A DNA stretch of 64,000 nucleotides, taken from the NCBI GenBank assembly GCA_001797675.1, contig MGQB01000023.1, positions 1 to 64,000 on the forward strand, read 5' to 3'. Positions 1 to 64,000 of this stretch are shown piece by piece. Position 1 is the stretch's first letter; every line of letters begins with the position of its first letter. Source of the stretch: Deltaproteobacteria bacterium RBG_13_43_22 (GTDB lineage: Bacteria > Desulfobacterota > RBG-13-43-22). The translations under genes and the position numbers were made by a program. The notes beneath the pieces are model-generated. The model worked only from the letters and a program-made list of their open reading frames with translations, was not told the DNA's origin and ran no database searches.

Positions 1-98
1 ATGGTTTTCATGATCTGCGTTACTTTTCTTTGAAAATCTTTCAGGCTTTCGCCAACTAATTGGGAGATGATCCTGAAAAGTAAACCGAATTCTTCCAT
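1..98 (-). CDS. possible partial small protein, C-terminus outside the window
   Basis: An open frame on the minus strand begins at an ATG at 98 and is still open at base 1, giving 32 residues (MEEFGLLFRIISQ...). A stop lies just upstream of the ATG and no convincing ribosome binding site precedes it. The family is not recognised. It may be the start of a real gene continuing to the left or a chance open frame. Confidence 0.25.
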   Translation of the reverse strand, partial: MEEFGLLFRIISQLVGESLKDFQRKVTQIMKT

Positions 99-209
99 GA
101 GTTAAAGCGGCTTCAAAGGTTTACTAAACTCTTGTCGCCTCTTTCATAACGGGATTATCGACAGGAATCAAGAAAAAAGTCTTTCTTTTTTTTATCATTC
201 AAAATAATA

Positions 210-776
210 ATGATAATTATGAAACAACCTTTTATGCCCGACATTCACTCCACCCATCAAGTCCAGCCCCCTTTCCGCTTTTGCCCCCTGTGTAGCGGAA
301 GGTTGGATAAAAAACAGATAAAGGCTCAGGAACCGGAACGTTTGGTTTGCAGTCAGTGTTCTTTTGTCTATTACCTCGATCCCAAGGTGGCGGCCGGAAC
401 CGTGACCCTTTTTGAGGACCGGATCGTCTTGGTAAAAAGAGGAATTTCACCTGGTTATGGGAAATGGGTTATCCCGGGAGGGTTTGTTGACCGGGGTGAA
501 ACCCTTGAAGAGGCGGCTGTTCGGGAAACCCTGGAAGAGACCAACCTCCACGTCCGAATCAATTCTCTGCTGAATGTCTATTCCTATCCGGGGCATACCG
601 TAATTATTGCCGCTTATTTGGCCGAAGTTTTGGCCGGTGTCCCAGCCGCTTGTGATGAAACATTGGAGGTGGGCCTATTCCCCTATAAAGAAATCCCCTG
701 GCCCGAACTGGCCTTTTTTAGTACCCGGGATGCGTTGAAGGAATATGGAAAACGTTATCTTGGTTCAACTCTTTGA
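210..776 (+). CDS. Nudix hydrolase with N-terminal zinc ribbon
   Basis: This 188-residue protein should hydrolyse a nucleoside diphosphate linked to another moiety, such as ADP-ribose, NADH or a related nucleotide, in the cytoplasm. A zinc ribbon is formed by Cys25, Cys28, Cys47 and Cys50. A complete Nudix box follows at about residues 91-112, with Gly91, Glu97, Arg105-Glu106 and Glu109-Glu110 at the metal-binding spacing. The layout of ribbon plus a single Nudix domain resembles small ADP-ribose pyrophosphatase-like proteins and is shorter than NudC. ATGs at 219 and 234 are also possible starts, since no strong ribosome binding site favours 210. It stands alone. Substrate cannot be read from the sequence. 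Confidence 0.85.
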   Translation: MIIMKQPFMPDIHSTHQVQPPFRFCPLCSGRLDKKQIKAQEPERLVCSQCSFVYYLDPKVAAGTVTLFEDRIVLVKRGISPGYGKWVIPGGFVDRGETLEEAAVRETLEETNLHVRINSLLNVYSYPGHTVIIAAYLAEVLAGVPAACDETLEVGLFPYKEIPWPELAFFSTRDALKEYGKRYLGSTL

Positions 777-914
777 TTTTATCATATAATAAAAGTTTTT
801 GCTTGTCAAATTAATCAATAAAGGTTAGATACATCGCCATTGATTTTAAGTTTTACTTTAAAATAAGTTTTCATACCCACTTGGATGGGCACAGCCGGGA
901 AAGAAAATTATTCT

Positions 915-963
915 AAGGATTCAAGGGGCCAAGGACCGCGGGGCGGAGTAAAAGGCCTGGAAG
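915..963 (+). repeat. intergenic inverted repeat, family A, copy 1
   Basis: A 49-bp unit beginning AAGGATTCAAGGGGCC and ending GGCCTGGAAG recurs in reverse orientation at 4960-5016, between other genes. The core AAGGACCGCGGGGCGGAG is identical in both copies. It is followed by further CTTGAATCC-type words up to about 1003. This is a non-coding dispersed repeat between the Nudix gene and hisD. Confidence 0.8.
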
Positions 964-1033
964 TTAGAACCCTTGAATCCTTGAATGCTGGAACCCTTGA
1001 ACCCCATTTTCACACTAAAGGAGTGTAAGTAAC

Positions 1034-2329
1034 GTGGAATTCATCAAACCCGAAAGACTGGCCGATTTATCCCCGGAGAGGAAAGAGGCCTTGCTGAAGA
1101 GGTCTATGGAAGACATATCGGATGTTTATGAAGAAACCAGGGCCATTGTCCATGAGGTTCAAAAAGGGGGAGATCAAGTCATCCTGAAACATTATCAAAA
1201 ATATAAATCGGATATTCGGCTGAAAGACCTTCTGGTCCAACCGGAAGAAATCAAGACGGCCTACAAACAGGTGGAAAAACCCGTCCAACAGGCCATAAAG
1301 CAGGCCGCTAAAAATATCGAGAAATTTCATCGCGCCCAATTGGAAAGGGAGATGTGGGCCATTGAAGTCAAACCGGGAATTTTGGCCGGGAGGGTTAGAA
1401 GAGCCATGGAAACCATAGGGGCTTATGTGCCCGGAGGCAAAGCCAATTACCCTTCCAGTGTTCTCATGAACATCATCCCGGCTCGAGTAGCCGGGGTATC
1501 GACGGTTGTGGCCTGTACGCCGCCGCAAAAAGGAATGAAGACCGATCCGGTGACCATTGTGGCCGCTGATATTGCCGGAGCCGATTTTCTTTTCAAAGTG
1601 GGGGGACCCTGGGCCGTTGCCGGAATGGCCTACGGTACCGAAACTATGCCCAAAGTGGATAAGATCGTTGGGCCGGGTAATAAATATGTGACCGCTGCCA
1701 AGATGGCTGTATTTGGAACAGTGGATATCGATTCTCCGGCAGGACCGAGTGAAGCCCTCATCATAGCCGATGAGACGGCGCGACCGGATTGGATGACCTG
1801 GGATTTTCTTTCTCAGATTGAGCACGACCCGGATGCCGGGGCCGTTCTCATTACCCCTTCTTTGTCCCTGGCTACAAGGGTCTGTGAAATCATCAATCAG
1901 CAGTTACCCGGATTGGAACGGAAGGAGATCATTCAGGAAGCTTTGACCCGCCATTCGGCGATTTTGGTAACCGCCTCACTTAAAGAATCGATAGACTTTG
2001 CCAATGCCTATGCGGCTGAACATTTACAGATTGTTACGCAAGATCCTTGGATCATCCTGCCCATGATCAACCATGCCGGGTCAATTTTTATGGGACCCTT
2101 TGCACCGGTTCCCGCAGGCGATTATGCCTCCGGGACCAATCACGTTTTACCGACCGGGGGATGTGCCCGGATGTTTTCCGGTCTCTCGGTGGATGATTTT
2201 ATTAAGAAGCCGACTTTTCAATACCTGAGCAAAAAGGGATTGCAGGGTTTAAGAAAGACGATCACCCTGCTGGCCGAAAAGGAAGGGCTGCCGCTTCACG
2301 CTCGAACCATTGAAGAACGATTTAAATAA
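1034..2329 (+). CDS. hisD: histidinol dehydrogenase
   Basis: HisD catalyses the last two steps of histidine biosynthesis: two NAD-dependent oxidations of L-histidinol to L-histidine. The 431-residue length matches the family (about 430). Hallmarks seen are the IVGPGNKYV segment, the [10 protein letters not shown] segment, the AEHL motif carrying the catalytic Glu-His pair, and the C-terminal [11 protein letters not shown] segment. Translation appears to start at a GTG at 1034, about ten bases after AAAGGAG. No other his gene is nearby, so it is a stand-alone locus here, flanked by dispersed repeats. It could serve a paralogous dehydrogenase role in this lone context, but the core motifs are intact and ordinary HisD is the simplest call. 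Confidence 0.95.
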
Positions 2330-2332
2330 AAT

Positions 2333-2437
2333 AAAGGTTCAAGGGGTAAGGTACCCGGTATAAGGTTCATTCAAAGTCTAAAAATATAAGAATAAAACAA
2401 TCAACCGTAAACCTTGTACCGTGAACCATATACATAT
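2333..2437. repeat. phrase-like inverted repeat, family D
   Basis: The gap between hisD and iorB holds the words GGTTCAAGGGGTAAGGTACC on one side and CCTTGTACCGTGAACC on the other. They are partly complementary and could fold into a long hairpin. Similar words recur at 5815-5848, 30229-30325 and 58140-58180. It may serve as a bidirectional terminator between the convergent genes. Confidence 0.6.
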
Positions 2438-2442
2438 ACCTT

Positions 2443-3033
2443 TTATTTTTTGGCTGCCTCATACCCTAAATCAAAGGCCTTAAGATTGATGTCCCATAAC
2501 TTTTGACTGAGATTTTCTTTGAGGGCCTCTTTCAATTGATCGGCTGTAATGGGAATGGTGTTGCTTTGGGCCAGGGCCCCCAGCATAACAATATTGACGG
2601 CCATGGCCGAACCGGCCTTTTCGGCCAGGGCATCGGCATTTAGGGCGATCAGCCGTTTCACTTTTTTCCGGATCAAATTGAGGACCTCTTTGATATTGGG
2701 ATAGACTCCCTTGCCGACCGCCACGGTAAAGGGTATCAGTGGGGTTACATTGGTAATTACCGTGGTTTCCCGGGAACATTTCTCCATGGCCCGTAAGGTC
2801 TCCGAAGGTTCAAAGCCGATCAGAACATCAGCCTCTCCTTTGGAAACGATAGAACTCAAGGCACCGCCAAGGACTACGGCCGATTCGACCACTCCTCCCC
2901 GCTGGGCCATACCATGGACTTCGCTGACATTGACCGGAATCCCGGCCAACAAGGCCGCTTCTCCCAATACCCGGGAGGAAAGCAGGTTTCCCTGACCGCC
3001 CACCCCGACAAAGACAATCCGTTTGATATCCAT
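2443..3033 (-). CDS. iorB: indolepyruvate oxidoreductase, beta (gamma-domain) subunit
   Basis: IorB is the small subunit of indolepyruvate:ferredoxin oxidoreductase, which oxidatively decarboxylates aryl pyruvates from aromatic amino-acid breakdown to aryl acetyl-CoA and reduces ferredoxin. The 196-residue protein matches the family and shows the N-terminal IVFVGVGGQGNLLSSRVLGE segment typical of the gamma domain of 2-oxoacid oxidoreductases, followed by EVHGMAQRGG. The start at 3033 lies 11 bases after the iorA stop, with GAGGAG as a ribosome binding site, so the two genes are one transcription and assembly unit. In anaerobes the enzyme can also run in the reductive direction. Confidence 0.93.
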   Translation of the reverse strand: MDIKRIVFVGVGGQGNLLSSRVLGEAALLAGIPVNVSEVHGMAQRGGVVESAVVLGGALSSIVSKGEADVLIGFEPSETLRAMEKCSRETTVITNVTPLIPFTVAVGKGVYPNIKEVLNLIRKKVKRLIALNADALAEKAGSAMAVNIVMLGALAQSNTIPITADQLKEALKENLSQKLWDINLKAFDLGYEAAKK

Positions 3034-3044
3034 AAAGTGCTCCT

Positions 3045-4892
3045 CTATTTCCTAGGGATAATCGCATTTTCCGGGCAGACCTGGGAACAGACCGCACAGC
3101 CAATGCATAAATTTTCGTTGATTTTAACCTGATTTTCTTCCACATAAAAGGCCGGACAGGCAAACAAGTTTACACAATCCCGATGGTTTTTACATCGGTT
3201 TTCGTTGATCATGAAAGCGCGGATTTTGGCCGGAGGGGCCACCCTTTTGGCATAGAGCGGACAGATTTCTTTAGAAATAATTACGGAAACTCCATCAAAG
3301 TCCAGGGCTTTTTGGACGGCTTCCATGGTCTGCCTGACTTTTCTGGGTTGGACCACAGAGAGATGTTTGACCCCGATTCCTCGGACCACCGCTTCTATGG
3401 AAATTTGGGTATTGGGCAGTCCCAGCAAGGCCATGTTGACACCCGGATGAGGCTGGTGCCCGGTCATGGCCGTAGTTTCATTATCCAGGATGATCAAAGT
3501 AAACTTGTGATTGTTATGAACGGCATTGACCAACCCGGTGATCCCGGAATGAAAAAAAGTCGAATCCCCGATAAAGGCAATAACGTGTTTGTCTAAGGCC
3601 CGGGAAAAACCGGAAGCTGTGCTGACACTGGAACCCATACAGATCAGAAAATCGGCCGCACTTAAAGGCGGGAGCATTCCCAGGGTGTAACAGCCAATAT
3701 CGGTAGGATAAATGGCCTCTTCGCCAGCCACTTTCTTGACGGCATAGAAGGTGGAACGATGCGGGCACCCCGGACACAGGTTGGGTGGACGGCCCGGAAG
3801 CGGGGGTATATCGGAAAGATCAACCGCCTGCCGGTCTTGAACGGGGATTCCAAAATACCGGGCAATAGCGCTTCGCACCTGGGACGGGTCATATTCAAAG
3901 AGACGACTTAACCGGTCCACTCCTTTGCCCTGAATGGGTATGGTTCGTCCCATGGTCTGAGCAACGGCCCGCAGTTCCTGCTCCATGACCGGCTCCAATT
4001 CCTCCACCACAAGGACCTTATCCACTTGGGATAGGAATTTTTTAACGGTCTCGGCCGGGAAAGGATAAGAAAAACCCAGCTTCAATACCGAAAAGGACTC
4101 TTTGGTCTTCAGGTCATCCAGGGCGTCCTGGACATAACAGAAACCAACCCCCTGAGTGACGATCCCCCACTTCCCCTGCCCGATAATTTCATTAAAAGAG
4201 GACTGGTTGGCCAAGGCCATTGCCTGATCATATACCTGCAGAAGTTTGACGTGCAGATTTCTGGAAACAGCCGGCACCGTCACATAACTGAACGGATCTT
4301 TTTTAAAATTTCCCTGGGTCTTCCGGGGTCTTATTTTTCCCAGGGTGACGACACCACGGGAATGATTGATGCGCGTGGTAGTTCTGAGTAATACAGGCAC
4401 CTTCAATTTCTCGGAAAGGTCAAAGGCCGCCAGAGTCATTTCCTTGGCCTCCTGGGGTGTTGTGGGTTCCAACATGGGCAACCCGGAGAGCCTGGCATAA
4501 TAGCGGTTGTCTTGTTCGTTTTGACTGGAGAATAGCGAGGGGTCGTCGGCCGTCAGGATGACCATACCGCCGTTTACCCCGGTATAGGCCAAGGTCATCA
4601 ACGGGTCGGCCGCCACATTCATCCCCACATGCTTCATGGTAACCATGGTCCTTAAACCGGAGACTGCCGCCCCGGCCGCCACTTCCAGGGCGACCTTCTC
4701 GTTGGTGGAGTACTCAAAATATAAATCGGTTTCCTGTTTGATCTGAAAAAAATTTAAGGCCACTTCTGAAGAGGGGGTTCCCGGATAGGCTGTGGCAAAA
4801 GCGAGTCCCCCTTCAATTGCCCCTCGGGCAATGGCCTCATTACCCAATAACAACCTCTTATCTCCAGGTTTTCCTGATAATAATTCATGCAT
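3045..4892 (-). CDS. iorA: indolepyruvate ferredoxin oxidoreductase, alpha subunit
   Basis: IorA is the large catalytic subunit of indolepyruvate:ferredoxin oxidoreductase. The 615 residues carry, in order, the pyrimidine-binding domain (AYPGTPSSEV near residue 37), a C-terminal TPP-binding domain with IGDSTFFHSGITG and the metal-binding DNETTAMTG, and a ferredoxin-like tail in which CIGCAVCSQVCP provides one [4Fe-4S] cluster and CKNHRDC with a later CPA supplies a second, partial cysteine set. Length and order match the family. It forms an operon with iorB, encoded 11 bases downstream. The stop codon is TAG; reading through it would fuse the frame to iorB, but the iorB start has its own ribosome binding site, so this is an ordinary stop. 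Confidence 0.95.
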   Translation of the reverse strand: MHELLSGKPGDKRLLLGNEAIARGAIEGGLAFATAYPGTPSSEVALNFFQIKQETDLYFEYSTNEKVALEVAAGAAVSGLRTMVTMKHVGMNVAADPLMTLAYTGVNGGMVILTADDPSLFSSQNEQDNRYYARLSGLPMLEPTTPQEAKEMTLAAFDLSEKLKVPVLLRTTTRINHSRGVVTLGKIRPRKTQGNFKKDPFSYVTVPAVSRNLHVKLLQVYDQAMALANQSSFNEIIGQGKWGIVTQGVGFCYVQDALDDLKTKESFSVLKLGFSYPFPAETVKKFLSQVDKVLVVEELEPVMEQELRAVAQTMGRTIPIQGKGVDRLSRLFEYDPSQVRSAIARYFGIPVQDRQAVDLSDIPPLPGRPPNLCPGCPHRSTFYAVKKVAGEEAIYPTDIGCYTLGMLPPLSAADFLICMGSSVSTASGFSRALDKHVIAFIGDSTFFHSGITGLVNAVHNNHKFTLIILDNETTAMTGHQPHPGVNMALLGLPNTQISIEAVVRGIGVKHLSVVQPRKVRQTMEAVQKALDFDGVSVIISKEICPLYAKRVAPPAKIRAFMINENRCKNHRDCVNLFACPAFYVEENQVKINENLCIGCAVCSQVCPENAIIPRK

Positions 4893-4959
4893 GGTTCGAC
4901 TCCTTTAATACAAAAATAGGGTTCGAGGATTCAAGGATTCTGGGGTTCAAGCGGTTTAG

Positions 4960-5016
4960 CTTCCAGGCTTTTCACTCCGCCCCGCGGTCCTTGCCCTCTG
5001 GGCCCCTTGAATCCTT
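4960..5016 (-). repeat. intergenic inverted repeat, family A, copy 2
   Basis: The reverse complement of this 57-bp segment matches the unit at 915-963, with an 8-base insertion after the GGGGCC block. It lies upstream of iorA. The two copies are about 4 kb apart, in opposite orientation, and enclose hisD and iorBA. Confidence 0.8.
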
Positions 5017-5068
5017 TTTCATCCCTTATTGAGCCCCGACACAAACGGGTTAAGAAAGTTTATCTCAC

Positions 5069-5728
5069 TTAAAGACCAGCCAAACGATCCTTAACCATGT
5101 TGGCATAGACCGATTTGGGGAACAATTTAAGAAAGTTCTGATAGGTTGTTTTGGCCTCGGCTTTCTTACCCATTTTTTGATATACCCTGGCCAGATTTAA
5201 AAGTGAATCCTCTTTTAATAAATCATCTTGACCTTGGGTGATCTCTGAAAAGGTTTTCGCCGCCTGCGGGAAATCACCTTTCTGCTCGTAGGCGTAAGCC
5301 AGATTCCCCAGGATCAGGTTTTTAAAGGCAGTCGGAAATTTCCCTTTATGAAGAGCCGATTGGTAGGCGATAACCGCCTTGGAAAAATCTTTTTTCTGGT
5401 AATAAAGATGTCCGGAAGTTACCCGGGAGGCATAGGCGGCCTTGGTCCTGGGGTAATCTTTAATAATTTCCTCCAACTTCTTCAACTTTTGATCCGAATC
5501 CGTGATCTCCAGGCTGGAAAAGTACTTTTCATGGCCCAGTTTTTCCTGACGGTTCCGGTAAGTCGAATAACCAAAGTAAAGAATCAAGAGTAAGATTATA
5601 CCAGAACCGACCCAGATGACTATTGAGGAATTTTCCTTCACCCAATTCAAGGACCGGGTTGTAAAAGTGATAAACTCGTCCGGTTTCTTAAGAAGTTCTT
5701 TCCTGCTGATTTTTTTCTTTCCGGCCAT
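5069..5728 (-). CDS. membrane-anchored TPR protein (YfgM-like)
   Basis: The 219-residue protein has a charged N-terminus, one membrane helix at about residues 39-57 (IVIWVGSGIILLLILYFGY), and then tetratricopeptide repeats to the end, including paired helices around YQSALHKGKF and LARVYQKMGKKAEAKTTYQ. This layout, with a short cytoplasmic tail, one helix and exported TPRs, resembles YfgM, a periplasmic ancillary protein at the Sec translocon. The ATG at 5728 is preferred over 5755 because GGAAAGGG precedes it at good spacing. No catalytic motif is seen, so the role as a scaffold or chaperone is inferred from architecture only. Confidence 0.7.
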   Translation of the reverse strand: MAGKKKISRKELLKKPDEFITFTTRSLNWVKENSSIVIWVGSGIILLLILYFGYSTYRNRQEKLGHEKYFSSLEITDSDQKLKKLEEIIKDYPRTKAAYASRVTSGHLYYQKKDFSKAVIAYQSALHKGKFPTAFKNLILGNLAYAYEQKGDFPQAAKTFSEITQGQDDLLKEDSLLNLARVYQKMGKKAEAKTTYQNFLKLFPKSVYANMVKDRLAGL

Positions 5729-5847
5729 AACACCCTTTCCTAAATCGTCAGGCAAGATGCCTGACCTAATCTAATCTGGTAATATTGTTTTTTTAAATTA
5801 AAAACAGCTGTTTTTGTAACCTTGAACCTTAACCGTTGAACTTTGAG

Positions 5848-6825
5848 CTATCGCTTGTTTCGATCCATCGCCATTTTGGCGGCTCCCAGGACGCCGCTCT
5901 TTTCACCCAAAAACGAAATACGGATGGAAACCGATTCCGCAGAACTCATGGTCAATCGTTTTTTAAATTCTTTTTCCAAATATGGCAAGAAAATAGTGTA
6001 GGCATTGCTGACGCCACCCCCAAGAACCACCCCTTCAATGTTGAGGGTATGGACAATATTGGCCAGAGCAATTCCAAGATATCGCCCTAAGTCGGCAAAA
6101 AGCGAGATGCAGAAAGGGTCCCCTTTTTGAGCCGTCTCAAAAAGGATCTTGGCTGACAAGGGATTCGAACTATTGCTGACCCCTTTTGAAAGTTGGGTTG
6201 GGATCTTTTTGGCCAGACCCCTTTGGGCTTTTTTAATTAAATAGGTGGCTGAAGCCAGAGTTTCCAGGCAACCCCGGTTACCGCAACCGCAGCGTTCACC
6301 CCGGGGTTCGAGGGTGATGTGACCGAATTCAGGACCACTCCCTTGACTACCGTACCAGGGCCGTCCATTTAAAATAAGGCCGCTTCCCACGCCGGTCCCC
6401 AGGGTCAAGCTGATAAAATTTCTCAGGTCTTGTCCTGCCCCTACCCATTTTTCCCCATAGGTAACTACATTAGCGTCTTTATCTACATAGACCGGAAGTC
6501 CTACCTCTTCTGTAATAAATCGGGCTAAAGGGACTTCTTTCCAACCGGGAAAATTTGGGGAATGGTGAACTATACCTTTCTCCCGGTCAATAACACCCGG
6601 AGCCCCTAAACCGACCATTTTGGGTTCTATCCAGTTTTTATTTGAAATTATAATGAGTTGCTTGATTATTTTTGCTATCCGCTTTAATACTTTTTTCTCT
6701 CCCAATTCAAGGCAGGTTAGATAATTTTCCATTAGGTGTATTTCTCCCTGGGCACCAACGAGACCGGCTTTAATCCGGGTCCCCCCCAGGTCAATCCCGA
6801 TAACATTTCCCGGTTTTGAAGACAT
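5848..6825 (-). CDS. ROK-family sugar kinase (glucokinase-like)
   Basis: This 325-residue protein belongs to the ROK family (repressor, ORF, kinase). It has the N-terminal phosphate-binding IGIDLGGTRIKAGLV, the GAPGVID segment, the acidic DKDANV catalytic region, and the ROK signature with the zinc motif CGCGNRGCLE near residue 180. There is no N-terminal helix-turn-helix, so it is a kinase rather than a repressor. It probably phosphorylates glucose or another hexose with ATP in the cytoplasm. The neighbouring TPR gene lies about 120 bases downstream and the gap holds family D repeat words, so co-transcription is uncertain. Sugar specificity is not determinable here. Confidence 0.88.
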   Translation of the reverse strand: MSSKPGNVIGIDLGGTRIKAGLVGAQGEIHLMENYLTCLELGEKKVLKRIAKIIKQLIIISNKNWIEPKMVGLGAPGVIDREKGIVHHSPNFPGWKEVPLARFITEEVGLPVYVDKDANVVTYGEKWVGAGQDLRNFISLTLGTGVGSGLILNGRPWYGSQGSGPEFGHITLEPRGERCGCGNRGCLETLASATYLIKKAQRGLAKKIPTQLSKGVSNSSNPLSAKILFETAQKGDPFCISLFADLGRYLGIALANIVHTLNIEGVVLGGGVSNAYTIFLPYLEKEFKKRLTMSSAESVSIRISFLGEKSGVLGAAKMAMDRNKR

Positions 6826-7273
6826 TGTATAACTTTCTCTTTTAATATCGTTAGGTTAAAGTAGAAATATTTAGCTGGTCAGCCTCAACCCGGTGGAGCC
6901 GGCCTGTTAGAGGTTTTTATTTATTTGATACTTATGTAACTGTTCTTCTTTTATCATTTTTTCGTCCTTAAAGCCAGAGCCTAATTGTTTTTCCTTTAAA
7001 ATGACTATTTTCTTTTTAACTAATTGAAATAAAAGGTATTATTTAAAATATCATTTTGTTTAAATATTTATAACAGTTGACAAAAGAAATCTTTTCTGGT
7101 AAAAAACAGTATAAAAAAAATAGGGACTGAATTTATGAAGACAGCCTGGGGAATCTCTTCGAAGAACTTTATATGTTTGCGCGGGATCATGTGCCTATTC
7201 ATTCAGTCTATCTGGGCCTCTGGTTCATATCCGAGGGGGATTGGACGAAGTTTAAAACAAATAGGTGGTAATT
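6826..7273. other. A/T-rich intergenic region between divergent genes
   Basis: This stretch separates the ROK kinase and the transglycosylase, which are divergently transcribed. It is visibly A/T-rich. A TTGACA at 7077-7082 could be a -35 element for the plus strand, but the nearest good TATAAA (7110) is too far away, so no promoter is called. An 89-codon frame starting at 7135 overlaps the transglycosylase and looks like a shadow. Confidence 0.5.
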
Positions 7274-7873
7274 ATGCAAAATCAATATATAAAAAAAATA
7301 TCGATTGGGTTGGTTCTTATATCTTTGTTAAGCGTAAATGGCTTTTATTTTATAATAATGGTCCAGGCGCAGTCCGGACAAAACCAGTATTTGAACCGAA
7401 TTGACCTGCCTCTTAACCTTTCCGAAAAAAACGCCGCCCGTTTGATACTGACCCCCGAAGAATTAGAAGTTTCCGTTACCACATACGATCATTGGATCAG
7501 GGCTGCCAGTCTAAAATATTCTTTGGATCCAGCCTTGGTTAAGGCCGTAATTCATGCCGAATCACGATTTGATCCCAGGGCCGTTTCCCCAAAGGGAGCG
7601 GTCGGGTTGATGCAAATAGACCCTGATACGGCCAGGGAATTAGGGATCAAGGATCCATTCAACCCGAAACATAATATAGATGGCGGAGCACGTTATCTGA
7701 AGGAAATGTTAGATGCCTTTGAAGGTGATCAGAGACTGGCCCTGGCTGCCTATAATGCCGGTCCTACCCGGGTCTACCAACACAATGGGGTTCCCCCGTT
7801 CAAAAATACTAAAAAATATATTAAACAAGTTTTTCGATATGTCACCTATTATCAAAAAACCCGGACCAGCTAA
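7274..7873 (+). CDS. exported lytic transglycosylase (SLT family)
   Basis: This enzyme cleaves the MurNAc-GlcNAc bond of peptidoglycan with formation of 1,6-anhydro-MurNAc, in the periplasm. About 199 residues: an N-terminal hydrophobic segment (about residues 9-30) serves as signal peptide or anchor, followed by a complete SLT domain. The catalytic Glu lies in HAESRFDPRA, followed by GAVGLMQIDPDTA, the NIDGGARYL helix and the LALAAYNAGP motif. The ATG at 7274 is preferred to the GTG at 7265 because AGGTGG lies five bases before it. It is a single gene flanked by non-coding DNA. A decayed relative of this family lies at 21745-22116. Confidence 0.9.
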   Translation: MQNQYIKKISIGLVLISLLSVNGFYFIIMVQAQSGQNQYLNRIDLPLNLSEKNAARLILTPEELEVSVTTYDHWIRAASLKYSLDPALVKAVIHAESRFDPRAVSPKGAVGLMQIDPDTARELGIKDPFNPKHNIDGGARYLKEMLDAFEGDQRLALAAYNAGPTRVYQHNGVPPFKNTKKYIKQVFRYVTYYQKTRTS

Positions 7874-7991
7874 ACAGCTTTTCCGCATTCCTACCTGCCT
7901 GAACTAAAAGAACAACTTTTTCTTTCCCTGACCAGTAAGTTGTGTTAATGAACAGACTAAACGGCTTTGTAAAAAGTCCCCTTAGCCGTTA

Positions 7992-8076
7992 CCCCGGCAA
8001 ATGCCGGGGCCGGACATCGTCCCGATAAAAGTTATGAACCGGTCCAATTTCCCAAGATTCCGGCTTTCGCCGGAAT
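7992..8076. repeat. dispersed repeat with two GC-rich hairpins, family B, copy 1
   Basis: Two perfect stem-loops are visible: CCCCGGC-AAAT-GCCGGGG at 7992-8009 and ATTCCGGC-TTTC-GCCGGAAT at 8057-8076. They are preceded by the word GTAAAAAGTC. A degenerate copy with the same leading word and a decayed second hairpin lies at 32462-32572. The 289-base gap between the transglycosylase and lnt contains only this element. Confidence 0.75.
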
Positions 8077-8162
8077 GACTGCCAGAGGAAGATTTAGCCT
8101 TTTGCAAAAACATTAAATTTTATAGCCAAATAAAAACCCGTCAAGTTCAGCGGCGCAATATA

Positions 8163-9740
8163 ATGAAAATTATCTTAACAAAAGACTCCTTGGGAAATTA
8201 TCTATTAATCTTCTTTAGCACGATTCTTTATGTCCTTTCCTTTCCCAAGGTTTCCTGGTCCTTTTTGGCCTGGGTGGCGTTTTTTCCATTATTTAAAGCC
8301 TTGGATAATAAACCGGCCCGAAAAAGATTCCGGTTGGGATATCTCGCCGGTATTCTTTCATCCTTGGGGATTTTCTATTGGGTTACCCATGCCATGCATT
8401 ATTATGGCGGACTGGATTCGATAACCAGTTTTTCGATTCTCTTTTTAATGGTTCTTTATTTGGCCATTTATTTCGGGGTGTTTGCCTGGCTGTGGGGTTT
8501 ATTTCCTCCCCAAGGCCTCTTTTCTTTAATTTGGGTCCCATCCATCTGGGTAGGATTAGAATTTTTGCGTTCTCATTTATTGACCGGGTTTCCCTGGGAA
8601 TTGTTGGGGCATTCCCAGTACAACTTTTTACCGGTAATTCAATTATCTGAATTCACAGGGGTATACGGTATCTCGTTCTTAATCATTCTGGTTAATCAAT
8701 CCCTTTTCCGGGTTTTTGGATGCGACAGGGCTTTTCAGGGTTGGTCGAGAAAATGGAAAGAAACGGCTTTGACTTTATCCTTATTAACCTTCGCCCTTAT
8801 CTTCGGTTTCTGGTCTTTATCGAACCAAAAGCAAAAAGATCAACAGGCTCCGACCTTAAACGTAGCGGTTATTCAGGGAAACATTGATCAATCCTTAAAA
8901 TGGAATCCGGTATTTCAGGAAGAAACCATAAGGATCTATCAGGACCTTACCCTGAAAATTCTTACCAAGGCCCCCGAATTAGTCGTTTGGCCAGAAACGG
9001 CAGCCCCTTTTTATTTCTTGAATGAAAACCACTTAACCCCTCTTTTGTTTCAATTGGCCCAGGAGACTCGGGCCCACCTCTTGTTCGGTAGTCCGGCCGT
9101 TGCCTACCGGCAAGGGAAAATCCAATTTTATAATCGTGCCTATCTGTTAAGTTCGAAAGGCCGTTTAAGCTATTACGACAAGGTTCATCTGGTTCCTTTT
9201 GGGGAGTATGTTCCATTAAGACGACTTTTACCCTTTGTGGGGAAAATGGTCCAAGCCATAGGAGATTTCAGTCCGGGGCCGGGCAGTTACGGGTTATCAC
9301 ATCCCAAGGGAAAAATAGGAGTGTTAATTTGTTTTGAGACTATCTTCCCGGAATTAAGCCGTGCCTTCAAACAAGAAGGCTGCCGGATTCTGGTGAATAT
9401 GACCAATGATGCCTGGTACGGCAGGACCTCGGCGCCATACCAACACCTGTCCATGCTTACTTTTCGCGCTGTCGAAAACAGGGTCTGGATCGCCCGTGCG
9501 GCCAATACGGGGTTCAGCGCCTTTATTGATTCTTCCGGTCGGATCGTGAAGGAGGTTCCTTTGTTTCAACGCGGAGCAATTTATGCTAATATTCCTCTTC
9601 GAGGTGAAAAGACCTTTTATACCCGTTATGGGGACATATCAGTCGTTTTTTGCGGGATTATTTTCCTGGTCGGAATTATTTTTTGGGTTAGTAAAAGGAA
9701 AGGGGGCAAAGGTCATGAAAGAAGAAATTATTCGTCTTAA
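8163..9740 (+). CDS. lnt: apolipoprotein N-acyltransferase
   Basis: Lnt adds the third acyl chain to the N-terminal cysteine of lipoproteins at the outer face of the inner membrane. The 525-residue protein has about six membrane helices in the first 220 residues, then a nitrilase-fold domain with the catalytic triad Glu278 (VVWPETAAPF), Lys340 (YYDKVHLVPFGEY) and Cys390 (VLICFE), and a last membrane helix near residues 490-510. This matches the family in length and order. The last 26 bases overlap the start of prfB, so the two genes are probably co-transcribed and perhaps translationally coupled. Confidence 0.95.
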   Translation: MKIILTKDSLGNYLLIFFSTILYVLSFPKVSWSFLAWVAFFPLFKALDNKPARKRFRLGYLAGILSSLGIFYWVTHAMHYYGGLDSITSFSILFLMVLYLAIYFGVFAWLWGLFPPQGLFSLIWVPSIWVGLEFLRSHLLTGFPWELLGHSQYNFLPVIQLSEFTGVYGISFLIILVNQSLFRVFGCDRAFQGWSRKWKETALTLSLLTFALIFGFWSLSNQKQKDQQAPTLNVAVIQGNIDQSLKWNPVFQEETIRIYQDLTLKILTKAPELVVWPETAAPFYFLNENHLTPLLFQLAQETRAHLLFGSPAVAYRQGKIQFYNRAYLLSSKGRLSYYDKVHLVPFGEYVPLRRLLPFVGKMVQAIGDFSPGPGSYGLSHPKGKIGVLICFETIFPELSRAFKQEGCRILVNMTNDAWYGRTSAPYQHLSMLTFRAVENRVWIARAANTGFSAFIDSSGRIVKEVPLFQRGAIYANIPLRGEKTFYTRYGDISVVFCGIIFLVGIIFWVSKRKGGKGHERRNYSS

Positions 9741-10801
9741 AGATAAAATGGTTAAATTAGGAGACTATCTTTGACTTGGACCCTAAGAAAGAACGCTTGG
9801 CCGTCCTGGAAAAGATGATTTCCAAAAATAACCTTTGGGACAATCCGGACCAAGCAAAAACTATTTTTAAAGAAAGGGGGAAACTGATTCAGATCATTTC
9901 CGAATGGGAACAGACGCAAACCCGGCTCGAAGAAACCGAGATCCTTCTTGATCTAGCTTTGGCTGAAGTGGACCAGGAAACCCTGTCTGAGGTTCAAAAC
10001 CGTCTCAAAGATCTGGAAAAACTCTTGGCCCAAATGGAGTTCAATAAGCTTCTTTCCGGAGAAGAGGATGCCTGTCATGCCATTATGGCCATCCATGCCG
10101 GTGCCGGGGGCACTGAAGCCCAAGACTGGGCAGAGATGCTGCTGCGCATGTATCTTCGCTGGAGTGAACGAAGGGGATTTAAAACTGAAATTATCGATCA
10201 GTTGCCCGGCGACGAAGCCGGGATCAAAAGTGTTACCTTTACCATTGAGGGGAAATTTGCTTACGGCTATTTGCGTTCGGAAACCGGGATTCATCGATTG
10301 GTCCGCATTTCTCCCTTTGATGCCGGGGGGCGGCGTCATACCTCTTTTGCTTCTGTTTTTGTCTATCCTGAAGTGGAAGACGACATCCAGATTGAAATCA
10401 ATGAAGCGGATGTCCGTGTAGACACCTTCCGGGCCAGCGGGGCCGGCGGTCAACACGTCAATAAGACCAGTTCGGCTATCCGTTTAACCCATCTGCCGAC
10501 CGGCATAGTCGTGCAATGTCAAAATGAAAAATCACAACACCGAAACAAAGACATGGCCTTCAAGGTCTTGAAATCAAGGCTCTATGAATTGGAACTGGAA
10601 AAGAAAGAAGAAAAGAAAAAGGAGATCCACGAGGGCCAGGCCGATATCGCCTGGGGAAGCCAGATCCGTTCCTATACCCTGGCCCCGTACCGGTTGGTGA
10701 AAGATCATCGAAGCCAATTGGATATCGGGAACGTGGATGATGTGCTGGACGGAGGGATTGATCCTTTTATAGAGGCCTTTTTATGGTTGAAGAATAAATA
10801 A
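9715..10801 (+). CDS. prfB: peptide chain release factor 2, with programmed +1 frameshift
   Basis: RF2 releases peptides at UGA and UAA stop codons on the ribosome. The gene is in two frames: 19 codons from ATG 9715 to CTT 9769-9771, an in-frame TGA at 9772-9774, then the +1 frame from GAC at 9773 to the stop at 10801. The product is about 361 residues, against 365 in E. coli. The downstream frame has the SPF anticodon-like tripeptide in RISPFDAGG and the universal GGQ motif in ASGAGGQHVNK. Low RF2 favours frameshifting and thus restores RF2, the classic autoregulation. The start is set by AGGGGG before ATG 9715. Annotating from the TTG at 9776 would truncate the protein. Confidence 0.95.
9759..9775 (+). 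promoter_or_regulatory. RF2 programmed +1 frameshift site
   Basis: A Shine-Dalgarno-like AGGAGA (9759-9764) is followed by CTAT and then the slippery CTT-TGA-C (9769-9775). The ribosome slips from CTT to TTT when RF2 is scarce, skipping one base. The order matches the E. coli site, with the SD-like element about one base further from CTT. Confidence 0.93.
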
Positions 10802-10802
10802 A

Positions 10803-10896
10803 GGTTGCGAGTTGCGAGTTGCGGGTTCCCCTTCGAAGAAGTTAAGGGCCAACCAGAAACCCATAACTTTTAACTCGTAGCTCGCAACACGTCAGG
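10803..10896. repeat. phrase-like inverted repeat, family C, copy 1
   Basis: The gap between prfB and the enoyl-CoA hydratase gene begins with GGTTGCGAGTTGCGAGTTGC and ends with AACTCGTAGCTCGCAAC. The two arms are largely complementary and could fold into a long hairpin. The same words recur at 59473-59656. Confidence 0.65.
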
Positions 10897-10906
10897 AGGG
10901 AAAACA

Positions 10907-11671
10907 ATGAGTTTCCAACACATACAGACAGAATTGAATGACGGAATAGCCACGATTATCCTGAACCGGGAACCCCTCAATGTGCTCAATATCGCCATGA
11001 TGAAGGAGATCAATCTGGCCCTGGATTCCTTGAAGGAAGAAAAGGTCAAACTTCTTCTTTTCAAGGCCAAAGGTAAGGCTTTTTCCGCCGGAGTGGATGT
11101 CGGGGAACATCTCGGGGATCAGGTGGAAGAGATGATTGAGGTCTTTCACGGGATCTTTAGGCGTATGGATGCCCTGCCGGCCGTATCCGTCGCCTCGGTG
11201 CAGGGTGCGGCATTGGGAGGCGGTTGTGAGCTGGCCCTGTACTGCGATCTGGTTCTGGCTTCGGAAAAGGCCAAATTCGGACAGCCGGAGATCCAGGTAG
11301 GGGTTTTTCCCCCCATAGCCGCTTTGATTTTTCCCCGGATCACAAGCCGGAAAAAGGCCTTGGAATTGATTTTGTCCGGAGAAATCATCAGTGCCCAGGA
11401 GGCCTTATCTTTAGGGCTGGTCAATAAGGTGGTCCCGAATGAGACCCTGGAAGAGGAATTTGAGAAGTTCTGCGGGAAGTTTCTTCCCATGAGCGGCCTG
11501 GTATTGGCTTTAACCAAAAAAGCCTTCCAGGCCGGATTGATGGACAACCAGGACCAGGGCTTGAAAGCGATCGAAAAGATTTATCTGCAGGATTTGATGC
11601 AGACCCAGGATGCCGAAGAAGGGCTGAAGGCCTTTTTGGACAAAAGAAAACCGGTCTGGAAGGAAAAATAA
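10907..11671 (+). CDS. enoyl-CoA hydratase/isomerase family protein, possibly a cyclic dienoyl-CoA hydratase
   Basis: This 254-residue crotonase-fold protein acts on a CoA thioester. The two oxyanion-hole segments are present: AFSAGVDVGEH near residue 62 and QGAALGGGCELAL near residue 104. The ATG at 10907 follows AGGAGGG. The N-terminal PLNVLNIAMMKE and the VFHGIFRRMDALP segments remind me of cyclohexa-1,5-diene-1-carboxyl-CoA hydratases of anaerobic benzoyl-CoA degradation, but no partner gene of that pathway lies next to it. General enoyl-CoA hydratase activity in fatty or aromatic acid oxidation is the safe call. Confidence 0.85.
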   Translation: MSFQHIQTELNDGIATIILNREPLNVLNIAMMKEINLALDSLKEEKVKLLLFKAKGKAFSAGVDVGEHLGDQVEEMIEVFHGIFRRMDALPAVSVASVQGAALGGGCELALYCDLVLASEKAKFGQPEIQVGVFPPIAALIFPRITSRKKALELILSGEIISAQEALSLGLVNKVVPNETLEEEFEKFCGKFLPMSGLVLALTKKAFQAGLMDNQDQGLKAIEKIYLQDLMQTQDAEEGLKAFLDKRKPVWKEK

Positions 11672-11710
11672 GAACCTCCCCAAGGATATTTCGAAAAAGG
11701 GACCCCTTCA

Positions 11711-12883
11711 TTGGGTAAAAATATCGTCAAGTCAATATTGCCGAGTCTGTTGGCCCTGCTGCTTATTTTTCCCGCCCAGGCCCGGACCGTACAAAAAGAA
11801 GTCAAGAACATCGTCGTTATCGGCTGGGACGGGGCTGAACGCAACCGAACCAAGGAACTCTTGAAAAAAGGGGAACTACCCAACCTGTCAGCCTTGATTA
11901 AGGAAGGAAAACTATTGGATATCGATGTCGTCACCGGCGCTACAGACACCAAGGCCGGTTGGACGCAACTGCTGACCGGTTACGTTCCGGAAAAGACGGG
12001 GGTTTATAACAACGGCCGTTACGAGCCGATCCTGGAAGGATATACGGTGTTCGAGCGGTTGGAAAAATTCTTCGGCCCGGATCATATCGACACGATTGCG
12101 GTCATCGGCAAAAAGGGTCATGTCGATAACAACGCTCCCTATTAGGGGACTTTCGAGGAGTGGACGAAGCTTGTTTTGAAATGGCTGGAAGAAGCGAAGA
12201 AGAAGAACCCCTATGCCAAGATCAATCCTGAAACGGCGCTTTACCGGGAAGGAGGCCGGATCGTTGAAAAAGACGGCCGGCGGATTGTGGAGATCCCCGG
12301 CAAGCCGTGGTATCAGGCCAGCAAGCATTTCGATGTGTGGGTCAACGGGTTGGGAGAAAATGAAAACGTGACCGCGCGAGCTATTGCCGAACTGGAAAAG
12401 CGGAAGGAGCACCGATTCTTTTTTTTCATCCACCTCGCCCAACCCGATCACTACGGACACCTGTTTGGTGAAGACTCACAGGAATATATAGACGGATTGA
12501 AATCGGATGATAAATTTTCGGGCATGGTGATCAATAAACTGAAGGCACTGGGGCTCTACGAAAAAACCCTGGTTTATATCATCGTCGATCACGGTTTTGT
12601 CAAAGGCAAAAAGACCCACCTATACGCGCCTTTTGTTTTCACCGGCACTAACGACCCGAGTACCGCCCGGAGCGAGGGTACCCGCGAGGATATCGCTCCG
12701 ACCATTCTGAAAAAATTCGGTCTGGATTTGTCCAAGATCGAACCCAAGCTGGACGGCTATCCGTTCGACGAGCAGGCCCCCGCGCGCAAGGCGAATCCCC
12801 AATTCACCGAAGAATTCCGTCACAAATACAATTACATTGATAACCAGGAGCATAACACAAAAAAGTTGATCCGGTTCGATTGA
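11711..12883 (+). pseudogene. exported type I phosphodiesterase/sulfatase-like protein interrupted by an in-frame TAG
   Basis: The frame reads through 390 codons with a single in-frame TAG at 12143-12145, after residue 144. The first part has a signal peptide (about residues 1-25, ending in AQA), the alkaline-phosphatase-superfamily start IGWDGAERN, and the ATDTKAGWTQLLTG segment. The second part holds QPDHYGHLFGED and VDHGFVKGK, which supply further metal ligands. Both halves are well preserved, with no other lesion, so the mutation is recent, is suppressed, or is a sequence error. The start is a TTG at 11711 after AAAAAGGGA. If whole, it would be a periplasmic phosphodiesterase or nucleotide pyrophosphatase of unknown substrate. 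Confidence 0.8.
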
Positions 12884-12898
12884 ACAGGATCAACTTTT
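12861..12898. terminator. bidirectional hairpin terminator
   Basis: AAAAGTTGATCC (12861-12872) and GGATCAACTTTT (12887-12898) form a perfect 12-bp stem. The 14-base loop itself contains GTTC/GAAC. The structure overlaps the phosphodiesterase stop codon and lies between two convergent genes. T-runs on both strands suggest it can terminate both ways. Confidence 0.85.
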
Positions 12899-12924
12899 CG
12901 TCATAGCTTCAAAACGGGTGTTTT

Positions 12925-14508
12925 CTAAGGCCGCATGCCTCGTTTTTTTGGACCCAGTTCGCTGGGGAGCAATCGATAGGCGGTCTCAACCCATTCACAG
13001 AGTAACGGTCTGGTATCTCGGGGATCGATGATTTCCTCAACTCCAAAAATCTCGGCCGTACGAAACGGGGAAATCACTTTGGATAAACGGCCTTCTATTT
13101 CTTTTCTTAAAGCTTGAGGGTCTTCGGCCGCTTCAATCTGGCGTCGATAGGCCGCTTGAACCCCCCCTTCGATCGGAAGCGAACCCCATTCTCCAGAAGG
13201 CCAGGCATAACGTAAATTGAGTCGGGAGTGGTTGCCATGGGCCGCTCCGGCCACACCGAAGACTTTTCTCAAGATGATGGAACACCAGGGGATCGTGGCC
13301 TGATAGACGGCAAATATAAAACGGGCACCGAAGCGGATGGTGCCTTGTTTTTCAGCTTCGATGCCGATCATAAAGCCTGGAATGTCCACAAAACTGACCA
13401 TTGGCAGGTGAAAGGTGTCGCACATATCGATGAAGCGAACCATCTTGTCGGCTGCCTGGGCGGTGATGGCCCCGGCGAAAAATTTCGGGTCGCTGGCCAT
13501 GACTCCGACCGGTCGCCCGGAAAGACGGGCCAGGCCGGTCACCACCGAACGGCCGTGTTTTTTCCCGATCTCAAAAAAAGAATTTTTATCCAGGACCAGA
13601 TCCAGGATACGGCGGACAGGGTAGGGGAGACGTTTATTCTTGGGAATAATACATAACAGCTCTTCCTCGCGCCGGTTACCCGGATCGACGGCTTCCTTGA
13701 ACGGGGGAAGCTCGTAGACCGAATTGGGCATAAAGGAGAGAAAACGGCGAATCTGTTCAAAGGCCTCTTCTTCGGAGGCGGCGTCGTTATCCACTGCGCC
13801 GAATCCACCGGTATGGACATCGGAGCCGCCGAGTTCTTCCTTGCTCACCTTACGGCCCAGAGCCGGCTCAACAACCGGGGGACCGGCTACAAAAAGCTGG
13901 GCTGTTTTTTTAGGCATGACCGAGAAATGAGAAAAAACCACCCGGGCAGCGCCCAGCCCGGCTACCGATCCCAGGGCCGCACTAACCACAGGGACGGTGG
14001 ACAGGAGTTCCTGCATTATTTCCATGGCCGGATTAGCCGGCACATAGGTTCTATCCATCGTTTCAAGAGATTTAACACTTCCACCACCGCCGGTTCCATC
14101 CACCAGACGAATCATAGGCATACGAAGTTCAAGGGCCATCCGTTCCGCATAAGGGGCCTTTCGTCCAATAGCCGCATCGGCAGCCCCTCCGCGGATAGTG
14201 AAATCATCGCCACCCACAACTACCCGGCGATGGTCAATCCTACCAGTGCCCATGACGAAATTTGAAGGAAATAGTTTGACAAGACGATCACCTTCGTATG
14301 TTGGAACCCCGGTGATGGCCCCGGTTTCATGGAAACTGTCTTGGTCCAACAGTTTGTCGATTCGTTCCCGAACACTCAATCGACCGGCGGTGTGATGCCG
14401 GGCCAGATTTTCCGGCCCTCCCATCTGAGTAGCCAGGGATTTGCGAAGCTGAAGTTCCTTGACATCAGACAACCATCCTTTTTCAGAATCATCATTTGAA
14501 TTTCCCAT
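12925..14508 (-). CDS. acyl-CoA carboxylase carboxyltransferase subunit (methylmalonyl/propionyl-CoA type)
   Basis: The 527-residue protein has the two crotonase-like carboxyltransferase domains of the biotin-dependent acyl-CoA carboxylase beta family. Visible marks are GRLSVRERIDKLLD near the N-terminus, DGTGGGGSV (first oxyanion region), GGSDVHTGGFGAVDN, and the second-domain segment FVDIPGFMIGIEAE. The family carries carboxyl groups between biotin and propionyl- or methylmalonyl-CoA. The ATG at 14508 (MGNSNDD) follows GGAGAG; the open frame up to 14634 is a non-coding extension. It is transcribed divergently from meaB, which fits methylmalonyl-CoA metabolism. No biotin carboxylase or biotin carrier gene is adjacent, so partners must be encoded elsewhere. 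Confidence 0.88.
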   Translation of the reverse strand: MGNSNDDSEKGWLSDVKELQLRKSLATQMGGPENLARHHTAGRLSVRERIDKLLDQDSFHETGAITGVPTYEGDRLVKLFPSNFVMGTGRIDHRRVVVGGDDFTIRGGAADAAIGRKAPYAERMALELRMPMIRLVDGTGGGGSVKSLETMDRTYVPANPAMEIMQELLSTVPVVSAALGSVAGLGAARVVFSHFSVMPKKTAQLFVAGPPVVEPALGRKVSKEELGGSDVHTGGFGAVDNDAASEEEAFEQIRRFLSFMPNSVYELPPFKEAVDPGNRREEELLCIIPKNKRLPYPVRRILDLVLDKNSFFEIGKKHGRSVVTGLARLSGRPVGVMASDPKFFAGAITAQAADKMVRFIDMCDTFHLPMVSFVDIPGFMIGIEAEKQGTIRFGARFIFAVYQATIPWCSIILRKVFGVAGAAHGNHSRLNLRYAWPSGEWGSLPIEGGVQAAYRRQIEAAEDPQALRKEIEGRLSKVISPFRTAEIFGVEEIIDPRDTRPLLCEWVETAYRLLPSELGPKKRGMRP

Positions 14509-14784
14509 ATCTTTCTCTCCTATTCCCGCTTGTTTAAATATATAAATTTTTAATATCAAATTTAAAAAAAAGATGCAAAAAAATACCTGTTGAAAAAAAT
14601 GAAGAATGGGGTAGCATGGAAAACCAGATTCCAAGGGACCAAGGACTCAAAGATTTGAAGGATTGGCTTTAGGACTGTAATTGATTGGTCTGAATAAACT
14701 GGATTAAACGGTAGATATTTTCATCTTTCAGAAGAAGCCTAAAAAAAACAACTGGTTCTATGGAAAGGATATTCTTTATCTGCG

Positions 14785-15753
14785 ATGGATAGGACTCAAA
14801 AAATTATTGCCGGAGATCTTCGGGCCGTGGCCCGAATAATACGAGATATCGACGATGGCTTACCGGAGGCCAGGGAAATCCTGAAAGAACTCTATCCGCA
14901 GACAGGCCGAGCCTATATCGTCGGGATTACCGGATCCCCGGGAGTTGGCAAAAGCACCCTGGTGGACCGAATGATTCAATATTTACGCACGCAGGGGAAA
15001 ACAGTCGGGGTTCTGGCCGTGGATCCTACCAGCCCATTCAGCGGCGGAGCGATCCTGGGAGATCGCATTCGCATGCAAAGGCACAGCACCGATGAGGGGG
15101 TCTTTATCCGCAGTCTGGCAACCCGGGGGCATTTCGGCGGGCTCACGCCTTCGACCCGCGGGGCCATCGCGGTCCTCGATGCCATGGGGAAAGATTATAT
15201 TTTAGTTGAAACGGTCGGGGTCGGACAGGACGAGATCGAGATCGTCCGGGCCGCCCATACCACTCTGATTGTCCTTATTCCGGGTATGGGGGATGATATT
15301 CAGGCCATTAAGGCCGGCATCCTGGAGGCAGGGGATGTTTTTGTCATCAATAAATGTGAACGGGAAGGGACGCAGAAGACCCGGCAGGAACTTCAGATGA
15401 TGATCGAGATGGATAAGGACCGCAAATTCAAAGGAGGTTGGAAACCGACCATCTTCGCGACCGAAGCAGTTAAAAACGAAGGGATTGATGAATTAATGAC
15501 CGGGATCGAAGAACATCGGACTTTTCTTTTACAAAAAGATACTGCTTGTTTTGATCGGTTTCAACAAGATCGTGCCCGCATGGAACTCTTTGACCTGGTT
15601 AAACAAGACGTCGTTCAATCGGTTATGGAACATTTGACCCGGACGGGACAATGGGATGAATTCATCCGTGAATTGGTTCAGAAAAAAACGGACCCTTACA
15701 CCCAAAGCGAGCGGATCCTGGCCCATTATCTTAGGACCGGTGACGCCCTTTAA
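14785..15753 (+). CDS. meaB: methylmalonyl-CoA mutase-associated GTPase (MeaB/ArgK)
   Basis: MeaB is the G3E P-loop GTPase that gates adenosylcobalamin delivery to methylmalonyl-CoA mutase and protects the enzyme from inactivation. The 322 residues show Walker A GITGSPGVGKSTLVDRM near residue 50, the VDPTSPFSGGAILGDR switch region, the LVETVGVGQDEIE Walker B region and the NKCERE base-recognition motif. The mutase subunits lie about 40 kb away at 54309-56431. Divergence from the carboxyltransferase gene supports a shared propionate/succinate role. Confidence 0.94.
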   Translation: MDRTQKIIAGDLRAVARIIRDIDDGLPEAREILKELYPQTGRAYIVGITGSPGVGKSTLVDRMIQYLRTQGKTVGVLAVDPTSPFSGGAILGDRIRMQRHSTDEGVFIRSLATRGHFGGLTPSTRGAIAVLDAMGKDYILVETVGVGQDEIEIVRAAHTTLIVLIPGMGDDIQAIKAGILEAGDVFVINKCEREGTQKTRQELQMMIEMDKDRKFKGGWKPTIFATEAVKNEGIDELMTGIEEHRTFLLQKDTACFDRFQQDRARMELFDLVKQDVVQSVMEHLTRTGQWDEFIRELVQKKTDPYTQSERILAHYLRTGDAL

Positions 15754-15951
15754 TCACCGAACCGCTCAAAATAAATACTCAATGTTTTAATAAGGCTTGT
15801 TCTAATTTTTGACCTTCATTCCTTTACTGAACTTTAATGCCTGTTTATGGGAGGAGCCCCAAAATAGAAAAATTGTTTTTGCCGAACGCCGTAAGAACAA
15901 AGAAGAACGGGTTTTAGTAATTTTTATTAAGTGGCCAGAAAGAAGAATCCA

Positions 15952-17094
15952 ATGAGTAATAATTTCCCCTCCCTGTTTTCCCCGATCCAAATAAAAAAAC
16001 TGGCTTTAAAAAACCGGATTACCATGGCTCCCCTGTTCCTGGGTTATGCCAATCCGGACGGGTCGGTCAGTTCTTTAATTCTCGATCATTATCGGGAAAT
16101 GGCCGCTTCCGGAGTCTCTATGGTCGTTGTGGAAAATGTGGGCATTGATCCGTTCGGCACGGGGTCCCCCTTTACCTTGCGCATCGATGAGGAACGGTTT
16201 CTCTTCGGCCTGTCCGGACTGGCGAAAACCATTCATCAGCAAGGGGCCTTGGCTATTCTCCAGATCAACCATGCCGGACGCTATGCTTATCGTCCCGAAA
16301 AAATAGCTCCTTCCTCCTTCGAAACGTATGGCGCCGTTTCCCGGGAGATGACCGAAGAGGATATCGAACGGGTCATCAGGGACTTTGCAATATCGGCCAG
16401 CCGGGTGAAGGAGGCCGGGTTTGACGGGGTGGAGCTTCACGGCGGAACTGGTTATCTGTTAGTCCAGTTCCTTTCTCCCCGGACCAATAAAAGGACCGAT
16501 ACTTATGGCGGTTCTCTGGAAAACCGGATGCGTTTTCCCCTGAGGGTAGTCGCGGAGGTTTTAAAAGCCGTCGGGCCGGATTTCCCGGTTGGCTACCGTT
16601 TTCTGGCCGACGAGTGGCAGCCGGATGGCTTGCATTTGGAAGAGACGACCCTGTTTGCCAGAGAATTGGAACAAAGGGGTCTGGCTTATCTCTCGGTCAT
16701 GGCCGGCACTTATGACTCGTTTTTCCTGCCGGAATATATAGAGGAGGAAAAGAAAGAAGGCTATATGGTCCGTTTTGCCAAGGGGATTAAAGAGGCGGTT
16801 TCTCATATCCCCATCATTACCGCCGGGAGGATTAATACTCCCGAATTGGCCAACCGTATTATCGAAGAAAAACAGGCCGACTTGATCGGCTTGGCCAGAG
16901 TGCTGCTGGCGGATCCGCTCTGGCCAAAAAAGGCACAGCAAATCCTTACGGAACCGACGACTCCCTGTGAACCCACGTGTTCCTTATGTATGAAACGGAT
17001 TGCAGGGGGAAAACCGGTTTTTTGTTCCCAGTGGGATCGAAATCGTCAGAAAGGGTTCCTTCTGCGGATCGGTGAAAAAGAAACCAAGGAATAA
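15952..17094 (+). CDS. old yellow enzyme-type NADH:flavin oxidoreductase with C-terminal Fe-S cysteines, copy 1
   Basis: The 380-residue protein is an FMN-binding TIM barrel of the 2,4-dienoyl-CoA reductase/OYE family. It has RITMAPLFLGYA at the first strand, the QINHAGRYA segment, the GVELHGGTGYLLVQFLSP active-site region, TDTYGGSLENRMRF and the phosphate-binding ADLIGLARVLLADP. A C-terminal run CEPTCSLC with a later C is placed as the [4Fe-4S] ligands are in FadH-type enzymes. The protein stops there, so the C-terminal FAD/NADPH domain of full-length (about 650 residue) family members is absent. The ATG at 15952 is preferred to the GTG at 15931. It is followed 14 bases later by a paralogue. 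Confidence 0.87.
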   Translation: MSNNFPSLFSPIQIKKLALKNRITMAPLFLGYANPDGSVSSLILDHYREMAASGVSMVVVENVGIDPFGTGSPFTLRIDEERFLFGLSGLAKTIHQQGALAILQINHAGRYAYRPEKIAPSSFETYGAVSREMTEEDIERVIRDFAISASRVKEAGFDGVELHGGTGYLLVQFLSPRTNKRTDTYGGSLENRMRFPLRVVAEVLKAVGPDFPVGYRFLADEWQPDGLHLEETTLFARELEQRGLAYLSVMAGTYDSFFLPEYIEEEKKEGYMVRFAKGIKEAVSHIPIITAGRINTPELANRIIEEKQADLIGLARVLLADPLWPKKAQQILTEPTTPCEPTCSLCMKRIAGGKPVFCSQWDRNRQKGFLLRIGEKETKE

Positions 17095-17108
17095 AAAGGA
17101 GACTGTCT

Positions 17109-18206
17109 GTGAAGTTATTTGAGCCCATAACCATCAATGGAATGACCTTAAACAACCGAATTATTATGCCACCCATGCAGTTGATGTTGGGGTTAAAAAA
17201 CCGCCGAGCCCGAGCCTTTTATCTGGAACGGGCTAAGGGGGGCGTCGGGGCAATCATCATGTGTGCGACTTCGGTGGATCTATTAAACGACGACCAGGCT
17301 TGGGGCCGTCCGGATGGGGTGCGCCAATTTGTAGTCAGTATGCAGTCCATTACCGAAGAAATCCGGGATTCCGGAGCGAAGGTAGGTATCCAACTCTGGC
17401 ACGGGAACCATTTACCCGCGGGAAACGGTGCACAAATCGTTCCCGGCGCAGAACTGGTGGCCCCTTCGGCGGTGGATGACAGGCGGGAACTGACGCAAGA
17501 TGAAATCCAGTCCATTATTAATAAGTTTGGGACGGCTTCGGCGAAAGCCAAAGATGCGGGGTTTGATTTTGTCGAAGTCCATGGTGCCCATGGATATCTG
17601 CCCTGCCAATTTTTTTCAGGGGCGGATAACCAGCGAACGGATGAATATGGCGGGGACCTTTACGGACGAATGCGTTTCAGCCTCGAGATAGTCGAATCCA
17701 TAAGAAAGCATGTTGGAAAAGATTTCCCAATATTCTATCGAATCGGTGCGGAAGAGAAAAGATCCGGCGGTATTACTATCAAAGAGAGTCAAATCTTTGC
17801 TTTCGAACTGGAAAAGGCCGGGGGGAATGTTTTCGACGTTTCTATTGGCCTTCCGATGGGCCGGAATGCTTCACCAACCAAGCGGGCCAAAATGGGTACC
17901 TTTGTCAATTTGGCTGAGGCGATAAAGAAACGTGTCTCTGTCCCCGTCATGGCTGTGGGACGCATTAATCTACCTGAAGTGGCCGAATCGATTTTGAACG
18001 AAGGGAGGGCCGACCTTATCGGCATCGCCCGGCAGTTGGTTGCCGATCCGTATTGGCCGAAAAAGGTTCGAGAGGGAAGGGCCGATGAAATCGTCCCCTG
18101 CAAATCGTGTAATGCCTGTTTTATCCCAATGCGAAGCGGCACCTGGAAACCCGGAGACCCTATTTGTGCTGTCAATAAACAGGCAGGCCGGGAGGTCGAC
18201 TTATAA
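17109..18206 (+). CDS. old yellow enzyme-type NADH:flavin oxidoreductase with C-terminal Fe-S cysteines, copy 2
   Basis: The 365-residue paralogue of the preceding gene has the same FMN barrel: RIIMPPMQLMLG at strand 1, GIQLWHGNH, FVEVHGAHGYLPCQFFS, TDEYGGDLYGRMRFS and ADLIGIARQLVADPYW. The cysteines CKSCNAC and a later PICAVN cysteine are placed for a [4Fe-4S] cluster. Like copy 1 it lacks the C-terminal pyridine-nucleotide domain. GTG 17109 follows AAAAAGGAG. The tandem, barely spaced pair suggests two half-size subunits working together, perhaps a heteromeric enoate or dienoyl-CoA reductase fed by a separate electron donor. This is inference. Confidence 0.87.
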   Translation: MKLFEPITINGMTLNNRIIMPPMQLMLGLKNRRARAFYLERAKGGVGAIIMCATSVDLLNDDQAWGRPDGVRQFVVSMQSITEEIRDSGAKVGIQLWHGNHLPAGNGAQIVPGAELVAPSAVDDRRELTQDEIQSIINKFGTASAKAKDAGFDFVEVHGAHGYLPCQFFSGADNQRTDEYGGDLYGRMRFSLEIVESIRKHVGKDFPIFYRIGAEEKRSGGITIKESQIFAFELEKAGGNVFDVSIGLPMGRNASPTKRAKMGTFVNLAEAIKKRVSVPVMAVGRINLPEVAESILNEGRADLIGIARQLVADPYWPKKVREGRADEIVPCKSCNACFIPMRSGTWKPGDPICAVNKQAGREVDL

Positions 18207-18239
18207 CTCAAGCGGGTGTATCCCTTTCCTCCCTGAGCA

Positions 18240-18515
18240 CCTTCCCGCTTTTCAATACCCTCCGCTAATGAAGTAAGCACAAGGGTATTGAGGCTGACTC
18301 CCTCCTGCTTTGCCCTCCTCACCAGCTTGGCGTGGAGCGATTTAGGAAGTCGTTGAGCAAATTTACCTAATGTCCCCGATGCCTTCGGCTGGGTATATTC
18401 CCGCCCCCATTCCTTCTGCGCCTCCATCTAACATTTAAAAGCATCTTTTGCCTCGGCAATCGCCTCATCCGTTGTTTCGCCATCGGGCATGCATCTGGGA
18501 AGATCCGGGAATGTT
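18240..18515 (-). pseudogene. HicB-type antitoxin relic
   Basis: Read on the minus strand from about 18515, the frame gives EFLLTFPDLPRCMPDGETTD and then EAIAEAKDAFKC, the HicB N-terminal fold. It then meets a TAG at 18428-18430 and continues in the same frame as MEAQKEWGRE and RLPKSLHAKLVRRAKQEG, the HicB DNA-binding domain. HicB proteins normally have a Trp-like residue where the stop lies, which suggests TGG to TAG. There is no proper start upstream, the C-terminal end runs on without the usual stop, and no hicA is recognisable. It is a dead antitoxin remnant. Confidence 0.8.
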
Positions 18516-18721
18516 AACAGAAATTCGACACCTTGCCCTGCACTGCTGGGGAAGATCGGTTAAGGCCTGACAGTCGAAACCGGGTTGGAGGTTTACTGTT
18601 TAGTATTCACTGGATCAACAAACAGATGCATATGGTTTATGTGAGGGGGGGGTGAAATAAGCCATACGGAGATCTTTACTTATCTTAAACTTTTATGTGG
18701 TTGAAAAGTGCAAAAGGTCAG

Positions 18722-19141
18722 TTATTTAAAAGGGTTGGAAATAGCAATACTATGATAGAATTGACCATCGTTCAAGTCTTCTGAAAGGATTCGTTTGCAC
18801 CTCGCTCTTTCTGCAGCGGAAACGATTAATGCATCCCAATATGATATCCGGTACAATTTATGGGTATCAATGGCACGTTCAACCATGGCCAGATCAATCT
18901 CCTGAATGAGGAGGTTACTGAATAATTCGATTGCTTCTTTGGCCTCATCAGGAGTCATAGGATGTTTAATTTGGCGGGTAACAACGCTGAAAAACTCACC
19001 TAAAACTTGAACCGATAAAGCCGCTGATTCATTTTCCACCACGTCAATAAGGAGAGATTGGGCTACCCCTTGCTTCCGTGGATCATGACGATCATAAGCA
19101 TAGACTAAAATATTAGTATCCAGAAAAACCCTATCTTTCAT
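18722..19141 (-). CDS. PIN-domain toxin (VapC-like)
   Basis: The 139-residue protein is a PIN-domain ribonuclease of the VapC type, expected to cleave specific RNAs when its antitoxin is lost. The acidic metal-binding residues are visible: Asp in VFLDTNILVYAYD, Glu in QVLGEFFSVV, Asp in SYWDALIVSAA and Asp in SEDLNDG. Its start overlaps the end of the upstream ribbon-helix-helix-like gene by 11 bases, the usual type II toxin-antitoxin arrangement. It sits in the accessory patch beside a hicB relic and IS91-type remnants. Confidence 0.88.
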   Translation of the reverse strand: MKDRVFLDTNILVYAYDRHDPRKQGVAQSLLIDVVENESAALSVQVLGEFFSVVTRQIKHPMTPDEAKEAIELFSNLLIQEIDLAMVERAIDTHKLYRISYWDALIVSAAERARCKRILSEDLNDGQFYHSIAISNPFK

Positions 19142-19364
19142 ATAAAGATTCCCGTGTCCATTTTCGGGACCCCATGTCTCTGCTTAAAGTTTTAAATGAT
19201 GCCTTGAATTTCTTTAGGGCCGTTTTCTTTTTCTGTTCATCCCGTTTTGCCACCGAAGATAAAAAATCCCTTACCAAGGCGGTTAAGGTAGTATCTTTTT
19301 CCAAAGCAATTTTCCGGACTTTCCTGATGGTCTCTTCATCGAGACTGAATGTAATATTTGGCAT
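19131..19364 (-). CDS. VapB-like antitoxin
   Basis: The 77-residue protein starts MPNITFSLDEETIRKVRKIA, typical of a ribbon-helix-helix DNA-binding fold, followed by a charged C-terminal tail suited to binding the PIN toxin. The ATG at 19364 is preceded by AAAGGGA at a good distance, better than the frame's first start at 19394. It overlaps vapC by 11 bases and should neutralise it and repress the shared promoter. Confidence 0.82.
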   Translation of the reverse strand: MPNITFSLDEETIRKVRKIALEKDTTLTALVRDFLSSVAKRDEQKKKTALKKFKASFKTLSRDMGSRKWTRESLYER

Positions 19365-19505
19365 AAAAAATTCCCTTTCGTCGCCTATTCTCATCCCACC
19401 ATATTATGGGTTACCCTTATTATGGGCGGATTCAATTTTAAAGTCAAGAAGGGTTTCGAAATTCCCCGCCTTTGAATTTTAGGTAAGGGGAAGGGGAGAG
19501 AAAAC

Positions 19506-20040
19506 TTGATAAGACTTTTTTTTGATGGGAAGAGGTTAAAATAAGAAAAAGAGCAAGGCAAGGAGAAAAATAGGGCCAAAGGCAATGGGACAAAGGGGAT
19601 CTTCTGGTGAAAAAGGGAATTTGGAAGGCCGGGTTAAAAAATAAAAAGCAATACTCCCTTTAACTCCCGATCTTCCTTCCTCTCAAGGATTCGATTTATC
19701 GGCAGAAATCCTTAAATCCTGTATAAAGGCTTCCTTATTGAAAGGAAGCTGGGAGTCCGAAGAAGTCTATCTAAAGTTTGAGAGATTTGGGTTTGGGTGG
19801 GGGTCTCTGATTGTTTTTCCATAAACCCAAGTGACCTAAGATCTTGTCAATCACTTCCTGGTCTTCTATAATACTGATAATACACATCAGCCTTTGGCAT
19901 TTGGGGCAGGTCAGGGGGTCCACTTCATATATTTTCTGAATCAATCTCGCCCAATTCCGGTTGGATTTGGCATTTTCATCCGGTTGTATGACACAGGGGA
20001 TGAGGTGATCCTGATTTTCCTTTATTCATGCTCGGGCTTA
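19506..20040 (-). mobile_element. IS91-type element, 3' end remnant, copy 1
   Basis: On the minus strand about 19785-20020 encodes the C-terminus of an IS91-type rolling-circle transposase: NWARLIQKIYEVDPLTCPKC followed by QRLM, an acidic IIEDQEVIDKIL helix and LGHLGLW. The frame is broken by a TAG where copy 2 has CAG, and by a one-base shift. Downstream about 280 bases of non-coding end sequence finish at a TTGATAAGAC word (19506-19515). The same end is found at 22284-22735. Upstream of about 20040 the transposase frame is lost. The rest of the gap to 20337 shows only a weak 26-codon frame at 20232. Confidence 0.8.
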
Positions 20041-20337
20041 ACGAGGCACAAGGCAAAGTCATCACTTGAAAGACATCCTGGTCAAGTCGTTATTTCATGG
20101 ACGTCCCCCAACTCGTCCCCCAATTTCCCTTTAGAGAAGAGAACTGTTACCGGAGTTGAATGTTTATTCCCTGTTTATTCCCTTGACCCTGGCTTTTTTC
20201 CAACTTATAATCTTACCGACTACTAAAGAAAATGCTCAGAAATTACAAAGGGCTGAAGGTGTGGAAGAAGAACCTTAACGACCACCAAAACAAGTTGGAT
20301 TTATTTTAATGTTAACGGGACCGTATGAGGTGACCCC

Positions 20338-21603
20338 ATGAAAAAGAAAAACCAAAAAGAAGCATCGTATACCGTAATAACGGTCTTTATCATAACCATA
20401 ACTTTTTTCTTCTGTTTCAATTCTTTTCCCAAAGCAGCCTGCGCACTTAACGGAGCAGATATTGCGATTTATAATGATTCGATAGCACCCTATCTGGTTT
20501 TGAATGGGGTATTAACGAAGACTTCCGGCGCCTGGCAGGACGGCGTAACTGCAATCAAAAACATGCTGACCTATATGGGTTTTACCTATGAAGAGATAAC
20601 CTACTATGATTTAAATCAATCAACACAGGACTTTTCCGGTTTATATAAGGTTATCTTAATGCCCGGTGGATTTGCCAAATGGTATAATTACTGGATAAAC
20701 AAGTCAGGGAAAGAGAGGATACGCAGTTTCGTCAATAAAGGCGGGGGGTATTTCGGGATTTGTGCCGGTGCATTTTTTGCCTCGGATAAAACAATCTGGG
20801 AAGGGGTCAGCTACGATGATAATGTAGACTATAATTACTATGGGGAGTTGACCGGATACGACCTTGACCTTTTCGCCGGGACAGGGACAGGGCCGATGAA
20901 TGCCATCGCTGACTGGAATGGTGAGGGGTATAATATGACCACCTTGAATTTTGCCACCGACAATACCGTCCTGACCGGTTATAAACAAACACCTTATACG
21001 GAAGACATCCTTTATTATGGCGGTCCGTATTTCACGGCGGATACGGGTTCAAACATTGAGGTATTGGCGACCTATAGTTATAATGGACAACCTGCCATTA
21101 TTGCCCTCAACTATGGTTATGGCAGGGTAGTTCTTTCCGGACCTCATCCTGAAATTGAAGAGGATTCCGACAGGGACGGAGTAACTATTTCAAGGGAAGA
21201 TGTCATGGATGATAAGGGCTCCGACTGGCCCCTTACCAAATACATGCTTAACTGGCTGATTAATAGCTCTGTCACCCACTCCTTCACCCCCCCTTCGGTC
21301 ACCAATGTTTCACGGGGTGGCAGCCTCGGCCCTTTTTACGCCGCGATAACCAACAATACGAGTTCGAGCTATTCATTTTATATGTTTTCGGAAATAAAAA
21401 CTCCGGATGGAAACTGGTACCAGCTGTTTAACATTCTGGTCACCCTTGCCGTAGGCGAAACCCAATATGCAAATAATAATAATGGGGTATATCTTGAAGT
21501 CCCGTCTACTGCACCGACAGGCACGCACAAATTATGTTCAAAGGCAATTGGCCCCACTTTTAATCTTCTGGATCGGTATTGTTTTGATTTCCAGGTCCAG
21601 TGA
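20338..21603 (+). CDS. exported glutamine-amidotransferase-like (BPL-N/ThuA-type fold) protein
   Basis: The 421-residue protein has a signal peptide or membrane anchor at about residues 14-37 and a class I glutamine-amidotransferase-like domain from about 40 to 310. The nucleophile elbow is GGYFGICAGAFFAS, and a late ALNYGYGRVVLSGPHPEIEE segment provides the His and Glu positions, like the biotin-protein-ligase N-terminal (BPL-N) family. The C-terminal 100 residues form a separate beta-rich domain ending in FDFQVQ. The ATG at 20338 follows GAGGTGACCC. It sits between two remnants of the same IS91-type element, which suggests acquisition. Substrate and role are unknown; an exported hydrolase or sensor is possible. 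Confidence 0.8.
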   Translation: MKKKNQKEASYTVITVFIITITFFFCFNSFPKAACALNGADIAIYNDSIAPYLVLNGVLTKTSGAWQDGVTAIKNMLTYMGFTYEEITYYDLNQSTQDFSGLYKVILMPGGFAKWYNYWINKSGKERIRSFVNKGGGYFGICAGAFFASDKTIWEGVSYDDNVDYNYYGELTGYDLDLFAGTGTGPMNAIADWNGEGYNMTTLNFATDNTVLTGYKQTPYTEDILYYGGPYFTADTGSNIEVLATYSYNGQPAIIALNYGYGRVVLSGPHPEIEEDSDRDGVTISREDVMDDKGSDWPLTKYMLNWLINSSVTHSFTPPSVTNVSRGGSLGPFYAAITNNTSSSYSFYMFSEIKTPDGNWYQLFNILVTLAVGETQYANNNNGVYLEVPSTAPTGTHKLCSKAIGPTFNLLDRYCFDFQVQ

Positions 21604-21744
21604 AAGATAAGAGCACAACCAATTATTCCGGAGAGAAACGCCCTCTGTCCGATTATAAATGACCCGTGACAGAGGGCGCATTACTTAGAAATCTACTTCA
21701 TCCTGAGATAAGTGTTCCTCCATTCTTTCTTTCAAATACCGGTC

Positions 21745-22116
21745 TAACTTCCCCTTGACCCGGCCCAAAATATCATGGCCGGCATCTGATATTTAAGAGG
21801 CTTCTGGATCGGTACCAGGGCCATCAGGAGCCGGCCTTGGCGGACTACAACCGGGGCATAGGAATACTCAGGGAAAAACCCTGCCTCCTCGAGAGCTTTG
21901 AAAAATTTTCAATTTTGTTCAAGGTCAAGGAAGGCGAGAATTTTAAACACAGGAATACATAACGTATTTCGAGGATTAAAATTCGAGCCTGACGCGGGAA
22001 TTGGACAAAAGAGGATGTTTTTCAAAGTTCTCTCCTTGCCTAACGAGACCCGGGATTATATTGTCCGGGTGGAGGAGGCTTATCAAGCCTGCCTGAATTC
22101 CCCTTCCACTGCATAG
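21745..22116 (+). pseudogene. lytic transglycosylase C-terminal relic
   Basis: Pieces of an SLT domain can be followed across frames: LDPAQNIMAGI, a TGA, YL, then a shifted frame with KRLLDRYQGHQEPALADYN and RGIGILR, and a last piece reading LPNETRDYIVRVEEAY near 22040-22080. These match the order of the end of a lytic transglycosylase (helix before AYN-G, then the ETRDYV segment). Several stops and frameshifts make it dead. The upstream catalytic part is not found. Confidence 0.7.
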
Positions 22117-22225
22117 ACGAAGCAGTCCAACCTTATTTTTGAACTTTAGAAGAAAATATTTTCTTTTCCAATGTAACGCATTATGCTAAAAAAGATCATC
22201 TATAGAAAACCATTGGAATTCAAGA

Positions 22226-22283
22226 ATGCGACTGGTCATACAACGAGTTAAGGAAGCACAGGTAACCGTTAGAAATAAAATCT
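22226..22283 (+). pseudogene. dtd: D-aminoacyl-tRNA deacylase, 5' fragment cut by an IS91-type end
   Basis: ATG 22226 begins MRLVIQRVKEAQVTVRNK, the well-known N-terminus of Dtd, which removes D-amino acids mischarged on tRNA. After 18 codons the reading runs into the shared end of the IS91-type element at about 22284. The rest of dtd is not seen in the window. This gives the exact insertion junction. Confidence 0.75.
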
Positions 22284-22735
22284 TTGATAAGACTTTTCTT
22301 TTGATGGGAAGAGTATAAAATAAGAAAAAGAGCAAGGCAAGGAGAAAAAAAGGGCCAACAAAGACAAGGAGGCCGAGGGGGTCTTCTGGTGAAAAAGGGA
22401 CTTTGGAAGGCCGGGTTTAAAAAATAGAAAGCAATACTCCCTTTAACTCCCGATCTTCCTTCTCTCAAGGAGTCGATTTATCGGCAGAAACCCTTAAATC
22501 CTGCATAAAGGCTTCCTCATAGAAAGGAAGCTGGGAATCCGAGTAGTCTATCTGAATTTCGAGGGATTTAGGTTTGGGTGGGGGTCTCTGGGCAGTTTGC
22601 CATAAGCCCAGGTGCCCTAAAATCTTGTTAATCACTCGTTCGACCTTGAGGCTCACGAGAGGTTCCTGGTCTTCAATAATACTGATAATCCGCATCAGCC
22701 CTTGGCCTTTAGGGCAGGTCAGGGGAAAAGGAGGA
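22284..22735 (-). mobile_element. IS91-type element, 3' end remnant, copy 2
   Basis: This segment is a direct repeat of 19506-19930, with small indels. On the minus strand 22465-22735 reads LTCPKGQGLMRIISIIEDQE, then KILGHLGLW and a Pro-rich tail, the C-terminus of an IS91-type transposase. One zinc-ligand Cys of the CPKC motif is changed to Gly, and nine residues are inserted before KILGHLGLW. The element end abuts dtd codon 18. The upstream transposase is missing, so the copy cannot move on its own. The remaining 124 bases to 22859 show nothing. Confidence 0.8.
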
Positions 22736-22859
22736 AAATTTTACTCCTCAGGTATTTTACTGATTGTTAATGCGTTTTAGTGCCTCGCAAGTTTCAAGGG
22801 TCTATCGGAACTTTGAGGAAAAGGTTGTTTCCATAAAGTAGAATAATGCGGGGAAATGC

Positions 22860-23471
22860 TCAGTCCTTCACATAATACCCGTATTCTTTGGCATTAACAT
22901 TGGTCCTTTTTTCATGGCCGATGGTTGAACTGGGGGTCGGACCGTAATCATGACCGGGCCAGACCACGGTGTCGTCCGGAAGCTCCATCAATTTTCTTAT
23001 AGAGGCGCCCAGAGTGGGGCGATGTCCGCCGGCCAAGTCCGTTCGGCCGCTGTCGCCTACAAAGAGCGTATCCCCTGTAAACAACTGGCCTTCGGCGTAG
23101 AGGCAAAGCCCGCCCGGGGAGTGACCGGGCGTATGGAAAATCTGAAAGATAATCTCACCCACCTGGAACGTTTTTTCATCTTTTAACCGAATGTCCGCTT
23201 TTAAATCTCCTTTAAGAAAACCCTCTTCCAGGGCATGTATGACGATTTTGGCTCCGGTCAATTTTTTCAAGGCGGCGTTCCCGTAGGTATGATCCCCGTG
23301 GTGATGGGTATTGAATATGTATGTTATATTAAGATTTTCTTCTTTTGCTTTGGCAACAATAAGATCCACATCCCCACCCGGATCGATGACCATGGCCTCC
23401 CTTGTTTTTTCACATCCGATCAGATAACAAAATACATCCCAAGACCCCACGTAAAGCTGTTTGATGATCAT
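22860..23471 (-). CDS. MBL-fold metallohydrolase (glyoxalase II-like)
   Basis: The 203-residue protein has the metal-binding THHHGDH motif, the later HTPGHSPGGLC and GDTLFVGDSGRTD ligands and a C-terminal PGHDYGP, the full metallo-beta-lactamase set of the glyoxalase II-like group. It probably hydrolyses a thioester such as an S-acylglutathione-like or persulfide compound in the cytoplasm. It is shorter than classical glyoxalase II (about 250) because the substrate-binding helical domain is missing. ATG 23471 follows GGAGGAAACC and is preferred to the frame start at 23516. Confidence 0.88.
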   Translation of the reverse strand: MIIKQLYVGSWDVFCYLIGCEKTREAMVIDPGGDVDLIVAKAKEENLNITYIFNTHHHGDHTYGNAALKKLTGAKIVIHALEEGFLKGDLKADIRLKDEKTFQVGEIIFQIFHTPGHSPGGLCLYAEGQLFTGDTLFVGDSGRTDLAGGHRPTLGASIRKLMELPDDTVVWPGHDYGPTPSSTIGHEKRTNVNAKEYGYYVKD

Positions 23472-23683
23472 GGTTTCCTCCGGCGAACGATTTGATTTTT
23501 TTCTCATATTAAGCACAAATACCGGAAAGAAATCAACCCTCTTTTTTAAAAAGAATTGGGGAGGTCGTCGTTTTCAACCAAATGGAAAATATAAAAGATT
23601 GAAAAGCGAAACCTTAAAAAGTATAATCCTCTTTCATGAGAAATTAATTTGGGTTTTTTATCATTCCCGCAAAAGGAAAAATT

Positions 23684-24268
23684 ATGCCCTTGTGTCCCCA
23701 CTGCGGCAAGGCAATAGATCAGGTTAACGTGTTTTGTCCCCTTTGCGGAGGCAAAACCGGCCCTTCCGGTTTTATTTCCAATGTTGATCCGGTTTCCGAG
23801 GTGGAATTCAGGACCTTTATCGGAAAGAATGCCGATCACTATCTGCGCAAATTCCGGAATTTTTCAGGCAGGGACACGTACAATTTTGCGATTAGCTGGA
23901 GCTGGTCGGCTTTCTTTCTGGGATTTATATGGATGCTCTACCGAAAAATGTATCTCTGGGCCTTACTGGCCTTTTTCATCGCCTTTACCCCGGTGGCCTT
24001 CCCACTGACCATGATCGGTTGGGGAATCGTCGGCAACTACCTTTATTATTTACATGCCAGGAAAAAAATCCTGGAATACAAATCCCGTCAGGGGGCCACC
24101 CCCATTATCCTTTTCCTGACTGAGCTCGGCGGGGTGAATCGCTGGGTCTGGTTCGTCGGGTTCATTTTTGTTCTATTCCTTTTATTCATACTGGTTTTGG
24201 GTTTTCTGCTTATCTTTCATTTTTTGGAATATAGAGGTTTTTTTGCGCCTCAATTTATTGAAATTTAA
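23684..24268 (+). CDS. zinc-ribbon DUF2628-type membrane protein
   Basis: The 194-residue protein opens with a zinc ribbon (CPHC near residue 4 and CPLC near residue 18). A central domain follows with FSWSW-like aromatic residues (AISWSWSAFFLGFIWMLYRK) and two to three membrane helices, as in DUF2628 proteins, and a last helix lies near residues 155-180. A role in membrane organisation or regulation is possible, but no function is established. It stands alone between repeats and the large kinase gene. Confidence 0.7.
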   Translation: MPLCPHCGKAIDQVNVFCPLCGGKTGPSGFISNVDPVSEVEFRTFIGKNADHYLRKFRNFSGRDTYNFAISWSWSAFFLGFIWMLYRKMYLWALLAFFIAFTPVAFPLTMIGWGIVGNYLYYLHARKKILEYKSRQGATPIILFLTELGGVNRWVWFVGFIFVLFLLFILVLGFLLIFHFLEYRGFFAPQFIEI

Positions 24269-24402
24269 AAGCGTTATTGATTAGGGCGTATGATTACAAT
24301 AACTTGATGCCTAATAAGTATGGCTTAAATCCTTATAGACAACCTATTTTGTGGATTTCAATAAACGATAAAAGAGGCGGTTTGTTCAGTTATTGATGCC
24401 GA

Positions 24403-27400
24403 TCAGGCAATATCCTGCTTTTCTCCCAAAGAGACACAATTTTTCCCTTTTCGTTTGGCCACGTAAAGGGCCTCGTCGGCCGATTTAATGAGGGTATCTT
24501 TGTCGGCGGCATGGGTGAGAAAGGTGGCAACGCCCAGGCTGATGGTCACCTGTAGCTTTTCCCTTTCATGGGGAATCGTCATTTCCGCCACCGATCTCCG
24601 AATTTTTTCCGCCGCTACCAAGGCACCCAATTGATCCGTTTCAGGCAGAATAAGGACGAATTCTTCACCTCCATAACGGGCGGCAATGTCCACGGTCCGG
24701 GAGATTTTTTTGATGGTCCTGGCCACATTCCTAAGGATTTCGTTACCAAGTGGATGGCCGTAGGTGTCATTAAAGGCCTTGAAGTTGTCGATATCCATCA
24801 TGACCAGGGAAAAGGGCTGGTTGTGCCGCCGGGACCGGTGAATCTCCTGGTCAAGGAGGAGTTGAAAATAACGGTGAACATAGAGCTTGGTCAGGCCGTC
24901 GGTCGTGGCCAGTTCAAAGAGCTTGGCGTTTTCAAGGGAAATAGCAGCCTGGGCGGAAATGATGCTTAGGAGTTCCAGACGTTCCGCTGTAAAGGCATCG
25001 GCCGTCAGGTTGTTTTCCATGTATAGGATCCCGGTGATCCGGCCCTGATGCATGATGGGGGCGCAAAGAATGGATTTGCAACGGTTCCGTCTGATGTAGG
25101 GGTCGTTCAAGAAGGCCCCTTTCTGGGCGGCATTCCCAAGGATGACGTTTTCACCGCTTCGCATGACATAATTGACGATGGACTTTGAAAGGTCGTCGGA
25201 CGTTTCCAGAGGAATCGATTGCCTGACCCGGATGTCTTGGTCTTCCACATCCTCGGCGGCTTCGATGGTCAGCTTACCATCCGTCTCGAGGATGAGAAAA
25301 CCCCGTTGAGCCCCAGCATTGACCACTGCCATTTTCATGATTTTCTGCAGGAGCCGGTCCAGCACGATCTCGCTGGAGATGGCCTGGGAGGTCTGCATGA
25401 CCGTGGAAAGATCCAGAAGGGTCGAGGTCGTTCCCGTCGTAGTGGTTGCTTCGAAAAAGTCAGGCAAAGGGGACCCCGGCTCTTTGATAAAAAAAGACGG
25501 ATATCTATCTTCCAGGACTTTGATTTTGGTTTTTGCCCCCCAACGGATATAGCATTGATAGGCCTTGGTTATGAAGACCCGGGCTTCTTCCTCTAAGCCG
25601 GCGTCACGATAAAAGATTCCTGCCTGTTCCCAGGCAACGGCCTCTTCCTGAAGATATTCGTTCTGCCTGGCCCCTTCAATAGCCCTATGATAAAGAGTTA
25701 TGGCTTCCTGGAAGCGGCCCTCGATACCGGCCACCTCAGCCTCGATCAACTCATACTTATGTTTGAAATTTTCGGGACACAGGGCGGCCCATTTGGCCAT
25801 CTTGTGCTGGTTGCGGCTGATGAGGGCCTTGAATTTTCTTTTTCGCCTGGTTTCCCCTTGTTTCAATAAGGCCGTTAAGATTAAGGAATAATTGAAATAG
25901 AAATCGGCGGTCAGAAGGCTCCCCATGGGCGCATGAATATAGTTATCCAGCTCGGCGGCTATCTGGAGGGCTTCCTCGTATTTCCCGGTCCCCAGGAGCA
26001 TGTAGGCTTGAGCGGACAGGGCTAAACACAATCCGAAAAGGTTGCCTTGCTTTTTCATTCGATCAATAGAGGCGAAAAGATCGGTTCCCTCCCCGGCAAG
26101 AACAGACTTTTCCAAAGGATACCCTTTCAAGATATAAATATCCTGGAGTATTTGCCGGTACCGAGCGGTAATCAAGGGATCTTTCAAAAGATGCATGAAG
26201 TTCTGATATTTTTCGAGTTCTTCCAGAACATCATCCAGTCTTGGACTGATCCGGAGTCGGACTTCTGCTGCGGCAGTGACACTATGTCCGGCATAGATAA
26301 AATCCCCGCTATTTAAAGACAGCTCATAAACCTTGGAAAAAAGTTCGAGCTCATGTTTGACATGTTTTTTCCAGTGTAGGATGAAAAAGGCAAAGATGTG
26401 GTGGACCCTGCCCGCTATTTTTCGGTTATCAAGCTTCTCATTGAGCTGGAGGGCCATCTCCCCGAGGCGAAAGGCCAGTTCATAATCCCCTAAAACGGTT
26501 TCAATGATGGTGGCCAAGGAAATGAAATACAAGGCTGAGTGGGGCGGATGGCCGTATCGGATACATTCTTGCAACCCCTTGAGTGCCAAAAGGGAGTAGA
26601 GGTTCGGGTTGAGGTAATAGGCCGGAGTTCTAATATTCAACATAAGCTGATGGATGGCGAGAAAGTTCGGATCCTCCATGCGGGGCAGATCGATAATTTT
26701 TTCAAGCGTGATTTTTTTTAAAAGGCGTTTGACCCTGATCAGTTCCAGAAAAACCCTGACTCGGCCGACCTTGGGGGATAGATAAGTCCCGAATTCCTTC
26801 AAAGCCTTGAGCCCGAGATCGATGGCCTCCCGGGAAGAACCCATATTGGTATACTGGATGATCATCGCATTGTAAGCCCTGGCTTTATCCGTAAGGGTAG
26901 TCGCCTTGGCGATAATGATCTTAAAAAGGCTTTCGGATTCATTGAAATTCCGGTTGAGGTACTGGCATTCCATCAGTTCGGTGTGGAGGTTGTAGGTCAG
27001 GTTATAATCTGTTTCCCAGACTCTTTCGTCCAGTAACTCCAGACCGGAGGACAGATAATTCACCCCCGCTTCGTAGGCGTTGGATTCCTTGGCCTTGATG
27101 CCTGCCTTCAGATTGAGATCCGCCAGCCGGTTCCGTTCGGTCTGCGTAGGAATGAGACGACGTCCCTGATTCAACTGGTCAACGATATAAAAAATCCGGA
27201 GTAAGAGTTCTGCCGGGGTGGATCGAGTCAGTTCCAGATTTCCGATCTGAAAATGAATCTCTTCCCGTTGTTCCCGGGAAAGCAGCGAATAGGCCGCTTC
27301 CTGTATTCGATCATGGTGGAAACGATAGCAATCCTCTCTGAGATCGATCAGACCTTCCTTTAAGAGGCTGTCCAATAGGGTCAGGACCCCGTCGATGGGC

Positions 27401-29319
27401 CGGGAGGTCAGGATCGACAGAATTTCGGCGTTGAACCGGTTTCCAATAGCGGCACAGATCTCAATGAGGGTTAAGGCCTCTGAAGAAAGATGACTGATTC
27501 TTTCGGCCAGAAACTGAACGACATTTTCGGTCACCTGGAGTTCTTGAGTCCTTGGTAAATCCCAGATCCACCCCTTGGCGGGATCGTGGGAAATATAGCC
27601 TTCTCCATAAAGCGTTTTCAGAAACTGGGTGAAGAAAAAAGGATTCCCATTGGTTTTGCCATGAACGGTTTTGGCGAGGGGAAGGGACGTGTTTGGCGCA
27701 CATCGGAGTAAATGGGAAACGAACCGGTTGAGATCTTCTATGCCGATGGCTCCCAGGTTGATAGTCGTGATGGTTAAATCCGTCTTATGGATCATATCGA
27801 TGACCAGCATCAGTGGATGATGTGCTGCCACCTCATTTGCCCGATAGGCTCCGATAAGGAAAAGGAATTGAAGATCCCGGTCGGTGACGATGTTTTGAAT
27901 AAGGTTGAGGCTGGCGGAATCGGCCCACTGAAGATCATCCAGGAATAAAACAAGGGGATGTTCCCGTTCGGTGAAAACCCGGATAAAGTTTTTAAAAACG
28001 AAATTAAACCGATTCTGGGTTTCCTCAGGGCCCAATTCCTGGATGTCGGTCTGCTTACCTATGATGAGTTTCACCTCTGGAATGACATCGGTAATGATCT
28101 TTCCATTAGGCCCCAAAGCGACCAGGAGCTTCTCCTTCCAATCCCGGACCTTTTCTTCGTTTTCAGCCAGAAGCTGCTGAACCAGGCCCTGAAAGGCCTG
28201 GATGATGGCACTGTAAGGAACATGTTTCTTAAACTGGTCATACTTTCCAGAAATATAATACCCCCGCTTTTCCACAATCGGCTTGTGAATTTCGTTCACC
28301 AGGGTTGATTTTCCGATCCCGGGTTCCCCGGCCACAAGTGTGACCTCCACGGCACCCTGGCTCACCCGGTCAAAAGCATCGTACAAAACCTTCAATTCCT
28401 TATCCCGGCCTACCAGGATTTGGGGAATGATAAAACGCTGGGAATGGTCATAGAGACCCAGATCAAAGGATTCAATACGTCCTGAATTTTGGAGTTGTTC
28501 GAGACAAAACCGCAAATCGGTCATCAGACCAAAACTGTTCTGATAGCGATCTTCCGGTGCTTTGGACAAAAGTTTCATCACTACCCGGGAAATCTGGATG
28601 GGGACTTGAGCATTGACTTGTTCCGGAGGAATAGGTGACTTGGCGATGTGGCAATGGATGAGTTCCATGGGGTCTGTGGACATAAAAGGTACCTTTCCGG
28701 TGATCAACTCGTAGAAGGTGACTCCTAGCGAGTAGAGGTCGGTTCGGTAATCAACAGCACAGTTTATTCGCCCGGTTTGCTCCGGCGAGATATAGGCCAA
28801 GGTTCCTTCTATGATTCCGGGGTCGTAAATCTCCTTAATCTCCGTTGCAATGCCGAAGTCGGTTATTTTAACCAGATCTTCATCGGGGTTGATGAGAATA
28901 TTGCGGGGTTTGATGTCCCGGTGGGTGATGTTATGCTGGTGGATGTTCCCCAGGATCTCCGAGAGCCGAACGGCTAAATCAAGGAACCGTTCGATAGGCA
29001 GGCTGCACTTCTTAAGAAACTCTTTTAAAGAAACTCCGCCGAAATCTTCCAGAACAAGAGCAATACTGTCCTTGGTGTCGATGATATCAAGGGTCCTGAC
29101 AATGCCCTCAATGGGGAGATTGCGGATAAGCTCGTATTCGTGTTTGATCCGGGCCACATCAGAAAGGGAGGGAAACCTGGTTTTCAGAGCCTTGATAATA
29201 ACCGTCCCCGGTTCTCTCTCTTTTCGTGCCCTGTAGACGCTGGATTCCAAAGTTTCATCGATTTGTTCGAGAACCGTATAGCCAGGAAACTGTTTCATCT
29301 TTTCAAGTTCCTCTTGCAT
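24403..29319 (-). CDS. hybrid Ser/Thr kinase - AAA ATPase - GAF - diguanylate cyclase
   Basis: This 1638-residue signalling protein has, in order: a Hanks-type kinase (about 15-280) with HRDIKPRN and DFG motifs and an SPE in place of APE; a large AAA/STAND-type ATPase with Walker A AGEPGIGKST and Walker B LVLFLDDLQWAD (about 310-600); a long helical TPR-like region (about 650-1270); a GAF domain (about 1300-1450); and a C-terminal GGDEF domain with the active-site GGEEF. The front matches the PknK/predicted-ATPase kinase family; the tail makes c-di-GMP from GTP. No membrane helix is seen, so it is cytoplasmic. It is monocistronic. The signal and kinase targets are unknown. Confidence 0.92.
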   Translation of the reverse strand: MQEELEKMKQFPGYTVLEQIDETLESSVYRARKEREPGTVIIKALKTRFPSLSDVARIKHEYELIRNLPIEGIVRTLDIIDTKDSIALVLEDFGGVSLKEFLKKCSLPIERFLDLAVRLSEILGNIHQHNITHRDIKPRNILINPDEDLVKITDFGIATEIKEIYDPGIIEGTLAYISPEQTGRINCAVDYRTDLYSLGVTFYELITGKVPFMSTDPMELIHCHIAKSPIPPEQVNAQVPIQISRVVMKLLSKAPEDRYQNSFGLMTDLRFCLEQLQNSGRIESFDLGLYDHSQRFIIPQILVGRDKELKVLYDAFDRVSQGAVEVTLVAGEPGIGKSTLVNEIHKPIVEKRGYYISGKYDQFKKHVPYSAIIQAFQGLVQQLLAENEEKVRDWKEKLLVALGPNGKIITDVIPEVKLIIGKQTDIQELGPEETQNRFNFVFKNFIRVFTEREHPLVLFLDDLQWADSASLNLIQNIVTDRDLQFLFLIGAYRANEVAAHHPLMLVIDMIHKTDLTITTINLGAIGIEDLNRFVSHLLRCAPNTSLPLAKTVHGKTNGNPFFFTQFLKTLYGEGYISHDPAKGWIWDLPRTQELQVTENVVQFLAERISHLSSEALTLIEICAAIGNRFNAEILSILTSRPIDGVLTLLDSLLKEGLIDLREDCYRFHHDRIQEAAYSLLSREQREEIHFQIGNLELTRSTPAELLLRIFYIVDQLNQGRRLIPTQTERNRLADLNLKAGIKAKESNAYEAGVNYLSSGLELLDERVWETDYNLTYNLHTELMECQYLNRNFNESESLFKIIIAKATTLTDKARAYNAMIIQYTNMGSSREAIDLGLKALKEFGTYLSPKVGRVRVFLELIRVKRLLKKITLEKIIDLPRMEDPNFLAIHQLMLNIRTPAYYLNPNLYSLLALKGLQECIRYGHPPHSALYFISLATIIETVLGDYELAFRLGEMALQLNEKLDNRKIAGRVHHIFAFFILHWKKHVKHELELFSKVYELSLNSGDFIYAGHSVTAAAEVRLRISPRLDDVLEELEKYQNFMHLLKDPLITARYRQILQDIYILKGYPLEKSVLAGEGTDLFASIDRMKKQGNLFGLCLALSAQAYMLLGTGKYEEALQIAAELDNYIHAPMGSLLTADFYFNYSLILTALLKQGETRRKRKFKALISRNQHKMAKWAALCPENFKHKYELIEAEVAGIEGRFQEAITLYHRAIEGARQNEYLQEEAVAWEQAGIFYRDAGLEEEARVFITKAYQCYIRWGAKTKIKVLEDRYPSFFIKEPGSPLPDFFEATTTTGTTSTLLDLSTVMQTSQAISSEIVLDRLLQKIMKMAVVNAGAQRGFLILETDGKLTIEAAEDVEDQDIRVRQSIPLETSDDLSKSIVNYVMRSGENVILGNAAQKGAFLNDPYIRRNRCKSILCAPIMHQGRITGILYMENNLTADAFTAERLELLSIISAQAAISLENAKLFELATTDGLTKLYVHRYFQLLLDQEIHRSRRHNQPFSLVMMDIDNFKAFNDTYGHPLGNEILRNVARTIKKISRTVDIAARYGGEEFVLILPETDQLGALVAAEKIRRSVAEMTIPHEREKLQVTISLGVATFLTHAADKDTLIKSADEALYVAKRKGKNCVSLGEKQDIA

Positions 29320-29929
29320 TTCCCGGAATCAAAAACTCCAAATGCTTACCTGTGATTTAATTTAATGACATCGGGAAAAAGATTGGTTTATGATTATCCC
29401 CTTTGTTCCAGTTTGTCTGATTTTTCCAATAAAAAAATTATAAAATAGCAGGAAAATAAAGGCAAGCGTAAAAACAGGGAAGCCAACAGACAAAAAAAAT
29501 CATTAAAGGTATCAGGATAAATGGTGCAGGAATTATGCTGATTAATCGTTTATTAAGGGAAGCCATTTCAGTATTATTTCATTTGGTTGTTAAAGATGAC
29601 GAAGAGTCAAAAAACCGGCTTGGCCCCGTTATACCTTGAACATGAACAGCGAGCGCATTGCCCGTCACGCCGACAGCGTGACAGGGTGGGTAGTATATTC
29701 CGTCTTCAGCGGGATTAAAGAGAGAACATCAACCATAGACATTTTCCTTCCATAGAATCCCGTCCTGCCGGACTGCACCGAACCGATTGAGCGACTCGAT
29801 TTAAACGACTTAACTGAGCTCGATGCAAGCCTCGTTGAAAGACTCACCAAAGTCCTGGTGCAGGGAACTTTAAAAATAAAGCAGGGGAGGGGGTAATAAA
29901 ATTATGATTGAGGGTTTTAATTGTGGATT
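29320..29929. other. intergenic region with REP-like hairpin and an interrupted small frame
   Basis: The gap upstream of the NifU-type gene holds a hairpin, GTCACGC-CGACA-GCGTGAC, at about 29663-29681. Just before it lies the word TTGAACATGAACAGCGAGCG, a close match to one at 49938-49957 that also precedes a GC-rich hairpin. A frame from ATG 29642 reads 37 codons to a TAG at 29753 and then continues in the same frame for 46 codons to TAA 29894. The second half (PIERLDLNDLTELDASLVER) looks coding-like, but the family is not recognised. No intact gene is claimed. Confidence 0.4.
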
Positions 29930-29958
29930 TTGACAAAATAAGGTAAAATGGTTATATT
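29930..29958 (+). promoter_or_regulatory. sigma70-type promoter of the NifU-like gene
   Basis: TTGACA at 29930-29935 is a perfect -35 element; after a 17-base spacer TATATT at 29953-29958 matches the -10 consensus at five of six positions. The start codon of the NifU-like gene is 40 bases downstream, behind TAGGAG. Confidence 0.8.
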
Positions 29959-29997
29959 GAGAATTAATTCGTTAAATATAAATTTAGGAGAAAATCA

Positions 29998-30222
29998 ATG
30001 ACCAAGGAAAAAATTCAAGAAGCTTTAAACAAGATCAGACCCCAACTCCAAGCCGATGGGGGAGATGTGGAACTGGTGGATGTTAGTGACACGGGACAGG
30101 TCAAGGTTCGTCTGACCGGGGCCTGTGGGGGTTGTCCGATGTCTCAGATGACCCTTAAAATGGGGATTGAAAAATTCCTTAAACAACAGATTCCGGAAGT
30201 GGCCAGTGTGGAATCGGCCTAA
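29998..30222 (+). CDS. NifU C-terminal domain-type Fe-S scaffold protein
   Basis: The 74-residue protein is a stand-alone Nfu domain. It carries [14 protein letters not shown], whose Cys-x2-Cys pair binds a [4Fe-4S] cluster between two monomers for transfer to apo-enzymes. The N-terminal [18 protein letters not shown] segment is typical of the family. Its strong promoter and ribosome binding site suggest high expression, expected in an organism rich in Fe-S enzymes. Confidence 0.93.
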
Positions 30223-30228
30223 GTAAGG

Positions 30229-30325
30229 TCCGGCACACGGTACAAGGTTAAAGGTCTAAGGGTAAAAAGATATTCATTACCGTCCTTGCCCCTTGTACCT
30301 TATACCGGATGCAGCGCACCGTTCA
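30229..30325. repeat. phrase-like inverted repeat, family D
   Basis: Between the convergent NifU-type and rlmH genes the words GGCACACGGTACAAGGTTAA and CCCCTTGTACCTTATACC form two partly complementary arms. They could fold into a hairpin and terminate both genes. Related words occur at 2333-2437, 5815-5848 and 58140-58180. Confidence 0.6.
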
Positions 30326-30793
30326 TTTATGGTATTTTTCTCCGGCTGTATAGTTCAGATATCGGTAGAGTTGTTCCATAAGAAAAAGGGCGCTCATTTC
30401 ATGGGTCAGGGTCATTCGGGAAAGGGAAAGTTGCCTGTCGGAATGATTTAAAACTTCTGGCGAAAGCCCCAAAGGACCACCGATCAAATAATATATTTTT
30501 TTCCAACCAAGTTCGACCTGGTTATTCAGGAAATCAAAATGTTCCCGGGAACTCATTTCCTGCCCCTGGCGCTCCAGGGCCACCCACAACCCATCGTGAG
30601 GGACCTTTTCTAAAATCCTTTTCCCTTCCTTTTGTAATATCAGCGCTTCTGAGACTCCCTTGGCCATCCTTTCTTCCTTGATCAGGAATAGATCCAATCG
30701 GGTGTAACGGTTTATCCGACTGTGATATTCCTGGATCCCTTCTGAAATAAAGCTTTCCTTAATCTTTCCAATGGTAACAATTTTAAATTTCAT
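30323..30793 (-). CDS. rlmH: 23S rRNA pseudouridine(1915)-N3-methyltransferase
   Basis: RlmH is a SPOUT-family methyltransferase that methylates N3 of pseudouridine 1915 in helix 69 of 23S rRNA using S-adenosylmethionine, acting on the 70S ribosome. The 156 residues match the family. Marks are the N-terminal KIVTIGKIKESFISEGIQEY, the SAM-binding knot with FLIGG-like YYLIGGPLGLSPEVL, and the C-terminal LSRMTLTHEMSALFLMEQLYR. Gene ends convergently to the NifU-type gene. It is 109 bases downstream of a threonine synthase gene on the same strand. Confidence 0.95.
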   Translation of the reverse strand: MKFKIVTIGKIKESFISEGIQEYHSRINRYTRLDLFLIKEERMAKGVSEALILQKEGKRILEKVPHDGLWVALERQGQEMSSREHFDFLNNQVELGWKKIYYLIGGPLGLSPEVLNHSDRQLSLSRMTLTHEMSALFLMEQLYRYLNYTAGEKYHK

Positions 30794-30902
30794 TTAATTT
30801 TATAAATAAGGTTTTATTATTGGGTTTATTTGGGCTGTCGGGAAGGTTCCCCTGGCCCGAGATAGTTCCAAGGGTGACAAACGCTCAACAATAACTTAAT
30901 AC

Positions 30903-32402
30903 CTAGGTAGACATTCCCAATAAATCCATTATTTTTAATGCTGTTTTTTCAATAAAAACATTATATTCTTTTTGAGTGATCAGTTTCCTGGGGTCGGAAA
31001 ACGGGTCTCGTTTATTCAATCCGGCAGAGACGGGGTCGTTTTGTAACCCTTTTTTGGGTCGAACTCCAAAATCCGGCGGGAAAGTGCCCTGGAAATACAT
31101 TTCCTGAAAACCGGCAAATTTCAGAGAATGGGCTGTGGCGTTAAGGACGGCCCTCTCTTTGCGGGAAACCTTTTTCTGGGACAGGGCCTTAACCAATCCA
31201 GCCAGGCTTTCACCGCCCTGGGTGCAGGCAATGTGTCCGTTACGGTTAGCCAGGAGCATATGATCCATAATCGCCTGTTCCGTTACTTCAACCACAAAGA
31301 TCTTTTGTTTCTCGCTAAGCTGATTATATTGCTCGACCATTTCAATAACCCTGGGCATGGATACCGGGTTTCCGATCATGGCCGCCTGGGCCACGCTGGG
31401 CCTCACTTTTACCGGTTTAAAAATTCGTTTGGAAGCTTGGGGCTCCAGATAATATCGATATACGGGATTGGCATGATGGGACTGAACCCCGATAATCTTG
31501 GGCAGAGTGGCGATCATCCCATAACGGAACAATTTTAAAAAACCAGAAATAATCGCTGTGATATTCCCGGCATTCCCGATTGGCACGATCAGTACGACCC
31601 CTTCCATTTCATAGTCCAGTGCCTGGGCCACTTCGAAGGCATAGGATTCCTGCCCTAAAATCCGCCAGGCATTTTTGGAATTAAGAAGGGCCACCGGAAA
31701 ATGGTCAGCCAGGTATTCCACGACCTTCATACAATCATCAAAGACCCCTGGGATTTCCAGGACCATGGCACCGCTGCCTAAGGGTTGGGAAAGTTGTTGG
31801 GGAGTGACTTTCCCCTTGGGAAGCAAAACCGCCGATCGGATTGTCTCTCCAAGATAAGCGGCATAAAGGGCCGCCGAAGCTGAGGTGTCTCCAGTAGAGG
31901 CACAAACGGCTAATACGTTTTTTAATTTCTTTTTAGAGATCAAATGGTTCAAGTAACTTAAAGCACAGGCCATCCCTCGATCTTTGAAGGAAGCGCTCGG
32001 GTTTTGCCCTTCATTTTTAAAAGCAAAAGGGACGCCGATCCTGTTTTGAAGTCCTTGATTTGCTTCAACCAGAGGGGTATGTCCTTCCCCCAGATAAAGG
32101 ATGTGATCCAGTGGAATGACCGGGGCTATGAGTTCATGAAAAGAAAAAATCCCTTTCAAGGCCGGTATGGTGGTCATCCGTCGATAATCAAAGATACGGC
32201 GCCATTGCCTTCCCGGACAGCGCGTTTTCTTTTTTTCGTCAAGGTCGTGAATAAGGAGGACCCCACCGCAATCCGGGCAGGTATAAAGCAGGTTGTCGAT
32301 GGAATGTGTTTTACTGCATCCCAAACAGCGATATTCTAAATGCCCTTCAATTTTGGGGATCAAATAAGGTCTGATATTTTTTGGAAATTCGGATAGTTCC
32401 AT
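30903..32402 (-). CDS. thrC: threonine synthase
   Basis: ThrC converts O-phospho-L-homoserine to L-threonine with PLP. The 499-residue protein has an N-terminal zinc-ribbon-like segment (CLGCSKTH and CPDCGG at about 28-58), the PLP lysine in NPSASFKDRGMACALS, the CASTGDTSAS phosphate-binding loop and the VPIGNAGNI segment. It is somewhat longer than most bacterial ThrC of this type, the extra length lying in the ribbon and the C-terminal tail. The stop is TAG. It lies alone, with rlmH downstream; no hom or thrB gene is adjacent. Confidence 0.88.
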   Translation of the reverse strand: MELSEFPKNIRPYLIPKIEGHLEYRCLGCSKTHSIDNLLYTCPDCGGVLLIHDLDEKKKTRCPGRQWRRIFDYRRMTTIPALKGIFSFHELIAPVIPLDHILYLGEGHTPLVEANQGLQNRIGVPFAFKNEGQNPSASFKDRGMACALSYLNHLISKKKLKNVLAVCASTGDTSASAALYAAYLGETIRSAVLLPKGKVTPQQLSQPLGSGAMVLEIPGVFDDCMKVVEYLADHFPVALLNSKNAWRILGQESYAFEVAQALDYEMEGVVLIVPIGNAGNITAIISGFLKLFRYGMIATLPKIIGVQSHHANPVYRYYLEPQASKRIFKPVKVRPSVAQAAMIGNPVSMPRVIEMVEQYNQLSEKQKIFVVEVTEQAIMDHMLLANRNGHIACTQGGESLAGLVKALSQKKVSRKERAVLNATAHSLKFAGFQEMYFQGTFPPDFGVRPKKGLQNDPVSAGLNKRDPFSDPRKLITQKEYNVFIEKTALKIMDLLGMST

Positions 32403-32461
32403 AACAATCCTTCCTGGTTAAAAAAGGGCAGTCAAAAAAAGTGCCCTATGACTGATGAATT

Positions 32462-32572
32462 CGTAAAAAGTCGTTACCGTGATGAACTCCGGATCAAGTC
32501 CGGGCATCCGCCGGGGTTCAGGAGAGTTATCACTGCTTTAAAATTCAGGATTCTAGCTTTTGCTGGAATGAT
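32462..32572. repeat. dispersed repeat, family B, degenerate copy 2
   Basis: The word CGTAAAAAGTC at about 32462 is followed by an imperfect CTCCGG/TCCGGG hairpin and then ATTCTAGCTTTTGCTGGAAT, a decayed form of the ATTCCGGC-TTTC-GCCGGAAT hairpin at 8057-8076. It fills most of the gap upstream of thrC. A short GGGCA/TGCCC hairpin with an A-rich loop lies just before it at about 32426-32446. Confidence 0.6.
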
Positions 32573-32730
32573 GAAAATTTGATTCAGTCTGCTTTTCACG
32601 TTCTTTTCATAATCGATGAACGTTCAGAAAAATGTTTATTTTATTTGTAACTAAAAGAGGGTAGGGTGTCAATAAATTTGCTTTATTTTAGCTTGAATTG
32701 CAATTCTGTTTCCTATATAACCTCTTGACC

Positions 32731-33414
32731 ATGAACCTTGATAATTTAATGAAAAACAGAACAATTAAAGCAATTTTTTTTGATATGGATGGTGTTTTAG
32801 TCGATAGTATGGAGTATCACCTTAAATCTTGGCAGAACTTGCTTGGATCTTTCAATATTTCTGTCTCCGACCAATTTATTTTTGAAAATGAAGGGGCTAT
32901 GGCCCCTGGAGTAATCATAGACCTGTTTAAAAAATACGGTTATCCTATTGATGAAATTAAAATTGCCGATATTTATTCAGCTCAAAATTCCATGTTCATT
33001 AATCAGTATTTACCTCGAGTGAGCCTGTACCCGGAATCCCTTCCATTATTGAACCAGTTGAAATCAATTGGAATTTTAACGGGGATGGTAACCAGTTCCA
33101 GAAGAAATCTAATTGAAAAAATATGGAAAGAAGAGGAGTTGGCTTACTTTTCCACCATTATTTCGGCTGATGACACTGAACGTTTTAAACCTTATCCAGA
33201 CCCTTATCTTAAAGCCGCAACCGAAATACAACAAAATGTCAGTAACTGTCTGGTTATCGAAAACGCCCCTGCCGGTATCCAGGCCGCCAATTCTGCCGGG
33301 ATAATCTGCTTTGCTATTTCTTCCACACTTCCCAACGAAAAACTATACGGAGCTCAACAGATTTTTCCAAATCTTAGGGCTTTAAGCGAGTTCTTTAAAA
33401 AGGTCCTCCCTTAA
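32731..33414 (+). CDS. HAD-superfamily phosphatase (beta-phosphoglucomutase-like)
   Basis: The 227-residue protein has HAD motif I FFDMDGVLVDSMEYH, motif II in GMVTSSRRNLIEK and the C-terminal motif III/IV region KPYPDPYLKAA with VIENAPAGIQAANSAG. It should use the first Asp as nucleophile to dephosphorylate a small phosphate ester or to act as a phosphoglucomutase. The start is uncertain: ATGs at 32731 and 32749 and a TTG at 32698 are possible and none has a strong ribosome binding site. It stands alone upstream of a long A/T-rich gap. Confidence 0.85.
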   Translation: MNLDNLMKNRTIKAIFFDMDGVLVDSMEYHLKSWQNLLGSFNISVSDQFIFENEGAMAPGVIIDLFKKYGYPIDEIKIADIYSAQNSMFINQYLPRVSLYPESLPLLNQLKSIGILTGMVTSSRRNLIEKIWKEEELAYFSTIISADDTERFKPYPDPYLKAATEIQQNVSNCLVIENAPAGIQAANSAGIICFAISSTLPNEKLYGAQQIFPNLRALSEFFKKVLP

Positions 33415-33959
33415 GATATTTTATTAAAATTTTCGGCTAATTCTACTCTTAATCTTATTTTATTGATTACATTCTAATGTCTGATAAGATATATTATGTA
33501 AACTAAATTAAAAATATATTAAATACAATAAAGAACGGTTCCGTCTCTTCTCTTTCTTTTAAAAAAGAGATTTTGAATAAATCTTAATATAATAAACTTA
33601 TTATAAGTAAAGTTGTGGCGTAACGTAATGAATTTCAATTCGAATTCTAATTCAACTATACTTATGAAATTATACTTTACTCCTAATCCCGGAGCTCACG
33701 CAACGGGCAAAAGAACTAATTCTACCCTGGATCTTATAATTTCAGGGCTCTGGATTGTCTTTTTTTGAAGTGATCATTTACGTTATGACGTCTTTGAACT
33801 CGAAATAACCGGGCGATTAAAAACATAAAAGCTAAAGCATTATAATATATTAACAATATAACTATTTAAAACATAAAGACTATTTAATATATAATTATAA
33901 ATTATATTAACTTATCTTTAAAACTACTTGAAATAATAACAAAATATATAATAATTAAA
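33415..33959. other. strongly A/T-rich non-coding tract
   Basis: This 545-base stretch is much richer in A and T than its neighbours and has no credible gene. A hairpin TCTCTTT...AAAAAGAGA near 33554-33575 may terminate the HAD gene. The bias continues into the last 15 or so codons of polB, so the foreign-looking composition crosses the stop codon. The origin is unknown; it may be decayed mobile DNA. Confidence 0.6.
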
Positions 33960-36170
33960 CTAATTAATAAAACTATATAAAATGTTAATATCTTTAATAT
34001 TATAATTAAATACAGCAAGAAGCTCATGTACAGCCTTAAAAAGCAGATTAATGTATTTTTTTGAATCATACTCCTCATCTCCGTGTAAAAAAGGAGCAGG
34101 AAGTACCCTTTGCTCAGGGCAATAAGGGGACGATTTCTCAGCTAAAAGATAACCGACCTTCTGACCCGGATAAAGGGTTATTCCGACCGATTCGAGTTGT
34201 TGTAGAACAAGGGATGTGGGCGTGTTCACCCTGTATTCTTCCACAGACTTACCTACACGACGCTTGATAACCAGATCAAGAGGATTAACCTGACCTTGTT
34301 TTAAATACATTACATATTCCTCAAGACGGTCGAAAATCTCCGGTATCTGTTTTTCAATGCCCAAGCGGTCCTTGCCTATGGCCAAGATCAGCAAAAGGTC
34401 TTTTTGGGCTTCTTTGATGAACAAGGGGGTGTCCCGGCGACAGCAATCGATTCCTCGTATTTTGACGGTCCCGTCATTAAAAAGTCCGAAATATCGGTTG
34501 GCTACCGGTCGATCGGAACGGACCTTTGAAGGAAGAAAAACGATCCAATGATAGATCCCTTCCAAGCTGATGGGCACCCCGGTCCGGCAGTGGATCTTGT
34601 CCAGGAGAATCTTCATATTCTCCGATGTCACTTCCGGTCCGCTGATCCAAAGGGCATCCGTAAGGCCGTGAAGAACCTGGAACCCGTGTTCCTCCGCACA
34701 TTCTTTGGCCGAAAGAAGCTTGTCCCGGCCGAAAGCGGTGATGGCCTCATGGGCTTCGATACAGCCGAAACGGGCGTTTTTGTATCCCATGTACCCGAAG
34801 CAGGTCACCAGCATCCATTTAAGGGCCTTTTGCATGCAACCATAGCGGGGTTTTTCCGGGTGCCCTGCCCTGCTCCGGGCCTTGAGCTCGGCCCGAAGTT
34901 TAAGGATCGGCTCCAGAGTTTCCGGCACCAAGCCCTTCCGTTTGCGGCAGATGTTGTAGCCTGCCTCGGGAACAACGGGTTCTGGACAGCAACGGCACAG
35001 CATAGTCTCAGGAGAGATGTTATGTTGAACCATGATATTGGGATACATGGAAACAAAGTCGATCTCGGCCACCTGCTCCCATAGCCCGATAGGGGGCTGA
35101 AGAACCAGCCCCCCCTTATCCGCCACCAGGAGGTCCCAGGCGGTCTTAAAGGTTTCAGGGCGACCCTTTTTCCAGGGAATGAGGATTCCCTTTTGAACGG
35201 CTCGATCCAGTTGCATGGAAGTGATGGCCGTGCCCGGTGTGGCCCGGGCCAGGGTCTGAACCGGCAGTCCGGTCAGCCGGGAGAGAAAAAGGATTCCATC
35301 CAAACCGGATTCCCGGAAGAAAAAGGAGTTTTCCTGATCCACATGCAGCCGCCCATAGAAGGGGAAGGCGGTGCTTTGATACAGGACCTGGCCATAGGAA
35401 AAATAAGAGCGCCCCTGCCCTACCCGCACCCGGCCGGGAGGATGGGGATCCCGATCCAGAGCCAAGGAGACCTTTGTCTTTTTAACCGAATGCCAAAGGA
35501 AGGGAAAGATTCGAGCATCTCCATGTCGAGATAGAATAAGATCCGGATCATAATCGACCAGGAAGCGGTTCAAAGCTTTTAAAAATTCAGTTATGTCAGA
35601 GGCTTCCAGATCGAAAGAGGCCCCCTCGCTAATAATCCGAAGGGAATTCCCCCGGTCCAGGGGGATCTGGGGATGACCCGTCAATTCTATTTCCAAAATT
35701 TTAAAGTCCGGGAGACTGGCATCCGGATCCCAGGGGGAATCCAGGACCGTGATCCCTTTCAAGGCCGTCCTTTCCCATTCGATTTCACAGGAACATAAAG
35801 GGAACAGGTCTTTCTCCCAGGCATAATACTGGGGAATACCCAGATCGCAGTTGTAAAAGGTGAGGTCCTCCCAGCCGGTGCTGATCAGCCGAAGGACCTC
35901 GGGCTGTTTTTCCAAAGAACGGAGGGTTATTTTCAGTACGGGAATTACCTCCCCGCTCCAGAACTCCGTCCGTCTGGTCCAGTCCGCATGGCGGATATAA
36001 GGGGCCAGCTTTTTTACCAGGGCCTGTAGGACCGGCTTGGGACCCTGGGCATAAAAACGGTAGCTGAAGGAATCGGTCAGCCGAAGAAGCTCTCCCGAAT
36101 CAAACCGGAACCAGAGGACCATGACGTCCCCATGAACATATAGATCCAACAGCCAGCCGCGGGAGATCAT
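33960..36170 (-). CDS. family-B DNA polymerase, divergent, exonuclease motifs degenerate
   Basis: The 736-residue protein has PolB motif A at residues 371-389 (DFVSMYPNIM, Asp371 as metal ligand), motif B at about 448-469 (KWMLVTCFGYMGYKNARFG), motif C as HGLTDALW at 501-508 and a KRY-like NRYFG. In motif C the canonical YxDTDS has lost its first Asp (Leu503) but keeps the second (Asp505). In the exonuclease region the ExoI DIE is replaced by EIE (near 160) and the ExoII Asn...Asp positions are changed (about 212-224), so proofreading is probably lost. It is shorter than E. coli Pol II (783). The last residues are A/T-rich and odd. It is the distal gene of the lexA cassette. Confidence 0.85.
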   Translation of the reverse strand: MISRGWLLDLYVHGDVMVLWFRFDSGELLRLTDSFSYRFYAQGPKPVLQALVKKLAPYIRHADWTRRTEFWSGEVIPVLKITLRSLEKQPEVLRLISTGWEDLTFYNCDLGIPQYYAWEKDLFPLCSCEIEWERTALKGITVLDSPWDPDASLPDFKILEIELTGHPQIPLDRGNSLRIISEGASFDLEASDITEFLKALNRFLVDYDPDLILSRHGDARIFPFLWHSVKKTKVSLALDRDPHPPGRVRVGQGRSYFSYGQVLYQSTAFPFYGRLHVDQENSFFFRESGLDGILFLSRLTGLPVQTLARATPGTAITSMQLDRAVQKGILIPWKKGRPETFKTAWDLLVADKGGLVLQPPIGLWEQVAEIDFVSMYPNIMVQHNISPETMLCRCCPEPVVPEAGYNICRKRKGLVPETLEPILKLRAELKARSRAGHPEKPRYGCMQKALKWMLVTCFGYMGYKNARFGCIEAHEAITAFGRDKLLSAKECAEEHGFQVLHGLTDALWISGPEVTSENMKILLDKIHCRTGVPISLEGIYHWIVFLPSKVRSDRPVANRYFGLFNDGTVKIRGIDCCRRDTPLFIKEAQKDLLLILAIGKDRLGIEKQIPEIFDRLEEYVMYLKQGQVNPLDLVIKRRVGKSVEEYRVNTPTSLVLQQLESVGITLYPGQKVGYLLAEKSSPYCPEQRVLPAPFLHGDEEYDSKKYINLLFKAVHELLAVFNYNIKDINILYSFIN

Positions 36171-36218
36171 TAAACAGATTGCTCCGTTAGCATGTTTTGT
36201 TTGTTTAAAAAATGGATG

Positions 36219-36536
36219 CTACACTTCCGTTATACAAGGTGTCAAAGGGATGTTGTGAAAATCTATCAGACCTGGAAATGCGTGTGTTTTGTAAAACCTC
36301 TCGCTGAGCGGGCTGTTCGAAAATTCAGCCAGCAGCAATCCCCGGAACAGCGTCCTCGGCCTTCGGGCTAACCATTTATGGATGGTAATGATGGGTCGGT
36401 AATTCTGATGAATCTGCTTTTCCCGCAGGGGCAGATCGGCAATAAATGACATGTTGAAGTTTTTTTCAATCATGGGATTATTATTCGGTATGCGTATAGC
36501 CAGACTGTTTCCCCATTTCTGTATTCTCGTTTTCAT
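36219..36536 (-). pseudogene. chimeric relic: MazE/AbrB-type antitoxin N-terminus joined to DUF1156 methylase N-terminus
   Basis: From ATG 36536, behind a good TAGGAG, the frame reads MKTRIQKWGNSLAIRIP, the swapped-hairpin antitoxin start, and then passes directly into MIEKNFNMSFIADLPLREKQ and HKWLARRPRTLFRGLLLAEF, the start of DUF1156 DNA methylases. Both pieces are cut short, and the reading ends after about 105 residues, whereas DUF1156 proteins run to many hundreds. The relic separates polB from the rest of its cassette and occupies the gap 36171-36623. Confidence 0.75.
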
Positions 36537-36623
36537 ATTTGCTCCTATAGCGATAGTATCTACAATGATGATACATCCTGAATAAAAATTTCTCACAAGA
36601 ATAGTCTGTTTTTAAAGATTGCT

Positions 36624-36911
36624 TCAGTCGTTCCGAGGTGAGTGGATATACCTTTTATCCTCTTCCAACTCCTTCAGTTTCTCCCGCAAAGCGGCCAGGG
36701 CCTTTTCCTCTTCGATCAGGATTGAGATCAGGATGGTTTCCAGGGGCCAGGGACGGGAGGCATAGACCCCGGCCTGGACATGAAGGCGAGCCAGGTCGAA
36801 CAGCCGATCCAGAACCGCCTGATCTTCCCGGCGCAGACCCCGGCGGAATTTCTTCCAGTCGGCGTATTCCCGTTCCAAAACCTGACTATAGGGCAGGACC
36901 GTGCGTCCCAT
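36624..36911 (-). CDS. small uncharacterised protein of the lexA-polB cassette
   Basis: The 95-residue protein starts MGRTVLPYSQVLEREYADWK, then has helical, charged sequence with KFRRGLRREDQAVLDRLFDL, and ends in a coiled-coil-like EEEKALAALREKLKELEE. I recall similar small proteins in deltaproteobacteria, but no function. ATG 36911 follows AAAGGA and is preferred to 36968. It lies between the RecA-fold gene and polB, all on one strand, so it may be a polymerase or ImuA-like partner. That is inference from position. Confidence 0.65.
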   Translation of the reverse strand: MGRTVLPYSQVLEREYADWKKFRRGLRREDQAVLDRLFDLARLHVQAGVYASRPWPLETILISILIEEEKALAALREKLKELEEDKRYIHSPRND

Positions 36912-37123
36912 AGTATCCTTTACCTTAAAATTCGAAGTCCAAAGCACGAAAGCCGAAACAAATCCCAAATCCTAATGTCCAAATGACCCAAACAAGACTT
37001 TTCCCCTTGCCCCCTTTCACTTTTCAGCAACTTAGTATGACACTCTTTTGAAAATTCGGGATGAGGGATTTTTTTTCAGGGCTGCCAACCCAAAAACCAT
37101 AAACTACGACCCCTGTTTTCGTC

Positions 37124-37726
37124 TTAAACCCTGTTCCCTTGAATCCTTTCCCCATCGAATCCTGCTTTCAGGAGTTTTCCTTCCAACCCATCTTTCCCCA
37201 AAGCGACCCGGACAACCCATTGAACGGAGTTGGAGAGTTCCCGTCCGAAATGCCGGTTTTTTACCTGTCGAGAAATGGGACCTTGAAAAAGATAATACCC
37301 CTGCCCTTTTTCTTTTAAAGCGATCAACGAGCGGACTACCTGATGAAAAAGGGCCTGCCTTTCTTTTAAGGAGACTTGTTCGTCATAGAAAAGAATCCCT
37401 GGTCCTAGGATAAAAAGGGGGCCTTCAGCCCTTTGGCCCGGAAGGGTCTCACAGAGCAGGGTTACCAGTTGGTGACAGGTAAAGGCCCTACTGAGACGGA
37501 TCCGTTCTAGAAGGATACGTGGGGAAGTTCCCGACAAACGGCCCACCCTGGCCACCAAATAGGGATCAAAGGATTGCGTGGCGTCCACCAGGGTAATGGA
37601 TTTCCCCTGCAGCGACAACTGGCCCATCAGGTAAGCTGAAAGACGGGCCATGGCTTCTCCGAAAAAGAGGATGCCGCCTCCCGAAAGGGCCAGAGACCGC
37701 ATCTTGTGCCAGGGGAGAACATCCAT
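37124..37726 (-). CDS. RecA-fold protein without P-loop (ImuA/RadB-like accessory)
   Basis: The 200-residue protein resembles the core of RecA/Rad51 paralogues: a first strand with SGGGILFFGEAMARLSAYL at the P-loop position, LVDATQSFDPYLVARV, the SRAFTCHQLVTLL segment like RadB, and FILGPGILFYDE as a Walker B-like strand. The Walker A Gly-Lys-Ser/Thr is absent, so ATP binding is doubtful. It begins 9 bases after the lexA stop with AGGGGGG as ribosome binding site. ImuA, the RecA-like partner of mutagenic polymerases, holds the same place in lexA-imuA cassettes, which suggests a polymerase-loading or filament-binding role here. Confidence 0.7.
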   Translation of the reverse strand: MDVLPWHKMRSLALSGGGILFFGEAMARLSAYLMGQLSLQGKSITLVDATQSFDPYLVARVGRLSGTSPRILLERIRLSRAFTCHQLVTLLCETLPGQRAEGPLFILGPGILFYDEQVSLKERQALFHQVVRSLIALKEKGQGYYLFQGPISRQVKNRHFGRELSNSVQWVVRVALGKDGLEGKLLKAGFDGERIQGNRV

Positions 37727-37735
37727 TTTACCCCC

Positions 37736-38347
37736 CTACCCTATCTCCATCGGACGATAAATCCCGATAACTTTGCCCAGGATACTTATGGTTGATAAAT
37801 CCCTGCCTTTCAGGATCAGAGGAGGAAATCCCGGGTGTTCCCCCTTTAAGATGATTTCATCTTTCTCTTGATAGAACCGTTTCAAGGTGATTTCCTCTCC
37901 GACACGGAAAACCCCTACGGCCCCCTGGGGGAGATGATCCTGACGGCGGACAATAACCTGATCCCCGGTTAAGATATAAGGGCTCATGCTTTCTCCCCGT
38001 ACCCGGAGAAGAAAGACTTCTGCTCCCCTGGCCCAGGTTTCCGGAAGGGAAACATATCCTTCGGCGGCTTCCTCTATCTGCCGGGGATCTCCGGCAGGAA
38101 TGGCCCCATAGAGGGGAACGGTACGCAAAGGCCCGGGAGAAGGGATCAGACGAAGTCCGCGTGAGCGGTTGACTTCCCGGCGCAGGTGTCCTTTTCGAGC
38201 CAGAGCCTTCAGATGGTCCTGGACGGTACCCAGGTTGATCTTGAAATAACCGGCCGTTTCCCGGAAAGAAGGGGGGTAGCCGTGTTCCGCCTGGTAATCC
38301 CTGAGATATTCCAATATCTCTTTTTGCCGAATCGTCAGTGTCTGCAT
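37736..38347 (-). CDS. lexA: LexA repressor
   Basis: LexA represses DNA-damage genes and is inactivated by RecA-stimulated self-cleavage. The 203 residues have an N-terminal winged helix (TIRQKEILEYLRDYQAEHGY then SFRETAGYFKINLGTVQDHL), a cleavage site at Ala85-Gly86 (AIPAGDP), the catalytic Ser120 (RGESMSP) and Lys156 (ITLKRFY). All parts needed for self-cleavage are intact. ATG 38347 (MQTLT) is chosen because the longer frame to 38386 would cover the promoter and operator. It leads a cassette with the RecA-fold gene 9 bases downstream. It is likely autoregulated through the palindrome at 38364-38379. Confidence 0.94.
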   Translation of the reverse strand: MQTLTIRQKEILEYLRDYQAEHGYPPSFRETAGYFKINLGTVQDHLKALARKGHLRREVNRSRGLRLIPSPGPLRTVPLYGAIPAGDPRQIEEAAEGYVSLPETWARGAEVFLLRVRGESMSPYILTGDQVIVRRQDHLPQGAVGVFRVGEEITLKRFYQEKDEIILKGEHPGFPPLILKGRDLSTISILGKVIGIYRPMEIG

Positions 38348-38357
38348 GGTACCGAAC

Positions 38358-38386
38358 CAAATACCATACATTTGTATGGATGTCAA
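38358..38386 (-). promoter_or_regulatory. lexA promoter with LexA-type operator in the spacer
   Basis: On the minus strand TTGACA (38386-38381) and TATTTG (38363-38358) are separated by exactly 17 bases. The spacer is almost filled by CCATACATTTGTATGG (38379-38364), a perfect 16-bp palindrome. A repressor bound there would cover both promoter elements. The start codon is ten bases further on. The motif differs from the E. coli box CTGT-N8-ACAG. Confidence 0.8.
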
Positions 38387-38660
38387 TCAAAAATTAAAAT
38401 TATCTCCGATAAAATTGGCAAAGGCAGGATTCAGGGGGTAAGTGGACTGTTTAAAATTATAAAAACTTGACAGCATGTAATATAGTTAATGTATCCGAAT
38501 GGTTGCCAACAGAATGGGGAAAAGAACAGAAAATTAACGCTTGAACAAAAAAGCTTAACTATGTAATAAAAAAATCAGTACTATTCCGGGCTTTTGATTA
38601 ATGGCCCGGAATAACAGTTTAAGACAAAAAACCCTCTATCTTCCTTGCAGAAAGAAACCA

Positions 38661-40088
38661 ATGCGCAACCTCACCTTATTGACCGATATGTATGAATTGA
38701 CCATGGTTGGCGGATATCTGGCCAACGGAAAGGAAAATCAAAGGGCAAACTTTGACTACTTCTTCCGCAGGATTCCGGATGAGGGAGGATATTGTTTAGC
38801 CGCCGGTCTTGAACAACTAATTGATTACATTAGGAATATAAGTTTTACTCCTGAGGACTTGGCCTACCTGGAAGGCTTGGGGATCTTTCCTGAAAAAGTC
38901 CTCCGGTATCTGGAGAAATTTCGCTTCAGCGGTGATCTTTTCGCCGTGCCGGAAGGTACGGTTATTTTCCCCTATGAACCGATCATCCGGGTTACAGCCC
39001 CTTTACCGGAAGCCCAGTTTATTGAATCGGCCTTGCTCAATATTATGAATTTCCAAACCCTGATCGCCACCAAGGCCGCCAGGGTCTGTACGGCCGCTGA
39101 TGGTGATCCGGTCATTGAATTCGGCCTGAGACGTGCTCATGGGCCGGATGCCGCCATCGGGGCGGCCAGGGCGGCTTTTATCGGCGGGGCCCAGGGTACA
39201 TCCAATATGCTGGCCGGGAAATTGTTCGACATACCGGTCCGCGGGACCGTAGCCCATAGCTGGGTGGAATCTTTTTCTTCGGAAATAGACGCCTTCAGGG
39301 CCTATTGCCGGGTTTATCCCAATGATTGCCTGCTATTGGTAGACACGTATGATACATTAAAAAGTGGGATACCCAACGCCATTAAGATCGGAAAGGAATT
39401 AAGTGTCCTGGGAAAAGGGGAATTGAAAGGGATTCGGCTCGACAGCGGAGACCTGGCTTACTTAAGCAAAGAAGCCAGAAAGATGTTGGATGCGGAAGGG
39501 TTTGAAGGGGTCAAGATATTTGCTTCCAGTGACCTGGATGAATGGATTATCGAAAGTATCAAGCAACAAGGAGGCCGAACTGATTCCTGGGGGGTTGGGA
39601 CCAAACTGGTAACCGCCTACTCCAACCCAGCCCTGGGGGGCGTCTATAAACTTACGGCCATTGAAGAAAACGGTCGCATGCAACCCAAAATCAAACGGTC
39701 GGATAATCCGGAAAAGGTGACCAATCCCGGACTGAAAAAAGTGGTCCGGTTTTTTGATGATTCGGGCCTGATGGGGGGGGATGTCATGTTCCTGGAAGAA
39801 GAAAATTTGGAGTCCAAGCCGGTGCGGGTTTATCACCCGACGATCCCACACGTCAGTAAGGTTTATCCTCCCCAATTCTCAAGACAGGAGTTATTGATTC
39901 CGATTTTTCGAGAAGGCCGGTTGGTTTACAGCAACCCGTCGTTGAAAAAAATACAGGAAAACAGCCAAGGGAATCTGGAACAATTAGGTTTAGAATTTAA
40001 ACGTTTTAAAAATCCTCATATCTATCATGTCAGCCTGAGCAGACAATTGATGAAGACCAAACGAGACCTGTTACGAAAGGCTTTCTAG
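38661..40088 (+). CDS. pncB: nicotinate phosphoribosyltransferase
   Basis: PncB joins nicotinate and PRPP to nicotinate mononucleotide in the NAD salvage pathway. The 475-residue protein starts MRNLTLLTDMYELTMVGGYL, the classical family N-terminus, and has EFGLRRAHGPDAAIGAARAA, the GGAQGTSN segment, the VDTYDT phosphate-binding strand and the RLDSGDLAYLS active-site loop. The longer frame to ATG 38601 adds 20 residues without family resemblance, so 38661 is chosen. It diverges from lexA across a 313-base gap. A TTGACA at 38466-38471 may be a -35 element, but no good -10 follows. Confidence 0.94.
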   Translation: MRNLTLLTDMYELTMVGGYLANGKENQRANFDYFFRRIPDEGGYCLAAGLEQLIDYIRNISFTPEDLAYLEGLGIFPEKVLRYLEKFRFSGDLFAVPEGTVIFPYEPIIRVTAPLPEAQFIESALLNIMNFQTLIATKAARVCTAADGDPVIEFGLRRAHGPDAAIGAARAAFIGGAQGTSNMLAGKLFDIPVRGTVAHSWVESFSSEIDAFRAYCRVYPNDCLLLVDTYDTLKSGIPNAIKIGKELSVLGKGELKGIRLDSGDLAYLSKEARKMLDAEGFEGVKIFASSDLDEWIIESIKQQGGRTDSWGVGTKLVTAYSNPALGGVYKLTAIEENGRMQPKIKRSDNPEKVTNPGLKKVVRFFDDSGLMGGDVMFLEEENLESKPVRVYHPTIPHVSKVYPPQFSRQELLIPIFREGRLVYSNPSLKKIQENSQGNLEQLGLEFKRFKNPHIYHVSLSRQLMKTKRDLLRKAF

Positions 40089-40442
40089 CTATTTGACTTT
40101 ATTAAATGTTTTACCTCGCGATTTTTTAGAGGATTCCCTGCGATCCTCGGGGACGGAGACCTTTTTCTTCCTACGGTCCAACACCTCAATCAAAATGGGC
40201 AAAAGGATAAGTCCCCCCGGAAGCAGGAATACCATAAGTATAGGCATCTTTTTACCCAGAATGATAAAATGGGTTTTAATCTTCAGAAGCTCCCCCGTTG
40301 TCCACCCTCCCTGGGTTCCTTTCATAAGCAGGGCCATGAGGTCTTTTACGGAATCAATCTCCTTCAAGATTTTTTTCTGATATTTGGTGAGAATTCCCTT
40401 CAGGGCTTCCCGATTAAAAAGTTTTGAATAGTCTATGTTCAT
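40089..40442 (-). CDS. small membrane protein with LETM1-like motif
   Basis: The 117-residue protein has a charged N-terminus with coiled-coil character, then a hydrophobic helix (LGKKMPILMVFLLPGGLILL, about 67-86) and a strongly basic tail rich in Lys and Arg. The PxxxVFLLPGGLILLP pattern is the one seen around the membrane helix of LETM1-type proteins. It lies 9 bases downstream of the enolase-superfamily gene and is the last gene of the sigma54-type operon. A role in membrane ion or protein homeostasis is possible but unproven. Confidence 0.65.
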   Translation of the reverse strand: MNIDYSKLFNREALKGILTKYQKKILKEIDSVKDLMALLMKGTQGGWTTGELLKIKTHFIILGKKMPILMVFLLPGGLILLPILIEVLDRRKKKVSVPEDRRESSKKSRGKTFNKVK

Positions 40443-40451
40443 CTTCGGTCT

Positions 40452-41597
40452 TTATCTTTCAATCACCTGAAGAGGGTCCACCATTAGTTGATTTAAACTC
40501 TTTTCATTGATCGTTACGCCCAGGCCGGGACCTTTCAACGGCCCTGCTTCTCCTTGCAATCCGAAGGAAACATTATCCTGGGTAATATTTTGTTTTAACA
40601 GCAGGTGGTCATAAGAACCATCGTAATAGAGTGAATCCCGGCAGAGGAGGCTTAATATCCTCCCGGCGGCAGAAAGAATTCCCGATTCGCCCAAATGACA
40701 GCCGATTTGGAAAAAAAGTTTCTCCTTCCGCAGGTAATCAATTATCTTAAGCGATTTTCGAAAACCACCCATTTTAGATAATCGGATATTTATCATGTTA
40801 TAGTATCCCTCTTCAATAATTTTTTCCACATCCCCAAGGGAACAGGCCGATTCATCGGCCATTAAAATAATCCCGGAATCTTTCAGGGCTTCAGCGAATT
40901 CGGCAAGGGTTGGATCATCCGGCATCATAGGCTGTTCAACAATTTTTACCCGATATTTTATTAAAAGGGGGACATGCCTTAGTGCCAGGTCAATATCCCA
41001 GACCCCGTTGACATCAATTTTTAAATCATAATCATCACCGAAAACCTGATAAATTATCCCAAGGGCCTTTTGATTGGTACTAATATCTTTTGCCATTTTA
41101 AGCTTTATTTTATTTATCTTCATTTTTTTAAAAAGCAGACAACGCTCTTTGAGCTTCTGAGGTCCACCTAATGGAAAGGCAACCCCATAAAAAATCTTGG
41201 TCGTAAGAAAATCGTGAGGGAAAAAATCGATGGCATTCCGGTGCTGTTCCTTTCCTAAGGCATCCAGGAGGGCAGTTTCAAGTGCGCAGATAGCTGGGTT
41301 ATATCTTCTTTCATCGGGAAGGTGATCTGTGAAATTCCAAATGTCGGAAACATCCTTCAATTCCCAGGGAAATGCATTTCCCCGGATTAGAAGATCAATA
41401 TTTTCAACGGCCTCATCTTGAGATTCCCCAGTGACGTATTTTCTCGGCGTCCCCTCCCCGTACCCTTTTATTTTTCCTCCTTCTGTGATGATTTCCACAA
41501 TAATATTATCCGCAGAAGCGCCTTTGGTTAAAGCATGAGAAATATCCATTAAAAAAGGCAGAGAGACTTTATAGACCTTGACTTGATTGATTTTCAT
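40452..41597 (-). CDS. mandelate racemase/muconate-lactonising-type enolase superfamily enzyme
   Basis: The 381-residue protein has the enolase-superfamily capping domain and barrel. Catalytic and metal-binding residues are visible: Lys-x-Lys in KIKLKMAKD (about 167), Asp in KIDVNGVWD, Glu in VEQPMMPDD, Asp in LMADESACS and Lys in RLSKMGGF. This KxK...D...E...D...K pattern fits the MLE subgroup, which includes dipeptide epimerases, o-succinylbenzoate synthases and N-succinylamino-acid racemases. It may epimerise or dehydrate an acid substrate. It lies 51 bases after a histidine kinase gene and 9 before the LETM1-like gene, in one operon. Confidence 0.85.
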   Translation of the reverse strand: MKINQVKVYKVSLPFLMDISHALTKGASADNIIVEIITEGGKIKGYGEGTPRKYVTGESQDEAVENIDLLIRGNAFPWELKDVSDIWNFTDHLPDERRYNPAICALETALLDALGKEQHRNAIDFFPHDFLTTKIFYGVAFPLGGPQKLKERCLLFKKMKINKIKLKMAKDISTNQKALGIIYQVFGDDYDLKIDVNGVWDIDLALRHVPLLIKYRVKIVEQPMMPDDPTLAEFAEALKDSGIILMADESACSLGDVEKIIEEGYYNMINIRLSKMGGFRKSLKIIDYLRKEKLFFQIGCHLGESGILSAAGRILSLLCRDSLYYDGSYDHLLLKQNITQDNVSFGLQGEAGPLKGPGLGVTINEKSLNQLMVDPLQVIER

Positions 41598-41648
41598 GAA
41601 TGGATTCCTTTTTCTCCTTGGTAGAACGAAGAGGTTGGGAGCCAGAAT

Positions 41649-43649
41649 TTAAGATAAAAGAGCGGGAATATTTCCCATTGGCAGTGTGGAGGGCAGACAC
41701 AGGGTGAATTTGGTTCCTTCATTGACCTTGCTTTCCACTTCAATGGTCCCTTGATGATCCAACATGTTTTGATAGGCAATAAATAACCCAAGTCCGGTTC
41801 CATTATGAAGACTACTTTTATGCTTGGTAGTAAAATAAGGATCAAATATTTTATGAATGATGGGCTGGGGGATTCCCGGTCCGTTATCTTTAATATCAAT
41901 ATAAATTTTTTGAATTTTTCCTTTTTCCATCATTTCTGTTGTACTGATTTCTATCCTTCCTCCATTGGGAGTGAATTCAACGGCATTGGATAGAAGGTTT
42001 AAAATAACCTGCTTCATTTTTTCGGGGTCCATCCATATCAGGCCAATCCGGGGATTAAAATTTTTGACAATCTCGATGTGTTTTGATTTGGTTTGGGGGG
42101 AGATCAATAGGATCATTTTTTCTATCAAGCCGTGAAGATCCGCCATCTCACAGCAGGATTCCTTGGTTTTAACCAGATCAAGAAGCTCGGTAAGCAGGTT
42201 GTTTACCCGATTGGTCTCTTCTAGGGCAATATTATAAAAATCTTTTTTAAACTCTTCGTCATCATACTTTTGGGGCAGCATCTGAATAAAGGTCCTGATG
42301 GCCACCATTGGGTTTTTGATTTCATGGGCCAGCCTGGCCGCCAAATTACCGAAGAAGGAGAGTTTCTCGGCACGGCCGAGCAGGTCCTGCGATGTCTTTA
42401 ATTCTTCCATCTGTTTCTGAAGTTGATAATAGAGTTTGGCATTTTCTATGGCTATGGCAATCTGGGGAGCAAAAACTTCCAGGGTCTCCCGAATTTCCTT
42501 AGGGATGCCCTGAGTGTCATTAGAGTCGGTGGCGATTACTCCGATAACCCTGGATCGGGTTATCAGGGGAACTACATATACGGAGGTGGGTTTCCCTATA
42601 ATTAAAACGATATTCTCTCTGTTCAATAAAGAATTATCCACTTCGGGAACATACTCCGACTTTCCGGTATTGGCCACCCTGGCTATGATGTTGCTGACAC
42701 GGGTTAAGGGGACCGTATAATTTTTAATTTCGGTTGGGACTTCACCCGGGAAACCCACTGCAAATAAATATTCCAGATACCCTTTTTCCTCATTAACCAG
42801 CATAATCAAGGCACGATGAATTTGACAGACACTGGAAAGAATATTCATGATAACAGTAAGTAATTGATTTATATCCAAAACAGACAGGATGGCCTTTCCA
42901 GTCTCCTGTATGGCTATAAGCTGTTTGATTTTATAATTCAATTCCAGATTTAAGCGATTCACCTCATCATATTTTTCTTCGATTATTTTCTTATCTTCCT
43001 CCATTTCCATGATGGTTTCCATAAGGACTGATTTGGGAGAAAAGACTCGAGAATAAAACTCATGGAATTTATTCCTAAGAGGCCATTTTAAATGATATTC
43101 ACAATATGGGGCTCCGTCGAAATAACAACATATTTCTCGAAGGGTGAGAGGATTCCCCTTCCATATGAGTGGGAAAAAAGTATATACTCCCTGATTCATT
43201 AAGCATAAATCTTTTGTTGTTTCCATTTGGGGATTCCAATATAAACGAACAGTGGCCTCATCTCTTTTGATTTCCACAAGTTCCACTTTTTTATTTCGAT
43301 TCCACTTATCATTGATTTTTTGAGCCTGCTTGATTGCTTTTGGGGTGGACCAAAATGACTTTATAATAATCCCCTGAACGTATCCGAGAGTGGTTTTCTC
43401 AACTGAATACCTGGCAATTTTAAAAGCAGCCAGTTCATCATTAAGAATTATTCTGGCTCTTCTGTATAATTCAGTTGCTATGGTGCAGGAGATCCAATTA
43501 TTTGGGTCTCTTAAATAATCTTCGGGGTCGTTACATGTATCGATTTCCGGATCCAAATTTTTCAGAAGCTCGGAACAATCTCCATGGTTATGCTCCTTAA
43601 TATAATCAATAATTGCTCTTGAATTTATACAACCTACCTCTTTTTTCAT
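41649..43649 (-). CDS. sensor histidine kinase with V4R-like and GAF domains
   Basis: The 666-residue kinase has no membrane helix and so is probably cytoplasmic. The N-terminal 200 residues end in CCYFDGAPYCEYHLKW, a Cys-rich V4R-like or heme-NO-like sensory signature. A coiled coil (about 220-250), a GAF domain (about 260-410) and a HisKA domain with phospho-accepting His in RLAHEIKNPMVAI follow. The HATPase has N-box NLLSNAVEFT, G1 DNGPGIP and G2 NGTGLGLFIA. All catalytic boxes look intact. It is the third gene of the operon that faces the NtrC-type regulator at 46575, its likely partner. The Cys cluster suggests a redox, metal or small-molecule signal. Confidence 0.88.
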   Translation of the reverse strand: MKKEVGCINSRAIIDYIKEHNHGDCSELLKNLDPEIDTCNDPEDYLRDPNNWISCTIATELYRRARIILNDELAAFKIARYSVEKTTLGYVQGIIIKSFWSTPKAIKQAQKINDKWNRNKKVELVEIKRDEATVRLYWNPQMETTKDLCLMNQGVYTFFPLIWKGNPLTLREICCYFDGAPYCEYHLKWPLRNKFHEFYSRVFSPKSVLMETIMEMEEDKKIIEEKYDEVNRLNLELNYKIKQLIAIQETGKAILSVLDINQLLTVIMNILSSVCQIHRALIMLVNEEKGYLEYLFAVGFPGEVPTEIKNYTVPLTRVSNIIARVANTGKSEYVPEVDNSLLNRENIVLIIGKPTSVYVVPLITRSRVIGVIATDSNDTQGIPKEIRETLEVFAPQIAIAIENAKLYYQLQKQMEELKTSQDLLGRAEKLSFFGNLAARLAHEIKNPMVAIRTFIQMLPQKYDDEEFKKDFYNIALEETNRVNNLLTELLDLVKTKESCCEMADLHGLIEKMILLISPQTKSKHIEIVKNFNPRIGLIWMDPEKMKQVILNLLSNAVEFTPNGGRIEISTTEMMEKGKIQKIYIDIKDNGPGIPQPIIHKIFDPYFTTKHKSSLHNGTGLGLFIAYQNMLDHQGTIEVESKVNEGTKFTLCLPSTLPMGNIPALLS

Positions 43650-43677
43650 TGAGGCGTTCCTCTTAAATTACCTACAG

Positions 43678-45258
43678 TTACCATGTTAAATTACGTCTGC
43701 TTCTTTGATCTGACATCCCTTCCCTGTATTTCTTTGTCAAATTTGGTAGTAATTCCCGGAATTTCTCTAAACTCGGTCCACGAACATTGAATATGCTCCT
43801 TTTTGGGTCTTGGTAGCAAATAGTTGGAATAAATGGATCCAGTAATGCTTCACTTGGAAGTCGAAAAAAAGGCATCATATTCACAATCGTTGCCTGGAAT
43901 TTTGGGGTAGAGTAAGAAAGGTTAAAGATTTTCTGAATATAAGCAAGGATAGTTTCAAAAGAAAGATCTTTGGAGGGCTGCCTCACAATATTTTGGCCAA
44001 AAACTCCATCATTGTCAAAAATTAAGTTTGGTATGGAGATGATATCCTTATAAAGTTTCGTCTTTGGATATACCCTGCACTCTCCAATTTTAAAAATGAA
44101 ACCTCCCGGACCTTTATATTCAGAAAGACGTTTCGCAAAATTTAAACTTTCCTCTAGATTTTTTTCCGTATCGCCAGGATACCCAGCGATCATGAAAACC
44201 ATTATTGGTATTTCATTCGATACGGCCTCTTTGAATATAGCTACAGCATTATCAATATATTTTTGATAATGAACTCGATCTCTGACCTTATTCATCCGTC
44301 TTAAAGTTTCATAACTCGCGGATTCAAGTCCAAGAGCTATAATTCCAAGAATTTCTGAGTATTTAGAGATTATTGAGGGATCTAAAACATCACACCGGGT
44401 TTCAAAATTAATTTTCAATCCCAATGATCTAATTAATGGCAATATCTTAAAGGATTGAAAAAGGGCATCACTGACCAGTAAGGTATGGGTATTGCTTTCT
44501 TGAGATAAATTCGATAAATCTCGCAATATTATTTCCGGAGGGACTTCTTTTCTTTGGGGTCGAATAAATTCTTCCATACAAAAATTGCATTGATAGGGAC
44601 ACCCTCGGCTGAAAGCGTAGGGTAAAATATCATAGGCTTTAGGGTATCTTAATAGTTCTAACTTGATATAGGCTTTTTGTTTAAGATTAAATCGTTCCCT
44701 TTTGTTGGTTAGATAAATCTTCCCTTTTTTTCCCCAAGCTGAATTTGGGACATCCTCATTCAACGGATTTTTACCCTTTTCTAATAGCTGGACAATCTTA
44801 AGAGTGGGTATCTCCCCCTCCCCGATAACAATCAGATCAACTGCCGATGTTCTAGCAAAGATTTCTTCATAATAGATAGTTGGGAAATATCCCCCCAAGA
44901 AGATAAATATTTCAGGATCACTGGCTTTGATAAGCTCGCACAAATTGATAACTTCTTCAGCCTGAGCTATCGCCGTACAGGAAATACCTATTCCTTTGGG
45001 TTTAAGATTGGAAATATCTTGTAAGAGTTTTCGATAGATTTCTTCTTTTCCTTCTTGGTTGAGTGGCAACCCCAGGTCTACAGGTATAGAAATAATCTCA
45101 ATATCTATTTCAGGTAGGTTGGCTTTAACAAAACTCCCCACTTCCATGAGGGGTAAGGGATAGGCAGGAACGTACATATCAATATTTTTGGAAATAGGTT
45201 CAATTAATAGGATCAACAATACCTCTTTCCTTAATAATTTTTTATGAAATCCCTTCAA
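43678..45258 (-). CDS. B12-binding-type radical SAM protein
   Basis: The 526-residue protein has an N-terminal B12-binding-like Rossmann domain (about 20-180), then the radical SAM motif Cys-x3-Cys-x2-Cys in RGCPYQCNFCMEE near residue 220, with GLESAS and MNKVRDRVHY-type barrel segments after it. Members of this class methylate unactivated carbons, close rings or modify lipids. The frame starts at 45258 and overlaps the acyltransferase end by 17 bases; a TTG at 45219 after AAGGAAAGAGG may be the true start. It is in one operon with an LpxL-type acyltransferase, which suggests lipid or polyketide-like chemistry. Confidence 0.85.
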   Translation of the reverse strand: MKGFHKKLLRKEVLLILLIEPISKNIDMYVPAYPLPLMEVGSFVKANLPEIDIEIISIPVDLGLPLNQEGKEEIYRKLLQDISNLKPKGIGISCTAIAQAEEVINLCELIKASDPEIFIFLGGYFPTIYYEEIFARTSAVDLIVIGEGEIPTLKIVQLLEKGKNPLNEDVPNSAWGKKGKIYLTNKRERFNLKQKAYIKLELLRYPKAYDILPYAFSRGCPYQCNFCMEEFIRPQRKEVPPEIILRDLSNLSQESNTHTLLVSDALFQSFKILPLIRSLGLKINFETRCDVLDPSIISKYSEILGIIALGLESASYETLRRMNKVRDRVHYQKYIDNAVAIFKEAVSNEIPIMVFMIAGYPGDTEKNLEESLNFAKRLSEYKGPGGFIFKIGECRVYPKTKLYKDIISIPNLIFDNDGVFGQNIVRQPSKDLSFETILAYIQKIFNLSYSTPKFQATIVNMMPFFRLPSEALLDPFIPTICYQDPKRSIFNVRGPSLEKFRELLPNLTKKYREGMSDQRSRRNLTW

Positions 45259-46219
45259 AAACCGGCTTCATCCAAGCAGGAGACCTTAATTCGCTCACAG
45301 GAACAGCCCGACCTTCCACTTTCTCGATCTCAGAAACTTTTTTCCATTGATACCATTCTTCCGGGTGATGGTAAATATATTGTTCGAGATATCTTAGCAC
45401 CAATTCTCCGCCTGAACTATTTCCTGTCTGCCCTAACGCGTTAACGATTTCATCCCATGAATGGGCAATAAACTTATATCCTTGGTTATTTATCCTCCTC
45501 ATAACAGCAAAAACAAGAGAGGCTTTTCCTCTTTTTATTAAGGTGTTAATAGTTTTATCCAAATGAATGCGTTTTCCCAAAAAAGATACTTCCTGATTTA
45601 ACGACGGCCTCCATGCCTCTATCTCGTCACACTGGGTGATTACGATCCTGTTTTCTCTCAGATTTTCCAAAATAGCTTTCACGATATTAGAACAATGATT
45701 AGCATCAATAATTTTGAATGACATCTTGCCGGCCAATTCACTGGAGATTTTTCTAAGATGTTCAGAAGAAAATTTGGCTATAATTGTAACAGGATAGTCC
45801 TGGGCGGCTAAATATGTGGGAATGAATTCGATTCCTCCAAAATGGCCGGTTACCAGGAGCACCCCTTTACCCTTAGCAATCCCTTGCTCAATAGCTGCAA
45901 TACCATCAGGCTTGATATAACGATTAAAAAAGTTTTTCAACTTCTCGACTGAGGTATAAACATTGAAAATTTTTTCATAATAATGCCATAATATACCCTG
46001 AAAAACCCCTCGGATAATAGTCTTTTTTTCAAATCGCCCTTTTTGCTTATCAAAAACCATTTTAACGGCCTCTTTAATCTTTTTTTTCTCTTTTCGTTTA
46101 ACGAGGAAGAATAAATTTCCCAGAACCATGATATAAAAAAAGGCAAAATTCCAGCCCAGTTTTTGACATAATAGAATGTTAATTTTCCATTGGAGAAAGC
46201 TGCTCAGGCTTAGTTGCAT
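45242..46219 (-). CDS. LpxL/HtrB-type lipid acyltransferase
   Basis: The 325-residue protein belongs to the lysophospholipid/lipid A acyltransferase family. It has an N-terminal membrane helix (about residues 20-40) and the catalytic H-x4-E motif in VTGHFGGIEFIPTY. The second block QCDEIEAWRPS and the RINNQGYKFI segment also fit. The usual role is secondary acylation of lipid A at the inner face of the membrane, but specialised members acylate other lipids. ATG 46219 follows a strong AAGGAGG; the frame to 46273 is extended and not supported. It is the first gene of the five-gene operon behind the sigma54-type promoter. Confidence 0.85.
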   Translation of the reverse strand: MQLSLSSFLQWKINILLCQKLGWNFAFFYIMVLGNLFFLVKRKEKKKIKEAVKMVFDKQKGRFEKKTIIRGVFQGILWHYYEKIFNVYTSVEKLKNFFNRYIKPDGIAAIEQGIAKGKGVLLVTGHFGGIEFIPTYLAAQDYPVTIIAKFSSEHLRKISSELAGKMSFKIIDANHCSNIVKAILENLRENRIVITQCDEIEAWRPSLNQEVSFLGKRIHLDKTINTLIKRGKASLVFAVMRRINNQGYKFIAHSWDEIVNALGQTGNSSGGELVLRYLEQYIYHHPEEWYQWKKVSEIEKVEGRAVPVSELRSPAWMKPVFEGIS

Positions 46220-46257
46220 AAAAATATCCTCCTTGTACAAAATACAATTTAGGGTAT

Positions 46258-46273
46258 TGCAAAAAACATACAA
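46258..46273 (-). promoter_or_regulatory. candidate sigma54 promoter of the acyltransferase operon
   Basis: On the minus strand TTGTATG-TTTT-TTGCA has a perfect -12 element and a weak -24 element, with TG instead of GG. The predicted start is near 46246, about 27 bases before the ATG at 46219. It lies about 92 bp from the centre of the palindrome at 46355-46372. Confidence 0.5.
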
Positions 46274-46354
46274 AGCTTTTCCGCCTAAGATAAAATAAAA
46301 TAAATTGAAATTATAGGCAGTTATATTTCCAGAATCCTTAGTTATTTAGAAAGT

Positions 46355-46372
46355 TGCACAGAATTTTGTGCA
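46355..46372. promoter_or_regulatory. TGCACA-N6-TGTGCA palindrome, probable activator site 1
   Basis: TGCACA (46355-46360) and TGTGCA (46367-46372) are perfect inverted arms with a 6-base spacer, GAATTT. The site is in the gap between the divergent acyltransferase operon and the NtrC-type regulator gene. The identical arms and spacing recur at 48048-48065. It is the likely binding site of the regulator. Confidence 0.75.
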
Positions 46373-46574
46373 TCTCGGTAAAATTTTTGGGCAGTCTTTT
46401 TCTCTTGACTTGTTAAATAATTTCCAAGTATCTGAAAGAGGAGGAGATAAAACCGGTAACTGTTTGGTTTATTGAAATTTAAAACTTTCTCTGAGGGAGG
46501 TTACCAGATAAAGAAAATTTTTTAAACTGGGAAACCTATCGGACCAAACCTTTTTCTTTCTTAAGGAGGATCGG

Positions 46575-47924
46575 ATGGAAAACAAACCAACTGTTTTAGT
46601 GGTTGATGATGAATTCGGAGTCCTTCAATCCTTTAAAATGGTTTTAAAAGATGAATTTAACGTTCTGCTCGCCGCAACAGGGGCCGATGCCATAGATCTC
46701 TTTAATAAAAACGCCGTTGATCTTGTTCTGCTCGACATCCTCTTGCCTGATATTAACGGCCTTGATTTATTAGAAAAATTAAAAGATTTAGATTCGAGCA
46801 TAGAGATTATTATGATCACGGCGGTTAAGGATATTCAGACAGCGGTAAAGTCCATTCGAATGGGGGCTTATGATTATATCGTTAAACCCTTTGATGTGAT
46901 TGAAGTCCTCAAAGTCATTAAACGGGCACTTGAAAAACGCGACCTCATCAGAAAGGTCATTTATCTAAAAAACGAGCTGGTTCGATTTAATTATTTCGAG
47001 GAGATGGTCGGTCAGGATGAAAAAATGATCAGGGTTTTTGAACTGATATCGATGTTTTCGCAAACGGACGGCACGGTACTCATTCAAGGAGAAAGCGGAA
47101 CGGGAAAGGAATTGGTAGCCAGGGCCATCCATAACCGGAGTAATCGGAAAGACCAACCCTTTGTGGTCATTAACTGTGCGGCAATACCACCGACTTTAAT
47201 GGAAAGTGAAATTTTTGGATACCAAAAAGGGGCTTTTACGGGGGCTTCAACTACGGTGATCGGAAAGCTGGAAATCGCCAATAAGGGCACGGTCTTTCTG
47301 GATGATATTGATTCTCTTACCATCGCTATGCAAAGCAAACTACTTAGAATTATTCAAGAAAAAGAATTTGAAAAGATTGGAAGCCGGAAGATTGTTAAAC
47401 TGGACGTTCGGTTTGTTGCGGCTTCAAATAAAGACCTTCTTCAAATGACTGCCAAGGGGGAATTCAGGGAGGATCTTTTTTATCGGTTAAATGTTTTACC
47501 CATAGACCTGCCCCCTTTAAGAAAGAAGAAAAAAGATATCATAATATTGGTTAAGCACTTTTTGGAATTATACTCGAGGAATACGGGAAATCCGGTTAAA
47601 GAAATTTCCCGGGAAGCTATGGAAGTGCTGATAAAATACGATTGGCCGGGCAATGTCAGAGAACTTAAAAATCTGGTTGAACGATTAACGACCATTGTCA
47701 AAGGTTCGGTGATTAACCTTGCCGATGTTTCACTATTAACTAATCGTAAAAAGGGCGATATTCAAGGGACGAGATTAAAGGAGGCCGTTAATCTATTTGA
47801 AAAAAAATATATCACCGAAGTCCTTGAAAAAGTAAGTTTTAATAAGGGTGAAGCGGCTAAGATGTTAGGAATTCATCGCAATACCCTGATTAATAAATTA
47901 AATGAATTAGGAATCAAGTTTTAG
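46575..47924 (+). CDS. NtrC-type sigma54-dependent response regulator
   Basis: The 449-residue protein has a receiver domain (about 5-120) with phospho-acceptor Asp54 (VLLDILLPD), an AAA+ domain (about 135-375) with Walker A GESGTGKE and the sigma54-contacting GAFTGA loop, and a C-terminal Fis-type helix-turn-helix (KGEAAKMLGIHRNTLINKL). ATG 46575 follows AAGGAGG. The kinase at 41649 in the divergent operon is the probable partner. Twin TGCACA-N6-TGTGCA sites lie on both sides of the gene and both face sigma54-type promoters. Phosphorylation should switch on the acyltransferase operon and the HD-GYP gene. Confidence 0.95.
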   Translation: MENKPTVLVVDDEFGVLQSFKMVLKDEFNVLLAATGADAIDLFNKNAVDLVLLDILLPDINGLDLLEKLKDLDSSIEIIMITAVKDIQTAVKSIRMGAYDYIVKPFDVIEVLKVIKRALEKRDLIRKVIYLKNELVRFNYFEEMVGQDEKMIRVFELISMFSQTDGTVLIQGESGTGKELVARAIHNRSNRKDQPFVVINCAAIPPTLMESEIFGYQKGAFTGASTTVIGKLEIANKGTVFLDDIDSLTIAMQSKLLRIIQEKEFEKIGSRKIVKLDVRFVAASNKDLLQMTAKGEFREDLFYRLNVLPIDLPPLRKKKKDIIILVKHFLELYSRNTGNPVKEISREAMEVLIKYDWPGNVRELKNLVERLTTIVKGSVINLADVSLLTNRKKGDIQGTRLKEAVNLFEKKYITEVLEKVSFNKGEAAKMLGIHRNTLINKLNELGIKF

Positions 47925-48047
47925 GTTAATAAAAAATCCAAACCTGATAGTCGAGAATTATTAGAAAGTTTCACCGGACGGCTTTCCTGCAACGGTATTT
48001 TCTTTTTTTCCCCGTTTACCCCTCTTTTTTTTGAAGTTTTCAAGCAA

Positions 48048-48065
48048 TGCACAAAAAAATGTGCA
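48048..48065. promoter_or_regulatory. TGCACA-N6-TGTGCA palindrome, probable activator site 2
   Basis: TGCACA (48048-48053) and TGTGCA (48060-48065) with an AAAAAA spacer repeat the site at 46355-46372. The arms extend to AATGCACA and TGTGCATT, an 8-bp perfect match. It lies about 81 bp upstream of the -24 element at 48137 and 302 bp before the HD-GYP start codon. Confidence 0.78.
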
Positions 48066-48135
48066 TTCATAATAAAAAATAATAAAAAAATTTAATCATA
48101 TTTTAAATATTTACGTAAAATCAATAAGTTAATGA

Positions 48136-48151
48136 TGGCATGTTTACTGCA
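48136..48151 (+). promoter_or_regulatory. sigma54 promoter of the HD-GYP gene
   Basis: TGGCATG-TTTA-CTGCA matches the -24/-12 consensus TGGCACG-N4-TTGCW at ten of twelve fixed positions, with the invariant GG (48137-48138) and GC (48149-48150) ten bases apart. The predicted start is near 48162, giving a leader of about 200 nucleotides. Confidence 0.75.
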
Positions 48152-48249
48152 TTTTATTGTTTTCATACAACACGCTGTTATCTTAGTTGAAATAGGAAAA
48201 AGACCCATCAGGTTGGGGTTCAAGTCTAAGGATATAGATATTATTAAAT

Positions 48250-48303
48250 TTCGTCGGCAACTCCAGCCGATAAAGCAATACCCCTCCCAGGGGGGACGAC
48301 GAA
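48250..48303 (+). other. structured leader RNA candidate
   Basis: Within the HD-GYP leader TTCGT (48250-48254) can pair with ACGAA (48299-48303) and enclose two stems, CGGC/GCCG (48255-48269) and CCCC/GGGG (48281-48294). This three-way junction resembles a small riboswitch-like fold, but it does not match the c-di-GMP-I consensus I know. The rest of the 47925-48366 gap is A/T-rich and holds the activator site and the sigma54 promoter. Confidence 0.35.
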
Positions 48304-48366
48304 TGCTAAATCTTTACATGTTCGGGTCCGGCAACTAAGTATTTAGAACTCTGATATGGAGTGGAG

Positions 48367-49926
48367 ATGGATAATAACATTTTGAAAAAAGGTCATATTT
48401 TATTAAAAAAAACTTCTGATTTATTAAAGGAACAAGGGAAATCCTCGGTAGATCCCTTCGTGTACAAGATCATGGAAAAACTATCCTCCACCCAAAAGGA
48501 ACTGAAAGCTGCCAAGGAGGAACTTCATCTCAAAAAAAAGGACTTGGCTGTAACGGAAATCGACCTGAAAAATGACGAAAGTTCATTTAAATTAATTTTT
48601 GAGCAAGCCCCGATTGGCGCGGCCGTTGTGTGCCTGGATTTACAGTTTAAACGGGTGAATAAAAAATTTTGTCATATGCTCGGTTACACGGAAAAGGAAT
48701 TAACCTCGATGAAATTTCCGGACATCACCCATCCGGATGAATTGGAAAAGGACCTCGATTGGGTCAGGAGGCTGAAATCAGGGGAAATAGAATATATCGA
48801 TATACAAAAACGTTTTATTCGAAAAGATGGCGGTTTTATCTGGACACACCTGACAGTCCACCTGATAAAAAACAGCGAAGGCCTCCAGATCCACTTTCTT
48901 CCCATGATATTGGATATCACCCACCAAAAAATTTCCGACCAAAAATTAATTGAAAGTGAAGAACGGCTTCGCCTTGCCTTTGAAAATGCCAATGACGGCG
49001 TATGTCTGGTGGACTCACGGGGCAAACATATTGAAGTCAATAACCGTATGTGCGAGCTGTTCGGCTACACTAAGGAAGAACTTAAAAAGATGACGGTAAA
49101 CGATATTACCCATCCGGAAGACCGGTATATCAGTCAGGAGTTTATTAAGCGAAGCTTATTAGGAGAAAACGGAAGGGCCGTGTTCGAAAAACGTCTTATT
49201 CATAAAAAAGGGGATCTCATCTGGGGACGGGTATCCAGTTCCCTGGTAAGGGATAGCCAAGGGACCCCCCTGTATTTCATTTCCCACATTCAGGATATTA
49301 CCCTAAAAAAAATGTCAGAAGAACAGGTTGAAACAAACCTGGATAAACTCAGGAAGGCTATGGGTGGAATTATTCAAGCCATGTCCTTGACCGTCGAAGC
49401 CAAAGACCCGTACACTTCCGGTCATCAGCGCCGTGTAGCCAACCTGGCCCGTACTATTGCCCAGGAGATGGGGCTCTCAATAGATCAGGTGGACAGTATT
49501 CGCATGTCCGGAGCAATTCACGATATAGGAAAAATTTCTGTGCCGTCCGAAATCCTCAGTAAACCCAGCAAATTATCCGATTTGGAATTCAGCCTGATTA
49601 AAAACCATCCGAGTGTGGGGTATAATATCTTAAAAGATATAGATTTCGCTTGGCCGATTGCCGAGATTACCTTGCAACATCATGAAAGAATTAACGGCTC
49701 CGGATATCCAAAAGGCATTTCCGGAAAAGAGATACTCCTGGAGGCCAAAATCCTGGCTGTGGCCGATGTAGTGGAGGCCATTGCCTCTCACCGTCCTTAC
49801 CGCCCGGCACACACGATTGACGTGGCCCTCAATGAAATTACTCAAAATAAAGGCATCCTTTATGATCCCGAAGTGGTGACGGCCTGCCTGAGGGTTTTCA
49901 GGGAAAAAAGATATCAGCTTAATTGA
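48367..49926 (+). CDS. PAS-PAS-HD-GYP cyclic-di-GMP phosphodiesterase
   Basis: The 519-residue protein has a short N-terminal coiled coil (about 20-65), two PAS domains (about 70-190 and 200-315) with PAC-type ends, and a C-terminal HD-GYP domain (about 330-510). HD-GYP marks are SGHQRRV, the metal-binding HDIGKISVP, HHERINGSGYPKG and ADVVEAIASHRPYR. It should hydrolyse c-di-GMP to GMP. No receiver or membrane helix is seen. ATG 48367 is preferred to GTG 48361; GGAG precedes it. It has its own sigma54-type promoter and shares the activator palindrome with the acyltransferase operon. Confidence 0.9.
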   Translation: MDNNILKKGHILLKKTSDLLKEQGKSSVDPFVYKIMEKLSSTQKELKAAKEELHLKKKDLAVTEIDLKNDESSFKLIFEQAPIGAAVVCLDLQFKRVNKKFCHMLGYTEKELTSMKFPDITHPDELEKDLDWVRRLKSGEIEYIDIQKRFIRKDGGFIWTHLTVHLIKNSEGLQIHFLPMILDITHQKISDQKLIESEERLRLAFENANDGVCLVDSRGKHIEVNNRMCELFGYTKEELKKMTVNDITHPEDRYISQEFIKRSLLGENGRAVFEKRLIHKKGDLIWGRVSSSLVRDSQGTPLYFISHIQDITLKKMSEEQVETNLDKLRKAMGGIIQAMSLTVEAKDPYTSGHQRRVANLARTIAQEMGLSIDQVDSIRMSGAIHDIGKISVPSEILSKPSKLSDLEFSLIKNHPSVGYNILKDIDFAWPIAEITLQHHERINGSGYPKGISGKEILLEAKILAVADVVEAIASHRPYRPAHTIDVALNEITQNKGILYDPEVVTACLRVFREKRYQLN

Positions 49927-49976
49927 AAGAATTCCTATTGAACATGGATAGCGAGCGAACTACCAAAAATAAACCT

Positions 49977-50966
49977 TTACCTTGCATGGAAGATTCCCCG
50001 CACCTTAGTGCGGGGAGCTTCAATTTTTTTACCTTCGATGAAAAGTGCTTCTATCTTCCCCTGCTCAATAAAATCTTTTTTCACCAGCAGGTAGTTCCCT
50101 TTTAAAATTTCTTCACGATCCAGACAGGCGGCGGACAAGATTTGCTCTAATGTTAATCCTGACTTCTTGAAAAGCTGCAATTCCTTAAAAAAAGATTCCC
50201 CCGATCTTACCCCCTTGGATCCGCTGTCGGTCCCGACCTGCAATTTCACCCCAATAGAGGCGGCATAATGAATGGTCTCCAGGTGATGATCCATAATATT
50301 TTCAAGATGTTTTTTCCCCTTTTCGGCCAGAGAAGATTCAATACTCAACAGGGCAAAGGCCGTGGGCGTCCAGGCCACATTTTTTTCAACCATCGAATGG
50401 AGGGTCTCCTCGCTGATAAAAAAACCATGCTCAACGGATGACACGCCGAAATCAACGGCCTGCCTGATCGCCCGGTACGTATTGGCATGACAGCATATCG
50501 GCAGGCCGTGAACACCTGCTTCTTCCTGAATAACCTTCCATTCATCCAAAGAAAAGCCGCCTTCCGTAACTGGTTTTTCTTCCCGAAGAGAAACGATTCC
50601 TGAATTGATCACCTTGAGAAAATCCACATTGGCCTTTACCAAGGTGTGAATGGTTGATTTTATTTCTTTCTTCCCGGAAACCCCTTTCCCAAGGAATCCA
50701 CCATAGGTCCCTTTTTTATAAAGAGCAAAACCGGCCGAGTGGATCTTTAAAGGATCTGAGCTTTTTCTATCTACTACCTCCCTGAATTTCAACCCACAAC
50801 CGCTTTTGTGCCCCATATCCGCCACTGCAGCAATTCCCCCGGAAAGAAATTGATCTGAAATGGCTTGGCAGTCAACAAGAGTCGATCGCTGCCCTTCGAT
50901 CATAAAGTGTACATGGGCGTCCTGAAAAGGGGGGATTTTCAAAAACCCTTTAACCCTCTTGAACAT
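49977..50966 (-). CDS. amidohydrolase-superfamily protein
   Basis: The 329-residue protein has the metal-binding DAHVHF motif near residue 17, a central HANTYRAIRQA, SSVEHGFFI, and a late VGTDSGSKG with the catalytic Asp. These are the signatures of the imidazolonepropionase/dihydroorotase-like group that hydrolyses C-N bonds using one or two metal ions. It is shorter than most (about 400) because the N-terminal beta domain is absent. Its start overlaps the stop of the upstream DUF442-like gene by one base, so the two are one unit. Its 3' end overlaps a hairpin at 49996-50015. Substrate is unknown. Confidence 0.82.
   Translation of the reverse strand: MFKRVKGFLKIPPFQDAHVHFMIEGQRSTLVDCQAISDQFLSGGIAAVADMGHKSGCGLKFREVVDRKSSDPLKIHSAGFALYKKGTYGGFLGKGVSGKKEIKSTIHTLVKANVDFLKVINSGIVSLREEKPVTEGGFSLDEWKVIQEEAGVHGLPICCHANTYRAIRQAVDFGVSSVEHGFFISEETLHSMVEKNVAWTPTAFALLSIESSLAEKGKKHLENIMDHHLETIHYAASIGVKLQVGTDSGSKGVRSGESFFKELQLFKKSGLTLEQILSAACLDREEILKGNYLLVKKDFIEQGKIEALFIEGKKIEAPRTKVRGIFHAR
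49996..50030 (+). terminator. GC-rich hairpin and T-run after the HD-GYP gene
   Basis: CCCCGCAC-CTTA-GTGCGGGG (49996-50015) is a perfect 8-bp stem with a tight loop, followed by AGCTTCAATTTTTTT. On the plus strand it should end HD-GYP transcripts. It also lies inside the last codons of the convergent amidohydrolase gene. The hairpin is REP-like and is preceded by TTGAACATGGATAGCGAGCG (49938-49957). Confidence 0.7.
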
Positions 50967-51439
50967 TAAACGATCCGTTTCCTTTTGTAATGAGTATAAA
51001 AATCCCGAATAAACCGCTTAATGTCTTTACGCCCTCTTAAAGAAATACCCAAGGTCTTTACGGATCGGAAAACTTCTTGATAAGGTTTCCCTTCCAAAAA
51101 TAAACCGGACAACAGGACCAGGCTGATCCCCAGAGTCTCGTCATCCGTATTGATGATCATGGGTTCTTGGCCATGCCGGACAAGGTATTTGAAAAAACGG
51201 ACCACCCAATCATCTTCAAGGTGACAACTCTCCAGATCACAGGACTCCACCGGGATATGTAGATAACTCAACCCTGCCGAACGAACCCGGCGTGCCAATC
51301 CTTTATCTTTGAGGGCCGCGGGCATAATATCCAAAACTTTTTGATAACCCTGCTGTCGGAGATTGGCTAAACCTTCCGGCTTGGGTTTTCCAATGAGGAT
51401 CATATCATTTTCGACTTTAACTTGTTTGAATAGATACAT
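50966..51439 (-). CDS. DUF442/phosphatase-like protein lacking the catalytic cysteine
   Basis: The 157-residue protein has the start of the beta-lactamase-hydrolase-like/DUF442 tyrosine-phosphatase fold (ILIGKPKPEGLANLRQQGYQ and VLDIMPA). The usual Cys-x5-Arg loop is replaced by MIINTDDETLGISL, so catalysis by a thiol is not possible. It may be a pseudoenzyme that binds phosphate. The ATG at 51439 follows GGGAGG and is preferred to 51544. It overlaps the amidohydrolase gene by one base, so translation is probably coupled. Confidence 0.7.
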   Translation of the reverse strand: MYLFKQVKVENDMILIGKPKPEGLANLRQQGYQKVLDIMPAALKDKGLARRVRSAGLSYLHIPVESCDLESCHLEDDWVVRFFKYLVRHGQEPMIINTDDETLGISLVLLSGLFLEGKPYQEVFRSVKTLGISLRGRKDIKRFIRDFYTHYKRKRIV

Positions 51440-51613
51440 AGTCAAACCTCCCGCTATTGTATTGACAATAATGTTTTTCTTTATTATTATAAAATTAAAA
51501 AGAATACAATGCTTTAAACATTCGGTCTTTGTCGTTTGCGGCACCTTGCCGAATCCGCCGCCGAGAAAAATGCCTTAGGCAGACGGCAAACAAGTACGGA
51601 GGAGGACATAGCT

Positions 51614-54307
51614 ATGATAAAACGACCCATCTTGACTTTGGTGTTGATCCTATTGGTTCTTTTCATTATCGGTTCCAGCCTCTTGGGATTCTACACCGAA
51701 TGGCTCTGGTTTAAATCCCTGGGATACACTTCGGTCTTCCTGCGTCTTATCAATTATAAATTGCTTTTGGGGGGCCTCTTCGGAATATTTTCCGCCCTCC
51801 TGTTTTATTTACACGGCCGCCTGGTGTTCCGTCTGGCTCATACCCCCTACCCTTTTAATACGGAAACCGTCCCCATTAATATCCCGGCTTGGCTGGAAGG
51901 GCGTCTCCAATCTTTCTTATTACCGGCGGCTATCCTGGTTGGAATTTTCATGGGTCTGGGCGCTGCCGGCCAATGGGAATCTTTCCAGCTTTTCCTCAAT
52001 ACCTTGCCTATTGGACAATCCGACCCTGTTTTCAAACTGGATATTTCCTTTTATCTGTTCCGTCTGCCCTTTTTACACTATATGAGCAGTTGGTTTGGAG
52101 GTCTGTGGTTTGTATCGCTCTTATCGGCCTTATTTATTATAGTTTTCAGGTTCCAATTCCAGGTCAGCCCCAAAGGGGTGATCCTTAAGCCCTGGGTAAA
52201 AAGTTACCTTTTTGCTGTCGTTGGGGTCCTTTTTCTCTTTTTGACCTACTATTTCTATCTTTCCCGATTCGACCTTCTCTTTACCGGCCGAGGGGTGGTG
52301 TTTGGTCCCGGCTTTGTGGATCAAAATTATCTCCTACCGGTTCTGGGCATCATGATCTTTATTTCCCTTTTGACTGGGCTGCTTTTTTTGTTTCAAGCTT
52401 TCAAGCCGGAAGGGCGCTGGATTTATGGGGTTCTGGCTTTTTTTGTTGGGGCCTATATCATCGGAATCTATCTCCTGCCTGGATTTGTTCAGCGTTTTAT
52501 TGTCACCCCCAATGAAATTCAAAGGGAATCTCCTTACCTTTCCCGGTACATACAAGGAACTCTTCAGGGATACGGTCTCGGTCAGGTGGAAGAACGTCAG
52601 TTGTCCGCAGAAACGACTTTGACACCGGCCTTGTTGGATGCCAACAGCCTGACGGTCAAAAACATTCGCCTCTGGGATCACCGTCCGTTATTGGAAACCT
52701 TTAGCCAGATTCAGGAGATCAGAACCTATTATAAATTTCTATCCGTGGACAATGATCGCTATTATATCAATAAGGAATATCGTCAGGTTTTGCTTTCCCC
52801 GCGGGAACTCTCCTATGCCGATCTACCCAGTAAAAACTGGATCAATGAACACCTTATTTATACCCACGGTTATGGTTTGACCCTCGGGGTGGTTAATCAG
52901 GTCACCCAGGAAGGGCTTCCGGCCCTGCTAATCCAGGATATACCGCCGGTTTCCAAAACCGACCTGAAGGTGGCTCAGCCGGAAATCTATTTCAGCGAGA
53001 TTGAAAATGATTATATCATCGTCAATAGCCGGCAAAAAGAGTTCAACTATCCTTCCGGGGATCAAAATGTCTTTGCCAGTTATCAGGGGAAAGGGGGCAT
53101 TCCCATCGGTGGTTTCTTAAAAAAAGCCCTCTGGTCTCTGCGGTTCGGCGCCTTTAAGATTTTACTTTCTTCGGATATATCCCCCCAAAGCCGCATCCTG
53201 TTTGACCGCTCCATTCGAACCCGGGTTCAAAAATTAGTCCCTTTCCTTCAGGTGGACCAGGATCCTTATATGGTAGTTTCGGGGGAAAGACTCTTCTGGA
53301 TACTGGATGCCTATGCGTTGTCCTCCAATTACCCCTATTCCCGGCCGGTCAAAAAAATAGGAAATTATATCCGAAACTCGGTAGTTGCTGTGGTCGATGC
53401 CTATGAAGGATCAGTCCAATTGTTCATCAAAGACGAGAAAGATCCATTGACCAAAGCCTACGCCCGAATATTTCCGGATATCTTCAAACCTTTGGAGGCG
53501 ATGGATCCGGACCTGAAAAGTCATTTACGGTATCCTCATTTCTTGTTTGACATCCAATCGCGGATCTACGCCACCTATCATATGACCAACCCCCAAACTT
53601 TTTACAATCGGGAGGACGTCTGGGAAATTCCGGCCAATCTGCAATCCATTAAGAAAGACATGGAGTCTTATTACACCATCATGCGTCTTCCCGGTGAAAA
53701 AAAGGAAGAATTTATTTTAATGATCCCTTTTACCCCCCAGAAAAAAGACAACTTGGCCGCCTGGATGTCCGTCAAATGCGATTTTCCGGATTTCGGGAAA
53801 TTTGTGGTCTATCGTTTTCCCAAGCAGCGACTGGTCTATGGTCCGAAACAGATCGAATCACGCATTAATCAAGATCCGGAAATTTCCCGACAGCTCTCCT
53901 TGTGGGACCAGCGTGGTTCCAATGTCACCCTGGGGACCCTCCTGGTCATCCCCATCGAGGAATCCCTGATTTACGTACAGCCTCTATATATCAAGGCTGA
54001 AACCGGTCAGATCCCGGAGCTCAAACGGGTCGTTGTGGCTTATGAAAACCAGATTGCCATGGAAGAAACTCTGGAAAAATCACTGGGGCAAATTTTTGGA
54101 CGGGAGACAAGAAGGCCTCGCGAAGAAACAAGCGCTCCACCCTTACCGACGGATAAAACCCAACCGGTCCAATCCTTGGGCAATCAGGCCTGGCAATATT
54201 ATCAAAAGGCCCGCAATGCCCTGAAGGAGGAAAACTGGACGGCCTATGGACAGGCCCTGAAGGATCTGGAACAGGTATTGATACAAATGAAGGGGGGGAA
54301 AAGGTAG
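51614..54307 (+). CDS. UPF0182-family membrane protein
   Basis: The 897-residue protein has seven or so membrane helices in the first 320 residues, among them TLVLILLVLFIIGSSLLGFY and VVGVLFLFLTYYFYLSRFDL, and a large soluble C-terminal part (about 330-890) with segments typical of UPF0182 such as WINEHLIYTHGYG, EIYFSEIENDYIIV and LRYPHFLFDIQ. No function is established for the family. ATG 51614 follows GGAGGAGG; the frame to 51536 is not supported. It ends two bases from mcmB, transcribed in the opposite direction. Confidence 0.9.
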   Translation: MIKRPILTLVLILLVLFIIGSSLLGFYTEWLWFKSLGYTSVFLRLINYKLLLGGLFGIFSALLFYLHGRLVFRLAHTPYPFNTETVPINIPAWLEGRLQSFLLPAAILVGIFMGLGAAGQWESFQLFLNTLPIGQSDPVFKLDISFYLFRLPFLHYMSSWFGGLWFVSLLSALFIIVFRFQFQVSPKGVILKPWVKSYLFAVVGVLFLFLTYYFYLSRFDLLFTGRGVVFGPGFVDQNYLLPVLGIMIFISLLTGLLFLFQAFKPEGRWIYGVLAFFVGAYIIGIYLLPGFVQRFIVTPNEIQRESPYLSRYIQGTLQGYGLGQVEERQLSAETTLTPALLDANSLTVKNIRLWDHRPLLETFSQIQEIRTYYKFLSVDNDRYYINKEYRQVLLSPRELSYADLPSKNWINEHLIYTHGYGLTLGVVNQVTQEGLPALLIQDIPPVSKTDLKVAQPEIYFSEIENDYIIVNSRQKEFNYPSGDQNVFASYQGKGGIPIGGFLKKALWSLRFGAFKILLSSDISPQSRILFDRSIRTRVQKLVPFLQVDQDPYMVVSGERLFWILDAYALSSNYPYSRPVKKIGNYIRNSVVAVVDAYEGSVQLFIKDEKDPLTKAYARIFPDIFKPLEAMDPDLKSHLRYPHFLFDIQSRIYATYHMTNPQTFYNREDVWEIPANLQSIKKDMESYYTIMRLPGEKKEEFILMIPFTPQKKDNLAAWMSVKCDFPDFGKFVVYRFPKQRLVYGPKQIESRINQDPEISRQLSLWDQRGSNVTLGTLLVIPIEESLIYVQPLYIKAETGQIPELKRVVVAYENQIAMEETLEKSLGQIFGRETRRPREETSAPPLPTDKTQPVQSLGNQAWQYYQKARNALKEENWTAYGQALKDLEQVLIQMKGGKR

Positions 54308-54308
54308 A

Positions 54309-54713
54309 CTATCGAGGTTTGATATTTTCTCGAACCCAATCGGCAATGCTGTCGAGAGAGGCCCCGGGAGTAAAGATTTCTTTGACCCCCATTTGTTTTA
54401 AGGAATGAATATCTTCCTCGGGGAAGATCCCGCCTCCAATCAAGGCAATATCTTCAGCCCCCTGGTCCTTGAGCAGTTCCAGGACCTGAGAGAATAAATA
54501 ATTATGGGCACCGGCCAGACTGGACAAGCCAATCAGGTCCACATCCTCCTGGATGGCAGCTTGAACGATCTGTTCCGGTGTCTGATGTAGTCCGGTATAG
54601 ACCACTTCAAACCCTGCATCCCTGAAGGCCCGGGCAATAATACGCGCCCCGCGATCGTGTCCGTCCAATCCGGGTTTTCCAACCAAAATACGGATCTTTC
54701 GTTCCTGGTTCAT
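54309..54713 (-). CDS. mcmB: methylmalonyl-CoA mutase, B12-binding small subunit
   Basis: The 134-residue protein is a stand-alone cobalamin-binding domain. It has [16 protein letters not shown] near residue 16, with the axial His in DxHxxG, then [13 protein letters not shown] and [13 protein letters not shown]. Together with McmA it forms adenosylcobalamin-dependent methylmalonyl-CoA mutase, which interconverts methylmalonyl-CoA and succinyl-CoA. It starts 41 bases after mcmA, behind AAAGGATGG, and is the last gene of the acyl-CoA block. Splitting the two domains over two genes is known in archaea and many anaerobes. Confidence 0.93.
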
Positions 54714-54754
54714 AAATCATCCATCCTTTTAATTCCGCAATCCGAAATCAAAAA

Positions 54755-56431
54755 TCAGTAGATTCCTGGATCGCGATAGATACCGAACACTTTCCGGTAA
54801 ACATCGCAACATTCCTGCAAGGTGGCCTGTTCTTTTACGGCCTCGATCAGAAAAGGCATGACATTTTCCTGCCCGGCGCAGGCATCACCCAGACGATCCA
54901 GGCATTCCCGAACTTTTTTATTGTTCCGATTATTCTTGATCTCCTGGGTACGGGCAATCTGCCGGGATTCCAACTCCGGATCAATTTTCAAAATTTCAAC
55001 CGGAGGGGCCTCTTCCGTCTCATATTTATTGACTCCGACCATAATTTTTTCCCGCCGGTCGATCTGCTGTTGAAATTTATAGGCGGCATCGGCAATCTCC
55101 ATCTGTGGATAATGCCGTTCCAGGGCCTCGATCATGCCTCCCATCTCATCGATTCTCCGGATGTATTCCATCGCTTGGGTTTCCATTTCATTGGTCAAGG
55201 CTTCGACAAAATAGGAGCCTCCCAAGGGGTCAATGGAATGGGTCACCCCTGATTCTTCAGCAATGATCTGCTGGGTTCGTAAGGCGATCGTTGCCGCTTC
55301 TTCGGTGGGTATGGCCAGCACCTCATCCAAAGAATTGGTATGCAAGGATTGGGTCCCGCCTAATACGGCCGACAGGGCCTGAAGGGTCGTCCGGATCACA
55401 TTATTATACGGCTGCTGGGCGGTCAGGGAACATCCGGCCGTCTGGGTATGAAACCGCAGCCACCAGGACCGGGGATTATCGGCCTTAAACCGTTCTTTCA
55501 TAAACCGCGCCCACATCCTACGTGCGGCCCGGTATTTGGCGATCTCTTCAAAAAAATCACTGTGGGCGTTAAAGAAAAAAGAAAGGCGGGGGGCGAAATC
55601 ATCCACATTCAAACCCCGACCAATCGCCGCCTGAGTATAGGCCAAACCGTCGGCCAGGGTAAAGGCCAGTTCCTGAACGGCAGTGGAGCCGGCCTCCCGG
55701 ATGTGATAACCGCTGATACTGATGGTGTTCCAACGGGGGACCTCTTTGGTTCCGAATTCGACGGTGTCAATCACCAGCCTTACTGAAGGCCGGGGAGGAC
55801 ACATAAAAGTCTTCTGGGCAGCGAATTCTTTCAACATATCATTCTGAATAGTCCCACCCAGCTTTTTTCTGGGAATCCCCCTTTTTTCGGCCATGGCAAT
55901 ATACATGGCCCAGATCACCGAGGCCGGAGGATTGATGGTCATGGAGGTGGTAATCCGGTCGATAGGCAGACCCTTAAAGAGGATCTCCATATCTTCCAGG
56001 GTATCGATGGCTACCCCGCATTTTCCGCATTCCCCTCTGGCCATGGGGGAATCGGTATCGTATCCCATGAGGGTGGGCATATCAAAGGCCGTGGAAAGTC
56101 CGGTTTGACCCTGCTGCACCAGAAAGTGAAATCGTTTATTGGTATCCTCGGCCGAGCCCAATCCGGCAAACATACGCATGGTCCAGAGACGGCCCCGGTA
56201 CATGGAAGGCTGTACCCCGCGGGTGAAAGGATAGGAACAAGGAAAGGAAATATCCTTCTCGAAATCCATTTCCGATAGGTCTTCAGGGGTATAAAGGTCT
56301 TTTATCTCCAAATCCGAAACCGTGGAAAAACGTTTTTTCCGTTCCGGCATAAGGGAAAGCTGTGAAGATAATTCCCGTTGCCAGGCCCCTTTACCTTTTT
56401 TGACCTTATCTAGCTGGTCTTCTTTAAACAT
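54755..56431 (-). CDS. mcmA: methylmalonyl-CoA mutase, large (catalytic barrel) subunit
   Basis: The 558-residue protein is the substrate-binding TIM barrel. It has the [20 protein letters not shown] segment, [33 protein letters not shown] and the later [16 protein letters not shown] and [12 protein letters not shown] motifs. It lacks the C-terminal cobalamin domain found in fused enzymes of about 720 residues; that domain is mcmB. It begins two bases after cobO. Together with cobO and mcmB it makes a self-contained adenosylcobalamin mutase module for propionate or succinate turnover. Confidence 0.95.
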
Positions 56432-56433
56432 TT

Positions 56434-56970
56434 TTACCTCTCAATACCCACCCGGTCCGGAACCCCTTGGGCAAAATAATGTTTTTGGTTTTTCATTTCC
56501 GTGACCAAATCGGCCTTCTCCAAAACCATAGGGTCTGCATAGCGGCCGGTTAAAACCAGTTCCATCGAATCGGGTTTCAGGTTGATCAGTTCCAAAACCG
56601 CCTCAACCGGCAGGAGTCCAAAGGACACCGCCACATTGATTTCATCCAGAATTAAAATATCAATTGGATGGTCTAACATGATTTCCTTGGCATAATCCAA
56701 GGCCTTGAGGGCCAAAGCTCGATCCTCGGGATCGGGGCGGTCTTTCTCGATAAATCCTGAACGGCCCATGGGTTTAATCATCAGCAAAGGGGCCAGCTTT
56801 TCGGCGGCCACCAATTCCCCGGTTTGTTCTGGACCTTTCATGAATTGAATCATAACTACTTTATGGCCATGTCCTACAGCTCTGAAAGCCAATCCCAGGG
56901 CTGCCGTAGTCTTTCCTTTGCCGTCTCCGGTATAAACCTGGATCATGCCTTTTTGTTGATCTTCAGCCAA
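56434..56970 (-). CDS. cobO: cob(I)yrinic acid a,c-diamide adenosyltransferase
   Basis: The 178-residue CobA/CobO-type enzyme transfers adenosyl from ATP to cob(I)alamin. It has the Walker [15 protein letters not shown] near residue 14, [14 protein letters not shown], the [15 protein letters not shown] Walker B region and VLTGRYADP. It lies one base after an acyl-CoA dehydrogenase gene and two before mcmA, so it is co-transcribed with the mutase it supplies. Confidence 0.93.
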
Positions 56971-56971
56971 G

Positions 56972-58126
56972 TTAATTGCCCCCTAACAAGTTCCTGGCAA
57001 TCACCAGACGTTGAATCTCCGAGGTCCCTTCATAAAGGGTCGTCACCCGCGCATCCCGGGCCATCCGCTCCACCGGGAAATCGGCGGTATACCCATATCC
57101 CCCCAAAATCTGAACTGCGTTATAGCAGGCCCGGTTGGCCGCCTCGGAAGCCAAAAGTTTGCCCATGGAAGCCTCCCGGGTAAAGGGTCTGCCTGATTCT
57201 TTTAGAAAGGCGGCCCTGAGAACAAGCAATTGGGCAGCCGAAAGTTCGGTATAGGAATCGGCTATCATCCACTGAATGGCCTGGAAGTTGGAAATGGGCT
57301 GGCCGAATTGTTCCCGACTTTTTGCATAGTCCACCGCAAAGTCCATGGCTGCACGGCCGATGCCGATAGACATGGAACCGATCCCGATCCTTCCTCCGGC
57401 CAGTTCCATCAAGGAAATTCGAAAACCATCATCTATCGAACCGAGGAGATTCTCTTTGGGGATCCGACAACGGTCGAAGATGAGTTGATTGGTGCTGGAC
57501 CCCTTCTGACCCATCTTTTTTTCATCGGTTCCAACGATATAACCGGGGGTGTCTTTTTCGACCACGAAGGCGCTGATCCCCCGGCCTTTCGGCGCGTTCT
57601 TATTCGTCACCGCCCAGACTACAACCACCCCGGCATACTCAGCGCTGGAGATAAAAATCTTCTGTCCGTCCAGGATCCATTCATTCCCATCCAAGACAGC
57701 AGTGGTTTTTATCCCCGCCGGGTCCGATCCGGCACCGGGTTCGGTCAGACCGAAGGCTCCAGCCGGGTACTCGCCGGAACACAAAGGGGGAATATACTTT
57801 TTTTTGACCTCCCCGGTCCCGAATTCCAGTAATACTTCAGCCACCATATTGGTCACCGACATGGTTACCGCGGTGGCGGCACACCCGGCCCCGATCTCGG
57901 TCAGTGCCAGACTGTAGGCCACTACTCCGATTTGTGATCCCCCATAAGTCTCGGGAATATTCACACCCATTAGACCCAGATCAGCCATTTTTCTTAAACT
58001 GCCTTTTAAAATGGTCCTATCTTTAGTCTCATCCAAACGGGCGGCCTGAGGGGCTAGTTCGGTTCGTGAAAAATCCCGGCACATCTCCTGGATCATCTTT
58101 TGTTCTTCGGTCAGGGCGAAGTTCAT
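56972..58126 (-). CDS. acyl-CoA dehydrogenase 1
   Basis: The 384-residue flavoprotein oxidises acyl-CoA to enoyl-CoA and passes electrons to ETF. It has FGLTEPGAGSDPAGIKTTA, KIFISSAEYAGVVV, the SREQFGQPI signature, and the C-terminal LYEGTSEIQRLVIARNLLG, where the Glu in YEGT is the catalytic base. Full length for short-chain members. It lies one base before cobO. A closely related gene lies upstream at 58311, and the two are likely to act on different chain lengths or on branched acyl groups. Confidence 0.93.
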   Translation of the reverse strand: MNFALTEEQKMIQEMCRDFSRTELAPQAARLDETKDRTILKGSLRKMADLGLMGVNIPETYGGSQIGVVAYSLALTEIGAGCAATAVTMSVTNMVAEVLLEFGTGEVKKKYIPPLCSGEYPAGAFGLTEPGAGSDPAGIKTTAVLDGNEWILDGQKIFISSAEYAGVVVVWAVTNKNAPKGRGISAFVVEKDTPGYIVGTDEKKMGQKGSSTNQLIFDRCRIPKENLLGSIDDGFRISLMELAGGRIGIGSMSIGIGRAAMDFAVDYAKSREQFGQPISNFQAIQWMIADSYTELSAAQLLVLRAAFLKESGRPFTREASMGKLLASEAANRACYNAVQILGGYGYTADFPVERMARDARVTTLYEGTSEIQRLVIARNLLGGN

Positions 58127-58139
58127 TCTAAAAACCTTT

Positions 58140-58180
58140 TTTGGGGGGTGTAAGGTTCAAGGTTTACGGTGTAAGGTGAA
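58140..58180. repeat. phrase-like repeat, family D
   Basis: The words GGTGTAAGGTTCAAGGTTTA and GGTGTAAGGTGAAC lie between the two acyl-CoA dehydrogenase genes. Related words are found at 2333-2437, 5815-5848 and 30229-30325. The 184-base gap holds no gene. Confidence 0.5.
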
Positions 58181-58310
58181 CAACAAAAAGCCGGAAATAG
58201 GCTTTCTCTTGAACTTTTTTAGTCAATGAAGCAATATATCGATCACCCATTTCCCCATTTCTTCTCTGAATCTATCCTTGAATCTTATCCCTTCTAACGT
58301 GAACCCGAAT

Positions 58311-59459
58311 TTATTTTCCTTTAAGGATATTATTGGCAATGACGACTCTCATGATTTCGTTAGTGCCTTCGTAGATCTGGGTGATTTTTGCATCTCTCAT
58401 ATGACGTTCCATGGGGTATTCCTTGCAATACCCGTATCCGCCCAGGATCTGAACCCCTTCAATGGCCGCCTGCATAGCCGTGTCCGAGGCATACATCTTG
58501 GCCATGGCCGCTGCCTTTTCATAATGCTGGTGATGGTCTTCCATCCAGGCGGCGCGCAGAGTCAATAGTTCCGCTGCATCCAACCGGGTGGCCATATCAG
58601 CCAATTTCCATTGAATGGCCTGGAAGCTGGCGATCGGTTGACCGAATTGCTCCCGGGTCTTGGCATATTCAAGACCTTCCTCCAGGACGGCCCGGCCGAT
58701 TCCAATGGCCTGGGAGGCAATACCAATTCTTCCCCCATCCAAGGTGGTCAGCATCTGTTTGAACCCTTCTCCGGGTTTTCCCAGCAGGGCATCCCCAGGT
58801 AATCGAGCATTGTCAAAAATCATTTCCGCTGTTCCCGAGGCATTGATACCCATCTTTTCCTCCACCCTGCCCAAAGAATAGCCCGGGGTGTTTTCCAGAT
58901 CCACGATAAAGGAACTAATCCCTTTTGAGCCTTTTCCCTTGTCGGTGACTGCGGCCAAAACACAAAACCCGGCCACGTTTCCGCTAGTGATGAATTTTTT
59001 TTCGCCGTTGATAATCCATTCATTGCCATCCAGAACCGCCGTGGTCCGCATGCGGGCCGGGTCCGATCCAGCCCCGGCTTCGGTCAACCCGAAACAACCC
59101 AGTTTTTCTCCCGCGGCCACAGGAGTAAGGTACTTCTTCTTTTGTTCATGTGTTCCAAAAGCCATGACCGGGAAGCAATAAAGAGAGTTGTTCACCGACA
59201 TAATCGCCCCGGTGGAAGCACAGGCCTTGGAAATCTCGATCAAGGCCACTACATAGCTGACACAATCCATACCGCCGCCTCCATATTCCTCGGGAACGGC
59301 AATGCCCAGGAATTTGAGTTCGGCCAGCTTTTTACAGATCTCGGCCGGATGTTCATGCGTGGCATCCAAGCGGGCAGCGACGGGTTTGATCTCGGTCTCG
59401 GCAAATTTCCGGGCCATCTCCCGCACCATCTGCTGTTCTTCGGTTAAATTAAAATCCAT
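58311..59459 (-). CDS. acyl-CoA dehydrogenase 2
   Basis: The 382-residue protein is a paralogue of the gene at 56972. It has FGLTEAGAGSDPARMRTTA, KKFITSGNVAGFCVL, TREQFGQPIASFQA and IYEGTNEIMRVVIANNIL, with the catalytic Glu in YEGT. It has a MDFNLTEEQQMVREMARKFA start typical of butyryl-CoA dehydrogenases. GGAG precedes ATG 59459. It lies between a thiolase gene and the second dehydrogenase in one block, separated by repeat-filled gaps of about 190 bases. Confidence 0.93.
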   Translation of the reverse strand: MDFNLTEEQQMVREMARKFAETEIKPVAARLDATHEHPAEICKKLAELKFLGIAVPEEYGGGGMDCVSYVVALIEISKACASTGAIMSVNNSLYCFPVMAFGTHEQKKKYLTPVAAGEKLGCFGLTEAGAGSDPARMRTTAVLDGNEWIINGEKKFITSGNVAGFCVLAAVTDKGKGSKGISSFIVDLENTPGYSLGRVEEKMGINASGTAEMIFDNARLPGDALLGKPGEGFKQMLTTLDGGRIGIASQAIGIGRAVLEEGLEYAKTREQFGQPIASFQAIQWKLADMATRLDAAELLTLRAAWMEDHHQHYEKAAAMAKMYASDTAMQAAIEGVQILGGYGYCKEYPMERHMRDAKITQIYEGTNEIMRVVIANNILKGK

Positions 59460-59472
59460 ATCTTTATCTCCT

Positions 59473-59656
59473 TAATGCGCGTTGCGGGTTACGAGATACG
59501 GGATGCGGGTTATAGGTTCTGGGTGGTTTAATTGGTGCAGCGTGAATTGATTTTCGCGGTTTCTCATGCTACAAAATCCAAACTCAAAACGCTTACCTGT
59601 GCCTCAAAAGCAAATGATTTTTTACGAGAACCCCTAACCCGTAACTCGTACCTCTT
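59473..59656. repeat. phrase-like inverted repeat, family C, copy 2
   Basis: The words GCGCGTTGCGGGTTACGAG and GATGCGGGTTATAGG on one side face CCTAACCCGTAACTCGTACC on the other, 100 bases away. The same words occur at 10803-10896. The gap separates the dehydrogenase gene from the thiolase gene and holds nothing else. Confidence 0.6.
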
Positions 59657-59657
59657 T

Positions 59658-60836
59658 TTATTTTCTTTCCAATATCATCGCCGCGCCCATACCCCCACCG
59701 ACACAAAGTGTGGCCAAACCGAGGGTAACATTTCTTTTCATCATTCCATAAAGCAAGGTAATCAATATCCTGGCCCCGCTGGCCCCGATCGGATGCCCCA
59801 GGGCAATGGCCCCGCCGCTGATATTGACCTTGTCCAACGCCCAGCCCATCTCCCGATTGACCGCCACTGCCTGGGCGGCAAAGGCCTCATTGGCTTCAAT
59901 CAGGTCCAGATCCTTCACCAAAAGTCCGGCTTTCTTCAAAGCCTTTCTGGAGGCCGGGATCGGTCCGGTGCCCATAATTGAAGGGTCCACACCGGCCGTA
60001 GCATACGAACGAATGGTTGCCAAAGGCGGAAGCCCCATTGCTTTGGCCTTATCCAGAGACGTGACTACTAAAGCCCCTCCCCCGTCATTTATACCCGAGG
60101 CATTGCCGGCAGTCACAGTTCCATTATTTTTAAAAGCCGGTTTAAGCCTGGACAGATCTGCCAAAGTCGTGGCTCGTGGATGTTCGTCGGTATCAAAGGA
60201 GATGGAATCCCCTTTTTTTTGAGGAATCGGGACGGGAACAATTTCGTCCCTAAACCTGCCTTCGGCCTGGGCTTTCAAGGCATTTTCCTGGCTTCGCAAG
60301 GCCAACCGGTCTTGATCTTCCCGTGAGATTCCAAATTGTTCGGCTACCTTTTCAGCAGTAATGCCCATATGGACCTGTCCGAAAACATCCTGGAGCCCAT
60401 CATAGATCATCAGGTCCACCAATTCACTGTTGCCCATTCGGGATCCCCACCGTGCTTGCCTTAAAGCATAAGGGGCCTGACTCATGCTTTCTATTCCCCC
60501 GGCGACCACCATATCGGTATCACCGGATAGAATCGCCTGAGCCGCCATCATAACTGATTTCAAACCGGAAGCACAGACCATGTTGATGGTCGTTGCCGGA
60601 ACTTCCCTGGGAATTCCGGAATGAATCACCACCTGCCGGGCCGGATTCTGTCCCTGTCCGGCTTGGAGAACATTGCCTAAAATAACCTCTTCAACCATTT
60701 CCGGAGGAAGCGACGCTCGTTTTAAGGCCTCCTTAACGGCAATAACTCCTAATTGCACTGCGGAAATATCTTTCAGACCCCCTCCGAACCGTCCTACCGG
60801 AGTACGGGCCGCACCAACGATGACTACCTCTTTCAT
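59658..60836 (-). CDS. acetyl-CoA acetyltransferase (thiolase) 1
   Basis: The 392-residue thiolase cleaves 3-ketoacyl-CoA with CoA or condenses two acetyl-CoA. It has the nucleophilic Cys in [14 protein letters not shown] (about residue 88), the NEAFAAQ motif, [16 protein letters not shown] with the catalytic His, and the second Cys in [12 protein letters not shown]. All four are intact. It starts after AAAGGAGG. With the adjacent dehydrogenases it completes a beta-oxidation set. A second thiolase lies upstream at 61014. Confidence 0.95.
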
Positions 60837-60856
60837 GTAGTAAAAACCTCCTTTAA

Positions 60857-61012
60857 AAAAGAATTCAGAAGCCAGAAGTCAGGAGCAGGTCAAAGTCTCT
60901 TATTTTCAAAATCCCGAGTGAACCATTTTCACCGGCAACAGATCCTGGTCCAATACGGGTTTTTAAAATAATCTCTTCTTCTGATTTCTGACTCCTGAAT
61001 TCTGTATTCTGT
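60857..61012. repeat. phrase-like inverted repeat, family E
   Basis: AGAATTCAGAAGCCAGAAG at 60859 and CTTCTGATTTCTGACTCCTG with AATTCTGTATTCTG near 60976-61010 are complementary arms 100 bases apart. They bracket a gap between the two thiolase genes that holds no gene. The words resemble the other repeat families in style but not in sequence. Confidence 0.6.
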
Positions 61013-61013
61013 T

Positions 61014-62195
61014 TTACACTTTTTCCACTATCAGACTGACTGCTTCTCCCCCCCCCAGGCACAACGAAGCCATCCCTCTTTTGGCCCCCCGGTTTTTCAT
61101 GGCATAGAGAAGAGTGACCATGACCCTGGCCCCGCTGGCCCCGATCGGATGCCCCAGGGCCACTGCACCCCCATGGATATTGACTTTCTCGGGATCGAGC
61201 CGTAGTTCATTGATGACTGCCACAGTCGAAGCAGAAAAGGCCTCATTGACCTCTTGGAGGTCAATGTCGTGAATGGACAAACCGGCTTTTTTAAGGACCT
61301 TGGGAATGGAAAGTAGAGGGGCCACCAAAACATACTTGGGGTCCAAGCCCGAAGAACCCTGAGCCACTACCCGGGCTATAGGGGAAAGGCGATATTCCCT
61401 GACCTTGCTCCCGGACATTAATACCACGGCGGCGGAACCGTCACTGAGCTTGGAGGCATTCCCGGCTGTAACCGTGCCGTCTTTTTTAAAGGCCGGTTTT
61501 AATTCAGAGAGGGCCTCCAGGCTGGTTTCCCTTATTATTTCGTCCTGGTCAAAAACTAGGGACTCTTTTCCCTTTCGCGAAATGGAAATCGGGAATATCT
61601 CTTCTTTAAATTTTCCTTCATCCCTGGCCCTCAAGGCCTTTTGATAGGAGTTATAGGCAAACAAATCCTGCGCTTCTCTGTTTACCCCATATTTCTCTGC
61701 GCAGAATTCCGCACTGACACCCATCAAAAAATCATTATTAATATCCCGCAAGCCGTCGTGATCCATGGAATCGATAAGGACTCCGTTTCCCATGCGATAT
61801 CCGGTACGAACCTGTTCCAAATAGAAAGGGGCTTGAGTCATATTTTCCATCCCGCCGGCTACCACCACATCAGCATCTTTCAGAGCTATCGCCTGGGCCG
61901 CTAACATGACGGCCTTCAATCCAGATCCGCAGACCTTATTCACGGTAAGGGCTCCCGTTTCATAAGGGAAACCGGCTTTGAGCATGGCCTGACGAGCTGG
62001 ATTCTGACCCAGACCGGTGGGCAGAACATTCCCCATAATGACTTCATCGACCTGCTCTTTGACCAAGTTGGCCCTGTTAAGGGCCTCATTGATGACCATG
62101 GCCCCCAATTCGGTGGCCTTTAGGGCACTTAAATTCCCATTAAATGCCCCAACAGGAGTTCTTACACCGCTGACGATATAAACTTCTTCCAGCAT
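61014..62195 (-). CDS. acetyl-CoA acetyltransferase (thiolase) 2
   Basis: The 393-residue thiolase has the same four catalytic landmarks as copy 1: Cys in [13 protein letters not shown] (about 88), [24 protein letters not shown], and Cys in [13 protein letters not shown]. The start at ATG 62195 (MLEEVYIV) follows AAAGGA and is preferred to TTG 62201. It is the first gene of the acyl-CoA block. Two thiolases side by side suggest different chain-length preferences. Confidence 0.94.
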
Positions 62196-62298
62196 AGTCA
62201 AATTCCTTTGATGGTATTAGGGGTGATCGGCAAGGACCTTCTATACGGTTCGGAGATAGGTGAGGGAAAAACAGCCATTGATGCTTTTATTTTTTCAT

Positions 62299-63051
62299 TT
62301 AAACACGCTTCTCTTTAAGAGGAGAGGCGGCGGATGTTGCGTGAGGATCCTTGTGAAATTCTTTATCCAGGTAATCCAGGGTCTTTTCCTGATGGCGAAT
62401 GATTTTTCCCGCCACCATAAAAACCACCATTTCGGACATATGAACCGCATGATCGGCAATCCGCTCCAGGTATTTGGCAACGAACATAATCTTCATGGCC
62501 CGGGGGATGAGAATGGATTTTTCTCCCATCAACTTGAGAAGTTCCTCGATCACCTTTTTATACGTTTCATTGACATAGGTGTCATCGCGGCAGACTCCTA
62601 AGGCCAAGTCAATGTCTTCATTGACAAAGGCTTCCAATGAGCGGTGGACCAAATCTTCGGTGGCTTCGGCCATGATAGGCAGGTGAAAGCAGACGCCGCT
62701 GCGGGGTTCTTCAATCATTTCAAGGGCCCTGCTGGCGATATTTGTCGCCAAATCACCCATTCGTTCCAGGGTGGTGATGATTTTCATGGCCGTAGAAATA
62801 AATCTTAAGTCCCTCCCGGCCGGCTGACGCAGGGCGATAACCCGCAGACACATTTCTTCCGTGTCCACTTCCAGTTCATTGATCTGATGGTCTGAATCAA
62901 TAATAGTCTGGGCCAGATTGGGATCCCGATACATGACCGAAGTAATGGCCGAGACCACGTTATTCTCCACCATCTCCCCCATACGCAGGATCTTTTGTTT
63001 TAGCAGAATAAGTTCTTCATCATATTTGGTGTTGATGTGTGAACGTTGCAT
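62299..63051 (-). CDS. phoU: PhoU-type phosphate signalling regulator
   Basis: PhoU links the Pst phosphate transporter to the PhoR/PhoB two-component system and keeps the Pho regulon off when phosphate is plentiful. The 250-residue protein has the two three-helix PhoU repeats, each with the metal-binding E-x3-D-x3-R pattern: DSDHQINELEVDTEE with RMGDLATNI, and YLERIADHAVHMSEM near the end. No pst, phoR or phoB gene lies beside it. A CBS-pair gene lies 97 bases upstream on the same strand. Confidence 0.92.
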   Translation of the reverse strand: MQRSHINTKYDEELILLKQKILRMGEMVENNVVSAITSVMYRDPNLAQTIIDSDHQINELEVDTEEMCLRVIALRQPAGRDLRFISTAMKIITTLERMGDLATNIASRALEMIEEPRSGVCFHLPIMAEATEDLVHRSLEAFVNEDIDLALGVCRDDTYVNETYKKVIEELLKLMGEKSILIPRAMKIMFVAKYLERIADHAVHMSEMVVFMVAGKIIRHQEKTLDYLDKEFHKDPHATSAASPLKEKRV

Positions 63052-63147
63052 AAACCGTGTCTGGGATCCTTTCTGAAAAAAAATATCAACTTCGCCCCGT
63101 TTCTTAAACCGGAAGAGGGCTGTTTTTCGTTCTTCTGATATAAATCT

Positions 63148-63618
63148 TTACAGGATGCTTCGAGCTATCTCCCCCAAGATATCCGCACTTCGGATCATCC
63201 CGATAATTTTTCCGGTATCAACAACCGGCATCACTTCCAAATCATGGTTATCCATGATCTGGATCACTTCAAACAAATTCTGATTTGGACGGACGAAAAC
63301 TTCGTTGTGGACGATGATATCGTTGACCGTTATCAGGGATTCATCCTTACAATAATCTCTAATTTGAGTAGCCCAATCCTCTTTCTTTCCTTCCCGCATA
63401 GCTTTGTTGTAAAGATAGATTGCATATTTCAAAATATCTTTGGTCGTCAACAGACCCAGATATTCCCCTGAAGACCTCTTGACAACCAACCCAAGGTTTC
63501 CCTTTTTTTCCCGGGTTTGGCCGGTCAGGATGGCGCAGGCCTCTTTTAATGGGGTTTCCGGGGTTATGGTTTCCACATTCGGATCCATTAAATCCCAAAT
63601 TCTTTTGACCAGCGGCAT
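63148..63618 (-). CDS. CBS-domain pair protein
   Basis: The 156-residue protein consists of two CBS domains: MDPNVETITPETPLKEACAI with YLGLLTTKDIL, and IVHNEVFVRPNQNLFEVIQI with VVDTGKIIGMIRSADIL. Such pairs bind adenine nucleotides and sense energy state. No catalytic domain is attached. ATG 63618 follows GAGAGG. It lies upstream of phoU on the same strand, a weak hint at joint regulation. Confidence 0.9.
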   Translation of the reverse strand: MPLVKRIWDLMDPNVETITPETPLKEACAILTGQTREKKGNLGLVVKRSSGEYLGLLTTKDILKYAIYLYNKAMREGKKEDWATQIRDYCKDESLITVNDIIVHNEVFVRPNQNLFEVIQIMDNHDLEVMPVVDTGKIIGMIRSADILGEIARSIL

Positions 63619-63765
63619 ATCAGGTACCTCTCAAAAGGGTCGAACGGGTTCCGGCAACAGAGGGAACCCCAGAACCTGGTTAAAGGCAAAATAAGTAAAT
63701 CGACTAAAGTTAAAGTTCTTTCAAACTTTCGGGCTCTTATATTCTCTTATACCCATAAAAAGTCC

Positions 63766-63796
63766 TTGTCAAGTTAAGGGTTATCTATGGTATAAT
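63766..63796 (+). promoter_or_regulatory. candidate sigma70 promoter of the M16 peptidase gene
   Basis: TTGTCA at 63766-63771 and a perfect TATAAT at 63791-63796 are 19 bases apart, slightly longer than ideal. The start codon is 34 bases downstream. Confidence 0.5.
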
Positions 63797-63830
63797 TTAA
63801 AAAAAATAAGTTGTCAAGCAAGGGTATGGA

Positions 63831-64000
63831 ATGAATAAAATTATTTTTATAACCTTAACCGTCTCCCTGGTTTTTTTATTTTGGGGATTTCTGCCTCGAC
63901 TTCAGGCCGAAGCACTCGAACCAGTGTCCGAAATCCAATTATCCAACGGATTACAGGTTCTTTTAATACCCAACCCCAAAGCCCCTGTGGTTACCGTCCA
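63831..64000 (+). CDS. M16-family zinc peptidase, N-terminus only (runs off the window)
   Basis: ATG 63831, preceded by AAGGG, opens a frame that is still open at the last base. It encodes a signal peptide of about 26 residues ending in LQAEA, then EIQLSNGLQVLLIPNPKAPV, the characteristic first strand of M16 peptidases that comes shortly before the HxxEH zinc motif, which lies outside the window. It is probably a periplasmic protease. Frame start and family are well supported, the rest is not visible. Confidence 0.8.
   Translation, partial: MNKIIFITLTVSLVFLFWGFLPRLQAEALEPVSEIQLSNGLQVLLIPNPKAPVVTV

Follow-up and report, generated by a model that had tools for sequence, protein, structure and literature searches.

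Bacterial genes for the B-family polymerase PolB2 have been found linked to an inactivated radA gene and to a gene for an arCOG07300 protein, and in some cases to lexA (Makarova 2014, PMC4104785). The same four-gene locus as that described here is present in Leptospirillum ferriphilum as LFML04_0990-0993 (Makarova 2014, PMC4104785; Timinskas 2025, PMC11791011). The two partner proteins have been named iRadA and PPB2 by Timinskas et al., who give iRadA-PPB2-PolB2 as the sole bacterial gene order, with lexA enriched nearby, and who modelled the three proteins as a heteropentamer, PolB2-iRadA-PPB2(3), with Rad51-like docking (Timinskas 2025, PMC11791011). In the same work PPB2 is predicted to be a trimeric helical protein, the N-terminal arm of which, with the signature MGRT, bridges PolB2 and iRadA (PMC11791011). 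PolB2 forms bacterial group G2 in a 2026 survey (PMC12926913), and archaeal PolB2 is an error-prone extender on which targeted mutagenesis depends (work cited by PMC11791011 and PMC12926913).

The locus investigated here shares PolB2, the RadA-like iRadA and PPB2 (arCOG07300) with the PolB2/Dpo2 operon of the Sulfolobales, while archaeal PolB2 neighbourhoods are enriched in orc1/cdc6 homologues and those of bacteria in lexA (PMC11791011). With Pol V of E. coli (UmuD'2C-RecA) it has in common an SOS-controlled, multi-protein mutasome containing a RecA-family subunit, and the two architectures were reported to be similar in silico (Timinskas 2025, PMC11791011). Pol V differs in having a Y-family polymerase and in using RecA, an active recombinase, in place of the dedicated dead paralog found here. 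To our knowledge, neither a measurement of the activity of any bacterial PolB2 nor a bench study of a bacterial PolB2 mutasome exists.

The locus occupies positions 33960-38386 of the window, the 64,000-nt stretch of contig MGQB01000023.1 of Deltaproteobacteria bacterium RBG_13_43_22 (GCA_001797675.1) that was analysed as a whole. It is very probably an operon for a bacterial PolB2 mutasome that acts in translesion synthesis and is controlled by its own LexA; the operon would be repressed until damage and would then provide primer extension by PolB2, iRadA and PPB2 without proofreading. As the three parts of the polymerase complex (PolB2, iRadA and PPB2) have already been described in archaea and bacteria, the locus is a new example of a known system. 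An earlier note on this DNA had suggested that the homologues might never have been named as a system, but the PolB2 mutasome has been published, the link to lexA in 2014 (PMC4104785) and the names iRadA and PPB2 in 2025 (PMC11791011). The L. ferriphilum-type operon shares the four families in the same order, the MGRT arm, the lost first Asp of the DxD motif, the dead exonuclease and the P-loop-less RadA; the window differs from it in a foreign-gene scar between PPB2 and PolB2 and in a nameable dyad operator within the promoter spacer.

Gene order and conservation of the cassette

The four genes lie on the minus strand in the order lexA, iRadA, PPB2, polB2 (Table 1), which is the bacterial order iRadA-PPB2-PolB2 with lexA upstream. 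The earlier note had described four genes on one strand, the first two 9 bases apart and the later gaps larger, and this was confirmed with measured spacings of 9 bp (37726/37736), 212 bp and 453 bp. The end of the first gene, which had been placed at 38386, was revised, as that position corresponds to an upstream TTG overlapping the promoter and operator and the ATG at 38347 is the likelier lexA start. No tRNA or Rfam matches were found in the window.

Table 1. Coordinates of the cassette features in the window
Feature	Positions	Strand	Remarks
lexA (SOS repressor: DNA-binding domain and self-cleaving S24 peptidase domain)	37736-38347	minus	203 aa from ATG, MQTLTIRQ...
iRadA (RadA/Rad51 fold, P-loop-less)	37124-37726	minus	200 aa
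PPB2 (arCOG07300-like; N-terminal MGRT arm)	36624-36911	minus	95 aa from ATG
Scar ORF (MazE-like start and DUF1156-type methyltransferase N-terminal piece)	36219-36596	minus	125 codons
PolB2 (translesion polymerase of family B; degraded exonuclease; LTD for DTD at motif C)	33960-36170	minus	736 aa
Cassette promoter, probable	38358-38386	minus	-35 TTGACA 38381-38386, 17-bp spacer, -10-like TATTTG 38358-38363
LexA operator, probable, CCATAC-AAAT-GTATGG	38364-38379	dyad	fills promoter spacer

The earlier note had made its reading depend on the genes being neighbours in related genomes, and this was found to be the case. In a sample of 395 genomes of the phylum, 50 carried a PolB2-type polymerase and 47 carried PPB2, and the two occurred together in 46 (46/50 and 46/47 respectively), a pairing far beyond chance (Fisher p ~3e-54, uncorrected for relatedness). 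Eight weaker polymerase matches (E 1e-52 to 1e-65) all came from genomes without PPB2, and the sole PPB2 genome without a PolB2 match, G002, has a contig that ends within inserted genes. Where PPB2 and PolB2 shared a contig and strand (41 genomes), the median gap between them was 155 bp, and 38 of these gaps were <700 bp. The order lexA-iRadA-PPB2 was kept in 23 of 30 PPB2-anchored loci, that is, in every locus with lexA visible; the remaining seven showed no lexA within the DNA examined, and several of these end at a contig edge. A scan of genome contigs with a single PolB2 sequence found no relatives.

The polymerase and its partner proteins

PolB2 matched PF00136 (Pfam, E=2.4e-30) and its closest solved structures were those of archaeal PolB (E ~3e-78). 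Alignment to Pyrococcus PolB showed that the exonuclease motif residues are lost, in support of the earlier note's description of a PolB with lost proofreading motifs. The first Asp of the DxD in motif C is also substituted, the sequence being LTD in the window and LTD or ITD (H[GA][LI]TD) in 8/8 homologues, while the motif A region D[FY][VA]SMYP and the second motif C Asp are kept. A Y[FM][ST]YG segment is conserved in the seven full-length homologues before the D(K/R) position, which is described as the contact for the PPB2 arm; this segment may correspond to the docking strand of Rad51 type reported by Timinskas et al. At the D(K/R) position itself the Asp is kept, and the pair reads DQ in G001 as in the window, DA in G030 and DR in G004, G011, G047 and G048.

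The loss of the first motif C Asp and of the exonuclease might also be expected of decaying remnants, with a dead polymerase and an operon interrupted by the insertion that separates PPB2 from PolB2. Such decay would be in keeping with the foreign scar that lies between these genes in the window, with their split over two contigs in G001 and their distance of 10.4 kb in G004 (PolB2 downstream, on the same contig and strand), and with the absence of a PolB2 match in G002. However, all four cassette reading frames are open in the window, PolB2 is 62-75% identical within the family with motif A and the second motif C Asp retained, PPB2 and iRadA are also kept, and the PolB2 of S. islandicus, which has IID at this position, is active (cited via PMC11791011), which together make decay improbable.

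The P-loop-less, RecA-like nature that the earlier note had ascribed to the 200-residue protein was borne out. iRadA has no Walker A motif (GGGILFFGEAMARLS), and the P-loop was absent from every aligned homologue covering that region; this and its length of 200 aa fit a RadA/Rad51-like partner lacking the ATPase residues and the N-terminal helical domain. A profile of nine iRadA homologues retrieved RadA/Rad51/DMC1 structures (best E=4.7e-8), and the invariant RAFTC-Q block aligned to the ARAF..HQ segment of RadA. An AlphaFold2 model (mean pLDDT 84) was compared by Foldseek, and the best 50 listed PDB matches were all Rad51/RadA/DMC1 or Rad51-paralog complexes. The protein is a RadA/Rad51 derivative and not an ImuA homologue.

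ImuA is RecA-related, and lexA-imuA-imuB-dnaE2 resembles this locus in its logic, with a link to LexA placed first, a RecA-fold accessory and an error-prone polymerase placed last. A true variant of that cassette, with PolB in the place of DnaE2 and the 200-residue protein as the ImuA homologue, is nevertheless highly improbable, as the accessory matched RadA/Rad51 by profile and fold rather than RecA, ImuA or SulA, no ImuB-like gene is present, the genome (85% complete) has just one Y-family (IMS) match, on another contig, and every protein of the cassette has its counterpart in the PolB2 operon, which is of archaeal origin. Homology of the 200-residue protein to ImuA or SulA, both named in the earlier note for structural comparison, was rejected on the profile and fold results, there being no Pfam or NCBIfam match above cut-off. 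No Y-family or C-family gene was found within the cassette, which has instead a B-family polymerase and a RadA-derived accessory and is not homologous part for part. The two systems probably work similarly without being related by descent. The earlier idea of a PolB version of the SOS mutagenesis cassette therefore stands as a fair functional description, given a conserved LexA-linked cassette, a polymerase without proofreading and a P-loop-less RecA-fold partner, while descent from ImuA/ImuB/DnaE2 does not.

The 95-residue helical protein, which had no Pfam or NCBIfam match above cut-off, is PPB2. Its N-terminus, MGRTVLP, was invariant in 9/9 homologues and contains the published arm signature, and the gene is linked to polB2; the earlier guess of a loader or clamp adaptor gives way to PPB2, for which the literature predicts a bridging role and not that of a clamp loader.

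Some features sit less easily with a PolB2 mutasome. The DQ of the window contrasts with the DR of most aligned PolB2s, the gap of 453 bp is scarred, and inspection by eye of the C-terminal ends of the window's iRadA and PolB2 showed no clear beta-clamp motif.

LexA and the control region

LexA matched PF01726 (E=2.9e-17) and PF00717 (E=2e-24) in Pfam and scored 159 bits against TIGR00498 in NCBIfam, where the cut-off is 111. Reading of the protein showed the features of self-cleavage, namely the Ala-Gly site (IPAGDP) and the Ser (GESMSPY) and Lys (ITLKRF) of the catalytic dyad. These, with a conserved dyad in the promoter spacer, are the features of a LexA-controlled SOS unit.

The promoter elements were found by reading the sequence. 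The -10 element is weak against consensus, and a generic promoter scan did not list this promoter. The layout TTGACA-17 bp-TATnnn upstream of lexA is kept in five f1 genomes and in several genomes of f8, f7, f19 and f51. The dyad that fills the spacer had a single match in the window and none in 100 shuffles, and the same 16 bases were observed 5' of lexA in 5/5 family genomes (G000-G004). In other families the dyad is re-made with other letters, for example CTCATC-AAAT-GATGAG; upstream of lexA, several members of f8 carry TTGACAA-CTAAACAAATGTATAG-TAT and two members of f19 carry TTGACAA-CTCATCAAATGATGAG-TAT, and related dyads occupy the same promoter spacer in f7 and f51. The dyad of f27 differs (TATGTAT...ATACATA). 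In some f8 and f19 members the 130 bp next to the inferred lexA start held no such site, perhaps because the start is wrongly placed or because the site has disappeared. The dyads of f19 and f1 differ at matched positions of both half-sites, which argues for a real operator. The dyad at 38364-38379 is probably a LexA operator. It may represent a new detail, a candidate LexA operator not being found in those parts of the published surveys that were consulted.

In the proposed scheme, LexA bound to the spacer dyad would keep the operon off in the undamaged cell. Upon damage, RecA-stimulated self-cleavage of LexA would permit iRadA, PPB2 and PolB2 to be made; iRadA would dock on PolB2 as one Rad51 subunit docks on the next, and the MGRT arm of the PPB2 trimer would lock in the cleft between them. 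The complex would then extend primers that end in a mismatch or at a lesion, with no proofreading. The sequence analysis itself establishes which genes are present and in what order, the family of each protein, the lost exonuclease and P-loop residues and the conservation of the operator. For the activity of the polymerase, its extension of mismatches, the response to damage and the complex itself, the scheme draws on the literature on archaeal relatives and on published models, and LexA binding and induction at this locus are our own extrapolation.

Insertions at the PPB2-PolB2 junction and the reach of LexA

The gap between PPB2 and PolB2 contains an additional ORF, 36219-36596, that is absent from the earlier note. 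It gave Pfam matches to MazE (E=0.009) and DUF1156 (E=1.1e-4), and was rejected as a fifth cassette gene because it is a patchwork of fragments of these two. It is 69-76% identical over 70-77 aa to genes located downstream of PPB2 in G002 and between PPB2 and PolB2 in G004. In relatives, PPB2 is followed by genes of toxin-antitoxin and restriction type. In G004 the intervening DNA carries a PIN-domain gene beside a short antitoxin-like ORF, DNA methylase-SNase and GMT-wHTH genes (the product of the latter we take to be TcmP-like), and further DUF5131, ASCH, large methyltransferase, HepT and GyrI-like genes. In G002, PPB2 is followed up to the contig end by PIN, TcmP-like, DUF5131-like, DUF1156-methylase, RlaP, AlbA, ParA and Fic genes, and in G001 by PIN, GmrSD and other genes, the PolB2 gene of G001 lying behind a Y1 transposase. 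The simplest reading of these sequences would be that a defence-type island entered the locus in a forebear of the family and was later mostly deleted in the window. The inserted genes are outside the mutasome, and their insertion history may also be a new detail. Owing to the 453-bp gap with its foreign scar, it is less sure here than at other loci that transcription of the cassette extends into polB2.

The search for LexA found no second copy in any of G000, G001, G003 and G004; in G002 a full lexA lies at the end of one contig and a partial one where another contig begins. The sole other exact CATAC-N4-GTATG in G000 sits within an open frame, and the TAC-N4-GTA core was absent from the recA and dinB loci of the window's own genome as fetched. 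Operator matches with two mismatches occurred at roughly the control frequency, the two closest being inside open frames and not in promoters, and a degenerate search of the own genome for promoter plus operator, allowing three mismatches, gave approximately the level of a backward-pattern control. Tentatively, the LexA of this family, as the sole LexA found, may serve essentially its own mutasome operon in a one-operon SOS response, with an operator that drifts between families in step in both half-sites and a PPB2-PolB2 junction into which defence-type genes have landed repeatedly, so that the polymerase could be uncoupled from its partners. The one-operon idea is unproven, given a genome completeness of 85% and the chance that a degenerate operator was overlooked.

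The locus is a well-supported addition to the PolB2 mutasomes of bacteria, and its candidate LexA operator is concrete and testable. The genes inserted between PPB2 and PolB2 show that the parts of the mutasome are separable yet kept. If LexA controls only its own mutasome, the family would offer a clean system for a dedicated mutagenesis switch without a wider SOS response.

Genes and scar downstream of PPB2

Genes of PIN/VapC-type, TcmP-like, DUF5131, ASCH, DUF1156-methylase, GmrSD, AlbA, Fic and HepT kinds were found 3' of the PolB2 partner gene PPB2 in three relatives, and gene content differed among their loci. The PPB2-PolB2 gap of the window holds a scar ORF of MazE-like and DUF1156-type fragments, which match intact inserted-island genes of the relatives G002 and G004.

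Coordinates of the features
Feature	Location
Genes downstream of PPB2, relatives	L046:5400-12500 with L016; L043:1389-9900; L045:2283-4800
Scar ORF	window 36219-36596
PolB2 of genome G047	L021:9009-11447
~400-bp block	window 19516-19917, 22295-22725
Repeat pair	window 59741-59834, 61097-61190
Text upstream of PPB2	window 36915-37020

PolB2 C-terminus

By eye, the window PolB2 shows no clear C-terminal counterpart of the beta-clamp-binding-like motif ending the G047 PolB2, where the terminal residues, APRQLRLWGEG, resemble such a motif.

Repeats and intergenic text

The ~400-bp block occurs in two diverged copies (about 82-94%) spaced about 2.8 kb apart (direct repeats D2, D4-D8). A further repeat pair, 78% identical, may belong to two adjoining paralogous genes. 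Intergenic text of the type GGATTTGTTTCGGCTTTCGTGCTT lies upstream of PPB2, and similar text was found upstream of lexA in genomes G083, G318 and G149; it is possibly a dispersed repeat.
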